64,000 bases of DNA from Gari tellinella (Eukaryota > Mollusca > Bivalvia > Cardiida > Psammobiidae): assembly GCA_922989275.2 (NCBI GenBank), contig OV277856.1, forward strand, positions 52,957,358 to 53,021,357, read 5' to 3'. This document shows positions 1-64,000 of the stretch, piece after piece. The notes beneath the pieces were generated by a model. The model saw nothing but the letters and a program-made list of their open reading frames with translations, was not told where the DNA came from and made no database searches. Position numbers and translations under genes: made by a program. How positions within the stretch are numbered: position 1 is the first letter of the stretch; every line of letters begins with the position of its first letter.

Positions 1-445
1 TTTAGGATAATAAATTCTGTTAAAAAATGCATTTCCAAAAAAAAAAAAAGAGGCTCTGGTGGGATTCGAACCCGTGACCATCCATGCGGAGACAAAAATG
101 AAAAATGAGGCATCGCCTCTACGCCCTCGGCTACGGACGCTCTCTATATATATGGTAGCGAATTAACGTACTTCAATGATAGCTATTAATAGAACATTAT
201 TCGGCTCGGGTTTATGTCTGACCCCGTGTAGAGAAGCAACAACAACAACTATACCGTTAGCTAACGCTATGGAAAAACGATGGAAAATATCTAAAAAACT
301 AAGATTCGGTGACGATTCTTGAGACGCTTTTTGGACTGATCATATGTTTTTAATGTCAAAAGCCAAATAATGCCACAAATTTGCTTTTATTTGAGTATTT
401 TATTTTATTTTGACAAGAACACCATCCGGTTGCGAGTCCCTTTAA
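1..445 (-). mobile_element. TIR element carrying a tRNA-like segment, copy 1 (cut by window edge)
   Basis: The right end is ccggttgcgagtccctttaa (426-445), the inverse of the left end of the copy at 19478-19807. At 60-80 it holds ggattcgaacccg, an inverted tRNA B box, after an A-rich tract. About 200 bp between 107 and 310 is absent from the second copy. Confidence 0.8.
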
Positions 446-1221
446 AGCAGGTTGAAAGTAAAGCAGAATTATAGTCACTCGGAACACCTCAGAGTTCTTG
501 GCATACGTTCTAGGAAATACCGAAACTTCACGAAGGAAAATTGACGCGTCGAAGGAGGGGCTTATGTAGCTAAGACACGCCCTCGTGACTCATTTGTTAC
601 TTTCTACATTGTCCGTTGTACATTGGCGAATATCCGAAGTTCATTGTATGGTGTCTGTTTGCAAAAGGTGAAACGTCTTTCGCAAAGCGTACTTTCAATT
701 CTTCCAGGCGGAAAATGTTTATTTCAAATGTTGGTTATATGTAGTTCTGTCTTAGAAAGTAACATTAAATCGTGGATTTTGGTTCCCTTGTTAACTGCTT
801 TACATGAAAGACTTGCAAGTGTTTAAAGTATAAACTATAAATACCTTTTTATGGAATACAGTATACACATGTAAACAGACATTTACATGTTAAGTTTGCA
901 TGATTCTAAACGACATTTATACAAATACATATCGTTTTTGGCCAAACAATAATTGAAAACTGGGTGATTGCATGTCTGGATTTTTGGCAACGAATGCGCT
1001 CCATAATTCCTTATTCCAACTGTTTATTGTTAGTCGTGATTGTATTCAACCGCAAACTAGGAGAAAACCCTAATAAGCAAACCTTGCTTTCGTTCTCATC
1101 CTAATGTATATTTATGTATGATCATAAAATATGTACTATTTTGAAAGACATCTATGTTTAAACTAAGTCTTATCTAGTCTCGGCCATGAAACGTTAATTG
1201 ATACCTCTTCTTTCATTTCAG
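446..1221. other. No gene recognised upstream of the protease exon
   Basis: A half copy of hairpin core B (443-470) follows the element end. The rest is A/T-rich with no convincing exon; the missing first exon(s) of the protease homologue could be here or beyond the left edge. Confidence 0.4.
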
Positions 1222-1313
1222 ACGTTGATCGTCGATGACTTGGGTTTCATCTCGGGCTCTGGATCAATCATCAACCCAAACGTCATTCTTACATCTGCCC
1301 AGCATTTTGAGGG
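1222..1313 (+). CDS. Serine protease homologue, visible exon 1 (His57 region)
   Basis: The acceptor follows a pyrimidine-rich tract ending TTTCAG at 1221, and the donor is gtactt at 1314. It encodes residues 1-30 plus two bases of Gly31. TSAQH replaces the usual TAAHC, so the general-base His is a Gln and Cys58 is a His. The exon starts inside the domain, so at least one upstream exon (signal peptide, IVGG-like start) is missing. Confidence 0.85.
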
Positions 1314-4300
1314 GTACTTACTTTGCCATTACCATCTTATCAAATCCTACACTACATTTCAAAGATATTTGCGATCAGCTTAGACCTAAAACTATCATTT
1401 TTATAAAGTAAATTCCGCCCCTTTAAAAAGTGAACTACGAATTAACACTGCCTTTCATAACTCCTTCATGGTAAGTACATGTAAGGCACGTGACTGAATG
1501 ATGGCTGAATGAAAAGTAGACAGCTTTCAGACGAGGTTGTTTTGTTGGTTTAATTTTGTTTGTTTTTTAATTTTTATTCAGCCTGCTTCAATCAGATACC
1601 TGTAAAGGTGTTTGAAAACTGTTCTATGTCCATATACAGTGGATAATATGTTATTCTTTCCCAATAAACGCGTTTACGCTAAAACTATTATTTGCAGTGC
1701 AAACAGTTTGGAGCCAGATCAGACGCCGGGTAACCCGGCGTCTGATCAGGCTCCAAACTGTTTGCCACCAAGATAAACTAGAATTATCAGAATTGTCCAA
1801 AAGTTGTTCTTTTCTACGTTTTAGTGCTTTGCGTTTGCGTTTAAACGGGAAAGAATAACAGATTCTCCACTGTACAGTGGAGACGCCGTTATTCTTTCCC
1901 ATTTAAATTACGAACTGCAAACGCATTGCAATGAAATCGAGAAAATGACAGCTTTGCGATTGTGTAAATGGCTAACACTTTGAAGCTAGCTCAGACGATG
2001 GGTTACCCTGCGTATGATCTAAGTCCAAACTATTTGTAAGGTAAATAATAGCTTTAGCATAAAAAGCTAGTTGAGACAGAATAATGTTTTCTCCACTATA
2101 TCAGTGATCGGTCGAAACATGAAATATTCTTGAAGAAAAGGTTATGTCGTGAAAATGTATCACTATGACAAAAAAGGTCACGGATGCCTTGGTTTTATCC
2201 ATTGCTAGTATTCAGTTTTGCATTCTGATAACTCTTCAAATTGGTGTTTGTAAGAAAATCTATGTATAGTCCAATTGCTCTAGACAGTGCGATGAGTGAG
2301 AAAGGAAGAATTAAAATAAAGGAACGAATGTTTTTATCACGAATGAATAGTATGTTATTCATTCGTGTTTTTTATGGATTCACTGTTTGGCACTTGTCAT
2401 TAAATTCTTAAAAGAATTAACATGATATGTAAAATCTAAGTATTGACGTTTCTTAAGGTACTTTCTAAATCTTTCGAAATACCAATGGATAACGCAATGT
2501 TACACGGCATATGATGAAATGTAACAATGTATGATGAAAACATATCTAAAACATATAGTACAGTATTCCCTCCCTACAACGACCCTCCCAACAACGACTC
2601 CCTCCTTACAACGATCCTTGCCGCAGTTCCCCAATCAAGACATTAACTTTTTCATGGCTGCAATGCCGTCTGTTTAAATTTGTCCTCTGCTGTTTTTTCT
2701 CAAAGTTACATATAAGTAGAGATTTTGATAGAATAGATATAATGACGGGTGACAAACAGCTTGAATCCAGATCAGACGCCGCGTTACGCGGCGTCTGATC
2801 TGGATTCAAGCTGTTTGCAATTGTAAGTCTAGTCTTATTTTTTCCCTCTCTATAACGACTCCCTCCGAACAACACACACACTTTGTGTCTCCCAATGGGT
2901 GTCGTTGTAGAGAGGGAATGGTGAATTGAACTAAACCTTCAAACAGACGCCATATACATGTATGTTTACAAGAAGTAAAACGTCGACCGCTTTCCTATTT
3001 ACAGTCCAGGTTACAGTGTATTCGACTTGAAGCTTCACAACTGGAGAATTTATGCTGGAGAATACAACATTAGTACAACCGATCCCAATGAGAAGTTTTA
3101 TCACATCCGTCGAGTTGTGCTCCATCCCGGATACAATGTTACCAGTCTAGAGAACGACATTGCCATTGTAATCACCGTGGAACCTATCACGTAAGACTTG
3201 CATTCGTATATACACAGTAAAACTTCTTTATTACGACGTATACGAGTTCGAGGTATCGAGTTTCGATTGTACTTGTTATATAATGAGACAATGCTAACAT
3301 TGACGGCTTAGTCATGTGACTGCTTGAAGAGAGAAGACCCCCTATCGGACCTCTTTTCTGTACTGCCATCTTGAGGTGTCGTATAACCTCGGCCTTAGTG
3401 GTCTTGCCTGCCTAGTTCACAGTAAAAACTACGTTACTCTTTCTCATTAAACGTGTTTATGCTAAACCCTTTGGTTCATAGCAAACTGTTTGGAGTCGGA
3501 TCAGACGCCAGGTAACCTGCCGTTTGACCAGGCTTTAAACTGTTTGCCTCTCAGATAACAAGAGGCACATGAGCCATATTTCTCTCACCTCAGAACAGCT
3601 AACAAAATGAAGAGAAACATTTATGTCCCAGGGCGGAGTGATTTTTTTACCACAGAGACATAATTTGAACAGTCTGAATAGAGGACATAAAGATGCTGTT
3701 ATGTGCCAAAAATCAAAGCTCTGCATACTAAGGTTATAGACAAGGAGGTTGTTTTTAAGTTTTCATTGGAAAATCTATTATTAGTTCCTGTGACCTATAT
3801 TTGCAACCGACCGGAACCATTTCAACAAAATAGGTAAACGCCCTCTAGAAGTATCACCATGCAAACTCTGGCCATGATGGTTTCAGAGGATAAGATGTTT
3901 GAACAATTCGCTATATAACTCTATGTGAAAGTGTGACCCCAGGGCGGGCCAATTTTGACCCCAGGGGTAGAAGACCTGTTGGTGATGATATATGCCAAAA
4001 CATCCAAGCTCTAGCCATTGAAGTTTTTGACAAGAAGATGTTAATATATTTTCTCAATTGTTCACATTGGTTGCCATGGCAACCAGGGTCTCTGCATTGT
4101 TTTTATTATTATATATTTGAAAGTGCTTGACTCGTTAAACCTTTCTGTAAAGATTGGTTGAAATTTGGCAAGCGTAAAAGGATGAGATGTCATTTGAAGC
4201 AATTGTCAATGACGACGGACAACGCACGACGACGGACACAGGGCCATCACAATAGCTCACTTTGAACCTTTGGCTCAGGTGAGCTAAAACTTGATCGTCA

Positions 4301-7300
4301 GAATGTTCAAGAAGCTCTCATTTCTACATGTTATCGCATTGCGTTTTCGATTATTTTCGTTAAAACGGGGAGGAATAAAGGTTATTTTTTTCAAATTTAA
4401 TTGCAATTGCTGTGAAGCAAGAAGGTATATACCCAGTTTACTTAGTACAAGATAAAGAAACTGTTCAACTGGTTTTAGGAATTTTTTTTATATACTGACA
4501 CGAAAAAGAAACTGTGCACTTGTTTAGGAATTAAAATTTCCATCTTTTTTTTTAAAGAAATATAGGCAAGTGTGGTATCAAAATGCTCGTAAATATTTCT
4601 TTTACACGATGCTTTATTTTTTTTAATCAAATTCGTGTTATTATAAATGCACATTTTACGCTTGAATGAAGTAGAGGTTAAAAGTAAAAGTTAAAATCGG
4701 TATTTTTGAAAATGAAAATGGATTTAAATCGGTATGTGTAATCTCCTCATCTTAAACTGACCAATGCAATAAATCTCGAACGCATTGACCTGACGTAACG
4801 TCTTGTGACGTAAATTCGTCAACGTCATGTATCTACCCTGGCGTGATGGCTTGCTGGATCCTGATTGATCTCTAACGTTTCCAATTTGACCGTTAGGATG
4901 TCGAAAGGTCATGATGGTATTTCGGTGGCAATCAAACTGCCCAGTGACGTCAGAGACGCTGACGTCGGATTAAAGGTGCTAAAGTGTCTGAATTCGTTCA
5001 TTTTCATGAAGCCGTGCCAGCTTGTTAACGAGTTTAATTCAAATGTACTATGATTTTATTATTGCATAATCAGTAAAGATATCGGTCAGTGAACATTTGT
5101 ACTTGTAAACCTGTTGCACATGCAGCACGTGCATAATATTGCATAATAGCCGTTGGTACGTTTGCATGACATCCAGGTGCTTTACTATCGGGTAAATTAG
5201 TGCAGTGTGTGAAGAATTATTTTATCATTCACTATGCTACGTTTTATCATTCTAAACTTAGTAACGAAAAAGTTACACTCAATATAAAAGTGAACAGTTT
5301 CTTTTTCGTGTCAGTATATATTAACAAGTACAAACCATAGACAGATTTGGTATTAAAACGCACAAAAATGTTTCGGCTACACATTGATTTTTTTAAATTG
5401 TGATTTAAAAACTTGAAGAGAATAGCTGTGCATGTGAAAGATGATGGTGTGGAAAGTAAAAGTCGCAGTGACACCCGGGATGGGGCCATTTTTGACTCAA
5501 TGTTAAAGTTATGAAAGTTTTTGGTAGCGGTCTACAATGCAAGGCTACGCGTCAAATATCAACGCCATATGCCTCATGGTTTGGCACAGACAGATTTGTC
5601 GAAGGCTAAACGAGATTTACAAAACATTACAAGTTTTACTTTTCGCATCCTCGTCATTCACAGAAAATTATCAAAAACAATTTAACACACGCCATAATTT
5701 AGCCCATACATTTTTGCTCATTTTGATACCACTTTTGTCTATGGTTTGTACTTATAAATATAACAAAAACTTTTAAAACCAAATTTACAGTTTCTTTATC
5801 GTGTTAGTATGTGTTCTAATTACTAGAGATATACATTTAAACCTCTGAGTTACAACCTCTAAACTGTGTTTAATTATTACGTGTTTAAGACAGGTGACTG
5901 CTTAAAGCAAGGTGACAGTATAACAGAAAGTCCCTTGCTCGTTTTTAGTGTAATTTGAAGCGAGAAAAATGATCAAACATGGTTCTTGGTTAAGACGGGG
6001 GGATTCTTTATCCTCGGTTTTTCTCGCTTGTAAGGGGTTACAATAAATAGCTGTACGGCTAACCTTGTCTTGCACTGTGTCCCTCTGTGCTATTGGGATA
6101 AAACCAGCGCAAGTGAGGTAACTCTTACGGAAATACCCTAAATATTCAGAAAGCCCACCAGCTACGTTTACAGAGTGAAATGAAATAGAGAATTGTACAG
6201 TATATGTATGTGCTTTTATCAATGCGATGATCCGCTGTTTAAACAGCTATTTATTTTGTTGTTATTGATTGTCTTACATTGTCGAGCATACGCCTAACGT
6301 CACGTTATTAAATGACGTCAATGACGTCGGTTGTTGTTATGGCTTGAAAATATAACGTATTTAAAGGAAGAAAGTGTCGTTTTGATGCTCGTTTCCGACT
6401 GGGAACAGACCAACCTCGGGTAAAAATGCCCCGTCATTACCTAAAACCCGTGATTGATTCTATGATACTGTATTATTCTCGTTTCAAAATTACAGATGGA
6501 ACGACCACACACGTCCAGTTTGTATCCCGGACAGCTCACATGTGTACCAGGTGGGAAACCAGTGCTGGCTCCCAGGATGGGGCAGTACATCCTGTAAGTA
6601 AACATAACACATCTGAACCGTGCTGGCTCCCAGGGTGGGGAAGTACATATTGTAAGTAAACATAACACAGCTGAGCCGTGCTGGCTCCCAGGATGGGGAA
6701 GTACATCCTGTAAGTAAACATAACACATCTGAGTCGTGCTGGCTCCCGGGATTGGGAAGTACATCATGTAAGTAAACATAACACATCTGAGCCGTGCTGG
6801 CTCCCAGGATGGGGAAGTACACCCTGTATAAAAAGTACATCCTGTAAGTAAACATAACACATCTGAGCCGTGCTGGCTCCCAGGATGTAGAAGTACATAC
6901 TGTAAGTAAACATAACACATCTAAGCCGAGCTGGCTCCAAGGATGGGGAAGTACATCCTGTAAGTAAACATAACACATCTGAGCCGTGCTGGTTCCCTGG
7001 ATGGGGAAGTACACCCTGTAAGTAAACATAACACATCTGAGCCGTGCTGGCTCCCAGGGATTGGGAAGTACATCATGTAAGTAAACATAACACATCTGAG
7101 CCGTGCTGCCTCCCGTGATAGAGAAGTACTACCTGTAAGTAAACATTACACATCTGAGCCGTGCTGGCGCCAGGGTGTGGAAGTACATACTGTAAGTAAA
7201 CATAACACATCTAAGCCGAGCTGGCTCCAAGGATGGGGAAGTACATCCTGTAAGTAAACATAACACATCTGAGCCGTGCTGGTTCCCTGGATGGGGAAGT

Positions 7301-10300
7301 ACACCCTGTAAGTAAACATAACACATCTGAGCCGTGCTGGCTCCCAGGAATTGGGAAGTACATACTGTAAGTAAACATAACACATCTGAGCCGTGCTGGC
7401 TCCCGGGATGGAGAAGTACCACCTGTAAGTAAACATAACACATCTGAGCCGTACTAGCTCCCAGGGATTTGGAAGTACATCATGTAAGTAAACATAACAC
7501 ATCTGAGCCGTGCTGGTTCACGGGATGGGGAAGTACACCCTGTACGTAAACGTAATCATTTCCATGTTGAAATCCATTTCCATGTTGAAATTTTGGAAAT
7601 AAAATATGTTTAAACTGTAAAAACGTAAACGCAACACATCTGAGCCGTGCTGGCTCCCAGGATGGAGAAGTACTACCTGTCAGTAAACATAATACATCTG
7701 AGCCGTGCTGGCTCCCAGGATGGGGAAGTACATTATGTAAGTAAACATAACACATCTGAGCCGTGCTTGCTCCCTTGATGGGGAAGTACACCCTGTAAGT
7801 AAACATGACACATCTGAGCCGTGCTGGCTCAAGCGATTGGGAAGTACATCCTGTTAGTAAATATAACACATCTAAGCCGTGCTGGCTTCCGAGATTGGGA
7901 AGTACATACTGTAAGTAAACATAACACATCTGAGCCGTGCTGGCTCCCTGGATGGGGAAGTACAACCTGTAAGTAAATATAACACATCTGAACCGTTTGC
8001 ATAGCAAAGAGTGTAGACACAGGCCAGCATGGGTTTACACTGTTTGACACACACAGGCATATACAGAATTTGTGTAACCCAACACGTCCACAGTTGTACA
8101 CTGTTGTTTCATGGCGTGGCTTATTTTTAAGTACTATTGTTGAATCTAACTCAGTCAAGGCCATTAATTCACCTGCTTTTAACTATTGTAGTTTGCTTTT
8201 AATTCTCAAATTTGAAATTAAGGTTAACTGACTACTTATACCACAATGGTTGTCAAATAGTTTAAATCCTGATCAGATGCTGATAAAGTTCTAACCCGTT
8301 TGCAAATACTCGTACTCGGGTTAAGGCAGTGCAGAGGTTAACACAGCAGGTTGATATATAAGGATGAAAGAGATGCAGAAACAGGGCTGTCATTTCTCCG
8401 GATTTTTCCGAAATCTTCGGATTTTTATTCCAACGGATGGTAGCTTAAAGCAGGCTGAAAATAAAACAGAATGCGCATTAAGGCGCATTCTGCTTTACTT
8501 TCAACATGTTTTAAGCATCACGTATCTTTAAAACTAGACACAGACTAGGGGTAAAAGGTACACTTTGGAAGATCGCGCTTGGAAAATAGAAAGTTTTGAA
8601 ATCTTAGGATTTTTTATCAATATATGGCAGCCCTGGATTATTCTTTATTAATAATGCAAATCGACCGTCACTCAAAAAATCAAATTTACAATGTATTAAG
8701 CACCAATTAACATTTTAATGGTCAATCCCAATTTCCAACTCAGTATTGTCCCTTTTTTACCATTTTGGATTGTACCTTACCATATACCGGTATTACGAAA
8801 TGACAAAATAAACTCCTGCAGGAGCCCTCTAGTCAGGATATGCACTGTTTGCATAGGACAAGTATACTATTCACATGTTCGCTGTTTGTTCTGTGCCGCT
8901 AGGTTCGAATGTGTTATTTTAAACAAGGGCCATATCTAATCATACAATACGCCGGAAGTTGCTCAGAAACAATGCTGCATCTAATTTTAGCAACCGGAAA
9001 TGAGGAGGTATTGAATCAACTGATGTATCCCATCCTAGCTGACAGCATTTGCGCTAACCATTGGACTGACTTCTTGCCTTATACCGAGGTCTGTGCCGGG
9101 TACGAGAATCAGAAGAAGGACTTCTGTGGAGTACGTATTTCCGTCTGGACTAAACACGCCTGTTCTGTGATTTAACCCTTTGCCTTCCGATGAAAACTTG
9201 AGCGAACGGTTGTGATCCAGATCAGACGCAGAGTAACGCAGCGTCGGATCTTGATCAAATCTCGCTTTGCTGGTTTATTCGATTTTTATTCATTACACAT
9301 AGTGTAGAAATCGTCATTCTTTCCGTTTAAACAGAACTAAATGTACTTACGCATTACAATGGAATGGAAAATATTATAATAAAACGTTTGTTGAAAGCAT
9401 GATAATTTATTAAACTCTGAGAAACAAACGGTTTGGAGTGTGATCTGGTCTCAAATTATCTACAATAAACACAATTTTTTTTATCAAATACACGTTTATT
9501 GGGAGAGATGAACATGTTCGCCACTGTGCCTCTAAAAGAGTTTTTACGTTTTACTTCCATACTTGTTCAAAATGTTATTCTTAACCTATTTAAGTCATTT
9601 TTAACCCTTTTAATGCCATTATGTCAACAATTTTAAACAATTGTCGTCTGTTTTCATTTCTCATATTCACCCTGTAAAGTTTTTATGTAATCGTATCAAA
9701 TATATGCAGGCCATTTCTCAATGAACCTACAAATCCAAACTGGCTCCAGCCAGTTAGAAAGAGGACGGAGTCTCCGCCGGACCGATACCGACCTAGCGGC
9801 CAGCTAATGGTTGCTATGTCGTGTAATTAGGCTATTAGATATTTAAGTTGCATTGTTTATTTTTAATGTCTTATAAGTGTTCGTTAAGCACACTGCGACA
9901 GTTTACTGGGTAAAAGCTTGACTTTGTAAACAACTCCGAAACATGTATTTTGGAATATTTACATTCAACCTGTAAAGTCCTTATGTAATCCTATTAAAAA
10001 ATATGCAGTCATCTGCCGATGAACCTACACTTCGAATCTGGATTTAACCAGTTCGGATTTCCCCCGTGCTATCCGTGGACTTCTTCAAATAGACTACATC
10101 GGGCACTTAACACTAAGCTCCCATTGGTCGACGGTAATATGACACTAGCGGAGTGATACAGACCCATAGGTCGTTGCCATCGCGTTGCTATGTGTGTAAA
10201 TGGGTTAAGAAAACAACCGCGACCTGTAATTTTAGAATGTGTTTTGGCAATAGATATTCAAGTTGCACTGTTATTTGTTTCCCCTGTAAGTAATTTCCAT

Positions 10301-12891
10301 TCACAGAGAGAAAGTTTACTGGAAAAAATCCTGAATTTTTAATACAGTTACAGTACATGTAGTTGGGACTACTTTCTCACCATATTTAGAAACTGGAAAA
10401 GCTATTACATCGACATTACATCTATCAAACCTCTTTGACCGGTATATGATAGATTCTAATACAGAAAAACAAATCTGGCCAATAAACACATTAAATTGAC
10501 AATACAGAAAATATAAATATAAATATAAGGAATAAACAACATCTCTTTGCCGTTCATGACGGTATGACTACATTAGCTTCGGGGGGTAAATTTATCGAAA
10601 ACGCCCTTCGGGCGTTTACGGAATTTACCCCCTGCGAAGCTAATGTAGTCATACCGTCATGAACGTCAAAAATATGTTGTTTATTCCTATACTACTTTTC
10701 ACACCGCATATTATAGAGATCGAATTGCTGTTACATCCAGAATTACATCTATCTAACCTATTTGGCCGGTATATTATATATTTATATACATGAAAACAAA
10801 TCTGGTAAAATACACATTAAATGGACAAGACAGAAAATAAAAATATAAATATAAGTAATAAACAACATCTTTTTGCCGTTCACGCGGTATGAACATATTA
10901 GCTTCGCAGGGTAAGTTTATCGTAAACGCCCTTCGGGCGTTTACGAAACCTTCCCCCTGCGAAGCTAATGTGTTCATACCGTAGATGTCGTTTATTCCTA
11001 TAATGACATTAAATTTAAATATTGAGCTACGTCTGGCGTCAAACTACTTACAAATAACTATGGTATTCGGTGTAAGGCAGTGAATGGGTTAATGTTGAAT
11101 TGATTTGATTGACTATAGGATGACATTGGCAGTCCTCTGGGATGTAAAGATCAGAGTGGAGCCTGGTATATTCAAGGTATGTAGATAATGGAATATGGAA
11201 TGACGGTATGTCCCCCCAAGAAACACGTTCAGATGCCAAGTGACTTGGTGTCTAATCAAGCTACAAACTGTTTACCTATCAGATTTAGATAAACAGTCAG
11301 TTACTCGGCGTATTATCAGGATCCATATTGTTCGCAAAGGTATAAATACCAACTGCATGTAGCAGTTATCGTGCATAACGCGACCTGGAAAGGTTTTGCA
11401 AACAGTAAGGGTCAAGATTAGACACCGAGTAACGCAGCGTCTAATCTCGATCCAAACTGTTTGGTACCCACATTCAACTTTCATCAGTATATATGTTAGA
11501 GTTAATCTGTGTAATCAGTCATTTCACGAAATGACTAAAACTTTCAGTCATTACGTGGAATTACTGTTTCACTTAGTCATTTCACGAAATGCCTGAAATT
11601 TTCAGTTATTTCCTAAAATGACTAAACGTGACATGCCACTTCTACACAAGTTGGCTAGAAACCTTTAACAGGATTCAAGCAATGTGTGAAATGACTTTTA
11701 TTTAATTAATTCAACTGAAGTTGTTCATCCATGTCTTTCAAAATACATAATATTGTTTAAAACTTAATATCTAACAATTATCCAGAAACATTGCACACAT
11801 TTTTTAAAGATTTAAGAGACTTGATTTGTATTACATTTATTATGCATGTATTGTTTCAATAGTGTAGTTTGTTATTATTAAGATACACAGATCATTACGA
11901 TTGAATAAAAAGAGCTAAAGTTAATTTAGTCATTTCGTGAAATGACTGAATGTGTTTTTTATTCATTTCACGAAATGACTGAAAATTTTAGGCATTTCAT
12001 GAATGACTAAGTGAAACAATGACTGAATTTTTAGTCATTTCATGAAATGACTGATTACACAGATTGATTGTACATAAATAGCTTAGAAATTGATTTTGAG
12101 ATTTTTCGCGAACGATACATTCGAGGACATTTTGGTACGTACATGTAGATATATTTATTTCAATTAATATCAAATGTACAATCTAAAAAATACTCGTACA
12201 TAATAAACAATAAGCTACAATATGCACGTATGATGTAATACAGCCATGTCAATCAACGCAATATGCCAAGGATGACACAAAAAGAGTAAGAAATATGTAG
12301 CCGGGTTGAGTTGATGATTAAATGGTGAGAGATTTGTGTAAGCGGCCCGGTGGCTCAGTTGGTAGAGCACTCGTCCTGTAAGCAAGGGGCCCCGGACTCG
12401 AGTCCCGGTCTGGCTGCATATTTTTCTCACCATCATGTTACATTTAGCACCCAACGTAATTAACCCGTCGAGTGTACAATAACCTGTGGAGTGTTCTGTA
12501 AGTAAGAAATCGGGACGAATTCTTGTGTAGAGGGGTGTGTGTAGCCGGGTTGAGTTTATGATTAAATGGTGAGAGATTTGTGTAAGCAGTCCAGTGGCTC
12601 AGTTGGTAGAGCACTCGTCCTGTAAGCAAGGGGTCCCGGTCTGGCTGCATATTTTTCTCACCATATAACAAATAGTCAAATTTCCACTGTGGTTCTTGAA
12701 TAACAATTCAGCATGATATGGGTTTGACGCATTATAATAACCAGGATCCAACTGTATTCATTGTAGGCATAGCGTCCTCTGGTGGCGACTGTAAGACAGC
12801 ATCAGAGCCCGATGTGTTCGAGGACGTCAGCAAGTACTCTGGTTGGATCAAAACGACCATGGAGCAGGCCGGTTACCCCTACCAATACTAA
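1222..12891 (+). CDS. Trypsin-family (S1) serine protease homologue, catalytically dead; six exons, 5' end missing
   Basis: The exons are 1222-1313, 3005-3190, 6496-6593, 8991-9130, 11119-11176 and 12767-12891. All junctions are GT-AG and the phases match, giving 699 nt: 232 residues plus TAA. S1 landmarks appear in order: GSGSIINPNVILTSAQ (start of the domain, residues 12-27), HPGYN and ENDIAIV (catalytic Asp at residue 82), PVCIP, CWLPGWG, EVCAGY, DFCGDDIGSPLGC (residues 169-181), WYIQGIASSGGDC and YSGWIK. At the His57 site the motif reads TSAQ instead of TAAH; at the Ser195 site GDSGGP reads DDIGSP (Ile175). The Asp189-equivalent (Asp169) is kept. Cys58 is replaced by His and Cys42 also appears lost, so the Cys42-Cys58 disulfide should be absent. 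It is therefore probably a secreted binding or regulatory homologue, by analogy with other serine protease homologues. Signal peptide, activation site and promoter were not found. Confidence 0.9.
1635..1874. mobile_element. TA-type MITE (TACAGTGG ends) with hairpin core A
   Basis: It starts TACAGTGGA and ends TCCACTGTA, followed by ATTCTTTCCC/GGGAAAGAAT in the terminal repeats. The core at 1687-1763 is a near-perfect palindrome with apex CCGGGTAACCCGG. Confidence 0.9.
1873..2100. mobile_element. Second, diverged TA-type MITE sharing the TA with the first
   Basis: It starts tacagtggagacgccgttat and ends ttctccactata; the core A palindrome at 1982-2037 is degenerate. The two elements abut at a single TA. 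Confidence 0.7.
2101..2558. other. Intron sequence without recognised feature
   Basis: A/T-rich intron of the protease homologue; a short inverted pair around 2336-2366 (acgaatgaat/attcattcgt) is the only structure seen. Confidence 0.4.
2559..2921. mobile_element. TA-type MITE with CCCTCCCTACAACG ends and core A
   Basis: It starts TACAGTATTCCCTCCC and ends near gtagagagggaat. The hairpin at 2753-2820 is nearly perfect: aacagcttgaatccagatca with its inverse and apex CCGCGTTACGCGG. Similar copies are at 17804, 42490 and 51814. Confidence 0.85.
3005..3190 (+). CDS. Serine protease homologue, visible exon 2 (Asp102 region)
   Basis: The acceptor is tttacag and the donor gtaagact. The first base completes Gly31 (GG|T). 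It encodes residues 32-92, including a YAGEYN strand, HPGYN and NDIAIV, where the catalytic-triad Asp is conserved as Asp82. NIS and NVT are two potential N-glycosylation sites. It ends in phase 2. Confidence 0.9.
3418..3557. mobile_element. Truncated TA-type MITE with core A
   Basis: It retains ttactctttctcattaaacg and a degenerate core A palindrome (3489-3547), and is cut on the right by a pearl-like element. Confidence 0.65.
3558..4288. mobile_element. Pearl-like element
   Basis: It begins acaagaggcacatgagccat near ctctcacct and ends with GACGACGGAC-type tracts, atcacaatagctcac and ggctcaggtgagctaaa. Degenerate ~300-bp core repeats carry the phrase gaccccaggg. Confidence 0.75.
4289..6495. 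other. Intron with diverged inverted repeats and MITE fragments
   Basis: A segment near 4480-4630 recurs inverted near 5270-5400 and 5700-5810 (agtttctttttcgtgtcagt). A fragment of a core B-like hairpin is at 5888-5930. No exon was found. Confidence 0.45.
6496..6593 (+). CDS. Serine protease homologue, visible exon 3 (CWLPGWG), seed of a minisatellite
   Basis: The acceptor is attacag at 6495 and the donor gtaagt at 6594. It encodes Thr93 (split) to Ser125, with PVCIP and the family motif CWLPGWG. The last ~32 nt and the donor are repeated about 22 more times in the following intron. Reading past the first donor reaches an in-frame TAA two codons after the junction, so only use of this first donor gives a full-length product. 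Confidence 0.9.
6562..7996 (+). repeat. 58-bp minisatellite made of exon 3' end plus 5' splice site
   Basis: About 22 units of ~58 bp follow the true exon end. Each unit is gtaagtaaacataacacatc, then about 6 bp, then a copy of the exon end (gtgctggctcccaggatggg) to the next gtaagt. Most units keep GTAAGT. The array is interrupted at about 7548-7630 by unrelated A/T-rich sequence. A five-unit block near 6846-7137 is repeated near 7137-7427, so there is higher-order periodicity. The long antisense reading frames across it are by-products of the periodicity. Confidence 0.95.
8000..8381. other. Intron sequence after the minisatellite
   Basis: No gene is seen; a core A fragment (aatcctgatcagatgctga) is near 8265-8283. 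Confidence 0.4.
8382..8635. mobile_element. CAGGGCTGCCAT-type MITE with core B
   Basis: The ends are cagggctgtcatttctccg and atggcagccctg. The core B hairpin is at 8449-8516. Part of a family with at least eight copies here, several with 6-bp target duplications. Confidence 0.88.
8707..8935. mobile_element. Diverged TTAA-type MITE (GGACAATTCC type)
   Basis: It shares ctggactag-like and gcactgtttgcataggacaa segments with the intact copies at 32871, 51541 and 54676; the hairpin is half lost. It ends about 50 nt before exon 4. Confidence 0.65.
8991..9130 (+). CDS. Serine protease homologue, visible exon 4
   Basis: The acceptor is attttag at 8990 and the donor gtacgt at 9131. CA completes Ser126, then residues 127-172 follow: LNQLMYPILADSIC, EVCAGYENQ and DFCG. 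Asp169 is at the Asp189 position that gives trypsin-like pocket charge. It ends in phase 0. Confidence 0.88.
9210..9270. repeat. Degenerate hairpin core A
   Basis: gatccagatcagacgcagag then an imperfect inverse, within a remnant of a TA-type MITE. Confidence 0.55.
9660..10330 (+). repeat. Diverged direct duplication, unit about 300-350 bp
   Basis: The segments from about 9660 and about 9960 share caccctgtaaag/caacctgtaaag, ttatgtaatc, atatgcag, gatgaacctaca and agtttactgg in the same order. Confidence 0.65.
10380..11010 (+). repeat. Direct duplication (~325 bp), each half with a long hairpin
   Basis: Both halves run from acatctat/cctctttgaccggtat to gtttattcctat. Each ends with a long palindrome: 10553-10667 and about 10868-10985, arms gaagctaatgt/acattagcttc and apex aacgcccttcgggcgttt. 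Confidence 0.8.
11119..11176 (+). CDS. Serine protease homologue, visible exon 5 (Ser195 site lost)
   Basis: The 58-nt exon has acceptor actatag and donor gtatgt. It encodes DDIGSPLGCKDQSGAWYIQ plus one base of Gly192. In active S1 proteases this stretch is GDSGGPL; here Ile175 takes the place of the nucleophilic Ser, while the Asp194 equivalent (Asp174) and Pro remain. The reading frame is intact, which argues for a maintained homologue and not a decayed gene. Confidence 0.88.
11395..11463. repeat. Solitary hairpin core A
   Basis: ttgcaaacagtaagggtcaa opposite tcgatccaaactgtttgg, apex gagtaacgc. No TA-type ends were recognised around it. Confidence 0.65.
11495..12073. mobile_element. Long-TIR foldback element built from TCATTTCACGAAATGAC
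   Basis: The left arm (11495-11640) and right arm (11925-12073) are inverted copies. Each contains several copies of the palindromic word tcatttcacgaaatgac. The outermost bases are a-gt-aatctgtgtaatcag. Related ends are at 29274 and 32261-32529. Confidence 0.85.
12150..12297. mobile_element. Interspersed repeat fragment, possible retroposon end
   Basis: It matches 36842-37012 in order: tttatttca, atgtacaat, ataaacaataagc, tacagccatgtca and atatgccaaggat. Confidence 0.65.
12298..12430 (+). mobile_element. tRNA-derived SINE-like unit 1
   Basis: The tRNA-like body at about 12344-12418 has an A box (tggctcagttggtagagc) and B box (ggactcgagtcc). The acceptor stem does not pair well, so it is not called a functional tRNA. 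It is flanked by ggtgagagat and tttttctcaccat, an inverted pair. Confidence 0.7.
12541..12667 (+). mobile_element. tRNA-derived SINE-like unit 2 (B box deleted)
   Basis: It is a direct copy of unit 1 starting gtagccgggttgag, 243 bp downstream. It lacks about 13 bp including the B box, so it could not be transcribed by RNA polymerase III in the normal way. Confidence 0.7.
12767..12891 (+). CDS. Serine protease homologue, last exon
   Basis: The acceptor is ttgtag at 12766. It encodes the end of Gly192, then residues 193-232 (IASSGGDC, VFEDVSKYSGWIKTTMEQ) and TAA at 12889-12891. The usual SWG at 214-216 is SSG and the Gly226 position is Asp, so the substrate pocket is also altered. Confidence 0.9.
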
Positions 12892-12917
12892 CGTATCCAT
12901 CGCCGAGACTGGAACCA

Positions 12918-13003
12918 GTTCCCAAGGTTATAAAGCGTTTGAGTTGAGTCAAATGATTGTGAACGACTTCAGGCTCAACTCAAATGCTTTATAACATTGG
13001 AAC
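12918..13003. mobile_element. Foldback MITE in the 3' UTR
   Basis: cccaaggttataaagcgttt at the left pairs with atgctttataacattgg at the right, with gagttgag/ctcaactc inside. The same family is at 32658, 34968 and 52632. Confidence 0.8.
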
Positions 13004-13048
13004 CAGGTCAATTCAGACAATTAATGACTTTGTTACTACATGAGAGCA

Positions 13049-13054
13049 AATAAA
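13049..13054 (+). terminator. Polyadenylation signal of the serine protease homologue
   Basis: AATAAA lies 158 nt after the stop codon. The intervening 3' UTR carries a foldback MITE (12918-13003). Confidence 0.6.
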
Positions 13055-13432
13055 GAAATACAAGTATTAATCCTTCATACTTTAATTCATTTCACGCCGC
13101 GATCTTGCGGAATTCATCCTCCTTATCATTTGAGCTGTGGCACGAAAAAATAACACCCTAGGACATCGAAAACAGGTAACCTGGATGTCTGAAGATGACG
13201 CCACGTCTCATCACGATTCAAAATGTTTGCAAGTTGGACTTTAATTGCCTATATATGTCGATAAAAGGTGTAACTTTTAAATCGCATTCTAAAACAAACA
13301 GAAGACTATTCACTCTTTCAACACTAAGTTACTCATGTGGGTTATTATGTTCCTTGTGGATCATTATAGTTGCTAAAAAATGAACCAGACCACTTGGAAT
13401 TCTGGGTAGTTTAATAAACACTGTTCTTAATT

Positions 13433-13710
13433 AGCAAACAATGTAGACCCTGATCAGAGGGTTCCTATAGGAACCCTCTGATCTGGTTCTATACTGTTTG
13501 CAAATGCAATGAGTTTATTTAAAACAGGTCCATCTTGTTGAAACAATTAACGTCTGTAACTTCAAATGGCCAATTCCAGCCTTTCCAACAAAGTCTAGTC
13601 CATTCTTGACTGTTTAGAGCATATATGTGGTTCTCTCGAGTAGACTATATTAACATATACATGTATTAGATGTAAACCCAACTCGAGAGAACCACCTATG
13701 GTTTAGAGTA
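13433..13710. mobile_element. TTAA-type MITE remnant with a nested foldback
   Basis: The hairpin at 13433-13505 (gatcagagggttcc and inverse) belongs to the GGACAATTCC family. A second foldback, gtggttctctcgagt... actcgagagaaccac (13629-13697), is inserted in it between two copies of tttagag. Confidence 0.75.
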
Positions 13711-13761
13711 TTGGGTTTGGCTTTTTTGTTTGTTTTTTCCCGTCGCAAATGGGCGTGCTTA

Positions 13762-14396
13762 AGCCTGTCTCACACAGTTCTAACACGGTTGGGCACACGG
13801 TTCCAATACGGTATACTCGGTTATACACGGGTTGACTGGTACGAGTTTTGAGCTCCAACCGTACCTGGGGATGACTTGGTACGATTTAGACTCGAATGTA
13901 GCACGAGTATGTACGAACAAAACAGATATACTCGGTCAAGCAAGGTTTGTCACGGTTTGAACACGATTTGCTGTACGGTTCCAAGTACGGTCTAGTACGG
14001 TCTGTTACGGTCTAGTACGATTAAACACGACTTTTACTGGATTAACTGGACATTTACAGGGTTAACATACGGTCCCACCGACCTTTGTTCAAGTTATGCT
14101 CGAACGATTTATATACGATATTGACACGGTTGAGCTCACTCGTGGAGTGGACTTCATGTGCGGTTGTTTATACGGTCTCGTGCGGTCTCACACGGTCTTG
14201 TACGATCGCAAATACGATCATACACGGACATGGCACCCGTGCCAGTTTTAAAAGTTTTAAAAATCATACACGGCTTTCACGGATACACTCGAATGGCCCG
14301 AGTGTAACTCGGATAAGGCCACGGTTGGTTCGGCTGTATGTACGGTTTACACGGGTGGCCAACCGTATAAGCCGTGTGTTCTGTGTGAGACAGGCT
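13762..14396. mobile_element. Harbinger-like TIR element rich in TACGGT motifs
   Basis: The ends are agcctgtctcacacag and its exact inverse, with TTA at 13759-13761 and 14397-14399 as a 3-bp target duplication. The 635-bp interior is dominated by tacggtctagtacggtctg-like, acacggtt and gtacgag words on both strands. It has no real coding sequence. Confidence 0.8.
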
Positions 14397-14587
14397 TTAG
14401 ACATAGTTTCTCTGAAAACATTAACCTATTATAAATGATCGAAAATCTAGGTCAATGCGCACTTGCTTGAAACACAATACTCCCATTGACCAATAGTCGG
14501 AAATGGCCTAGGCTGCTGTTCTGGTTTCTTTCACATTTATCTTTTGCTGAAACCCTTGAAAAATAAGGAGATACAGTCTTAATTATT

Positions 14588-14827
14588 CAGGGCTGCCATA
14601 AGTTGATCCTAAAAATCCTAAGATTTCAAATTTTCAATTTTTCAGACGCAATTTTACTAATCGTACATTTACCCCATAGTCTGTTTCTTGTTTTGAAGAC
14701 ACACAGTGACTGTTTAAAACAGGTTGAAAGTAAAGCATTCTGCTTTACTTTCAGCCTGTTTTAAGCTACGATCTGCTAGGATAAAAATCCGAATACTCAG
14801 GAAAACTCCGGAGAAATGGCAGCCCTG
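14588..14827. mobile_element. CAGGGCTGCCAT-type MITE with core B, TSD ATTATT
   Basis: The ends are cagggctgccataagttga and gaaatggcagccctg. Directly flanked by ATTATT on both sides. The hairpin at 14713-14765 lacks one apex half. Confidence 0.9.
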
Positions 14828-15173
14828 ATTATTGCTGTTACAATGCCATTATTACTACATTTAGTGTGAATAATTTCTAAATTTAGCGTGTGGGAAATTC
14901 TGTTAATAAAATGAAATGATATAGACATGTTTATACAATGAATATCGTACCCAAAACAATTTAACCTGCGACAGAATATCTTTTGTAAAGATCATTTATT
15001 TTTACAATTTATTGCAAAAATGAATGTGCAGACACTGCCCTCTGATCTGAATTCGCATGGAATAGTGTATTCTTCACATTTACACAGTTTGATTAGTACC
15101 AGAATATCCGTTGTTAGGGCACAATCTGTTAATTTGACGTTTGCAGCAAACCACAGTTTGGAACAAAAAATAT

Positions 15174-17115
15174 GACAAGAGCCCCATGGGGCATATGTCG
15201 CTCACCTGAGAATAGCTGTACATCAAAATGGAGATAATGATTTAAGTCCAGGACGGGGTCATTTTTTACCCGAGGGGCATAATTTGAACAATCTTGATAG
15301 AGGACCTGTAGATGATGCTATGTTCCAAATATCTAAGATCAGGGTACTAGGGTTCTAGACAAGAAGATTTTTTTTAAGTTTCCATTGAAAAAATCTATTT
15401 TTAGCTCCTGTGACCTACATATGCAACAGACTGGAACCATTTGAACAAAATAGATAAAGGACATCTAGAAGTAACACCATGCCGAATATCAAAGCTCTGG
15501 CTATATTAGCTTCAGAAAAGAAGACGTATGAAAACTGTGACCCCCGGAGTGGGGCTAATTTTGACCCCAGGGGCATAATTTGTACAAACTTGATAGAGGA
15601 CCTGTAGATGATATGCAATCGACCAGAACCATTTGAACCTTATTGGTATAGGACATCTAAAAGTGTCACCAAGCCAGATATCAAAGCTCTGGCCATATTA
15701 GTTTCAGCGGAGAAGACATTTGAAAATTTCACTATATAACTCTATGTTAAACTGTGACCCCCTGGGCGGGGCCAATTTTGACCCCAGGGGCATAGTTTGT
15801 AGTTTGATAGAGGACCTGTAGATGATGCTATGTGACAAATGTCTAAGATCTGGCCCTTGTAGTTTCAGACAAGAAATTTTTTTAAGATTTCCTTATTTTT
15901 TCACTTGGTTGCCATGGCAACCAGAGTTCTACATTGTTTTTAATTCTTTGAACAATTTTGAAAGAACTTGACCCAAGGAACATTCTTGTAAAGTTTGGTT
16001 GAAATCTTTTCAGCGGTATATGAGGAGATGTCATTTGAAGCAATTGTTAAAGACAACAATGACTGTATAAAGTGAAATATTTTCTTCTGTGGAAGAATAA
16101 ATTAAAGACATAAAAAAGAATATGTATGGGTTAATAGGTTAATAAATATCATTATTTACATTTTCTAAATATAAGAAACTATATGTAAATGAGTGGCAAA
16201 TAGTTTGGATCCAGATTAGAAGCAGCATTATGTGGCATCTGACCTGGATCCATACTGTTTATGGCCAAGAATTAATTGTGGACTGATAGACAGAAAGATA
16301 AACAAACAAACAAAACACAAACAAACAAACAGACAGACTAAAAGTAATATGCCTCGAACTAAGTTGTGCTTGAGCATAAAATAGCAGACATCACTTTCAT
16401 TTCTGTTATGTATCTCAGTGACCTGAGTTCAGAGCTAGCTATGGGTCAGTTATGCAATTGGAGACGGTCTCAGAGAGAAATGACTATTATTATGCTGAAC
16501 TGTTGTCTGCTCCAAATGTTTGTATGTGAAATATGTAAAAAATAATAACTTATATTTTCTAAATATAAGAAAATATGTAAATGAGTGGCAAATAGTTTAG
16601 ATCCAGATTAGATGCAGCATTATGTGGCATCTGACCTGGATCCAAACTGTTTGCAAAAATGTTGCATTTAGTATAAGGGTAGCTTCTTAGCCTGGAAGAT
16701 ACAATGCGTCTGTATAAAACGGATCATTAGAGAGTTTTTACTGTCAGACCTGCATCAAAAAGCACTGATATGGCCAGGGTTGAGTCAAATTTGATCCTAG
16801 GGTTTTGATTTTTTACAATTTTGAAAGTGATTTAGTAGAAGATACTATTCATGCAATATCTAAGGTGTGGGAACAGTGGTTTTTTACAAAAAACTTGTTT
16901 AAAGTTTTTCACTTTTTTTAATAAATTTCAATAAGTAGTCCACTTTAAAGTTTCATTTTAACAATTTCTGTAGAGAAGCATCCAAGGAACACCGTGAGCA
17001 AATTAGTTTTTTCCTCAGACTCGCGGTTTCAGAGGAGTTGTCGCTTGAAGTAAATTTGAACGGACGGACAGACGGACAGACGGACGACGGACGGCGGGCG
17101 ATCACAACAGCTCAC

Positions 17116-17142
<27 letters not shown>
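15174..17142. mobile_element. Pearl-like element with internal insertions
   Basis: It begins acaagagccccatggggcat/cgctcacctgag and ends with (ACGG)-type tracts (17069-17097) and ggctcaggtgagctaaa. Core repeats carry gggcggggccaattttgacc. A duplicated ~110-bp block with hairpin core A sits at 16150-16262 and 16543-16655. Confidence 0.8.
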
Positions 17143-17146
<4 letters not shown>

Positions 17147-17201
17147 CAACCCGGTTTGTTTTAACCCTTCCTATGTCTTATCCGGAGTTCAATGATTACT
17201 T

Positions 17202-17272
17202 GCAAACAGTTTGGATCCGGCTGATCACATCCCGCGTAACGCGGCGTCTGAGCAAGATCCAAACTGTTTGAC
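17202..17272. repeat. Hairpin core A copy
   Basis: gcaaacagtttggatccggc opposite gatccaaactgtttg, apex cccgcgtaacgcgg. Confidence 0.75.
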
Positions 17273-17453
17273 AATCAGCTCAATATGTTTTAAGTCACAA
17301 ACCTTAACTTTAAATTTGAGAAATGAAAGCAGACAATTGATTAAAAATTATGACTTCATGGTAGTGAAGTGGTTCAAAGCCTTCTTCCTTCAACTCGGCG
17401 TCTGTTAAATGTCAAAACACCGTAATCGAAATTTGAAAAAATAAAAGCAGACA

Positions 17454-17709
17454 CAGGGCTGCCATTTCTCCGGATTTTTCCGAAATATTCGGATTTTTTT
17501 CCTCCAGTACATGGTAGCTTAAAGCCGGCTGAAAGTAAAGCAGAATGCGCCTAAAGGCGCATTCTGCTTTACTTACAGCCTGCTTTAAGTAGTCGCATGT
17601 CAACAAAACAAGAAACAGGTTATAGGGTAAGGTACGATTCGTTAAATCGCACTTGAAAAATGCAAATTTGGAAATCTTAGAATTTTTCATGTCAACTTAT
17701 GGCAGCCCT
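17454..17709. mobile_element. CAGGGCTGCCAT-type MITE with core B, TSD CAGACA
   Basis: The ends are cagggctgccatttctccg and cttatggcagccctg. CAGACA flanks both sides. The core B palindrome at 17518-17590 has apex GCGCCTAAAGGCGC. Confidence 0.92.
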
Positions 17710-17803
17710 GCAGACAACAGTTTTGAAGCAGAATATATCGTGACAGTGACGACGATGTGGGCAACTTTTCGCATCGACAACCGAAGTTCATATATTAAGG
17801 TAG

Positions 17804-18157
17804 TACAGTACTCCCTCCCTACAACGGACCTCCAAACAACGACTCTCTCCTTACAACGAATATTGTCGTAGTTCCCCAAGCAGGACAAATATGTTATACG
17901 TTTTAAAGTTGCAATATCGTCTGCTTAAAATTGTCGTCTGCTGTTTTTCTCATCAAAGTAATATAATGAACATTTTGAAAGAAAAAAAACTTAACGAGGA
18001 GTGACAAATAGCTTGAATCCAGATCAGACGCCGCGTTACGCGGCGTCTGATCTGGATTCAAGCTATTTGCGAATGTAAGCAAAATCCCCTCCCTATAACG
18101 ACTCCCTCCGAACAAGACACGCAATTTCTGTCTCCCAATAGGTGTCGTTGAAGAAAG
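17804..18157. mobile_element. TA-type MITE with CCCTCC ends and core A
   Basis: The left end is tacagtactccctccctac; the right end is degenerate. The perfect hairpin at 18008-18072 has apex CCGCGTTACGCGG, as at 2559-2921. Confidence 0.8.
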
Positions 18158-18183
18158 CACAAGATCGTGCCAATGTCGGTTAA

Positions 18184-18433
18184 TACAGTGGAGAATGTGT
18201 TTTTCTTTCCCAATAAACGCGTTTACGCTAAAACTATTATTTAAAGTGCAAACAGTTTGGAACCAGATCAGACGCCGGGTAACCCGGCGTCTGATCAGGC
18301 TCCAAACTGTTTGCCACCAAGATAAACATGAATTATCAGAATTGTCCAAAAGTTGTTCTTTTCTACGTTTTAGTGCTTTGCGTTTGCGTACGTTTGCGTT
18401 TAAACGGGAAAGAATAACAGATTCTCCACTGTA
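18184..18433. mobile_element. TA-type MITE (TACAGTGG ends) with core A
   Basis: The ends are tacagtggagaatgtg and gattctccactgta. The hairpin at 18248-18316 has apex CCGGGTAACCCGG. Nearly the same as the copy at 1635 and the inverse of the one at 58432. Confidence 0.92.
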
Positions 18434-18479
18434 CCAGTACCGTACTCCACGTATAGCGATCGGCTATTCGTTTATACAC

Positions 18480-18934
18480 AGAGATTCTGTCGACTATGGT
18501 GGCATGGTTCTGACACCACTTACTACTTAGCTTTTCTGAAAAGTTTCAAGTTAATATCTCACATACTTATCTAGTAAGAGGAAAGTGGAATATTTCCATG
18601 AAAACCTGATAATTATCGTATCGCGTCAAATGACCTGTTAGTGCCACATACTGTCACGACATAATATCTAAGTTAACTGAAACGTTTGTTTGAAAGTTTC
18701 GTGTTAACTGATCTAAAACTAGATATCCTGTCACTGGCATCCGAATGCAATTTTCTACTTTTAGATAACTGGTAACATGAAACTTTTCTAGTTAAGTAAC
18801 TAGATAAATTCGTTAAGTGATGGCAGTTTAAAGCAGTATTATGACAAAGTTCGTGTTCAGATATTTATCTGGTTATCGTAATAAGTGGTTAACTGGTGTC
18901 AGAAATATGCCACCATAATCGACAGATTGCGAAA
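18480..18934. mobile_element. TIR element of unknown superfamily
   Basis: Left gattctgtcgactatggtgg and right tatgccaccataatcgacag are inverted, with tctgacacca/tggtgtcaga just inside. The interior is rich in agttaac and actagata words. Confidence 0.75.
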
Positions 18935-19069
18935 TCTCTAATAATTAAAAGTCGGCCAGCAACACCTGGTTATCAGAGAATATTTCTCATAGTACGCGTT
19001 TTGGTATAGATTCAATGTCACTTTGGTCTTAGCTCTTAACATGCCAACGGGGACATCATGATAACCTTT

Positions 19070-19137
19070 GCAAACAGTTTGGAACCCGATGAGACACCGC
19101 ACAACGCAGCGTCTCATCTGGATCGAAACTATTTGAC
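19070..19137. repeat. Hairpin core A copy
   Basis: gcaaacagtttggaacccga opposite ggatcgaaactatttg, with gagac/gtctc inside; imperfect. Confidence 0.65.
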
Positions 19138-19477
19138 ACTCTGACTTTGTTTTGGAAAACAATTGGGAAGATTCTTTTTTTTGAACTTCATCAGACGACA
19201 TTTATTGCAGACGAAAAAATTCCTCAGCATGCAAACAAGAGTTATATTAGTGACAGGCTTACTTCTTGACCCGTTCTGAGCACGCTGAAACAAGTACATG
19301 AATATAATTAGGAAATATTGCACATCACGACCAGAGGGCTCCTAAATAACCACTCTGGTCAAAGTCTGTGTTTTTGTGTTACATGTACTTTCTATTCACT
19401 ATTATCTGAAATAATTTCTGAAACTGGTATTGTTTCAAAAGTCGAATAGATCTAGTTCGTTTGACAAAAAAATTCAG

Positions 19478-19807
19478 TTTAAAGAGGCTCGCAACCGGAT
19501 TTAGCATTAAAAATAGTAATTTGTAAATATATGTCAAATGCTTATATAAATGGGTAAGATTTAGTTTAGGATAATAAATTCTGTTAAAAAATGCATTTCA
19601 AAAAAGAAAAAAAAAAAAAAAAGAAGCTCTGGTGGGATTCGAACCCGTGACTCTCCATGCGGAGACAAACATGACGATTCTTGAGACTTTTTTTGGACTG
19701 ATCATATTTTTTTAATGTCAGAAGCCAAATAATGCCACTAATTTGCTTTTATTTGAGTATTTTATTTTATTTTGACAAGTACACCATCCGGTTGCGAGTC
19801 CCTTTAA
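19478..19807 (-). mobile_element. TIR element carrying a tRNA-like segment, copy 2
   Basis: The ends are tttaaagaggctcgcaaccg and cggttgcgagtccctttaa, inverted. Inside is an A tract, then gattcgaacccgtgactctc, an inverted tRNA B box. It has an internal deletion relative to copy 1. Confidence 0.85.
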
Positions 19808-19919
19808 GTGTTTTTACTGGTCGATACAAAGTCATTGAACACAACTTAGCACTAAAAAAAATTACATACAGCTTCCAAGATGTACCTTGTTATAAATACC
19901 CAGTCTAACAGCTAAAGAT

Positions 19920-19986
19920 TTAACAGTTTAGATCAAGATCAGGCGACGAGTAGCTCGCCATCTGATCTTATTCCAAATATTTTAAC
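19920..19986. repeat. Degenerate hairpin core A
   Basis: aacagtttagatcaagatca opposite tgatcttattccaaatatt, apex gagtagctc. Confidence 0.5.
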
Positions 19987-20111
19987 AATTTCTGGCAAAA
20001 GACCTATTGTCAATTAATTAAAGTTGTCTGGCCATGAATTAACTATCGCCAAACTCATCATTGTTTCAACCCGTTTGCCGCCATCATATAGGGGCTTAGC
20101 TTGCTTTAATG

Positions 20112-20400
20112 GTCAAGGCTGTCATTTCTCTGGATTTTTCCGAGATCTTCGGAATTTTCTTAATTTCTCCGGACCTACATATTTTCCCTCTTCGGATTTC
20201 TTCTCTTACTTTTAAGATTTGGAGATTTATGTGTTTTTTACTTAGGAAACATCAATACAAGTATGGGTATCAAACAATTTAGATCCAGATCAGACGCCGC
20301 ATTACAGAATACATATGCAGATATGAGTGTCAACCAGTTTGGATTCTGATCAGATATCATGTCGCTAAGTTTGATCTGGATCCAGTATTTGCGATGCAAT
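20112..20400. mobile_element. MITE related to the CAGGGCTGCCAT type but with core A
   Basis: It has gctgtcatttctctggattt and tctccggaccta at the left, then a core A hairpin remnant. The same arrangement is at 52298-52632. Confidence 0.65.
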
Positions 20401-21340
20401 TCTAGTAGGCCTACATAATCGCTCTTATTATGTCGATCGCAGAATGATTGGTCTTTTGAAAAAGAGCCATTTCCATCCAGACTCCGAATATTTTGTGTCT
20501 GATTGAGATATATATATATGATCTCACATGAGTGTTCATAATTTATTGGATTTATAAAAGAGTATTTTAGAAAACGATAAAAACTAGGCCAGTGCTCCTT
20601 TACCATGACCGTAAGAAAAATTAACTCAGTGAAATGTAATGCCACAATAAGGATGTCATGACCTAGGGCCACTTTTAATGCAGATCTAATGACAATTAGT
20701 GTCGATCTCAATAAGATTCGATGATAGCGTGATAGAGGGTGATTTAACAATACTAGCCAAACTCAAATTGAAATAAGATAAGTTCAGGCTTGCTTATTTT
20801 GTTCCTAAACAAATAAATAGGCCTACACGAAAATATTGAAGGAAACAGTCATGACTGTCATATTAGATCTTAAAATTGGTGTTAATTTCAAATATCAGTT
20901 ATCATACTTGAAAACAAGAGCTGTCGGAGAACAGCAAAGCTCGCCTAATGAAATCTTTCTTAAATAGGTAAATATCAATATGACAATGACAATGATTTTA
21001 TTGACAATGATTTTATTTGTAGTTAAAGGCCTCCGGCCCAAAATACCATCAATATTACATATAATGTTTAGTGACATCAATATTTTAGTTTACATAAACA
21101 GAAAATGTATACATTTTTAAACGTGAACAATGGTACAATACAATGTACATTGAAACCATTTACAGTTTCCTCCTACGTGACCCTTACATAATCGTGTAAG
21201 TGGATATAACTTAAGTTCGCTTAATGTCGTAGGTGCTATGCTGAGGAAACCCAAGTGCATACGATTTTAGGGTACACTTATGCTCCTTCCGCATAACATC
21301 ATCGATACAAAACAGCAACTAAAACCACACATACCAAAAT

Positions 21341-22090
21341 TTACAACATAGAACTTGTTTGACATTCTAGATTTGGCTGCTGTAACCATAAGTCTCTTTC
21401 TAAGAACGCTTTCTCAAGGAATTTTGCAATAGCCAATATACTTTCAGCTCTAGAGTCCGACATCATGTTCTTAAATAGTTGTTGGTTACTCACAAAACTG
21501 TCAATCCATTGATCGATGAAGTATTGTATCCTCAAGTGACTATACAATGGGCATATTAGCAAAAAATGTATTTCATCCTCAACAGTATATATATCGTTTC
21601 TCATGCAATGCACACAGAATCGGAGCTCTCGATCGACATTGTCATGGCGGCCCTTTTCAATCATGAGTGCATGGCTTGAGCACCTGAAATTTGCAACAAC
21701 TCTCTTACAGCTGAAAGGCATATGTATCGATAAGTACTTTTCAGGGTTTAATGCACTTTTGTAAAGTCTATAAGTTATAGCCTTTGAGGATGAGTTTATG
21801 TCTTCCCACATGTTTTGCTGGGCACAATCTATCAGTCTTTCTGTAAATAGTTTAATGAAGGCTATGGGATTTCCAACCTCATTTGCTATCCAAGCATATC
21901 CAAACCCGAACTGGAACAGTAGGCGTTTTACATAAGTTGCCCAAGTGGTCCTTCCACATTCATCAAAGCGTCTCAACATCATGTAACACTGCTTGGGATA
22001 GCGCTCGTCTGACATGAATAACAGATGTAGCCAATACTTAACACACAAAGTCATAATTATACGTCGTAGACAGGGGATATCTTCCACACT
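21341..22090 (-). pseudogene. Non-LTR retrotransposon C-terminal part
   Basis: It carries CVHC...EIHFLLICPLY, the CCHC-like finger found after the RT in many non-LTR elements. It is frameshifted from the RT near 22080. Confidence 0.75.
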
Positions 22091-23304
22091 CACTAAGTGG
22101 GAAAAAATTAGCAACATTCTGGTTTAAGTTTGCAAGTTTTTTGCAAAACTGTATGTGAACTCTCTCAATTTCACTACACTGTTGGTAACCCCATAGTGGT
22201 GAAGAATAGACTAAAATTGGTTTCACCATTGCGTCAAACAATTTAAAGGCTTCAACGTGTGCAAAGTACCCAAATTGTTTGCCATAACGATACATAGCAT
22301 AAACTGCCTTTTGAGCTTGAGCAGAAAGCATAGACTTTGTTTTAGTCCAAGACAATTGTGGTGTGAAGAAAGCCCCTAAGTACTTGTAATATGGCGCCAC
22401 TTCTACTTGCCCCCCTTTATAAAACCAACGCTCATATTGTCTAAGGGGGCCACCATTTCTGAAAACTATGATCTTTGACTTATCAAGATTAAGTTTCATG
22501 CCTGTGAAATCACAGAATTGTTCTATAGCGGATATCTTGTGTTTCAAGTTAACTACAGTCTCAGCAAAAGTGGAAACATCGTCTGCAAACATAAAGGCAC
22601 GTGCGTCTTCTATACTCTGATTTATAAATATTCCACGTCCAGTGAACATTTTGATGTATGTCAACAGGTCATTTATGAATAGAGAAAATATTATTGTGGA
22701 GCTCACGCAGCCTTGTCTTGTACCGATTTCGCAATTGAAATAGTGTGTCAAACCGTCCTTCAGTTTAACACAAGATTTCAACTGAGAGTACATCGACTTG
22801 AGGACAGCTAAAATCTTACAATTTTGCCGTATGCCATTTCTAACTAAACTGTTCCACAATTGCTGGTGACCGCAACTATCAAACGCCTTGTAAAAGTCAA
22901 TGAAAAACACATAGAATCTACCATTTCTCTTAGACAAATATTTTTGTATCAGAGCACTTAAACTGAATATATTGTCTGTAGTAGAATAGCCCGCACGAAA
23001 CCCAGCCTGAGATTCATCAATGACAGAGTTTGTTTCGGCCCAACAAGTCAACCTTTTACTTAAAATTTTCACAAAAATCTTACTATGGCTGTTAACGACC
23101 GAGATGGCTCTGTAATTGTTTGGGTTATCACGTGAACCTTTCTTGTGGATTGGTGTGATTAAACTGAGGCACCACCCATGAGGGATTGTTCCATCAACTA
23201 CAACACTGTTAAACAATGTATGTAAGTACGGAAATGTAAGATTAAGAGTTGCTTTGAACATTTCCATGCAAGTACCATCTGCCCCAGTGGCACACGAATT
23301 TTTA
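22038..23304 (-). pseudogene. Non-LTR retrotransposon reverse transcriptase
   Basis: RT blocks are clear: LITPIHKKGS and NYRAISVVNSHSKIF, FFIDFYKAFDS (catalytic Asp), GTRQGCVSSTIIFSLFINDL, FMFADD (catalytic pair), KLNLDKSKI and YKYLGAFF. The domain is complete although the flanking frames are broken. Confidence 0.92.
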
Positions 23305-23980
23305 AGTGAATTGATAGTCTAATATTTCGTCATTTGTAATTTCCGCATCCAATGTATCATCATTGATCACTGGAGTCTCGTAATTTTGGAAAATATTACC
23401 ATGTTCATTTGTCTCAAGTATAGGAGCTGCGTATAACGACTTGAAGTAGTTAAACCAGTCACCAGAGGAAATAAGGTCACTATTGCAGTCTCTTGTTGCG
23501 CTATTATTTGCGGACTTAACACACTTCCAGAATTCTTTAGGGTTTCGTCTATTTTGCACAAGCACATCGCGACGACGTCTCTCGTGCAGAAGACGCTTGG
23601 CTCTACATAAGTTCTTGAAGATATTACGACTATTTATGTATTCACTTAAGTCAGAAGATAAGTTAGTAAAACGATACTTTCGCAAGTTTCGATATTTCTC
23701 GTACTTGGCTTTACTGCAATCAGAATCCCACCAATCTGGTTGAATTTTGTTTGCACTAACGCTAGGCCTATCATGTCTTTTAACGCGCATACAATGACCA
23801 GCAGTTTGAATAATATTCACAAAGACCTCTTGACTTTGCAAAACACTATCTTCTGTAACACTGTCAAGAAATGGTTGGAATAGTCTGTTAAAGGTTTGTA
23901 AAAAGTCTTCTCTTAACTGCTCTTTCCACTTGAAGCACAATCTCGATGAAAGCCTTCTTTTAATAGAAAAGTGTATCAGT
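23302..23980 (-). pseudogene. Non-LTR retrotransposon, region before the reverse transcriptase
   Basis: WWDSDCSKAKYEKYRNLRKY and FKNLCRAKRLLHERRRRD are typical of the linker between endonuclease and RT in non-LTR elements. It ends out of frame with the RT that follows. Confidence 0.8.
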
Positions 23981-23984
23981 ACAT

Positions 23985-25060
23985 TCATATTCAAGCCACA
24001 CAGGGAACCTCCATTCCAAATATCAGCTTCCAAATGCAATCATGTCATGTAGTATAAGTGCATTCCAACAATTACTCAATTACTAACTTTGAAATTTCAG
24101 TCCCAAAAATCTAGGTCCACAACAGGTGAATTTATGACTAAAATTAAAATTTATTTTCAATTTTAACTACGCAATATCTATGTTCAACCCACAGGGAACC
24201 TCCATTCCAAATATCAGCTTCCTAATGCAATTCTTTCATGTACATGTAGTATTAGTGCATTACAACACTTAACCCAAAACTTTAACCATGAGAATTAAGC
24301 CGAAAAACCTAAGTCCAAAACAGGTGAAATTTTGACTAAATTTTAACTTTTTTTTTCAATTTTAACTACGTATATGTAAGATCAATGTTCAACCCACAGA
24401 CAACCTCCATTCCAAATATCAGCTTCCTAATGCAAATCTTTCATGTAGTATTAGTGCATTTCAACACTTGCCCCAAAACTTTAACCATGATAATTCAGCA
24501 GAAAAACCTAAGTCCAAAACAAGTGAAATTTTGACTAAATTTCAACTTTTGTTTCAATTTTAACTAAGTAACATCAATGTTCAACCCACAGAGAATCTCA
24601 ATTCCAAATACCAGCTTCCTAATGCAAATCTTTCATTTAGTATTAGTGCATTACAACACTTATCCCAAAACATTAACCATGAGAATTCAGCCCAAAATCC
24701 TAAGTCAAAAACAGGTAAAATTTTGAAAACTTTTTTTCAATTTTAACTAAGTAACATCAATGTTCAACCCACAGGGAACCTCCATTCCAAATATCAGCTT
24801 CCTAATGCAAATATTTCATTTAGTATTAGTGCATTTCAACACTCACCCAAAAACTTTAACCATGATAATTCAGCCGAAAAGCCTAAGTCCAAAACAAGTG
24901 AAATTTTGACTAAATTTCATTTTTTTAAAAATTTTAACTTTGCAACATCAATGTTCAACCCACAGGGCACCTTCATTCCAAATATCAGCTTCCTAATGCA
25001 AATATTTCATGTAGTGTTAGTGCATAACAACACTTACCAAAAAATTTTGAACCATGAAAA
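23985..25060. repeat. ~190-bp tandem array, about six units
   Basis: The phrase acagggaacctccattccaa, atatcagcttcctaatgcaa recurs near 23998, 24190, 24396, 24587, 24774 and 24960. Confidence 0.9.
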
Positions 25061-25396
25061 ACCAACACCGATGCTGACACCAACGCCGACACCGACGCGA
25101 TTCAATAAGTCCTCCCCATCCTCTGAATAGGCGAGCTAATGACATTTTCTTCGGGTTTCAAATTGAACACATAAATACACATAATAATTAGACAATTTAT
25201 TCTCTGATTTATAGCAATAATATGTGTAAAATGACACAACTTATTTTTGTCACACTTTGCGCAAAAACATGCAACTTTGAACAGACATATGTTCTCAATT
25301 TAGTTATTTCCATAGATGAACCAGGAAATGGGGTAGTTTTCTAAGAGTCAAAAAAATTAAATAAGTAAACTTTAAACAACTTTTAAAAAACCCATA

Positions 25397-25604
25397 TACA
25401 ATGGAACCTCTCTATTACGACCACTAAAATGTGTCCAATATTAGTCTTCTAAGACAGGTGACTGCTTAAAGTAATGTGAAAGTGAAACAGAAAGCTCCTA
25501 CAGGAGCTTTCTGTTTCACTTTCACATTGCTTTAAGCTGTCACCTGTCTTTTATACAGACAATTAGCCTTCTTTTAGTGGTCATAATAGACGGGTTCTAC
25601 TGTA
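25397..25604. mobile_element. TA-type MITE (AACCTCTCTATTACGACC ends), core B variant
   Basis: The ends are tacaatggaacctctctatt and ataatagacgggttctactg. The hairpin at 25454-25546 pairs gacaggtgactgcttaaagt with its inverse; apex AGCTCCTACAGGAGCT. Confidence 0.9.
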
Positions 25605-25882
25605 TATTTAAAAGACTATCAATGTTTCTAGAAGAATTGTACTCTTCTCCTGTCCTAATAAATATGAGAATGACCGCTAAAAAACACCATCTGATCAGGA
25701 ACCAAATTGTTTGATGCTTATATCAATATGTCTTTTTTCCAAACTTCAAAAATTTGAATTTAAAAAGTTAAATCGGACATTTGGATTTGACAATGAAACC
25801 CTTAACACAATTTTCTCACCTCTGCCTAATATAAGAAACAAGAGTAAAACAGTTTGGACCTTTGCCTAGATCAAAATGGTTA

Positions 25883-26129
25883 ATGCAGTGGAGAAAACGA
25901 TATCCTTTCACAATAATTGCGTTTACACTCAATCTATTACCTTTATTGCAAACTGTTTGGCGCCAGATTAGACGGTCTATCAGCATCTGATCAGATTCGA
26001 AACTGTTTGCCACTCAGATTAAAATAAATAGGCAGAATAGTCAACAGCTTGTCATTTTCACCCTTTTATTGAAATGGCATTTGTGCTTCATTTGCGTTCA
26101 GACAGGAAAGACTAACGTCTTCTTCACTG
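25883..26129. mobile_element. TA-type MITE (TACAGTGG-like ends), diverged
   Basis: The left end is tgcagtggagaaaacg and the right end ggaaagactaacgtcttctt. A core A remnant is at 25950-26011. Its right end has seeded the next array. Confidence 0.75.
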
Positions 26130-26350
26130 CAATATTCCAGATAGTTCTTCACTGTAATATTCCAGATAGTTCTTCACTGTAATATTCCAGATAGTTCTTC
26201 ACTGTAATATTCCAGATAGTTCTTCACTGCAATATTCCAGATAGTTCTTCACTGTAATATTCCAGATAGTTCTTCACTGCAATATTTATTCCAGATAGTT
26301 CTTCACTGTAATATTCCAGATAGTTCTTCACTGCAATATTCCAGATGGTT
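26121..26350 (+). repeat. 25-bp minisatellite seeded by a MITE end
   Basis: Nine copies of ttcttcactgtaatattcca plus gatag. The phrase ttcttcactg is the right terminus of the adjoining MITE. Confidence 0.92.
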
Positions 26351-26466
26351 CTTCTAAGCATGATAGGGGTTAACCCTAATGCTTCCAACTTTCTAAATGC
26401 TCTCTTCAATTTTCTTATAAGTCTCTGTTAACATCGACTCTTGTGGGATTGTCCCAACAATACTTA

Positions 26467-26546
26467 AAAGTATGGCAAACAGTGCAGATTCTGATCAAAG
26501 AGCTCATTCATGGGCACTCTGATCTGGATCTGCACTGTTTGCACAT
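26467..26546. repeat. Hairpin of the core A type (GATCAAAGAGC apex)
   Basis: gcaaacagtgcagattctga opposite gatctggatctgcactgttt. Confidence 0.75.
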
Positions 26547-26551
26547 TATAC

Positions 26552-26787
26552 TTTAACTCTTTCCTCCCTGAAACTTAAAATGGACAATTCCAGTTCTCAA
26601 TTTAGTCTAATCCATTTTAACTATTTAGGGTTGTTTTAGACAATACATTGTAAAATGACAAATAGTGAAGACCCAGATAGGAGCCCTCTGATCTGGATCT
26701 TCACTGTTTGCATAGGACATGTGTACTCTTCTCAGGTACACTGCTTGCAAATGACGCTTATATGCGTGATTAGGGTTCAAAGGGTTA
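26552..26787. mobile_element. TTAA-type MITE (CTCTTTCCTCCC...GGTTCAAAGGG)
   Basis: It starts ttaactctttcctccctg and ends gggttcaaagggttaa. The hairpin is shortened at the apex (cagataggagccctctgatc). Confidence 0.9.
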
Positions 26788-26811
26788 AACTCATTTACAG
26801 CACAATCATGG

Positions 26812-27033
26812 TTAACCCATTACCCCATACATACACCTTTTTACGTCTTTAAATTTATTCTTCCACTGCAGTAAATAGTTTATTTATACAGTCATAAACA
26901 CGTACCAATATAAATATTTTCTATATTAAGGAAGATAAAAGCTTAAAGCAGGCATATTCTGCTTTACTTTCAACCTGCTTTAAAAGGTCACCTGTCTTCA
27001 AAACTAGAAACAGGCTATGGGATAAAAGGTTAA
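26812..27033. mobile_element. TTAA-type MITE (CCCATTACCCCATA ends), core B
   Basis: It starts ttaacccattaccccatac and ends ggataaaaggttaa; core B lacks the apex of the left arm. Confidence 0.85.
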
Positions 27034-27219
27034 GATAGATACAATTATAGAAACAATTTCAAGGATAAACACATATGTTTCATTTCAACTGAGACAAGAG
27101 TTCTGATATGACATGTAAATGGACCCATTTGATAAGTGTAAATACCTTTATACATAAACAATAACTTCAACAAGATGGCAGAAATATATAACATCAAGTA
27201 CAGTATATACTTTAATCTA

Positions 27220-27462
27220 CAGGGCTGCCATAAGTTGATCATAAAAATCCTAAGAGTTTTTCAGACGCAATTGTACTAATCGTACCTTTACCCCATAGTC
27301 TGTTTCTTGTTTTGAAGACACATGACTGCTTACAACAGGTTGAAAGTAAAGCAGAATGCGCCTTAAGGCACATTCTGCTTTACTTTCAGCCTGTTTTAAG
27401 TTATGATCTGCTAGGATAAAAATCCGAATACTTAGGAAGAATCCGGAGAAATGGCAGCCCTG
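27220..27462. mobile_element. CAGGGCTGCCAT-type MITE with core B
   Basis: The ends are cagggctgccataagttga and atggcagccctg. AATCTA/AATCTT flank it (5 of 6 matching). The core B palindrome is at 27330-27400. Confidence 0.9.
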
Positions 27463-27521
27463 AATCTTTCATATAAAGCCTCTTGTGTAGTATTTTACTA
27501 ATTGAACCTCAGAGACAGATC

Positions 27522-27728
27522 TACAATAAAACCTCTCTATTATGACCACTTAACCAATAGTTAATTGACTGTATAAAGGACAGTTGACAGCTTAAAGAAA
27601 GGTGACAGTAAAACAGAAACCTCCTGAAGGAGCTTTTTGTTTTACTGTCCCCTTGCTTTAAGCAGTCAGCTGTCATAAACACCCAATAATTAACACAATT
27701 TTGTGGTCATAATAGAGAGGTTTTACTA
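27522..27728. mobile_element. TA-type MITE (AACCTCTCTATTACGACC ends), core B variant
   Basis: The ends are tacaataaaacctctctatt and gagaggttttacta; hairpin at 27578-27676 with apex ctcctgaaggagc. Confidence 0.9.
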
Positions 27729-27734
27729 TGTGTG

Positions 27735-27941
27735 CCTTTTACAAACAGTGTATCTATGAAGAGTACACTTGCACCATGTAAACTGAGTAGATCCTGATTG
27801 GTGAACTCCTACATGAGCTCTGATCAGTGTTCTGCACTGTTGTAATTTTGGGAAATAGTGTAAAAATCAAGTCAAAAAATGGACTAGACTGAATGTGAAA
27901 CTTGAATTGTCCATTCAAAATTTCAGGCGTCAATGAGTTAA
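27735..27941. mobile_element. Diverged TTAA-type MITE (GGACAATTCC type)
   Basis: It has ggactagactgaatg, gaattgtccattcaaa and ends gagttaa; the left end is lost and the hairpin is reduced. Confidence 0.7.
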
Positions 27942-28186
27942 GACATATGGCACCTACAGAAACTGTCTGCTTTATTTTCAAGTTGCTTAAACAGTCACCT
28001 GATTTAAACACAAAAATCCTGAACTTTTGATTGATCATAAAAATCACACATGGCTATCTTAACCCCTCCTAAAAACCATTCTACTCTTTAAAGCAATGCC
28101 ATTTTCATGCCCTTGCCATGTCATGTTAAAGAGCCATAGGAAACCTTTCCTATATTTTGACAAGTGGATACTTAAATCAGACTTAA

Positions 28187-28566
28187 CCCATTACCCCATA
28201 AATACGACTTTTTACATCTTTTATTTATTCCTCCACTGAAGTAAATAGTTCCAATTTATTTCTGTTAAACATGCCTTGTATCTCATAATTTTAGTAGATC
28301 TACCATCAGTTTTATATTATTATGTATATATGTTATGATGATGAGCTTGTATGCTTAAGTCAAAATAAAACATCTGTTCTGTTCTGTTCTATATAATCAT
28401 GAATAATTATGTATAATAAATAATTTTCTATATTCTAGTTGATGGTAGCTTAAAGCAGGCTGAAAGTAAAGCAGAATGTGCCTTGAGGCACATTCTGCTT
28501 TACTTTCAACCTGCTTTAAGTAGATACCTATATTTAATACTTGAAACAGGCTATGGGGTAATGGGT
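28187..28566. mobile_element. TTAA-type MITE with core B and a nested retroposon-like insert
   Basis: The ends are ttaacccattaccccataaa and ggggtaatgggttaa. Between about 28262 and 28390 is an insert ending aataaaacatctgttctgtt with tandem TCTGT, as at retroposon tails. The core B hairpin is at 28450-28519. Confidence 0.8.
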
Positions 28567-28785
28567 TAATGTAAAGCAGAAAGCTCCTACAGGAGCTATC
28601 GTCTTTACTTTCAGTTGTTTTAAGCAACCATATGTATTAAACACTAACAATATGTTACTGGAAAAGGGTTAAAAACCTAATAGAAAAAATATATATCTGA
28701 CATAATAATTCAATAAACACAATAAAATTCTGGAATTCGGCAGCTATAGTTTGGCTCTGTCTAGCAAGGAACACAAACATTATCA

Positions 28786-28980
28786 GAGCTCCAGATAAAT
28801 GGAGTATTTCAAAAACTAAAATCTTTATTTCTGCATTTAACCCTATAGTGTCACTACATGTACTCATTAGAATCGTCTCTTCAAGGTGATTCTAATTGGT
28901 GGTGACAACATAGGATTTTGTGCTGAACAAGTGAGAAAAATTAGATTTGTTCAGTTTAAATCCTCGTATCTGGAGCCTTG
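28786..28980. mobile_element. hAT-like MITE (CAGGGCTCCAGATAAG ends)
   Basis: The ends are agagctccagataaatggag and tatctggagccttg. The core pairs cattagaatcgtctc with its inverse. The flanks ATTATCAG/ATTATATA match partially. Confidence 0.8.
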
Positions 28981-29361
28981 ATTATATAACTTAATGTAAA
29001 TCTTACAATCAACATGATTTAATACTATAGGGAAAAGGACGGGAAAATAAAGAGACAATTGTATCAATGTCAATAATATTTGGCGTAAATATGTTTCTAG
29101 ATATATCAAAGGGACATAATATTATGTAGAATAAAAATTAACAATTTATAAAAAAAAATATGTCTAGTTAAAATACAAATTAACAAAGAAACTGATGAAC
29201 AGAATAGAAATAATACTGTAAGTACATGTAGTAACTACTGTCAGAGACATTCATGCACCGGCAAACTATATATATGTTACAGTCAATCTGTGTAATCAAA
29301 ATCACTGAAAAACACCTTAAGTCATTTCATGAAATAACCGAATCAACTTTAGCTTTATGTA

Positions 29362-29618
29362 TTAACCCTTTCCCCCATAGAAGCAACTTTTAGCATACCA
29401 ATATTTAATTTATTCCTCCACTGAAGAAAATAGTTTCAGTTTATACCCTCATGGACAATAACCATTACAAATATTTTATATAGCCTAGTAGATTTTAGCT
29501 TAAAGCAGACTGAAAGTAAAGCAGAATGTGCCTTAAGGCACATTCTGCTTTACTTTCAACCTGCTTTCAGTGGTCACCTGTCTTCAAAACTAGAAACAGG
29601 CTATGAGGTAATGGGTTA
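29362..29618. mobile_element. TTAA-type MITE (CCCATTACC type), core B
   Basis: The ends are ttaaccctttcccccatag and gaggtaatgggtta; hairpin apex GTGCCTTAAGGCAC. Confidence 0.9.
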
Positions 29619-29722
29619 GATTGTAATGACAACAGTATCGTAACAATTACAGACCACTCTATTGAACAAATGCATGTGCGTGTATATTAAATGTAATACA
29701 AATCAAGTCTCATAAATAATAA

Positions 29723-30680
29723 AACAAGAGCCGCATGCGGCCCTAAAACGCTCACCTGGTACCCATGGTTACGGTCATGGTAATGAAACAGTAATGGTAA
29801 AGGTTTCACTATAAGCCATCATCGGTAATTTCACCCCCACCTACTGGCGGCCAATTTTGAGCTAGGAAGATTATTTGAAGAAAACTTGCAAAGGGTCACC
29901 CATGAATCATTATTTGTGTAAAAATATTCTTAAATCAGACCAATAGTTTCAGAGAAAAAGATTTTCTATACAGAAATATAAGGAAAACTTGCCCCACCCA
30001 CTGGCGGCCATGATTTTAAAGAGAACAAAATGATTTTAAGAAATCTGGTAGAGAGTCATAAATGGATAATTTGTGTAAATTTATTTTCGATTTGGACCAG
30101 TAGTTTCACACAAGAAGATATTTAAAGTTTTTACTATACAGTAACATAAGGAAAATGTGCCCGACCCACTGGCGGCCATGTTTTTTTAGATATCAAAATT
30201 ATTTTAAGTAATCTGGTAGAGGGTCACCCATTAATCATTTGTGTGAAATTACTTTCAAATCGGACCAGCGGTTTCAGACAAGAAGATTTTTAAAGTTTTC
30301 ACTATATAGCCATATAAGGAAAATCTGCCCCACCCACTAGCGGCCATGTTTTTTAAGATAGGTAAATTATTTTAAGAAATCTGATAGAGGGTCACCAATG
30401 GCACGTTTGGGTAAAATTATTTTCAATTCGGACCAGTAGTTTTTGACAAGAAGATTTTTAAAGTTTTTTCAATTGGTTGCCATGGCAACCACAATTTCAA
30501 TTGGATGACCTATATTTGAAGAAATCTGAGAGAGTACCCTACAAGGAACAATCCTATAAAGTTTTGAAGAAATTGGCCCAGTGATTTCCAAGAAGAAGAT
30601 CTTTTAACAAAAAGTTTGACGACGGACGGACACAGGGCGATCACAATAGCTCACCTTGGCACTTCGTGCCAGGTGAGCTA
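29723..30680. mobile_element. Pearl-like element, ~165-bp core repeats
   Basis: It starts acaagagccgcatgcggccc and cgctcacctgg, ends gacggacggacacagggcga, then atagctcacc...caggtgagcta. The phrase cccacccactggcggcca recurs near 29842, 30000, 30162 and 30335. Confidence 0.88.
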
Positions 30681-30782
30681 CAAAATATGAGCACTGCTTC
30701 TGAAATATTTATTAGTTATTTAGTTTTAAAATAAAATATGCATATATAATGATGTGAATGAACACTTGCTGTTGAGTTAATT

Positions 30783-32221
30783 AAAACAAGAGTTGTCAGA
30801 GAGACAACAAAGCTCGCCATCGGCACATTTAGAAACTTAAAAACACACTCAAGGTCACCGAGTTCAACCTTTTTGCCTGCATGGAAAGGTCTTGTCCATA
30901 TACACATGAAAATCAAATACATGTATGAAGTTACACCTCAGGGGACATAGGAAATATAAGCATTTTTTCGAAACCTAAACACAGATTTCGAAACCTTAAC
31001 CCTGGATCTAAGTTCAAGGTCAAGGTCACAGGGGTCCAAATTTTTCTGTGCATGGAAAGGTCTTGTCCATATACACATACACACACATACCAACTATGAA
31101 AGCAACCCTCAAGGGACATAGAAGTTATAGGCATTTTTCGAAACCTAAACACAGATTTCGAAACCTAAACGTGGCCCTAAGTTCAAGGTCAAGGTCACAG
31201 GGGTCCAAATTTTTCTGTGCATGGAAAGTCTTGTTCATATACACACACATACCAACTATGAAAGCAATACCTCAAGGGACATAGAAGTTATAGGCATTTT
31301 TCGAAACCTAAACACAGATTTCGAAACCTAAACGCAGGCCTTAAGTTCAAGATCAAGGTCACAGGGGTCCAAATTTTTCTGTGCATGGAAAGGTCTTGTC
31401 CATATACACACACATACCAACTATGAAAGCAATACCTCAAGGGACATAGAAGTTATAGGCCTTTTTCGAAACCTTAACACAGATTTCGAAACCTAAACGC
31501 TGTCCCTTAGTTCAAGGTCAAGGTCACAGGGGTACAAATTTTTCTGTGCATGGAAAGGTCTTGTCCATATACACACACATACCAACTATGAAAGCAATAC
31601 CTCAAGGGACATAGAAGTTATAGGCATTTTTCGAAACCTAAACACAGATTTCGAAACCTAAACGCGGGCCCTAAGTTCAAGGTCAAGGTCACAGGGGTGC
31701 AAATTTTTCTGTGCATGGAAAGGTCTTGTCCATATACACACACATACCAACTATGAAAGCAATACCTCAAGGGACATAGAAGTTATAGGCATTTTTCGAA
31801 ACCTAAACACAGATTACGAAACCTAAACGCGGGCCCTTAGTTCAAGGTCAAGGTCACAGGGGTCCCAATTTTTCTGTGCATGGAAAGGTCTTGTCCATAT
31901 ACACACACATACCAACTATGAAAGCAATACCTCAAGGGACATAGAAGTTATAGGCATTTTTCGAAACCTAAACACAGATTTCGAAACCTAAACGCGGGCC
32001 CTAAGTTCAAGGTCAAGGTCACAGGGGTCCAACTTTTTCTGTGCATGGAAAGGTCTTGTCCATATACACAAACATACCAACTATGAAATCAATACCTCAA
32101 GGGACATAAAAGTTATAGACATTTTCTTAAAATTGTTTACGCCGTTCACGACGACAACGATGACGACTACACCGGGGGTATTGCAATAGCTCGTCATGTA
32201 CTTCATACAGGCGAGCTAAAA
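30783..32221. mobile_element. Pearl-like element with seven 165-bp core repeats
   Basis: It starts aacaagagttgtcagagaga and agctcgcc, ends aatagctcgtcatgtacttc and aggcgagctaaa. The phrase caaggtcacaggggt recurs near 31021, 31190, 31354, 31519, 31684, 31849 and 32014. Confidence 0.92.
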
Positions 32222-32260
32222 AGTAATTTCACAAACTGTCTGAATCCTCTTCAAGGTCTC

Positions 32261-32529
32261 TAGTCAATCTGTGTACATGTGGCCTGTTAATTTCAGTACA
32301 GTCGAACTTCGATATCTCGAACTCGCTTAACTCGAATTATTCAATATTTCGAAACATGAATTTGCCTCATTTCAAGCTCGGTTTAGGTGAACATACCTAT
32401 GTTTCAAAGTTAAATCGCGGCTTAGCCGCGTTTTAACTTTGAAACATGGGTATGTTCACCTAAACCGAGTTCGAGATATCCAAGTCCTACAGTAATTTCA
32501 TGAAATTACTGATTATACAGATTGACTGT
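32261..32529. mobile_element. TACAGTCAATCTGTG-type element with a nested MITE
   Basis: The ends are tagtcaatctgtgtac and ttatacagattgactgta. It is related to the foldback at 11495-12073 and holds the MITE at 32297-32494. Confidence 0.75.
32297..32494. mobile_element. TA-type MITE (TACAGTCGAACTTCG), pogo-like ends
   Basis: The left end is tacagtcgaacttcgatatc; the right end gttcgagatatccaagtcct then acagta. The core is a long palindrome (ctcggtttaggtgaacatac and inverse) with apex gcggcttagccgc. Confidence 0.85.
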
Positions 32530-32639
32530 AACTGTGAAGTGTTCATATATGTGAGATATGGCAGGTTGGCTTGGTATCAGTTTGTTATGTGACTGAGTTT
32601 GGTATCATACCAAGTGTTTATGGCATGCTATCACAGTGT

Positions 32640-32750
32640 AGCAGCACCATATCTGCCTAGCAAGCTCTCAAATCTGACCAATAAAATGCTTGAGAACGAT
32701 TTCAGACTCAGCTCAAACTCTATACAGCCTTGGAACTAGACTTGGCAATA
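32640..32750. mobile_element. Partial foldback MITE (GGTTATAAAGC family)
   Basis: It retains caaatctgaccaat, atgcttgagaacgat and tacagccttggaact; the left half is mostly lost. Confidence 0.6.
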
Positions 32751-32768
32751 GCTCATTGTTGCAATATT

Positions 32769-33132
32769 CAGGGCTCCAGATAAGGGGAGTATTTCAAAAA
32801 CTAAAATCTTTATTTCTGCTTTAAACCCTATGGTGTCAAGAAAATGTTGGATTTGTTTGGTTTACTCCCTTTAACTCTTTCCTCCCTAAAACTTTAAATG
32901 GACAATTCCAGTTTCCATTTTAGTCTAGTCCATTTCTGACTTTTAAGGGTTGTTTTTGTCAATGTTTGGCATTATGACAAACAGTGAAGACCCTGATCAG
33001 AGGGCTCCTTTCGGAGCCCTCTGATCTGGGTCTTCACTGTTTGCATAGGACAAGTGTTCTTTTCACATGTACACTGTTTGAAAAGGACGCCTATAGGCGG
33101 GACTAGGGTTCAAAGTGTTAATCTGGAGCCCT
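32769..33132. mobile_element. hAT-like MITE interrupted by a TTAA-type MITE
   Basis: The left end is cagggctccagataagggga and the right end aatctggagccctga. The interruption is 32871-33121. Confidence 0.88.
32871..33121. mobile_element. TTAA-type MITE (GGACAATTCC type), complete, nested
   Basis: It runs from ttaactctttcctcccta to caaagtgttaa, inserted at TTAA in the hAT-like MITE. The hairpin at 32979-33043 pairs acagtgaagaccctgatcag with its inverse; apex GGCTCCTTTCGGAGCC. Confidence 0.93.
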
Positions 33133-33409
33133 GATATTGTAATACTGTGTTGAAAAAGACACATAACGTGATACAGTAACCCTTTTCTCTCTTGCACTAA
33201 ATGGAAATTAAAAGTAAGTTTTATGTCTATGATATATACTGTCTATAGACAATATTTCTTATGGTGCCAGCATCTATCTAATCTTTGTAATCCCTGTACA
33301 CACATGTATTCTCTTCAATGACGCTTGGCATCATCTGGTCTAAACTACTATGGCAGCTAGCATGTAAAGTGAGCATGTATTTTGTATTTGATTGTTTGCT
33401 ATGATTTCC

Positions 33410-33530
33410 CTATCTGCTGTGCATTTGTTCTGCCTGTCCAGGTGTTTCCTCTTTTATTGTGTCATTAACAAAGGCTTCGAATGACTCCCCCATGGCCAGG
33501 CTCCTCACAGCTCCAAATGTGTACTTGAAA
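33410..33530 (-). CDS. GGCX: GGCX last exon
   Basis: The acceptor is ccatttcag. It completes Cys577 and encodes residues 578-616: [35 protein letters not shown] and MHSR, then TAG at 33412-33410. The phase fits and the position agrees with the weakly conserved C-terminus of the vertebrate enzyme. No close AATAAA on this strand was found in the next 200 nt. Confidence 0.8.
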
Positions 33531-36500
33531 CTGAAATGGTCAACAATACATTCTTTACACAATAAGTAACAAGGTAAATACAGGCAGCAGTAACAAAGTT
33601 ACAGGTATAAATACACATTACCAGTTGACAGTGCGATACAGAGTGATGTATTTAGCTCGAGACGTTTTTGGCGGAAATAGCCGATCTGAGAAGCGCCTTG
33701 GCGCGAGTCTGATCGGTTGTTTCCGCCAAAAACGTCGAGAGCTAAATGCAACACTCTGTTGTGCACTGCCAACTGGTAATGTGTTTTTTATATGCCTTGA
33801 TTACAAACCAGAACCAACTAAATAGTTGTTTAAATCATTTTACATCCAAAATTTATTAGTTATTTGAAGCAGAACGAGAAGTTTTGTATGCCACAAAGAA
33901 TAACGCGGCATTCTTACATCTACGCAAATGACGTCACGTTAAATCGAAAGCGTCGTCAGAGTAAAATACAAAGTGGCTGATACAAGGTGGCTGATACAGA
34001 CTCTTGTATTTTACTCTGCAGATACACGCGGAAATGCTCGATAACATTCGAAGGCATATAATAAACTCTGGTATCAATATTACAAAACAATCTTTAGTTT
34101 ATACCAATAACATTGCAGAAAGCTTTACTATCATTAATCCTTTACTCCATAGATATACATTTTTACGCCTTTAATTTATTCCTCCGCTGAAGAAAACAGT
34201 TCCTATTTAAACAGTCATGAATATATACATTGTATATACATGTAAGAAGTATTTTCTATATGCTAGAAAATGGTAGTTTAAAGTAGGTTGAAAGTAAAGC
34301 AGAATGTGCCTTAAGGCACATTCTGCTTCACTTTTAACCTGCTTTAAGCTACCATCTGCTTGGAGTATGTCAGGGCCTCTCTTGATGAAACCCCTCAGAA
34401 GAAGATTCATGTTACTGACAGACAACAGCAAGGACAAGGTATTGATATTCCCACTGTATCATCATCAAGCCTTTAGATTTAGCTTTAACCCTTTACCCAA
34501 TAGTAGCACCTTTTAGCGCATTTAATTTATTTCCACACTGAAGAAAATAGTTCCCATTTATACAGTCATGAATATGTATTACCAGAAATGTTTTCTATAG
34601 TTTAGCAGATAGTAGCTTAAAGCAGGCTGAAAGTAAAGCTGAATGTGCTTTAACTCTTTGAACCCTAGTCCCGCATATAGGCGTGCTTTTCAAACAGTGT
34701 ACATGTGAATAGTACACTTGTCCTATGCAAACAGTGAAGACCCAGTCCTATGCCATACATTGACAAAAACAACCCTTAAAAGTCAGAAATGGACTAGACT
34801 AAAATGGAAACTGGAATTGTCCATTTAAAGTTTTAGGGAGGAAAGAATTAAGGCGCATTCGGCTTTACTTTCAACCTGCTTTAAGTGGTCAGCTATCTTC
34901 AATACCAGAAACTGTCTATAAGGTAAAGGGTTAATATTCTGATCTCTATATACCACAGGCCCCAAGGTTAGAAAAAGTTTGAGTTGTGCCCAAGATCTTC
35001 TCAAGCATTTGATTGGTCAGATTTGAGCTTTTGTTACACTGTGACCAATCAAATGCTTGAGAATGATCTCATGCACAACTCAAACTGTTTATAACATTGG
35101 ACTCTAGCATCTACTGATATGAGAACTTAAAGTGATTGACATGTTGATGCATGCATCCATTTGTCCTTCCATATGAGGTTAACCATAGTTCACTGTACGA
35201 TATCAACACTGATTACTACAGCAATTGAATGTGTCCAAATCCACCCATATCTCCAAACCTGAATTTCAACTTGATCAGTATCTACTTTAGACAGGTGACA
35301 GTTTAATACTATGCAAAAGATGCATGTGCTTTGCCAGTAACCACCTGACTCAGTGTCAGGGCTGCCATAAGTTGACATAAAAAATCCTAAGATTTCCAAA
35401 TTTGCATTTTTCAAGTGCGATTTTACGAATCGTACCTTTACCCTATAGCCTTTTGCTTGTATTGTTGAAATGCGACTACTTAAAGCAGGCTGTGAGTAAA
35501 GCAGAATGCACCTTAGGGCGCATTATGCTTTACTTTCAGCCAGCTTTAAGATACCATATACTGGGAAAAAATCCGTAGATTTAGGAAAAATCCGGAGAAA
35601 TGGCAGCCCTGCAGTGTCATCATGGAAACTAGGTCAGGAAATGTCTTTAACACAACTTCTAAGTAATATTGTTATCTACAATTATTGGTGTCTACTACTG
35701 TTCTAAAAGTATGTCGGCTACTGTTCTAAAAATATATTTTTTGAAAAATTCTTCTAAAAACAGTGTCAGAGTGTCAAACAGTTAAGATCCTGATGAGATC
35801 TGTTTGCAAAGGTGATGACAGTTTCCCTGACTAGCATGCATGATGTCATGTACCCTGGGTAAACCAGATCGGGAGATATCGCATGTAGGGTACAGTGGTA
35901 AATACGCTATTCCTACCCATTTACGCGTAAGAAACGCATAGTGAACCGTTAACGATTTTAACGCGTTTAAACGCGTTAATAAACGATTATACCAATGCAG
36001 TCTCGGCTAAGGGGTCCCTCGGCTAAGTGATGACCCTTTCATCCGGGCTTTTTTAAATGCGTAAAGTAACGGCTAGGAAACGCGTTTAACGAAACGGATA
36101 ATAAACGTGTAAGAAACGCTTTAGAAACGCATAAAGTGGGTAGGAATAGCGTATTTACCACTGTACTTACCATCTCTGAAGCATGAGGTACTTCTGATTG
36201 ACAAACTGGTCAAACATGGTCAGATATGACATGTGTTTTTGTTGCTCGGACTTCATCTGTTCTCTCTGTAGATCTGCAAACTTGTGTTTCTGTGGTCCCA
36301 TCTCAACCTCATCCTTTATGGACACAGCCTCAGCATCTGTAACAGTGGAGAAGACGTTATTCTCTTCCGTTTACACCATAAATACGGCTTTTTACACCTT
36401 TGATATATTCCTTCACTGAAGAAAATAGTTCCAATGTATACAGTCTTGAATATGTATTATAAGAAATATGTTCTACATTCTAGTAGATGATTGCTTAAAG

Positions 36501-39500
36501 CAGGCTGAAAGTAAAGCAGAATGCGCCTTAAGGCGCATTCTGCTTTACTTTAAGCCTGCTTTAAATGGTCAACTGTCTTCAATACTAGAAACTGGCTATG
36601 AGGTAATGGGTAAAATGCAAACGCATTGCAAAACAATGAAGAAAATGAATTTTTTTTGGCAATTCTGAATGTTGCTGTCAACCTGGACAGCAAACAGTTT
36701 AGAGTCTGATCAGACGTCAGGTCACCTGACATCTGATCTAGCTCCAAACTGTTTGCATTGGCAATAATAGATTTAGTCTAAATGCGTTAAGTGGGAAAGA
36801 ATAACGTGTTCCGCATCTGTAACTGAATGTTTTCACTTCACAACAGATAGATAGATAGATTTATTTCAACATAAAATGTACAATATCATGGCAATCTGTT
36901 ATTTAAAACATACACAGTAAACAATAAGCAATAATATGTATGCATGAATACAGCCATGTCACTCAACATTATATGCCAAGGATAACACACAAAAAAAAGT
37001 AAGAAATACTCTTATTTCCATTGTGGTCCTTAACCAATTACCCCATAGCCTGATTTTAGTTTTGAAGATAGATTACCACTTAAAGCAGGCTAAAAGAAAA
37101 GCAGAATGTGCCTTAAGGCACATTCTGCTTTACTTCCAGCCTGCTTTAAGCTACCATGTGCTAGAATATAGAAACTATTTCTTAAAATACATACTCATAA
37201 CTGAGAAAATTGAAACTATTTTCTTCAGTTGAGGAAAAAATAAAAGGCGTATTTATGGGGTAATGGGTTAAAAGACTGCAGTCAAACTTGTGTTAACCCA
37301 TTACCCCATAGATACACATTTTCCACTGAAGAAAATATTTCCACATTATACAACCATGAATATGTATCATAAGAAATGATTATGTTCTATATCCTAGCAG
37401 ATGGTTGCTTAAAGCAGACTGAAAGTAAAGCAGAATGCGCCCTAAGGCACATTCTGCATTACTTTCAACCTGCCTCAAGTGATCCCCTATCTTCAAAACT
37501 AGAAACAGCCTATGGGGCAATGCGTTAAGAGATCTTTATTTAGAGAAGCATTGATACTACGCTATGATCTTACGCCGCTTTAAAAGTATTTCAGTCATAT
37601 CATGACGTCTAGCTAAATACAGCTGGAGGAAGAACCCAGATGCCCTTCATACATTGTATTAGGCAAATCTGTAACTGTGAAGAACCACCGACCGACCTTC
37701 TGCTATAACCCATTACCCTATAGCCTATTTCCAGTTTTGAAAACAGGTGACCAATTAAAGCAGGTTGAAAGTAAAGCAGAATGTGCCTTATGGCACATTC
37801 TGCTTTACTTTCAGCCTGCTTCAAGCTACTTTCTACTAGGATATAGTATATATTTCTCATGGTACATATTCATGTTTGTATAAAATGGATCTATTTTCTT
37901 CAATGGTGGAATAAATTATAGACTTAACCAGAGCCATCGCAAGATGGCACGCTCGACTATTCCAGGTTTTTTTCGTTATTGGAAATTTGATAAGGGTAAA
38001 TAAATATATTGGATAAGCATGTTTGATGGTAGTAAACTGAAACCAGAGCTACCTGCCTTGGTTGGGTGAAACAGTAGAATTTTTTATTAATAAAATTTCT
38101 AATTTAATATATAAGGTAATTTCAAAGTCCATCAAGGGCCATAACTCACACTAAATGCAAACTAGAAATACCTGCCTTGATTGACTGTACTAGTGGCAAG
38201 GTTGTGCTGAAGTATAATGCGATGCAGGCAGCAGTTGCAGAGATATAAGCTTATTTGTATGTTGCACAAAAAACCTTAACCAAAATATCTAAGTCCATCA
38301 AGGGCCATAACTCAGAATAAATGCAAACTAGAAATACCTGCCTTGATTGACTGCACTAGTGGCAAGGTTGTTGTGAAGTATAATGCGATACAAGCAGCAG
38401 TTGCAGAGATATAAGCTTATTTGTAGGTTGCACAAAAAACCTTAACCAAAATATCTAAGTCCATCAAGGGCCACTACTCACACTAAATGCAAACTTGAAT
38501 TACCTGCCTTTATTGACTGCACTAGTGGCAAGGTTGTGGTGAAGTTATTATCCCATACAAGCAGCAGTTGCAGAGATATAAGCTTATTTCTAGGTTGCAC
38601 AAAAAAACTTAACCAAAATTTCAAAGTCAATCAAGGGCCATAACTCAGAATAAATGCAAACTAGAGTTACCTGCATTGAATGACTGCACTATAGGCAATG
38701 TTGTGGTGAAGTTGTAATCCCATACAAGCAGCAGTTGCAGAGATATAAGCTTATTTCTAGGTTGCACAAAAAACCTTAACCAAAATATCTAAGTCCATCA
38801 AGGGCCATAACTCACACTAAATGCAAACTAGAAATACCTGCCTTGATTGACTGCACTAATGGCAAGGTTGTGGTGAAGTTATAATGCGACACAAGCAGCA
38901 GTTGCAGAGATATAAGCTTATTTGTAGGTTGCACAAAAAACCTTAACCAAAATATCTAAGTCCATCAAGGGCCACTACTCACACTAAAAGCAAACTTGAG
39001 TTACCTGCCTTTATTGACTGCACTAGTGGCAAGGTTGTGGTGAAGTTATTATCCCATACAAGCAGCAGTTGCAGAGATATAAGCTTATTTCTAGGTTGCA
39101 CAAAAAAACTTAACCAAAATTTCAAAGTCAATCAAGGGCCATAACTCAGAATAAATGCAAACTAGAGTTACCTGCCTTGATTGACTGCACTAATGGCAAG
39201 GTTGTGGTGAAGTTATAATGCGATACAAGCAGCAGCTGCAGAGATATAAGCTTATTTCTAGGTTGCACACAAACTTTAACCAAAATTTCAAAGTCCATCA
39301 AGGGCCATAACTCACACTAAATGCAAACTTGAGTTACCTGCCTTGATTGACTGCACTAGTGGCAAGGTTTTGGTGAAGTTATAATCCCATACAAGCAGCA
39401 GTTGCAGAGATATAAGCTTATTTGTAGGTTGCACAAAAACCTTAACCAAAATATCTAAGTCCATCAAGGGCCATAACTCACACAAAATCCAAACCAGAGT

Positions 39501-42500
39501 TACCAGCCATGATTTGCTACAGTAGTGGGGAGACTGTGGTGAAGTTATAATGCAATACAAGTATTGGTTGTAGAAATACAAGCTTATTTGTAGGTTGCAC
39601 AAAAAACCTTAACCAGTGCAACGCCGACACCGAATTGTAGAAATACAAGCTTATTTGTAGGTTGCACAAAAAACCTTAAACAGTGCACCACCGACGCCGA
39701 CGGTGACACTGACGCCGACACCAGGGTGACTGTAATAGTGTTTATGGGGAAATGGGTTAATGCAGATCAAAATTATATAACAAAACTCATATAGGAGCTT
39801 TTTACTATACTTTTTTCCTACATTAACCTTTCCCCTATAGACTGTTTCAAAAGTAGTTGCTCAAAGCAGGTCAAAAGTAAAGCCTAAGTGGTAAAGCTAG
39901 AGACGCCCAAAAGTGTTTCTCTGGGTAAAAGGGTTTAGCTGCAAACTGCATTTCTTCTCAATGAGTATTCTGCTTTACTTTCAGCCTGCTTTGATCTATA
40001 ATCTGCTAGGATATAGGAAATATTTCGTAAGGTGCATATTCATGACTATATAAAGTGGAACCGTTTTCTTCAGAGGAGATCTAAATTACAGGCCTAAAGG
40101 GTGTATTTATTGGGTTATGGATTACATCATAGATTTCTCTATTGACTGAGGAATGTAACATTTAGATCAATTCTCAAGAGACATATATAGTGAATCTAAC
40201 ACCACCGTGAGTGTCAGATAAGAATATCCCACCCGAGTTTTGAAGATATTTTTTTAACACGAGGCTTTGCCGAGTCAACCCTAAAAACGTGTTTAACTTG
40301 CTATACAGTGGCGAGTTGTATTTTAAGGCGCTAATGCATGCATGACGACGTCATGACGACGTCATGACGACGTCAAAACAACGACAATAACAACCAATCA
40401 TAAGATAGTTCCATAAGTTCGGCTTGTCTGTCCGGACAGATAAGGTTATCTCACACCCCCTAGATTTAGGGATACCTCTGTCCAAGAGGTGAGAAAATAT
40501 GAGAAATCCCTGCTGTAATGACCACACAAAACTAGACTGACTTTCAGAGCTTTACAGAAATCAAGATTTTTACTTGACTTTTAACTTGTTATAACCTGTC
40601 ACATAATAATTATCTTTAATCCTTTACTCAATAGCCTGTTTTTAGTTGTGAAGGTGACCACTTAAAGCAGGTTGAAAATAAAGCAGAATGTGCCTGAAGA
40701 CAGGTGAACACTTAAAGAAGGTTGAAAGTAAAGCAGAATGTGCCTTAAATCAGGTGATCACTTAAAGCAGGTGACCACTTAAAACAGGGATATAGAAAAT
40801 CAGAATGTGCCTTAAGGCACAAACGCTTTATTTTCAGCCTGCTTTAAGCTACGATCTAGTAGGATATTACAAGTACTTTTTATGATGCATATTTATGATT
40901 ACATGAAGTGGAACTATTCTATTCAATGGAGAAATAAATGTAAGCCCTAAAACTGTGTATCTATGGAGTAAAAGGGTTAACACTGTGAATGGGTCTTCGA
41001 CACGTAACTATAGAAGTGGGGTTTACAGTTTGTACAGCAGGCAGGCTTACCTGTGCCACCAAATGTTCCGTTCATGATCTGGTTATACTTGTTCAAGGTT
41101 TCCTTGTACCTTACAAATGTCGTGTTGACAAAGATGTACATGTAGCAGGAGGGAGTGTCTGACACTGTGTGAATGTTGTGGAATGCTGCTTCAGGTACCT
41201 GTACATATATAAGGCAATATATAACAGGGCTGCCATTTCTCCGGATTTTTTCTAAATCTTCGGATTTTTTTCTAGTACATGGTAGCTTAAAGCAGGCTGA
41301 AAGTAAACCCCTTAAGGCACATTCTGCTTTACTTTCAACCTGCTTTAAGCAGCCACATGTCATCAAAACCAGAAACAGGCGATGGGGAAAAGGTACGATT
41401 CGTAAAATCACACTTGAAAAATGCAAATTTGGAAATCTTAGGATTTTTTATGTCAACTTATGGCAGCCCTGATATGAGGCAGGTTTCTTATATCTCAAGG
41501 GAGGTAATTGCAGCAATGTAACAGTCACAAGTTAATTACTGCCCTAAGTGCTCTTTGGTGCCACTGTTTGATGATGTTTAACAGCCATTTAACATCAATA
41601 TCATATTGAGGTGCCCACATTTGTAAGTACTGCATTCATAATCAAGCCAAGAGTAAACTGAGTTTATTACACCCTTTTTCTTTACCCTTTCTACAGCAAA
41701 TTTTCCACAAGAAATTTTCCATTTTGAACCAGCAAGGCACAGACCCTAGAGGTCAAGATCAAGGTCAATGTCACCAAACTGCAGTGCATCTTGGTCTACT
41801 CATTAAAGTGCATCAGCATAGTGTGAAGTTTCGTGACCGTAGATGCAGTTGTTTGCTCAGTACAGTCAGACCTAAATGCAAAACCTTAAAATTGATCCTA
41901 GAGTTCAAGGTCAAGGTCAACAAACTGCAGTGCATCTTGGTCTACTCATTGAGACACATCAGCATATATAGTTTCGTGACCGTAGGTGCATTCTTTTGCT
42001 CAGAACAGACTTTAGTGCAAAACCTTAATGTTGGCCCTAGAGGTCAAGGTCAAGGCCACCAAACTGTGGTGCATCTTTGTCTACTCATTTAGGTGCATCA
42101 GCATATGAATTTCGTGACCCTAGTTGCAGCTGTTTGCTCAGAACAGACTTTTAAGTAAAACTTAACGGTGACCGTAGAGGTCAAGGTCAAGGCCACAAAA
42201 CTGTGATGCATTGTTGTCTAATCATTGAGGCGCATCAGCATATGAAGTTTGGTGGCTGTAGTTGCAGTTGTTTGCTCAGTTTATGATATCCAAGTTCTGG
42301 ACGCTGATGCGGGGGCTATAGCATAAGACCCCTAAATTCGTGGAGGTGAGCTTAAAATGATCAGTTTATGTTAATTTAGTGGCTGTTTCTAGTAAAAACA
42401 TGTATTTCAGGTGGGGGAGTGCCTTATTCTGACAAGAGACCTCCTTAAGGTAAGAGGCTCTATGATCAGGGTCTATGCTGTTTTCAAAATACAGGGCTCC

Positions 42501-45500
42501 CTCTCTACAACAATGGGAGACAAGGATTGTGTGCGTTGTTCAGAGGGAGTCGTTATAGGGAGGGAAATTGGTATACATTTGCAAACAGCTTGAATCCAGA
42601 TCAGATGCCGCGTTACGCGGCGTCTGATCTGGATTCAAGCTGTTTGTCACTCCTCATTAAGTTTTCTTCTGTCAAAATGTCCATTATTTAACTTTGAGAA
42701 GAACAGCAGACGACAATTTTAAGCAGGCGACATTGCAGCTGTGAATGGGTTGGTTATAATTGTCCCGTTTAGGGAATTGCGGCAAGGGTCGTTGTAAGGA
42801 GGGAGTCGTTGTTGGGAGGGCAGTTGTAGAGAGGGAACACTGTATAGCAATACTGATTTCCTGCACTGAAAGGGTAAGAACCTGGGCCCCGTTTCATAAA
42901 ACATCTTACGACAAATGTTGTCGTAAGTCAAAACTTTAAAATACATTTAATCTCTGATTTCTCTATCTAATCCTGTCTTGTGACATCTCTTTGGAATCGT
43001 CTTTTCAAGACGATTCCAAAGAGATGTCACAAGACAGGATGAGATAGAGAAATAAATAATAATTGCGACTTTTATAATTTGACTTACGACAACATTTGTC
43101 GTACAAAGTTTTATGAAACGGGCCCCTGCATTGAGCATTTCTTAAGTCAAAATGCTTAGAATTTACATTTGAAAAATAAAAGGAGATGACAAATGTATAA
43201 AATTGATGACATCATGGCAGTGAAGGGCTGACTGGAAACTGGTCCAGGGCTTCTGATAAGAGGAGTATTTCAAAATTTAAAACTTTTATTTTTGCTTTAA
43301 ACCCTATGATGTGACTACTCGTTAGAATCGTCTCTTTGAGACGATTCTAATGAGTAGTAACACCATAGGATTTGGTTCCTACATAGTGAGAAAATGATGG
43401 TTTTGCTCAGTTTACTCCCTCTTATCTGGAGCCCTGAAACTGGTCATGGTTATTTGAAGTTTCAGAGGTTAAGGAGTAGTAAAGCATGAGTTCATACCTG
43501 TATCGTATCTCCGGCCTTGAGGCTGTGGTTTTTCCCCTGATCTACAAACTCTACTATAACTTCACCGTTCAGTACATTTACACTGGTGTTTCCAAGGTCC
43601 TCATGAACATAGTTCTCCAGATAAAGACCTGAAACATTCATGTAAATGTCTCGTACATTGTAATGCAGACCTTGAATACCCAATCAATTGATCAGTCCTA
43701 AAACACCCTGTTAATTGTTCTCACCCTTAAAACGTTTCCTGAAAACAAGCTGTGAGGGAAAGGGTTAAAAGACATAGGAATCTCTTTATATAATCTGAAG
43801 AGTTTATGCTTAAAAACAAGAGCTGAAAATGAAGAAAATATATTGAGATTTTTACTTTAACCTTTAGCTTTTTTTACAAGTAACCCATCTTAGATACTGA
43901 TGACAAAGTAGACCAATATGACAGTAAAGTATACAACATTGTGAAATAGTTTAGTTATGTTTTGAGTCCACCTTTTCCTTTGCAGTTACTTACATGTCAA
44001 TGTTTGAACATCTGCTTTTTATAGACAAGACACAACAAGTGTTTATTTGTGGCTTACTTTTATACATGTTTCACAAAAATACATTGCATGTTATACAAGA
44101 AACAAATAACATGTACAAAACCATTCAAAATTGGTTGATGAGAGACTATTGTATATGTACCTGGGAAGTCTGCCACAAACACTACATCAGTATAGTCATC
44201 ACCATCATAGATCTGCCTCTCTATCTCCGCCAACTTCTCTCTCCAGTCTGACAGGTCCACCAACAGAGGTAGGATCCAGGGCGTCGTCTCGAATGGTCCC
44301 CAGGGAGCCTCCAAAATATTCACCCTGGGATCATAGGCTCTGGTAGATAAAGATTTAGACAATTACAAACCGTATACTGTAAACAGGCATCTCAGAAAGC
44401 TTCTACCTACAGTACCAGGGCTGCCATTTCTCCGGATTTTTCCTAAATCTCCGGATTTATTCCCAATACATGGTAGCTTAAAGCAGGCTGAAAGAAAAGC
44501 AGAATGCGCCCTTAGGCGCATTCTGCTTTACTTACAGCCTGCTTTAAGTAGTCGCATGTCAACAAAACAAGAAAGAGGCTATGGGGTAATGGTACGATTC
44601 GTAAAATCGCACTTGATTTGGAAATCTTAGGATTTTTCATGTCAACTTATGGCAGCCCTGCAGTACACCTCTACATAATCACTACAAAGCTTGTACATGT
44701 AGTCATGCTACTTACGATTCATGACATTGATGGTGATCAATACAGTCGAGACTGTCTGAGCAAAACCCTGAATTCCATGACATTCTGTCTTATAAGACCA
44801 TATTTCATCCAGTTATTGTAACAGCTTAAAGTAAGATGAAAGTAAAGCAGCAAATTCCTTAGGATTTATTTTCATTTTGCCTTTAGCAAATCACCTGCCT
44901 TACAGTAAATACATTTTGATATTTGAACCTATGTGATATGAAGAAAACACTATGAAATGCAATCAACTGGAACCGGGTACCAGTAATATAATGTCCAAAC
45001 TGGGTATCAGTAATATAATGTCTATGCTGGGTACAGATATAATGTAGCAGTAATATACATGTAATGCCCATCGGTATCAGATAAAATGGTAATGTCAAAC
45101 CTGTATTTTGCAAATAAAATATATATTAATAGCCCTTTGGACAGCTGACTGCTTTATGCCAGGCAAAAGTAATAACAAAAGCTCCTATATCATTACTTTT
45201 GGCCGACATTAACCAGTCATTTGCTTTTAGAAAAAATGCTATGCTTCTTCATTTTGTGATTGCTTCACACTTTTCTTCCTGAAACTTTATATGGACAATT
45301 TATTACCAATTCAGTCTAGTCCATTTTTGACTAATCAGGGCGACTGTTTTCAATGTGTTGCAATATGACAAACAGTGCAGACCCTGGTCAAAGGGCTCCT
45401 TTAATCTTTAGATGCCTTTTGATCTGGATCTTCACTGTTTGCATAGGATAAGTACATTGTATACTTTTTTTACAGGTAACCTGTTTGCCATGGATGCATA

Positions 45501-48500
45501 TCTGTGTGAAAAGGTTAACACAAGTCTATAATCAATAATACATGGCATACATGTGATATCTCCCGATTTGGTCGGGAGCTCCCGAAAATAGACCTCTACT
45601 CACGATCTCCCGGTCGGGAGATGAAATCTCCCGATTTTTCATTTAACCAGGTTCATTTTATTTCAATATGAACTTTTATATCATTTATCTCGTTCGCCGA
45701 CTCTAAAATCTTAAAATTGACTACAGAGTTCTCTGGCTAATCCCTACACACGCGTATCGCCAAACGCTACTGATGTGTGTAAACACATTACGTAATCGTC
45801 GATAAGTTTGTTAGTGTAGCACTATGACAGGCTGAGTCATAACAATGTTGGGTAAAAGTTTGACCACACGCGCCGAGTACCGGTAGATCTAATTGGTTAT
45901 CAAAAAAGTGATTGAAAGGTTCACCCCGAATCGGAGACTTTAACAACGACAATTTCTAAAAGCAGTGATGCGAAGGCTATGTCCCCGATACGGACCGGAT
46001 TAAAATCAGACAATTCTCCGTAAGTTCTGGACAAACACACCTTTTAGATGAAGCTCATCAGAATTAACATTTAGGAATTGATTCCCACCACAAAATACTT
46101 TGAATATTCATGTAACAGAAAAATACTTCGAAAATTTTACCGTTACAAAATGACGGGGCGCCTTAATATTTGCTATGAGAATTGCGTATATTTTGTTAGT
46201 CTAAAAAGTATTCCCAGCGTCGTTTTCTAACAATCAATTAAAATTAAACATTGGATCTAAATTCTTCTGTTTGTTAGATACGATTTGTGCATATGTATAT
46301 TTATTAAGTTAGATTTTTTGACGAATTACGCTCGTAAAATTGATTTGCAATCAGTTTTCGCGGTAGAAATTTTAGACGCGTTACTTCGTTGTTAGAACCA
46401 CGCCCATTTTATGGCGCTAGTAAATATCGTCTGCAGATTTTGTCGTCTGCAACAATAGTGAATACTCTGAATTAATTTTTGTGCATTTTCTTTCAGAAAA
46501 TATCAGTGTCAAACAGTTTGTATCTAGATGAGATGATGCGGCGTCTCATCTGGATCCTTCCTTTTTGCCAAAGTTAATAACAAATTGTTAAGTTGCTAAC
46601 TCTTTTTTGATCTACTCCATAGATAGAAATCTAGACCATTTGAACTAATTCATTCATTCTCTCAAGAAAATAGATATAATTCCACTTTATCTTTACTAGT
46701 CATGAATAATATAAGAACCATAATAGGAAATAGTTCTTATATCCTAGCAGATTGTAGATCTAGCTTAAAGCAGGCTTAAACTTTTGCTGAAGCAGAATGC
46801 TCCTGAAGAGTATTCTGCTTTACTTTCAGCCAGCTTTACACAACCATCCTTCTGCAGTACTAAAATACTAGAATAATGGACCCATGTCAGTATTATAAGA
46901 ACTATATCTCTGGGTGAAAATTGTCTCTGTCTTAGTGGTCTATAGACTTCTTTATTCACTTATCTAAAAAAAAAAAAAAAGCAATTAGATCTAGTAATTA
47001 ACTTATGAAAATATATAGAATTATTGGAATTTCATCGTCTGCGCCTAGTTTTGTCGCGAAAAAAGCTCCCTATTTGGCACCCCAATCTCCCTATTAAAAT
47101 TTCAAAATCTCCCTATTTGGGTCCAAGAAAATATCACATGTATGATACATGGATGCATATCTGTGTAAACCAATTACCCCGTAAATACGCCAGACATATT
47201 TTCTATATTCTAGTAGATTGTAGCTTAAAGCAGGCTAAAATTAAAGCAGAATGCACCTTAAGATGCATTCTGCTTTACTTTCAACCTGCTTTAAGTGGTC
47301 ACCTCTCTTCAATACTAGAAACTGGCTATGCTGTAATGGGTTAAAGGGTTAACAGAAGTTTATAATCAATAAAACAAGCCCAATCAATAGAAAACCTTCC
47401 ATTAGATATTATAAATCCAGGGCTGCCATAAGTTGACATGAAAAATCCTAAGATTTCCAAACTTGCATTTTTCAAGTGCGATTTTACAAATCATACCTTT
47501 ACCCCAGAACCTGTTTCTAGTTTTGTTGACAAGTGGCTGCTTAAAGCAGGCTGGAAGTAAAGCAGTATGCGCCGTAAGGCGCATTCTACTTTACTTTCAA
47601 CCTGCTTTAAGCTACCATGTACTAGAAAAAAATCTGAAGATTTAGGAAAAATCTGGAGAAATGGCAGCCCTGTAACATGTTTGACTATACCTCTGTTGGA
47701 ATCTGTCATTGAGAGCCTTCCAAACATCCAGGTACACTTGGACATTAGACAGATTGTACTCAGCCATTCTCCTCTGTAGACAGTTGGCATACTGCTTGGT
47801 CATGTCGGGGTGAGAGCTCCAGCGTGCTGACCTAGACCAAGCCTGTAATAGACAAAGACATAGACATAGAACTCCAGCGTGCAGACCTAGACCATGCCTG
47901 TAAAGTGTAAAGATAGCTTATTGTGAGAAAAACAGTAAAACCCCTCTATTACGACCACTAAATTGTCTTAATTATTAAGTGTCTAAGATAGGTGACTGCT
48001 TAAAGCAAGGAGACAGTAAAACAGAAAGCTCCTTCATGAGCTTTCTGTTTCACTGTCACCTTGCTTTAAGCCGTCTTCTTTGTTTATATAGTCAATTAGG
48101 CTTCTTTTTAGTGGTTGTAATAGAGAGGTTTTACTGCACAACAGTTTGCCTTATCCTGAGTTTAATTTTGCTATTTTGATCAGTTATGGATCTTGATCAG
48201 ATGCCACAAAGTACAGACCTATTTGACACTTATTTCAATATTTCTTAAACCTTGATTTTAAATATGAGAAATAAAAACAGACAAATGTTTAAAGCAGATG
48301 ACGTCATGACACTAAATAGGCTAACAAAAATATGAACTCTATCAACAATGAGTAACTGCTGATTGCTGAAAACTTTGCGCAAAACCTTAAATCACCAATA
48401 TAAAACTATGTTTAAGCTAGATTAATACTTAAAGCAAGACAAAAGTAAAGTAGAAACAGTCATGAATATAACAGCATATGAAATATATTCTACATAAATC

Positions 48501-51500
48501 CTCAATATCCTAGCAGACTGTAGCTTAAAGTGACTAGAAACTAAATGGTGTATTTGCAAAAAACAATAGAAAATACTCAATTATAAAATTATTTTCCATT
48601 CGCATATCCAATTAAGTTAAAACTTAATTGGATATGTGAATGGAAACTTATTTAATAATTGAATAATATGCTATCCTGATTAATTCGTGAAAATACTCAA
48701 ATAAAAACAAATGTGTAGCAATATCGTGCATCTGGCATTAAAAAAATATGATCAGTCTAAAAACATCCTCAAGAAAAGACATCAAATCTTAGGGTTTTTA
48801 ATAGATATTTTTCATCTCTCTTTCAATTTAGTCTATTAGACAATAATTATGAAAAAGTTCAAATCGTTCAATCAATTTGCATTGTTTGCATAATGGCATA
48901 TAGGCAGGCATGAACTGGGAAGAATAACTTCCCCTTCCTCACTGTACAATTCAGTAGGTTAAACCAATTTATATAAATAATCTGGCTGGCCAAGTGGTAA
49001 CAGTGACTGACTACAAGTTTTAATTTTCCACTCCCATATGCCGGGTCCCGGGTTCAAATCCCACCCAAGCTTAATATTTTTCTGTGAAATGCATTTGTTA
49101 AAACAGAATTTCTCATCCTAAACTAATATTTACCGGTTTATATAAGCATTTTAGACATACATTTACTAATTACTATTTTTTTATACTAATTCTAGTTGCC
49201 AGTTTTTTCAAAGCACTTTGCAAGTAAAGTCGAATACATCTTATGGCATTTCCTGCTTAGCTTTCAACCTGCTTTAACCCATTACCCCATACATACACCT
49301 TTTTATGCCTATAATTTATTCCTACACTGAAGGAAATAGTTCCAGTTTATACTGTTATGAAAATGTATTGTAAGAAATATTTTCTAAATTCTAGCAGATA
49401 ATAGCTTCAAGCAGGCTGAAAGTGTCGGAGTTTGGCGTCATTTCGGTGCGAGTTAACGTCGTACTAGTTTGTGCACCGACGATGACGTCATCTCCGACGT
49501 ACATCGCTTAGAGACATAAACGTCAATACAATATAAGAAAGGAAATAAAGCAGTTCGAAAATACAGTCGTTTTCATCAATGTCATCTTAGACAGAAAGTA
49601 AAGCAGAATGCGCCTTAGGGCGCTTTCTGCTTTACTTTCAACCTGATTTAAGTGGTTAACTATCTTCAGTACTAGAAACAGGCTATGGGGAAATGGGTTA
49701 AGTAGTCACATGTCTGTAAAAGTTATACTCCCATTCCACTAGAAGGCGCTTGATGGCGATCTCCACACTCTGGAACATCAAGATCAATGCTGAATGCCAT
49801 TATATAAACACACCTTTTGGTATTATCATTGTATGGGTGTATAACAGTTTGGATCCAGATGAGGCGCCAAGTTACATCATGTAAATTAGATATATTGATA
49901 GAAAATACTATTGGGTATTTCAAAATGCAGAGAATCACTATCAGATCGCCACAGAGCGCGAAGTATCTACTGATTTGCTTTGTTGGATCATGGTGGCGCG
50001 CTTAGGTGATCTGATAGTGCTCCAGTTACAACCTTGGTGACTAGATAGCGCTCTGATTGCGATTTAGACGAGTAAGTAGCAATCTGATGGCATTCTGGTT
50101 GTAGCACTGTGGATCTTTGTGCAGGGCAGTAAATCGACATCAACCTTGGCACTCATGGAGATCAGATAGCGATCCGTTTGCGATCAGGTAGCGCTCCTTG
50201 AGATCAGACAGCGATCCGTTGCCATCAGTTAGTGCTATTGCCGTCTAGTGGATTGGGGGTATTAAAGCTTGCTATGGTGTAACAGGTGCAGTAAGAAACA
50301 AAAGAATGAGTCATCCTCACAGATCATGACCCTTATACCTTTACCTTATAGAAGCGACTTTTAGCGCATTCTGTTTAATCCTCCGCGGAAGAAAAAAGCT
50401 CCAATCTATACAGTCATGAATATGTATCAGAAAGAATATTGTCTTATTTCTAGCATGTGATAACTTTAAGCAGGCTGAAATAAAAGCAGAATGCGCCGTA
50501 GGGCGCATTCTGCTTTACTTTCAACCTTCTTTAACCCTTTCCCCAATAGAAGCGACTTTTAGCGCATTTAATTTATTCCTCCGCTGAAGAAAACAGTTCC
50601 AGTTTATACTGTTAAACATATGTTTCGTAGGGAATATTTTCTATTCCAGCAGGTGGTAGCTTAAAGCAGGCTGAAAGTAAAGCAGAATGTGCCTTAAGGC
50701 ACATTCTGCTTTACTTTCAACCTGTTTAAGTAGTCATCTATTTTCAAAACTAGAAACAGGCTATGGGGTAAAGGGTTAAGTAGTCACCTATTTTCAAAAC
50801 TAGAAACAGGCTATGGGGTAAAGGGTTAACTCCATAGCCTGTTTCTTTGTTTTTAAGACATGTGACCACTTAATGCAGGTTGAAAGTGAAGCAGAATATG
50901 CCAAATGGTGCATTCTATTTTCTTCATTGGATGAATAAATGCTTAAAAATGGGTATCTATGGAGTAAATGTTTACTTACATTAGGGTTAAGGTAGCCCTC
51001 CTCTCCCGTGTCCTTGTTGATGTAGGTGATTTTGATATGCTGCAAACTCCAGCTGTGGACCATCATATCCCAGGAATACCCATACAGACCCTGGGTCCAG
51101 TGGTTATAACCCTGTAATATTCACTGAGTCATCAGAATCACAATAATACAAGGACCATCATATCCCAGGAATACCCATACAGACCCTGGGTCCAGTGGTT
51201 ATAACCCTGTAATATTCACTGAGTCATCAGAATCACAATAATACAAGGACAATCATATCCCAGGAGTACCCATACAGACCCTGGGTCCAGTAGTTATAAC
51301 CCTGTAATATTCACCGAGTCATCCGAATCACTATAACAGAAGGACCATCATATCCCAGGAATACTCAATACAGACCCTGGGTCCAGTGGTTATAAACCTG
51401 TAATATTCACTAAGCCATCAGAATTACTATAATACAAAGAACAGTTAATGACAAACTTTTTTTATCCTTTACAATTATCAAATCGGATTAGAGATATTAA

Positions 51501-54500
51501 AAGAATAAAGTTTTGCCTATACATCTTGACAGGTGACCACTTAACCCTTTGAGCCCTAGTCCCGCATATAGGCGTCCTTTTCAAACAGTATACATGTGCA
51601 AAGTGCACTTGTCCTATGCAAACAGTGAATACCCAGATCAGAGGGCTCCTTACGGAGCCCTCTGATCTGGGTCTTCACTGTTTGTCATAATGCAAAACAT
51701 TGACAAAAACAACCCTTAAAAGTCAGAAATGGACTAGACTAAAATTGAAACTGGGATTGTCCATTTGAAGTTTCAGGGAGGAAAGAGTTAAAACAGAGTT
51801 TAAAAATTCATAGACAGTGCTCCCTCTCTACAACAACAACCAATGGGAGACACAAATTGTGTGTGCTGTTTGGGGGAGTTGTTATAGGGCGGGAAATTGG
51901 CTTATATTTGCAAACCGTTTGAATCAAGATCAGACGCCATGTAACGCTGTGTCTGATCTGGGTTCAAACTGTTTGCAATATGGCATTATGGATTTTTTTC
52001 TGTCAAAATGTTCATTATGTAAGAAAAACAGCAAACAACAATTTTAAGCAGACAATATTGCAGCAGTGAAAATGTTTGTACAAGTATCAAAGTATTCCTG
52101 TAAGCTGTGCTTGTAGAAACGGTAAAATCTGGTGTTAACTTATATGCATGGAGGGACACACAGACATGATATTCACTATATGCCTACCACATCTACAGAT
52201 AGGCATAGAAACTGCAAGGAAGAAAAGGTTAAGCAAGTTTGAGTAATGGAGAATAAACATTTAAAATACAAACAAGTTAAAGCTTGTTAACCCAGTGGCA
52301 GGGCTGCCATTGATCTGGATTTTTTACAGAATCTTCGGAATTTTCTCAATTTCTCCGGACCTATAGATTCTCTGAAATCTTCGGATTTCTGATCTTACTT
52401 TTAAAATTTGTTGCATTTTTACTAAAGGAAAAATTACAATGGGTGTCAAACAGTTTAGATCTATATCAGACGCAGCGTTACAAGATGTCTGATCTGGATC
52501 CAAACTGTGTGCACAATTATGCAAGTGTTATAGAGCCTCGCAGCGAAATGGTTAAAGGTACATTTTCTAAAATGGCGTTTGAAAATTTCCAAATCTTAGG
52601 ATTTGTTTTATGAACAACTTATGGTAGTCCTGGCTCCTAGGTTATAAAGCTTTTGACTTGAGTCTAAACTCGTTCCCAAGCATTTGATTGGTCAGATTTG
52701 AGCCTAGGCTCAAATCTGACCAATCAAATGCTTGGGAACTCACTCAGACTCAACTAAAACGCTTTATAACATGGAGCCTGCAGTGGAGACTCTAGTGTTT
52801 CTTACCTGTGTGATGCTATGAGAGTAAGGCAGCAAACACTGCACAGTAACATAGACCATAGTTGTCAGGATCATCTTCTTGTGGTACTTGCTAGGCTTTG
52901 TGGGTGGGGCAGACTTGGAAACTGGAGATGGACTCTGATAAAACAACAGCACTATTTGTCAACAGAATACAGTCATAAGTATGTTCCAAGGATTAACCCT
53001 TAGCCCGCTAAATAAATTGTCGTCTGCTATATTTCTCGTCTGCTTCAAGTTTCAAAGTGCTTCAAAGTTGCTCAAAATTGCTGAAAATGTTGTCCGAGTG
53101 TCAAACAGCTTGGATCCGGATGAGACGCCGAGTTACTCGGCGTCTCATCCGGATCCAAGCTGTTTGCATATGGAGCTATAGTCGTGAGTGGCAGGCTAAG
53201 GGTTAAACTTTATTTTGTTGAATTATCAGTTGCTAAAAGAATGCCATCAAAATTCTAGTTGTTACTGTCAATCTAGGTTTTGTTTTCTTCTTTTCAGTGG
53301 TTCTCGATAAATCAGGCTGTTGAAATTACACGATAGCACACAATTGACTACGATTCTTAGGGAACCTTCTGGGAAAACTCATAATAGAAGCAAAAGTTTG
53401 TTAATCCCGTGGCGATAATTCCACTGTTTAAAAAGTGAGATTATCAAGTGATAATCTACTACCGGTATTATTTCCAAGTAAACCACTGGAAAGCATTAAA
53501 ATAAGCAGTAAACTGACTTTAGAGAGTCATCAAACTCATGATTTTTCAAACACTGATTAATTAACACGCTGAACCCTAGAGACAAGTATACTCGTCATTT
53601 ATAAACAGTGTACTTGTAAACAGTATACTTGTCCTATGCATAGACCCAGATCAGAAGACGCTTAAAGGAATCCTCTGGTCAGGGTCTACACACTGCTTGT
53701 CAATTTGTAATATTTTGTATAAAACAACCTTAAACATGATTCAAAAGAAGAACTAGACTTAATTGGAAACTGGAAATATCCATTTGAAGTTTGAATAAGT
53801 TAACCAATTACCCCATAGCCTTTTTCTATTTTTAAAGATAGGTGATCACTTAAAGCAGGTTCTGCTTTACTTTCAGCCTGCTTTAAACTTCCATCTGCTA
53901 GGATACAGCAAATAATTCTTACCATACATTTCCATGGCTGTGTAAATTGGAGCTATTTTCAACAGTGAAGGAATAAATTAAAGGTGTGTTAAAAGGCTTA
54001 TTTATGGGGTAATGGGTACACACAGTTATGTGACTATACAAACATTTCCCTCGTCTGGTTTGATGCTCTGTTTGTCATAGATACAGTGGTCACTGCAGGT
54101 GATTGGTCTATCAGCAGGAAGTACTGGGCGCAGGAATGATGGGAAGGTCTTGAGCAAGTCCCGCGGCCAGTCAGGATAGCAAAACAGGGGCATCGTAGCC
54201 AGCATCATCCACGGAAACATACCTACCAAATACATGAAAGCTGATTACAGGTGTGTAGTAGCTACTATGAGGAGTAAACGCTTTGAAAATCCAATTTACA
54301 GTCAAGTTAGTGTAAAGAAACAGTAAATGAGTTGTCGTAAAGTGCTTTTGAACGCACTACCCCTGTGTGATAAGAGTGCTATATACATGTAAATCTGGTA
54401 TAATAATAATAATAATAATAATGTGGACAGATGGCAGCTTAAAACTTTGAACGCTGTCTGCAACAATTGTTGTCTGCTAATGTTCTAAATATAGATATTT

Positions 54501-57500
54501 CTTAATTTGTTTCCAAAACAAGGTTAGAGTGTCAAACAGTTTGCAAAGGTGGCTATGGTTTCATTGGTAGCAAGCTAAGAGTTAATGCAGAACAAAAAAG
54601 CTCCTACTAAGGAGCTTTCTGCTTTACCCAGTCACCTGTTGCTAAGACTGACATGCTAATACAAAGAGTGGACTCTTAACTCTTTCCTCCCTAAAACTTT
54701 AAATGGACAATTCAAGTTTCCATTTTAGTCTAGTCTATTTCTGACTTTTAAGGGTTGTTTTTGTTAATGTTTGGCTTTATGACAAACAGTGAAGACCCTG
54801 ATCAGAGGGCTCCTTTCGGAGCCCTCTGATCTGGGTCTTCACTGTTTGCATTGGACATGTGTACTATTCACATGTACACTGTTTGAAAAGGACGCCTATA
54901 TGCGGGACTAGGGTTCAAAGGGTTAACACAAGTTGATTGTGAATATTTTCCTTAATGTAAAGATAACGTAAGATGTAAAAGGTATTCTATGGAGTAATGG
55001 GTCAAGGCAGATGGCAGCCTAAATAAGAAATAGTACAGCCCGCTAAGGGCCGTCTTGCCCAGTCAGCCCCAAAATAGTTTTCGGCCCGAAGCCTTCGGCC
55101 GTAAACTATTTTGGGGCTGACTGGTCGGTCACTATAATGCAAGGAGGCCCGAAGTGGGCTGTACTATTTCTTATAGTATACCGCACTTCTAATTAGGATC
55201 AAAACAGTTCTGTGTATTGTCAAGTAATGTGAATATATGTGCATTGATTACCTCCCTTTACTAAAATTTTGCATCGGTAGTAACTAGTAAGCTTCCTTAT
55301 GTATACTTGAATCTACACTTTCCATCTTTCCATATTATGAAACTTATAATGTAAAATTGTTTTTTAAAATTTATTGTATGATCTTTGATTAAATTGCAAA
55401 CAATCAAAGTTAATGTTTTGTTTAAAAACAATTATTTAAATGTTTTTTATAAGACTAAAACAGAACAACTCTTTAAGTCACAACTAATCTCTATGAGTCT
55501 TATATTTATCATAGATACATTTCAATTCAAAATGCATTTCACATTTTATTTACAAGTAGAAATCTAGATCTACTCGGACATGGATAATATTTGCTTAAAG
55601 TGACGGTAACACTTTCTTAAGCACTTATTTCAAATTTCATTACGCAATCATCACGACGTCATCATATGACGTCAACCGTGCTCAGCGGGCACTATTGTAA
55701 AATAGTGACCGCTAGCTCGTACAAAGATAAAGAAGGGGCGTACGTAGGTAAGGTATACTATAACAAGATAGAAGAATACCAGAAAGCTCCTAACACCAGA
55801 GCTAAAGATAGGGGGGGGGGGGGGGGGGGGGGGGGTTATTTCAAAAAATAAAATCTTTATTTCTGTTTTGAATCCTATGGTGTCACTACTCATTAGAATC
55901 GTCTCTAAGAGACAATTCTAATGAGTAGCAACACCATAGGACTTGCTGCTGAAATTAGTGAGAAAATATTGGATTTGTGCAGTTTATTCCCTCTTATCTA
56001 GAGCCCTGCCTAACACTCATCTTGCTTTAAACTGCCACATATCTTCAACAAAATCAGGAAATATTCATTTTTTGCATTTGTGCAGAGTAGGTAGAGGTGT
56101 ATTAACCCTTAGCCCGCCAAATAAATTGTCGTCTGCTATATTTCTCGTCTGCTTCAAGTTTCAAAGTGCTTCAAAGTTGCTCAAAATTGCTGAAAATGTT
56201 GTCCGAGTGTCAAACAGCTTGGATCCGGATGAGACGCCGAGTTACTCGGCGTCTCATCCGGATCCAAACTGTTTACATATGGAGCTATAGTCGTGAGTGG
56301 CAGGCTAAGGGTTAACTCATTTGCAGAGGAAGTGTATAACTTACTTTACACACATATTTTTCAAACTGTGTACCTTTAAAGAATTCTTTTGTCTTATGCT
56401 AACAGTGTAGACCAAGATCAGATGGCTTCTATAGGAGCCCTCTGACCAGGGTCTGCACTTGACCTAGATTTTGTCAAGATGGTCATTTTGACAAAGTTTG
56501 ACAAAGATTGGGCTTACATTGTGGCTACTAGACTGTTCATAAGCTTTTCCTAAACTTTGACCTAGTGACCTACTATTTAAACCTGTATAACTGATATTCA
56601 TAGTAGTCCTTGATTTTTTCAAAATGAGCATTCTGACCATGTTTGATAAAGATTGTAGTAAAATCGTAGCTACTTGAATGTTCACAAGCTTTTTCTAAGA
56701 TTTGACCTAGTGACCTAGTTTAAAACCCACATGAGCCATATTTAAACTTGATCTAGATATTGTCAATATGGTCATTCTGAATAAGTTTGACAATGAGTGG
56801 AGTAAAATTGTGGTTACTAGAGTGTTCACAAGCTTTTACTAAGATTTGAACTAGTGACCTACTTTTAAAACCCACATGAGCCATATTCAAACTTGATCTA
56901 GATTTTGACAAAATGGTCATTCTGACCAAGTTTAATAAAAAACTGTTCAAAATTGTTGCTACTAGAGTGTTCACAAGGCTTTTTGTTTTTTAGATTTGAC
57001 CTAGTGACCTTAATTTTAAACCTACATAAACAATATGACCTTGACTTTGTAAAGATTATCACTCTGTTTGATAAAGATAGGGCTCAAATTGTGGCTATCA
57101 GAGAATTCAGAAACTTTTCCTAAGATTTAACCTAGTGACCTACTTTTTGATCCGATATGACCAATATTCACCCTAGCTTAGATTTTGTCAAGATGGCCAT
57201 TCTGACCAAGTTTAATAATGATTGATTGAGTCAAAATTGTGGTTACTAGAGTGTTCACAAGTTTTTTCTTTTGTGTCTTATAGAGTGTTTGCAAGCTTTT
57301 TCAATGATCTGACCTAGTGACCTACTTTTTTACCCAACATGACCCTTATTGGAACTTGACCTAGAGTTTGTCATGATATTAGACCAAAAGTGTGGCCTCT
57401 AGAGTGTTCACAAGACGTTAGCGGACACATGTTGCACACCGACACTGGACACAGCACGATCACAATAGCTCACCGTGCACTACATGATCAGGTGAGCTAA

Positions 57501-60500
57501 AAGTAGATTAGACTAAATTGGAAACTGGATGTTTCAGGGGTCAATGAGTTACTACTGGTTTGACCATATCAAGAAATAACTCTTACCAATACTGAATAGC
57601 TGAGAGTTCATAAGATGGAATGAAGCACCAAATGTGAAGGCAAACAGTCTGGTCCGGTCAAAGAACAGCAAAAATCCAATGGTCAGGTCTAAGGAGAGGC
57701 CACAGAGGTGGACAATGTACAGACTCACTTGTTCCTCTGTGAGTAACAACCTGAGGTCAGAGAGCACCAAATAAGGAACAAGTACAGTAAAACCTCTCTA
57801 TCACGACCACTAAAAATAATGTTAATTTATTGTATAAAAGACAGGTGACAGCTTAAAACAAGGTGACAGTAAAACAGAAGCTCCTACAGGAGCTTTCTGT
57901 TTTACTGTCACCTTGCTTTAAGCAGTCACCTGTTGTAAACGCCTAATAATTAACACAATTAAGTGGTCGTAATAGAGAAGTTTTACTGTAGTTTATACCT
58001 TTACAGTATAGTCATCAATGCAACATGTTGTGGTCAGAGTACACTAAGTACTGTACATCTTCATTTGTAGTCTTTAACAAACTGAACCCTAGCAACCAGT
58101 TTATATGTCCTTGACAAACAGTGTACCGGTGAAAAGTACATTTGTCCCCTGCAAATAGTGAATACCTTAATATTAAGAGGCTTGCTGATGGAGCCCACTG
58201 ATCTGGATCCGCACTGTTTGTCATTTTGCAATAAATGGTAAACAAACCCAGCCCTAAATAAACACCAACAAGATTTTATTGGGAACTGGAATTGTCCATT
58301 TGAAGTTTCAGGGGTGAATGAGTTATTAAACCGTCTGTGCTCACAAACACCAAAAGTTAGAACATATCATTGTCTGCTTTAATATGTTGTAGTTTTCATT
58401 TTTAACCCATTACTTTTAATATACAGTGGAGAATCTGTTATTCTTTCCCGTTTAAACGCAAACGTACGCAAACGCAAAGCACTAAAACGTAGAAAAGAAC
58501 AACTTTTGGATAATTCTGATAATTCTTGTTTATCTTGGTGGCAAACAGTTTGGAGCCTGATCAGACGCCGGGTTACCCGGCGTCTGATCTGGCTCCAAAC
58601 TGTTTGCACTGCAAATAATAGTTTTAGCCTAAACGCGTTTATTGGGAAAGAATAACGTTTTCTCCACTGTATGCCTTTTTATGCATTTATTTATTCCTCC
58701 GTTAAAAAATAGTTCTTCTTTATACAGTCATTGCTATCCTCCATAAATAAATATTTCATTTAAATAATCCTAGCAAATGGTACAGTCATGCACTCATGGG
58801 ACATAATTATTAGTCACTCTACAAAATTTTGGCATTTTTTCCACACATATTCTACATTATTTGTGCTGCAACAAAACTGTGAAACACAAAATTACACCAC
58901 GATGTATGCCAGTTTAAAAGTTAGGGTGTTAACTTTTCAGGTATAGATTGTTTTCTCTGATGTTCGGAATAGAATTTTATTGCTAGGCGACTTTAGAATA
59001 TAAGTGAAAAAAGTTGACTCGTTCTACTAAACAGGTTGCCATGGTAACAAATGGGACCATAATTAGAAATTAAGAATGATTTTATTTGAAAACATAATCT
59101 CCCACACAATAGTGCACTTTCAAAAGGAAACTGAAGAAAACTAATGAAATTATTAATGTTAAAGTTTACTGACATGCGATAAATGATAGAATTAACATGG
59201 GAGTCTATGGGAAATCAAGTTAACCAATTGAATTTTAGAACTGTGTGACTTAACATGAAGTAAAAGAGCTTTAGAATGACATTTTCTTATATTACTTTTC
59301 GTCACATATGTAAGGTGGTCGTTAAATTGGTGTAGTTTTACATAATTTTCATCTAACTTTACCATGGCAACCTTATAATGTGAACATGGCTCACATTTTG
59401 CCTGTACATTCAAAAATTACCTAGAAACAACAAACAAAAAATCACATGCTCAGAGTGAGACCAATTTGAGACTAGAAAACATTTAACAGATTCTTGCTCA
59501 AACTCTTCTAACCAAACAGAAGTACACTTAATATTGTTCAGGGTTTTAATTCTAATAAACAGTTGAGAAAACTGAGAAAAATAAGCAACTTTTTGGCAGA
59601 GTGACAAATTAGTATGTCCTATGACTGTAGCTTAAAGCAGGTTGAAAGTATAGCAGAATGGTCTTTAACCCTTTCCCCAATAGAAGCGCCTTTTAGCGTG
59701 TTGAATTTATTACTCCGCTGAAAAAATAGTTCCAATTTGTACACTCATAGATATGTATCATAAGAACTATTTTCTATCAGATGGTAACTTAAAGCAGGCT
59801 GAAAGTAAAGCAGAATGCGCCTTAAGGCGCATTCTGCTTTACTTTCAACCTGCTTTAAGTGCTCACCTGTCATCAAAACTAAAAACATTCTATGAGGTAA
59901 AGGGTTAAAGAGCTTTCTGCTATACTTCTAGCCTGCTATTAGCAACCATCTGTGTTCAATACTGAGCTATCAGTTTATCTTATTTTGTAAATAAATTATG
60001 GCTACATAAATATTTACATGTACATGTAATTACCTAAAGGGAGCAAACACAAAATGGCTGGCGATTTTATTCATGGAATATCCACTGACCCAGTCTAAAT
60101 CTAGCTTCTTCAGCCCAGCTATAAAATACACAATAAATATCTGAAAAGGAGAATAAATGTCTGAAAAAAACATAAAAAATAAAATAAACCAGAATCTGTT
60201 TGTAAAACACAGAGGCTCTGCCATATGCTTAACCATAAATGAATTCATAACTAATCTAAAGACAATAACTAAACCAGATTTCAAGGTCAAAGTTGTCAAA
60301 CTGCAATGCAAAAGGTTATACTTATGAATTGCAATCCAAAATAACATGAAGATTTTCTTAAATTCTAGATATTGGTTTACTATTGTTGACGGACAGACAG
60401 ACAACCAACAGAGGGGTATCACAAAAGTTGACTTTGAGCACTTTGTGCTCTGGTGAGCTAAACACCACAACATTTCTATCAAATAAACTGTATACTCAAG

Positions 60501-62238
60501 TTTAAATGCTACTCCTCTAACAGATTCCTCAAACAACAGTTAGAAAACAAGGCTTCCTCACCCCAACCATCCCCTAACTATCTGCAAGAATATACACAGG
60601 CTGGCCAATCCCTGCCCTAAACTGACCCAGTAATTGTTGTACAGTGGAGAAAACGTTATTCTTTCCAAATAACCCGGCGTCTGATCAGGCTCCAAACTGT
60701 TTGCCACCAAGATAAACATGAATTATCAGAATTGTCCAAAAGTTGCACTTATCTATGTTTTAGTGTTTTGCGTTTGGGTTTCGTTTCGTTTCGACGGGAA
60801 AGAATAACGTATTCTCCACTGTATAAAGAGATGTTGACCTACCTGGAACCTAAATAAGGCATAGTTCCAAAGAGGCACATGTGAATGTCTCTTCTTCTCA
60901 GATATCAATCCATCAATGGACCTGAAACACAGAAAATAACATGAGGACCATTCATAGGAATGTCCTAGCTTGGATTAAGACACCTAAATAGTGGTTGTAA
61001 TATATTACAACATATATTACCCTAGCTTAAATTAAGACACCTAAATAGTGGTTGTAATATTATCCTAGCTTCGATTAAGACACCTAAATAGTGGTTGTTA
61101 TATTACCCTAGCTTGGGTTAAGACATCTAAATAGTGGTTGTAATATTACCCTAGCTTGAATTAAGACACCTAAATAGTGGTTGTAATATTACCCTAGCTT
61201 GGGTTAAGACACCTAAATAGTGGTTGTAATATTATCCTAGCTTCGATTAAGACACCTAAATAGTGGTTATAATATTACCCTAGCTTGGGTTAAGACATCT
61301 AAATAGTGGTTGTAATATTACCCTAGCTTGAATTAAGACACCTAAATAGTGGTTGTAATATTACCCTAGCTTGGGTTAAGACATCTAAATAGTGGTTGTA
61401 ATATTACCCTAGCTTCGATTAAGACACCTAAATAGTGGTTGTAATATTACCCTAGCTTGGGTTAAGACATCTAAATAGTGGTTGTAATATTACCCTAGCT
61501 AGAATTAAGACACCTAAAAAGTGGTTGTAATATTACCCTAGCTAGAATTAAGACACCTAAATAGTGGTTGTAATATCACCCTAGTCTGGGTTAAGACTTC
61601 TAAATAGTGGTTGTAATATTAAGATATTACTTTGTCTTCACCCATTGAGCTCCAGTAAAGCATATATTATGTATATGCATCATTTACAAAGGATCAGGGT
61701 CTGCACTGTCCATCACATCACAATATTGTAGAAAGCAAAAAACGTGCAAATGCCACAAAACAAGGTTTTCAACGATTAACTAATTAATCTCAAGGTAGGT
61801 CTTCATTTAAGCTTGCTAGTTTATTTCTCCACTGCGGAAAATAGTTCCATTTTATACAGTCATGAATATATATCATAAGAAATATTTTCTTTATCCTAGT
61901 TGTTGGTAGTTTAAAGAAGGCTGAAAGTAAAGCAGAATGTGCATAAAGGTGCATTCTGCTTTAAGTTCAACCTGCTTTAAGTGGTCACCTATCTTCAAAA
62001 CTAGAAACAGGCTAAGGGGTAATGGAATAAAAGGGAAAGAATATTGTTTTTTCCACTGATTGAGGTACCCACCAGTATCTGTCTGCATCCGTTAGCAGAA
62101 ACAGAATGCCCATCAGACCAAACAGGTAGCTGTGGTTGTTCCATGTGGTCTTGTCTAGCAGAAACAGGTACCAGTAACAGCATATATACAACAGGCAGCT
62201 AAACTTGTAGCAGAAACCCAGGCAAATACCCAGCTCAC
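33410..62238 (-). CDS. GGCX: Vitamin K-dependent gamma-glutamyl carboxylase, 13 visible exons, N-terminus missing
   Basis: GGCX is an integral ER membrane enzyme that converts Glu to gamma-carboxyglutamate using vitamin K hydroquinone, CO2 and O2. Thirteen exons from 62073-62238 down to 33410-33530 join with consistent phases into 1853 nt: 616 residues to TAG. Strong matches to the vertebrate enzyme, in order: [11 protein letters not shown] (29-39), HVPLWNYA (68-75), [19 protein letters not shown] (86-104; Lys-Lys at 92-93 at the recalled catalytic-base region), [12 protein letters not shown] (161-172), [33 protein letters not shown] (282-294), [46 protein letters not shown]. The human enzyme has 758 residues, so about 100 N-terminal residues are absent here. 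No frameshift or stop was seen. Introns hold most of the MITEs of the window. No promoter is in view. Confidence 0.97.
33617..33783. mobile_element. Foldback MITE
   Basis: cattaccagttgacagtgc pairs with gcactgccaactggtaatg; inside, gagacgtttttggcgga and tccgccaaaaacgtc are inverted. Confidence 0.88.
33956..34019. repeat. Short inverted repeat with a duplicated spacer
   Basis: cagagtaaaatacaa and ttgtattttactctg face each other; the spacer holds aaggtggctgataca in near-duplicate. Confidence 0.75.
34135..34367. mobile_element. TTAA-type MITE (CCCATTACC type), right end lost
   Basis: It starts ttaatcctttactccatag; core B at 34270-34342 has apex GTGCCTTAAGGCAC. Confidence 0.8.
34484..34936. mobile_element. 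TTAA-type MITE split at its hairpin apex
   Basis: It starts ttaaccctttacccaatag and ends aaggtaaagggttaa. A TTAA-type MITE of another family (34650-34851) occupies the TTAA at the centre of core B. Confidence 0.9.
34650..34851. mobile_element. TTAA-type MITE (GGACAATTCC type) nested in a hairpin apex
   Basis: It runs ttaactctttgaaccctagt to gaggaaagaattaa. Apex halves gaatgtgct and ggcgcattc flank it. Its own hairpin lacks most of one arm. Confidence 0.9.
34968..35106. mobile_element. Foldback MITE (GGTTATAAAGC family)
   Basis: Outer ccaaggtta/ taacattgg, then gtttgagttgtgc/gcacaactcaaac and caagcatttgattggtcaga with its inverse. Confidence 0.85.
35357..35611. mobile_element. CAGGGCTGCCAT-type MITE with core B, TSD CAGTGT
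   Basis: The ends are cagggctgccataagttga and gaaatggcagccctg; CAGTGT flanks both sides. Core B at 35478-35550. Confidence 0.92.
35891..36165. mobile_element. TA-type MITE (TACAGTGGTAAATACGC ends) beside a GGCX donor
   Basis: The left end is tacagtggtaaatacgctat, the right end atagcgtatttaccactgta. Terminal repeats continue as tacgcgtaagaaacgc-like words. The right end is five nt into the GGCX intron. The ends resemble the TACAGTGGAGAA family. Confidence 0.92.
36171..36336 (-). CDS. GGCX: GGCX visible exon 12, enclosed by two MITE ends
   Basis: It completes Asp522 and encodes residues 523-576 and two bases of Cys577: a charged, helix-prone stretch ([20 protein letters not shown], then [10 protein letters not shown]) that corresponds to the human LRRQQRLQEIE...RFLLRKLY region only loosely. 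Phase fits both neighbours, which supports it. The donor gtaag runs directly into a TA-type MITE end and the acceptor tract lies in another MITE end. Confidence 0.85.
36341..36823. mobile_element. TA-type MITE (TACAGTGG ends) with a nested TTAA-type MITE
   Basis: The left end acagtggagaagacgttatt starts next to the GGCX exon 12 acceptor. The right end is gggaaagaataacgtgttcc. An 11-bp direct repeat GCATCTGTAAC flanks it (36333-36343 and 36813-36823). Core A at 36690-36759; nested MITE at about 36372-36613 with core B. Confidence 0.82.
36842..37012. mobile_element. Interspersed repeat fragment, possible retroposon end
   Basis: It begins agatagatagatttatttca (short GATA run) and matches 12150-12297. 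Confidence 0.65.
37030..37271. mobile_element. TTAA-type MITE (CCCATTACC type), core B
   Basis: It runs ttaaccaattaccccatagc to ggggtaatgggttaa, hairpin apex GTGCCTTAAGGCAC. Confidence 0.92.
37293..37528. mobile_element. TTAA-type MITE (CCCATTACC type), core B
   Basis: It runs ttaacccattaccccatag to ggggcaatgcgttaa; apex GCGCCCTAAGGCAC. Confidence 0.9.
37705..39759. mobile_element. TTAA-type MITE split by a long tandem-array element
   Basis: The left part (37705-37922) ends in aataaattatag; the right part (39738-39759, gtgtttatggggaaatgggt) completes the end. The insert is 37923-39737. Confidence 0.85.
37923..39737. mobile_element. ~168-bp tandem-array element, about nine units
   Basis: It starts ttaaccagagccatcgcaag and ends cgccgacaccagggtgac. 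The phrase catcaagggccataactcac recurs at ~168-bp spacing from 38126 to 39468; other words are gcagcagttgcagagatata and aggttgcacaaaaaa. Confidence 0.9.
39822..40130. mobile_element. Diverged TTAA-type MITE (CCCATTACC type)
   Basis: It begins ttaacctttcccctatagac; the right arm of core B (attctgctttactttcagcc) is kept, the left arm is disrupted near 39870-39960. Confidence 0.75.
40341..40374 (+). repeat. Three tandem copies of ATGACGACGTC
   Basis: catgacgacgt repeated three times; each unit contains GACGTCATGA, close to a cAMP-response-type word, but there is no evidence that it is regulatory. Confidence 0.8.
40616..40979. mobile_element. TTAA-type MITE with the left arm of core B in triplicate
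   Basis: It starts ttaatcctttactcaatag and ends ggagtaaaagggttaa. cacttaaagcaggttgaaa, cacttaaagaaggttgaaag and cacttaaagcaggtgacc occur in a row before one right arm. Confidence 0.85.
41051..41198 (-). CDS. GGCX: GGCX visible exon 11
   Basis: The acceptor is tgtacag and the donor gtaagc. Residues 473-521 and one base of Asp522: [20 protein letters not shown] and so on, matching human SPSCYMYVYVNTT. The end is less conserved ([13 protein letters not shown]). A CAGGG-type MITE begins 27 nt upstream of the acceptor. Confidence 0.95.
41225..41471. mobile_element. CAGGGCTGCCAT-type MITE with core B
   Basis: The ends are cagggctgccatttctccg and atggcagccctg. The flanks ATATAA/ATATGA match in 5 of 6. 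It lies 27 nt from the GGCX exon 11 acceptor. Confidence 0.9.
41735..42270. repeat. ~145-bp tandem array, about four units
   Basis: The phrase gaggtcaaggtcaagg, then aaactg-gtgcatcttggtct and cgtgaccgtag, recurs near 41750, 41905, 42041 and 42178. Similar in style to pearl-like cores, but no terminal sequences are seen. Confidence 0.82.
42490..42844. mobile_element. TA-type MITE with CCCTCT ends and core A
   Basis: The ends are tacagggctccctctctaca and gtagagagggaacactgta. The perfect core A hairpin at 42582-42647 has apex GCCGCGTTACGCGGC. Confidence 0.93.
42884..43126. mobile_element. MITE with GGGCCCCGTTTCATAAAAC ends
   Basis: gggccccgtttcataaaac and its inverse frame a second inverted pair (cttacgacaa) and a long central palindrome, aatcctgtcttgtgacatct with its inverse, apex AATCGTCTTTTCAAGACGATT. 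Confidence 0.92.
43245..43436. mobile_element. hAT-like MITE (CAGGGCTCCAGATAAG type) with target duplication
   Basis: The ends are cagggcttctgataagagga and cttatctggagccctg; AAACTGGTC flanks both sides (8 bp plus one). The core pairs cgttagaatcgtctctt with its inverse. Confidence 0.93.
43498..43628 (-). CDS. GGCX: GGCX visible exon 10
   Basis: The acceptor is gtttcag and the donor gtatga. It completes Gly429 and encodes residues 430-472: [33 protein letters not shown]. This is the lumenal domain part corresponding to human [21 protein letters not shown]. Confidence 0.95.
44161..44339 (-). CDS. GGCX: GGCX visible exon 9
   Basis: The acceptor is atctaccag and the donor gtacat. It completes Arg369 and encodes residues 370-428 and one base of Gly429: [42 protein letters not shown]. 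This closely follows human DPRVDIVQAAW and VVFIADFPG. Confidence 0.96.
44416..44660. mobile_element. CAGGGCTGCCAT-type MITE with core B, TSD CAGTAC
   Basis: The ends are cagggctgccatttctccg and atggcagccctg; CAGTAC flanks both sides. Confidence 0.92.
45262..45513. mobile_element. Diverged TTAA-type MITE (GGACAATTCC type)
   Basis: It contains ttcttcctgaaactttatat, tcagtctagtccatttttga, a degraded hairpin and gtgtgaaaaggttaa at the end. Confidence 0.8.
45546..47144. mobile_element. 1.6-kb non-autonomous element with 8-bp target duplication
   Basis: The ends are CATACATGTGATAT and its inverse ATATCACATGTATG; ATACATGG flanks both sides perfectly. The interior has no coding sequence, has more CpG-containing words than its surroundings, and contains a core A remnant (46504-46568) and a TTAA-type MITE (46597-46870). 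An 8-bp duplication suits hAT or P superfamilies. Confidence 0.85.
46597..46870. mobile_element. Diverged TTAA-type MITE (CCCATTACC type) nested in the 1.6-kb element
   Basis: gatctactccatagatagaa at the left, core B arms at 46763-46850 with apex gctcctgaagagta. Confidence 0.75.
47168..47344. mobile_element. TTAA-type MITE (CCCATTACC type), shortened left end
   Basis: It has aaccaattaccccgtaaata, core B at 47223-47293 with apex gcaccttaagatgc, and ends gctgtaatgggttaa. Confidence 0.85.
47418..47672. mobile_element. CAGGGCTGCCAT-type MITE with core B beside a GGCX donor
   Basis: The ends are cagggctgccataagttga and gaaatggcagccctg. Core B apex GCGCCGTAAGGCGC. No clear target duplication. It ends 18 nt from the exon 8 donor. 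Confidence 0.9.
47691..47842 (-). CDS. GGCX: GGCX visible exon 8
   Basis: The acceptor is tattacag and the donor gtatag. Residues 319-368 and two bases of Arg369: [20 protein letters not shown], then [19 protein letters not shown] and ALNDRFQQ. Cys339 matches the Cys in human YATCLSR, which I recall as half of an intramolecular disulfide whose partner would lie in the missing N-terminus. A CAGGG-type MITE ends 18 nt past the donor. Confidence 0.94.
47817..47905 (-). repeat. 55-bp tandem duplication of exon 8 5' edge with acceptor
   Basis: The segment ctccagcgtgctgacctaga and on (47817-47847) is repeated at 47872-47905 with three or four differences. It contains about 25 nt of exon 8, the acceptor AG and adjoining intron, giving a second potential acceptor 55 bp upstream. 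Confidence 0.85.
47931..48136. mobile_element. TA-type MITE (AACCTCTCTATTACGACC ends)
   Basis: The ends are acagtaaaacccctctatta and aatagagaggttttactg; the core B variant has apex gctccttcatgagc. Confidence 0.9.
48137..48575. other. GGCX intron sequence with short MITE fragments only
   Basis: Fragments such as acttaaagcaagacaaaagt are seen; no exon. Confidence 0.4.
48576..48667. repeat. A/T-rich palindrome
   Basis: attttccattcgcatatcca with aattaagttaaaacttaatt at the centre and the inverse arm. Confidence 0.8.
48686..49201 (+). mobile_element. TIR element carrying a tRNA-like segment, copy 3 (opposite orientation)
   Basis: ggctggccaagtgg (A box, 48985) and gggttcaaatccc (B box, 49051) are in + orientation, followed by gaaatgcatttgttaaaaca, the inverse of the start of copy 1. 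A MITE-like insert lies at about 48790-48980. Confidence 0.75.
49272..49702. mobile_element. TTAA-type MITE (CCCATTACC type) inserted at a core B end and itself interrupted
   Basis: It starts ttaacccattaccccatac at the outer TTAA of a core B hairpin (49205-49275) and ends ggggaaatgggttaa. A ~150-bp insert (49437-49590) splits its own hairpin arm. Confidence 0.88.
49437..49590. mobile_element. ~150-bp insertion with 6-bp target duplication GAAAGT
   Basis: gaaagt precedes and follows it. The first 75 bp fold: gtcggagtttggcgtcattt against gatgacgtcatctccgac. The rest is not recognised. Confidence 0.75.
49726..50261. mobile_element. TIR element with GATC-AGCG motifs
   Basis: tactcccattccactaga and tctagtggattgggggta are inverted. 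The interior repeats gatcagatagcgatccg-like words on both strands. Confidence 0.75.
50337..50533. mobile_element. TTAA-type MITE (CCCATTACC type), right end taken by the next copy
   Basis: tttaccttatagaagcgact at the left, core B at 50467-50533; the last TTAA is the insertion point of the next element. Confidence 0.82.
50530..50779. mobile_element. TTAA-type MITE (CCCATTACC type), complete
   Basis: It runs ttaaccctttccccaatag to ggggtaaagggttaa with core B apex GTGCCTTAAGGCAC. Its last 50 bp are repeated at 50780-50829. Confidence 0.9.
50826..50972. mobile_element. Shortened TTAA-type MITE abutting the GGCX exon 7 donor
   Basis: It begins ttaactccatagcctgtttc and ends tatctatggagtaaatg; the middle of the hairpin is deleted. 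Confidence 0.78.
50980..51111 (-). CDS. GGCX: GGCX visible exon 7, 5' edge amplified
   Basis: The exon is 44 codons, phase 0 at both ends: residues 275-318, [20 protein letters not shown], then [12 protein letters not shown]. The acceptor is atattacag and the donor gtaagt. The first 55 nt of the exon, its acceptor and about 40 nt of intron occur three more times upstream. A TTAA-type MITE ends within about 10 nt of the donor. Confidence 0.95.
51057..51437 (-). repeat. 95-bp tandem repeat of exon 5' end plus 3' splice site (4 copies)
   Basis: Copies start at 51057 (the real exon edge), 51152, 51247 and 51342, exactly 95 bp apart. Each has the first 55 nt of GGCX exon 7, the acceptor and ~40 bp of intron. 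Copies are very similar, so the expansion looks recent. Splicing into the second copy would meet an in-frame TGA after MMVLVLL, so only the copy nearest the exon is productive. Confidence 0.95.
51541..51791. mobile_element. TTAA-type MITE (GGACAATTCC type), complete
   Basis: It runs ttaaccctttgagccctagt to gggaggaaagagttaa; perfect hairpin with apex GGCTCCTTACGGAGCC. Confidence 0.94.
51814..52075. mobile_element. TA-type MITE with CCCTCT end and core A, right end lost
   Basis: It starts acagtgctccctctctacaa; hairpin at 51910-51978 with apex gccatgtaacgctgt. Confidence 0.82.
52298..52632. mobile_element. MITE with CAGGGCTGCCAT-like ends but core A
   Basis: The left end is cagggctgccattgatctgg; the right end cttatggtagtcctg. 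The hairpin at 52446-52512 is core A instead of core B. Confidence 0.85.
52632..52779. mobile_element. Foldback MITE (GGTTATAAAGC family), complete
   Basis: The ends are ggctcctaggttataaagc and gctttataacatggagcc. Near-perfect centre: caagcatttgattggtcaga ... with apex gagcctaggctc. Confidence 0.93.
52806..52934 (-). CDS. GGCX: GGCX visible exon 6
   Basis: The acceptor is ttatcag and the donor gtaaga. Residues 232-274 have a Pro/Ser/Lys-rich start ([16 protein letters not shown]) and a membrane segment ([20 protein letters not shown]) ending SITQ, as in human LPYSHFLTQ. A foldback MITE ends 26 nt past the donor. Confidence 0.92.
52993..53205. mobile_element. TTAA-type MITE (CCCTTAGCCCGC ends) with core A, copy 1
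   Basis: It runs ttaacccttagcccgctaaa to gcaggctaagggttaa. The perfect core A hairpin has apex CCGAGTTACTCGG. The copy at 56102-56315 is almost identical. Confidence 0.95.
53562..53799. mobile_element. Diverged TTAA-type MITE (GGACAATTCC type)
   Basis: It has ttaacacgctgaaccctaga, a degraded hairpin, and ends tttgaataagttaa, sharing that TTAA with the next element. Confidence 0.8.
53796..54017. mobile_element. TTAA-type MITE (CCCATTACC type), apex deleted
   Basis: It runs ttaaccaattaccccatagc to ggggtaatggg; the hairpin has lost its centre. It ends 26 nt from the exon 5 donor. Confidence 0.88.
54044..54222 (-). CDS. GGCX: GGCX visible exon 5
   Basis: The acceptor is tttggtag. It encodes the end of Gly172 and residues 173-231: [20 protein letters not shown], then [19 protein letters not shown]. 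The donor was set at AAT|gtttgt because it is in phase with the next exon; it is a weak site and the true donor could differ slightly. Confidence 0.85.
54399..54422. repeat. (AAT)n microsatellite
   Basis: Seven or eight units of aat. Confidence 0.9.
54676..54925. mobile_element. TTAA-type MITE (GGACAATTCC type), complete
   Basis: It runs ttaactctttcctccctaaa to gggttcaaagggttaa; apex GGCTCCTTTCGGAGCC. Near-identical to the copy at 32871. Confidence 0.94.
55023..55173. mobile_element. Foldback MITE with long palindrome
   Basis: ataagaaatagtacagccc faces its inverse; inside, cagtcagccccaaaatagtt and inverse, apex ggcccgaagccttcggcc. Confidence 0.92.
55174..55788. other. A/T-rich intron sequence, no feature
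   Basis: No exon or clear repeat; a tgacgtcatcatatgacgtc stretch near 55653-55676 is noted. Confidence 0.4.
55797..56008. mobile_element. hAT-like MITE with 25-G tract, TSD CCTAACAC
   Basis: The ends are cagagctaaagata and cttatctagagccctg; CCTAACAC flanks both sides. The GGGG of the family's left end is expanded to 25 G (55811-55835). Confidence 0.93.
56102..56315. mobile_element. TTAA-type MITE (CCCTTAGCCCGC ends) with core A, copy 2
   Basis: It differs from copy 1 (52993) at only a few positions. Its last TTAA is also the first TTAA of the next element. Confidence 0.95.
56312..57551. mobile_element. TTAA-type MITE (GGACAATTCC type) split by a pearl-like array
   Basis: The left part 56312-56459 reaches the hairpin arm; the right part 57503-57551 has gactaaattggaaactgga and gagtta. 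The insert is 56460-57502. Confidence 0.82.
56460..57502. mobile_element. Pearl-like element, ~145-bp core repeats
   Basis: The phrase ttgacctagtgacctactt recurs near 56560, 56703, 56853, 56995, 57128 and 57310. It ends caatagctcaccgtgcacta and atcaggtgagctaaa. Confidence 0.88.
57587..57750 (-). CDS. GGCX: GGCX visible exon 4
   Basis: The acceptor is gacctcag and the donor gtaaga. It encodes residues 118-171 and one base of Gly172: [17 protein letters not shown], a membrane segment [12 protein letters not shown], and [15 protein letters not shown]-type MITE starts 33 nt upstream of the acceptor. Confidence 0.95.
57783..57990. mobile_element. TA-type MITE (AACCTCTCTATTACGACC ends), complete
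   Basis: The ends are tacagtaaaacctctctatc and aatagagaagttttactgta; the core B variant hairpin is perfect over about 40 bp per arm, apart from one base at the apex. Confidence 0.94.
58074..58327. mobile_element. Diverged TTAA-type MITE (GGACAATTCC type)
   Basis: ttaacaaactgaaccctagc at the left and aggggtgaatgagtta at the right; the hairpin is degraded. Confidence 0.8.
58402..58790. mobile_element. TTAA-type MITE (CCCATTACC type) split by a TA-type MITE
   Basis: ttaacccattacttttaata lies left of the insert and tgcctttttatgcatttatt right of it; the hairpin is lost. Confidence 0.78.
58432..58671. mobile_element. TA-type MITE (TACAGTGG ends) with core A, complete
   Basis: The ends are tacagtggagaatctgttat and acgttttctccactgta, flanked by TA. 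Perfect core A, apex CCGGGTTACCCGG. Confidence 0.94.
58800..59620. other. GGCX intron sequence with no recognised feature
   Basis: A/T-rich; reading frames here are short and not supported. Confidence 0.4.
59626..59945. repeat. Core B hairpin split at its centre
   Basis: cttaaagcaggttgaaagta at the left, gagctttctgctatacttct at the right, with a complete MITE between them at TTAA. Confidence 0.85.
59664..59907. mobile_element. TTAA-type MITE (CCCATTACC type) nested in a hairpin apex
   Basis: It runs ttaaccctttccccaatag to gaggtaaagggttaa; core B apex GCGCCTTAAGGCGC. Confidence 0.93.
60034..60140 (-). CDS. GGCX: GGCX visible exon 3 (active-site lysine region)
   Basis: The acceptor is ccttttcag and the donor gtaatt. 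It encodes residues 82-116 and two bases of Arg117. [17 protein letters not shown] and GYSM match human [17 protein letters not shown], which carries the lysine reported as the catalytic base; both lysines are present here. Confidence 0.96.
60280..60463. mobile_element. 3' fragment of a pearl-like element
   Basis: caaggtcaaagttgtcaaac, then gacggacagacagac and gagcactttgtgctctggtg and agctaaa. It is 5'-truncated. Confidence 0.7.
60640..60823. mobile_element. TA-type MITE (TACAGTGG ends) with one hairpin arm missing
   Basis: The ends are tacagtggagaaaacg and acgtattctccactgta. About 60 bp including the left arm of core A is deleted. It lies 20 nt from the exon 2 donor. Confidence 0.9.
60843..60921 (-). 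CDS. GGCX: GGCX visible exon 2
   Basis: The acceptor is tgtttcag and the donor gtaggt. It finishes Trp55 and encodes residues 56-81, [18 protein letters not shown] and on, matching the vertebrate [15 protein letters not shown] region. A TA-type MITE ends 20 nt from the donor and a 44-bp minisatellite starts about 40 nt upstream. Confidence 0.95.
60961..61620. repeat. 44-bp minisatellite, 15 units
   Basis: Unit: ttaagacacctaaatagtgg, then ttgtaatattaccctagctt with a few variable bases. It starts about 40 nt upstream of GGCX exon 2. Confidence 0.95.
61776..62060. mobile_element. TTAA-type MITE (CCCATTACC type) followed by a TA-type MITE end
   Basis: Core B at 61909-61981; gctaaggggtaatgg marks its right end. 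Then gggaaagaatattgtttttt and ccactg resemble a TACAGTGG-family terminus 12 nt from the exon 1 donor. Confidence 0.75.
62073..62238 (-). CDS. GGCX: GGCX visible exon 1
   Basis: It encodes residues 1-54 and two bases of Trp55: a hydrophobic segment [18 protein letters not shown], then [18 protein letters not shown] and a second hydrophobic stretch. The acceptor is TATTATAG and the donor gtgggt at 62072. A pearl-like element begins about 5 nt upstream of the acceptor and supplies its pyrimidine tract. A MITE-like end lies about 12 nt past the donor. Confidence 0.93.
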
Positions 62239-62244
62239 CTATAA

Positions 62245-63441
62245 TACAAGAGGGCCATGGCCTACAAGTCGCTCACCTGAGAACATTGTACCTTAGCTGA
62301 CTGGGCAAGACAATATTGTGATATATATAGCTATAAAAAGATTTTTAAAGGTTTTCCTATATAAGTCTATATAAAACTGATAAGCCCCGGGGCGGGGCCA
62401 AATTTGATCAAGGGGTCATAATTTGAACAATCTTGGTAGAGGACCATAAGGCAAAGCTACATGTCAAATATAAATGATCTGGGCCTTACAGTTTCAGAGA
62501 AGAAGAATTTTAAAGATATTCCTATGAAAAACTAATAAGCCCGAGGGCGGGGCCATTTTTGGCTCGAGGGTCATAATTTGACCAATCTTGGTAGAGGACC
62601 ATAAGCCAAAGCTATGTGTCAAATATTAAAGATCTGGGCCTTACAGTTTCAGAGAAGAATATTTTTAAAGGTTTTCCTATATAAGTCTATGTAAAACTGA
62701 TAAGCCCCGGGGCAGGGCCAATTTTGACCCAGGGGTCATAATTAGAACAATCTTGGTAGAGGACTATAACGCAAAGCTATGTGTCAAATATTAAAGATCT
62801 GGGCCTTACAGTTTCAGAGAAGAATATTTTTAAAGGTTTTCCTATATAAGTCTATGTAAAACTGATAAGCCCCGGGGCGGGGCCAAATTTGACCCAGGGG
62901 TCATAATTTGAACACTTTTGGTAGAGGACCACAATGCAAAGCTTCATGTCAAATATAAATGATCTAGGCTAAACAGTTTCAGAGAAGAAGGTTTTCAAAG
63001 GTTTTCCTAAGAAAAACTGATAAGCCCCAGGGCGGGGCCATTTTTGGCCCAAGGGTCAAAATTTGAACAATCTTGATAGAAGATCATTAGGTTATGATAC
63101 ATACCAAATATCAAAGGTCTGGGCCGTTTGGTTCCTGAGAAGAAGGTTTTTAAAGATTTTCTTATGCATTAAAAGTTGTCTATACGCTCATGTTAGAAAA
63201 TCTAGTCCCACAGCAAGGGGAATAACTCTAGCCAATAACTTTGAACAAGATTTCGTTCCCCCTTGTCACTGAAGGTTTTGATAATTTTAGTTTGGTTGAA
63301 ATTGGGTCAGTGGTTTCAGAGGAGATGTTGTTTGAAAATTTGAATGGACGACGTACGACGTACTACGGACGACATACGACGTACGACGGACGGAATGGGA
63401 TCACAATAGCTCACCCTGAGCCTAAGGCTCAGGTGAGCTAA
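62245..63441. mobile_element. Pearl-like element beside a GGCX acceptor, ~160-bp core repeats
   Basis: It starts acaagagggccatggcctac and cgctcacctgag; the phrase ccccggggcggggcca recurs near 62387, 62540, 62704, 62872 and 63027; it ends acggac-type tracts, cacaatagctcaccctgagc and ggctcaggtgagctaaa. Confidence 0.93.
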
Positions 63442-63442
63442 A

Positions 63443-64000
63443 AACAGAAACAGGTACCAGTAACAGAACAGATACAGTACCTGTAACAACAGAAACAGGT
63501 ACCAGCAAATATTCAGCAACAGTTCAGGAACAGGTACCAGTAATAGAACAGATACAGTACCAGTAACAACAGAAACAGGTACCAGCAAATATACAGCAAC
63601 AGTTCAGGAATAGGTACAAGTAATAGAATAGAAACAATAACATGTGAATGTAACAGTAAGAGCATAATGTTATACAGGCTTCTATGGCATGAGCAGAAAC
63701 AAATGACAAGCTTACTTGTAACAACAGAAACAGGTACACTGAAGCTCACTTATAACGAAATTGGATATAACGAAATACTGGATATAACGAAACAAACTTT
63801 ATTCCCCATCTTTTATTGAAGAATAGTAAAAAGGACATAACATATGAAATTTGGATATAACGAAATAAATAAGATGGTCCCTGCGACTATAAGTGAGCTT
63901 CACTGTACCATTAACAGCACAGAATCAGGTACATGTACAAGTAACAGCTTAGGAACATGTATCAAAAACATCATAGAAACATGAACCAGTAACAGTTCAG
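63443..64000. repeat. ~81-bp minisatellite resembling the 5' part of GGCX exon 1
   Basis: Units contain agaaacaggtaccagtaaca, gatacagtacc and aggtaccagcaaat. The exon at 62160-62184 has agaaacaggtaccagtaaca too. The array is interrupted by a MITE at 63735-63907 and runs off the window. Confidence 0.8.
63735..63907. mobile_element. TA-type MITE (GAAGCTCACTTATAACGAAA ends), pogo-like
   Basis: tacactgaagctcacttata and tataagtgagcttcactgta are inverted. Several copies of ggatataacgaaa lie inside. Confidence 0.9.

Follow-up and report, generated by a model that had tools for sequence, protein, structure and literature searches.

A coding exon of a bivalve trypsin-fold gene is followed, in the 64,000-nucleotide stretch of Gari tellinella DNA analyzed here (the window), by a minisatellite built from copies of its own 3' end and 5' splice site. 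A 58-bp unit, combining the final 32 nt of exon 6496-6593 with the 26 nt of intron that follow them, occurs 23 times at positions 6562-7994, as the real exon end plus 22 copies, according to Tandem Repeats Finder and a unit-by-unit split. The first-pass annotation had described such a unit and about 22 extra tandem copies, and both points hold. Since the unit spans an exon-intron boundary and many units keep the splice signal, the array has the anatomy of the "mirages" of amphioxus. Our data show this anatomy, its position at a conserved coding exon, paralogues that are free of arrays, donors with no specific conservation relative to the adjoining intron half, and recurrence. The array is probably by-product DNA that a repeat-rich bivalve genome tolerates, rather than a maintained splicing device, and of a kind that recurs at other exon edges.

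The host gene occupies positions 1222-12891 of the plus strand, with six visible exons in consistent phase and a 5' end that lies beyond the window (Table 1). The joined exons match the Pfam Trypsin family (PF00089, 4.2e-39). Protein relatives of the joined product include one at 82% identity and a Mercenaria protein at 79%, and the closest named relatives are all from bivalves (Mercenaria, Mya, Ruditapes, Mactra, Dreissena). The best solved-structure match is plasma kallikrein, relative to which the catalytic His57 is replaced by Gln and Ser195 by Ile. An alignment of 37 rows, including the query, has Gln at position 57 in 31 rows and Ser at position 195 in only two, which points to a serine-protease homologue family that is inactive. 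Asp102 is retained in 36 rows. Judged by its sequence, the host gene encodes a bivalve serine-protease homologue of the trypsin fold that lacks both the catalytic His and the catalytic Ser. The family (P0001-P0036 and the query) is largely bivalve. Spacing from the GWG motif to the next exon is the same in 28 of the 36 homologues (P0001-P0028), one residue shorter in two and longer in six.

Table 1. Features of the host gene and its array (window positions), and exons bordered by donor arrays elsewhere in the genome.
Feature	Position	Strand	Remarks
First visible coding exon (ILTSAQHF; lost catalytic His site)	1222..1313	+	splice signals and tblastn
Second visible exon (NDIAIV; Asp102 kept)	3005..3190	+	
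Third visible exon, phase 1 end at CWLPGWGSTS	6496..6593	+	junction conserved in homologues
Unit 0 of the array	6562..6619	+	genuine exon end, donor at 6594, intron start
First donor GTAAGT	6594..6599	+	sole donor with uninterrupted reading frame
22 additional tandem copies of the 58-bp unit	6620..7994	+	exon-like 32 nt, intron-like 26 nt
Fourth visible exon (STGNEEVLNQ...)	8991..9130	+	
Fifth visible exon (DDIGSPL replacing GDSGGPL)	11119..11176	+	
Last exon, ending ...GYPYQY stop	12767..12891	+	
L048, MetAP1 exon, 6 donors			best PDB match methionine aminopeptidase, 1.1e-7
L063, Rab32/38 exon			best PDB match Rab32, 2.6e-5; TRF unit with only ~6 nt of exon
L072, SLC5 exon, 23 units			best PDB match SLC5-type transporter, 1.1e-6
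L075, SLC7 exon			best PDB match SLC7-type transporter, 7.8e-10
L077, AFG2-type AAA ATPase exon			best PDB match AFG2-type ATPase, 1.1e-21

The gene and its surroundings carry other elements. Short, near-perfect fold-back inserts, apparently of one family, were seen by eye at about 1711-1765, 2758-2815, 9205-9260, 11405-11465 and 13450-13500, in several introns of the host gene and downstream of it. A tRNA-like sequence at 12344-12416 scores above the Rfam cut-off, and ARAGORN reports no tRNA there. An apparent second, shortened copy lies by eye at about 12590-12660, just before the last exon. Further along the window, four arrays have periods of 165-168 bp and different-looking consensus sequences (29957-30468, 30878-32125, 38118-39615 and 62522-63165).

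The units of the array have a mean pairwise identity of 88.5%, and unit 0 is 83-97% identical overall to the others. GTAAGT is present in 20 of the 23 units, and the exceptions all lie toward the 3' end of the array (GTACGT at 7542, GTCAGT at 7679, GTTAGT at 7853). Most copies thus keep a good donor, as the first-pass annotation stated; its further statement that they keep an open exon-end reading fails for several units, with stops inside that reading in units 9, 15 and 19 and frameshifts in units 8, 10, 13 and 15. Column 21 is C in unit 0 alone and A in the other 22 units, a change from GGC to GGA that is silent in the exon. Insertions of 18 nt and 79 nt are found in units 4 and 16, respectively. 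Units 11-13 repeat units 6-8 (6 and 11, and 7 and 12, are identical; 8 and 13 are 95% identical), which indicates that the array grew by multi-unit steps. The motif AACC is found at both edges of the duplicated stretch. A genome search with a 279-base array query, which skips very common words, returned six matches, all from this array, and the rest of the window holds only matches of 11-13 bases.

These features suggest how the array may have formed. About 58 bp across the 3' edge of the exon would have been duplicated in tandem, perhaps at the AACC shared by both edges, placing a second donor in the intron. Unequal exchange or slippage would then have enlarged the array, often by duplicating several units at once. 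Errors are common at tandem arrays, and the structure could in principle have been created by the assembly. However, the units differ from one another, the array is just 1.4 kb long, and the assembly, whose contig C1 holds the window, is chromosome-scale (1.6 Gb in 80 contigs) and has comparable arrays at other exons. An assembly artefact is therefore extremely improbable.

Read-through past the first donor (6594) gives C-K-stop. The earlier claim that this donor alone leads to a full product is thereby confirmed, the in-frame TAA lying two codons beyond it. Any later donor would yield only a truncated protein because the intronic part of unit 0, with its TAA, would enter the message. Use of the first donor gives an exon of 98 nt and use of the next ones gives exons of 156, 214, 272 nt and more. 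Calculated U1 duplex energies do not set the first donor apart from the others in the array. Under exon definition, short exons are preferred, and the first donor would thus be favored. The copies lie in the intron behind a genuine donor, so gene function is preserved as long as the spliceosome uses the first one. We infer that it does so, producing the 98-nt exon, and that the host gene tolerates the array; with any donor further downstream, the exon would be longer by 58 nt or more, opening with a stop in frame.

The same arrangement could be read as a selected splicing regulator, in which later donors compete for U1, give rise to premature-stop products and let copy number tune expression. 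The stop behind the first donor would be included whenever a later donor is used, and read-through meets a stop within 1-18 codons in the host array and in five others (those of the MetAP1, Rab32/38, SLC5, SLC7 and AFG2-type exons). The intact GTAAGT hexamers also fit a regulator: they exceed the 14.5 expected from all remaining positions of the unit (P 0.012), and donors are thus kept better than the remainder of the unit as a whole. This difference arises from the exonic half, whose variability is about three times that of the intronic half. Compared with the rest of the intronic half, from which 19.1 intact hexamers are expected, the donors are not exceptional (P for 20 or more, 0.44), and their columns carry 2.2% mismatches vs 3.0% in the other 20 intronic columns (p 0.45). 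Donor-specific selection accordingly finds no support, since the donors are no better kept than the adjoining intron half.

The variability of the two halves was compared directly. Mismatches amount to 10.1% in the exonic half and 2.8% in the intronic half (column permutation p 0.001). With the shared history of the units counted, the gap is modest (parsimony steps, p 0.018; variable columns, Fisher p 0.11). Base composition does not account for all of it: exonic columns have more parsimony steps than intronic ones both among G/C columns (1.47 vs 0.90) and among A/T columns (0.92 vs 0.44). This extra exonic variation counts against the reading of the array as a tolerated by-product, as plain neutrality does not predict it, and the better keeping of donors than of all other unit positions counts against that reading as well. 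The array at the SLC5 exon adds to the former objection, its exonic part being again the most variable (2.0 mismatches per column, vs 1.3 in the donor and 0.7 in the remaining intron part), although the best-kept piece there is not the donor. Coding selection on the copies was also considered and rejected. Mismatches number 23, 21 and 30 at the three codon positions (11, 10 and 11 columns), a third-position bias that is not strong, and several copies contain stops or frameshifts.

In four paralogues of the host gene (three at C1:120.0 Mb and one at C1:20.2 Mb), the matching exon ends at the same point and in the same phase, with a single donor. Their exon/donor junctions read CCC/GTGAGT or ATA/GTAAGT, and Tandem Repeats Finder detected no array within 300 bases of the corresponding donor in any of the four. 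Four other fetched pieces (L040, L042, L043, L044) are without the corresponding exon. Among 30 trypsin loci kept from 72 matches, which represent exons of fewer than 30 genes, two have an array within 60 bases of the match end: the host gene with its 58-bp array, and L007 with a 15-bp, two-copy repeat. Taken with donors that are not specifically conserved, the array-free paralogues leave unsupported the splicing buffer or U1 decoy function proposed in the first-pass annotation. These two results, and the fact that 8 of the 23 donors in the SLC5 array are not GTAAGT, argue against a selected regulator, which we regard as improbable. Length polymorphism, which the same annotation had also raised, is plausible by likeness to known mirages.

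We performed a genome scan for three AGGTAAGT words spaced 20-50 bases apart. It gave 252 matches, of which about 100 were listed, and at least 20 arrays on C1-C7 are found among those listed. The host array is missing from this set because exon 6496-6593 ends in CT. DNA was examined for 13 of the 20 arrays (L048, L051, L060, L061, L063, L072, L074, L075 and L076-L080). The first donor closes a reading frame that has a PDB relative in five of the 13 (Table 1). Pfam matches fell below cut-off for two of these exons, MetAP1 (E 0.043) and SLC5 (3.7e-4). Pfam returned nothing for the Rab exon, nor for the other frame of L072 or three peptides from L051 and L061. A homologous exon was not found in six of the 13 arrays, by search for L051 and L061 and by eye for L060, L074, L078 and L079; a possible short exon at L051 matches only a designed protein in the PDB (E 0.21). 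For L076 and L080, the fetched piece stops short of the 5' edge of the array or leaves that edge unclear. As judged from these predicted exons, the scan shows donor-bearing boundary arrays in further, unrelated genes of the same genome, four or five at the least.

Donor words are only partly enriched in arrays: the excess holds for AGGTAAGT and hardly for AGGTGAGT. Among the matches listed on C1-C7 (to 74.07 Mb), there are 20 array starts for AGGTAAGT and 7 for AGGTGAGT, vs 2 and 8 for the control words TGAATGGA and GATGAGTA. On C1-C11 (to 78.60 Mb), the matches listed include 19 array starts for AGGTGAGT vs 5 and 13 for the same respective controls. Raw matches number 252 for AGGTAAGT vs 94 for the word reversed, and 251 vs 48 for AGGTGAGT. 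Array density was sampled as merged intervals with periods of 25-100 and at least four copies. Five such intervals occur in 142,907 bases. The eight other pieces (78,907 bases) contribute none; all five come from the window, two of them being the host array, and the sample therefore leans upward. Given tens of thousands of such arrays placed randomly in a genome with some hundreds of thousands of introns, both assumed numbers, chance would put hundreds of them across an exon edge, and no special mechanism would thus be needed for the recurrence. In some donor arrays (C4:40065172, C4:104351323, C3:104277138), the units read gt...ag throughout, like tandem mini-introns; the search pattern itself includes the AG that precedes the donor.

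Mirages were described in amphioxus as minisatellite-like duplications of exon-intron boundaries in Adh3 and in the globins BflGb6 and BflGb9 (PMC3087553). A second report adds a TnC mirage and similar repeats in PGBD5 (PMC3902484). Units there measure 10-72 bp in Adh3 and about 150-160 bp in the globins, and RT-PCR is reported to suggest that splicing is undisturbed (PMC3087553, PMC3902484). The Gari array resembles these cases in its tandem boundary copies, its splice signals in many units and its range of unit length. It differs in phylum and in size, with 23 units vs 6 and 3 in the BflGb6 haplotypes; moreover, splicing and length instability were observed in amphioxus, whereas the Gari array is known from the sequence of one assembly. 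Genes in human segmental duplications offer the nearest parallel of another kind. That study lists 27 intron modifications by boundary tandem repeats, which are likewise minisatellites spanning a boundary and differing between close paralogues (PMC2812944). Unlike the Gari array, the gene-modifying repeats average 30-bp units in four copies, and the boundary ones are reported there as creating novel introns with transcript support (PMC2812944). Earthworm metallothionein genes also have a minisatellite array in an intron, but it is not described as splice-donor copies in the available text (PMC12783039). Similarly, intron 3 of an abalone TSSK1-like gene contains a length-variable 27-bp minisatellite in a mollusc, but the available text does not describe it as crossing an exon edge (PMC6905558). 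Under the name "mirage", our literature search found only the amphioxus cases.

The first amphioxus report also contains a model in which such arrays are steps to a new intron or exon (PMC3087553), a copy being later recruited as an exon, cf. the amphioxus globins. The donors present in 20 of the 23 Gari units, with AG dinucleotides upstream of them, would suit such a route. However, the 18-nt piece from CCCAG to the donor would by eye carry an in-frame TGA, and the conserved protein around the junction gives no sign of intron gain. We thus regard this route as very improbable for the present array.

The evidence is for a structure of a known kind that is met here in a new lineage, the bivalves, and recurs within one genome. 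The presence of mirages in several unrelated genes of one bivalve suggests that they may arise in any genome rich in minisatellites. With as many as 23 near-identical donors following a single exon, such arrays provide a natural test of how the spliceosome chooses a donor, and boundary arrays also test the proposal that new introns are seeded by boundary duplications. A bolder proposal, which we put forward as speculative and on balance unlikely, is that bivalve genomes hold a large class of donor-bearing minisatellites at the coding exon edges of conserved genes, whose copy number differs from one individual to the next and has a measurable effect on how often the first donor is chosen. If this were true, each such locus would serve as a naturally occurring dose-response experiment on 5' splice-site choice, and new splice sites would keep arising from it.
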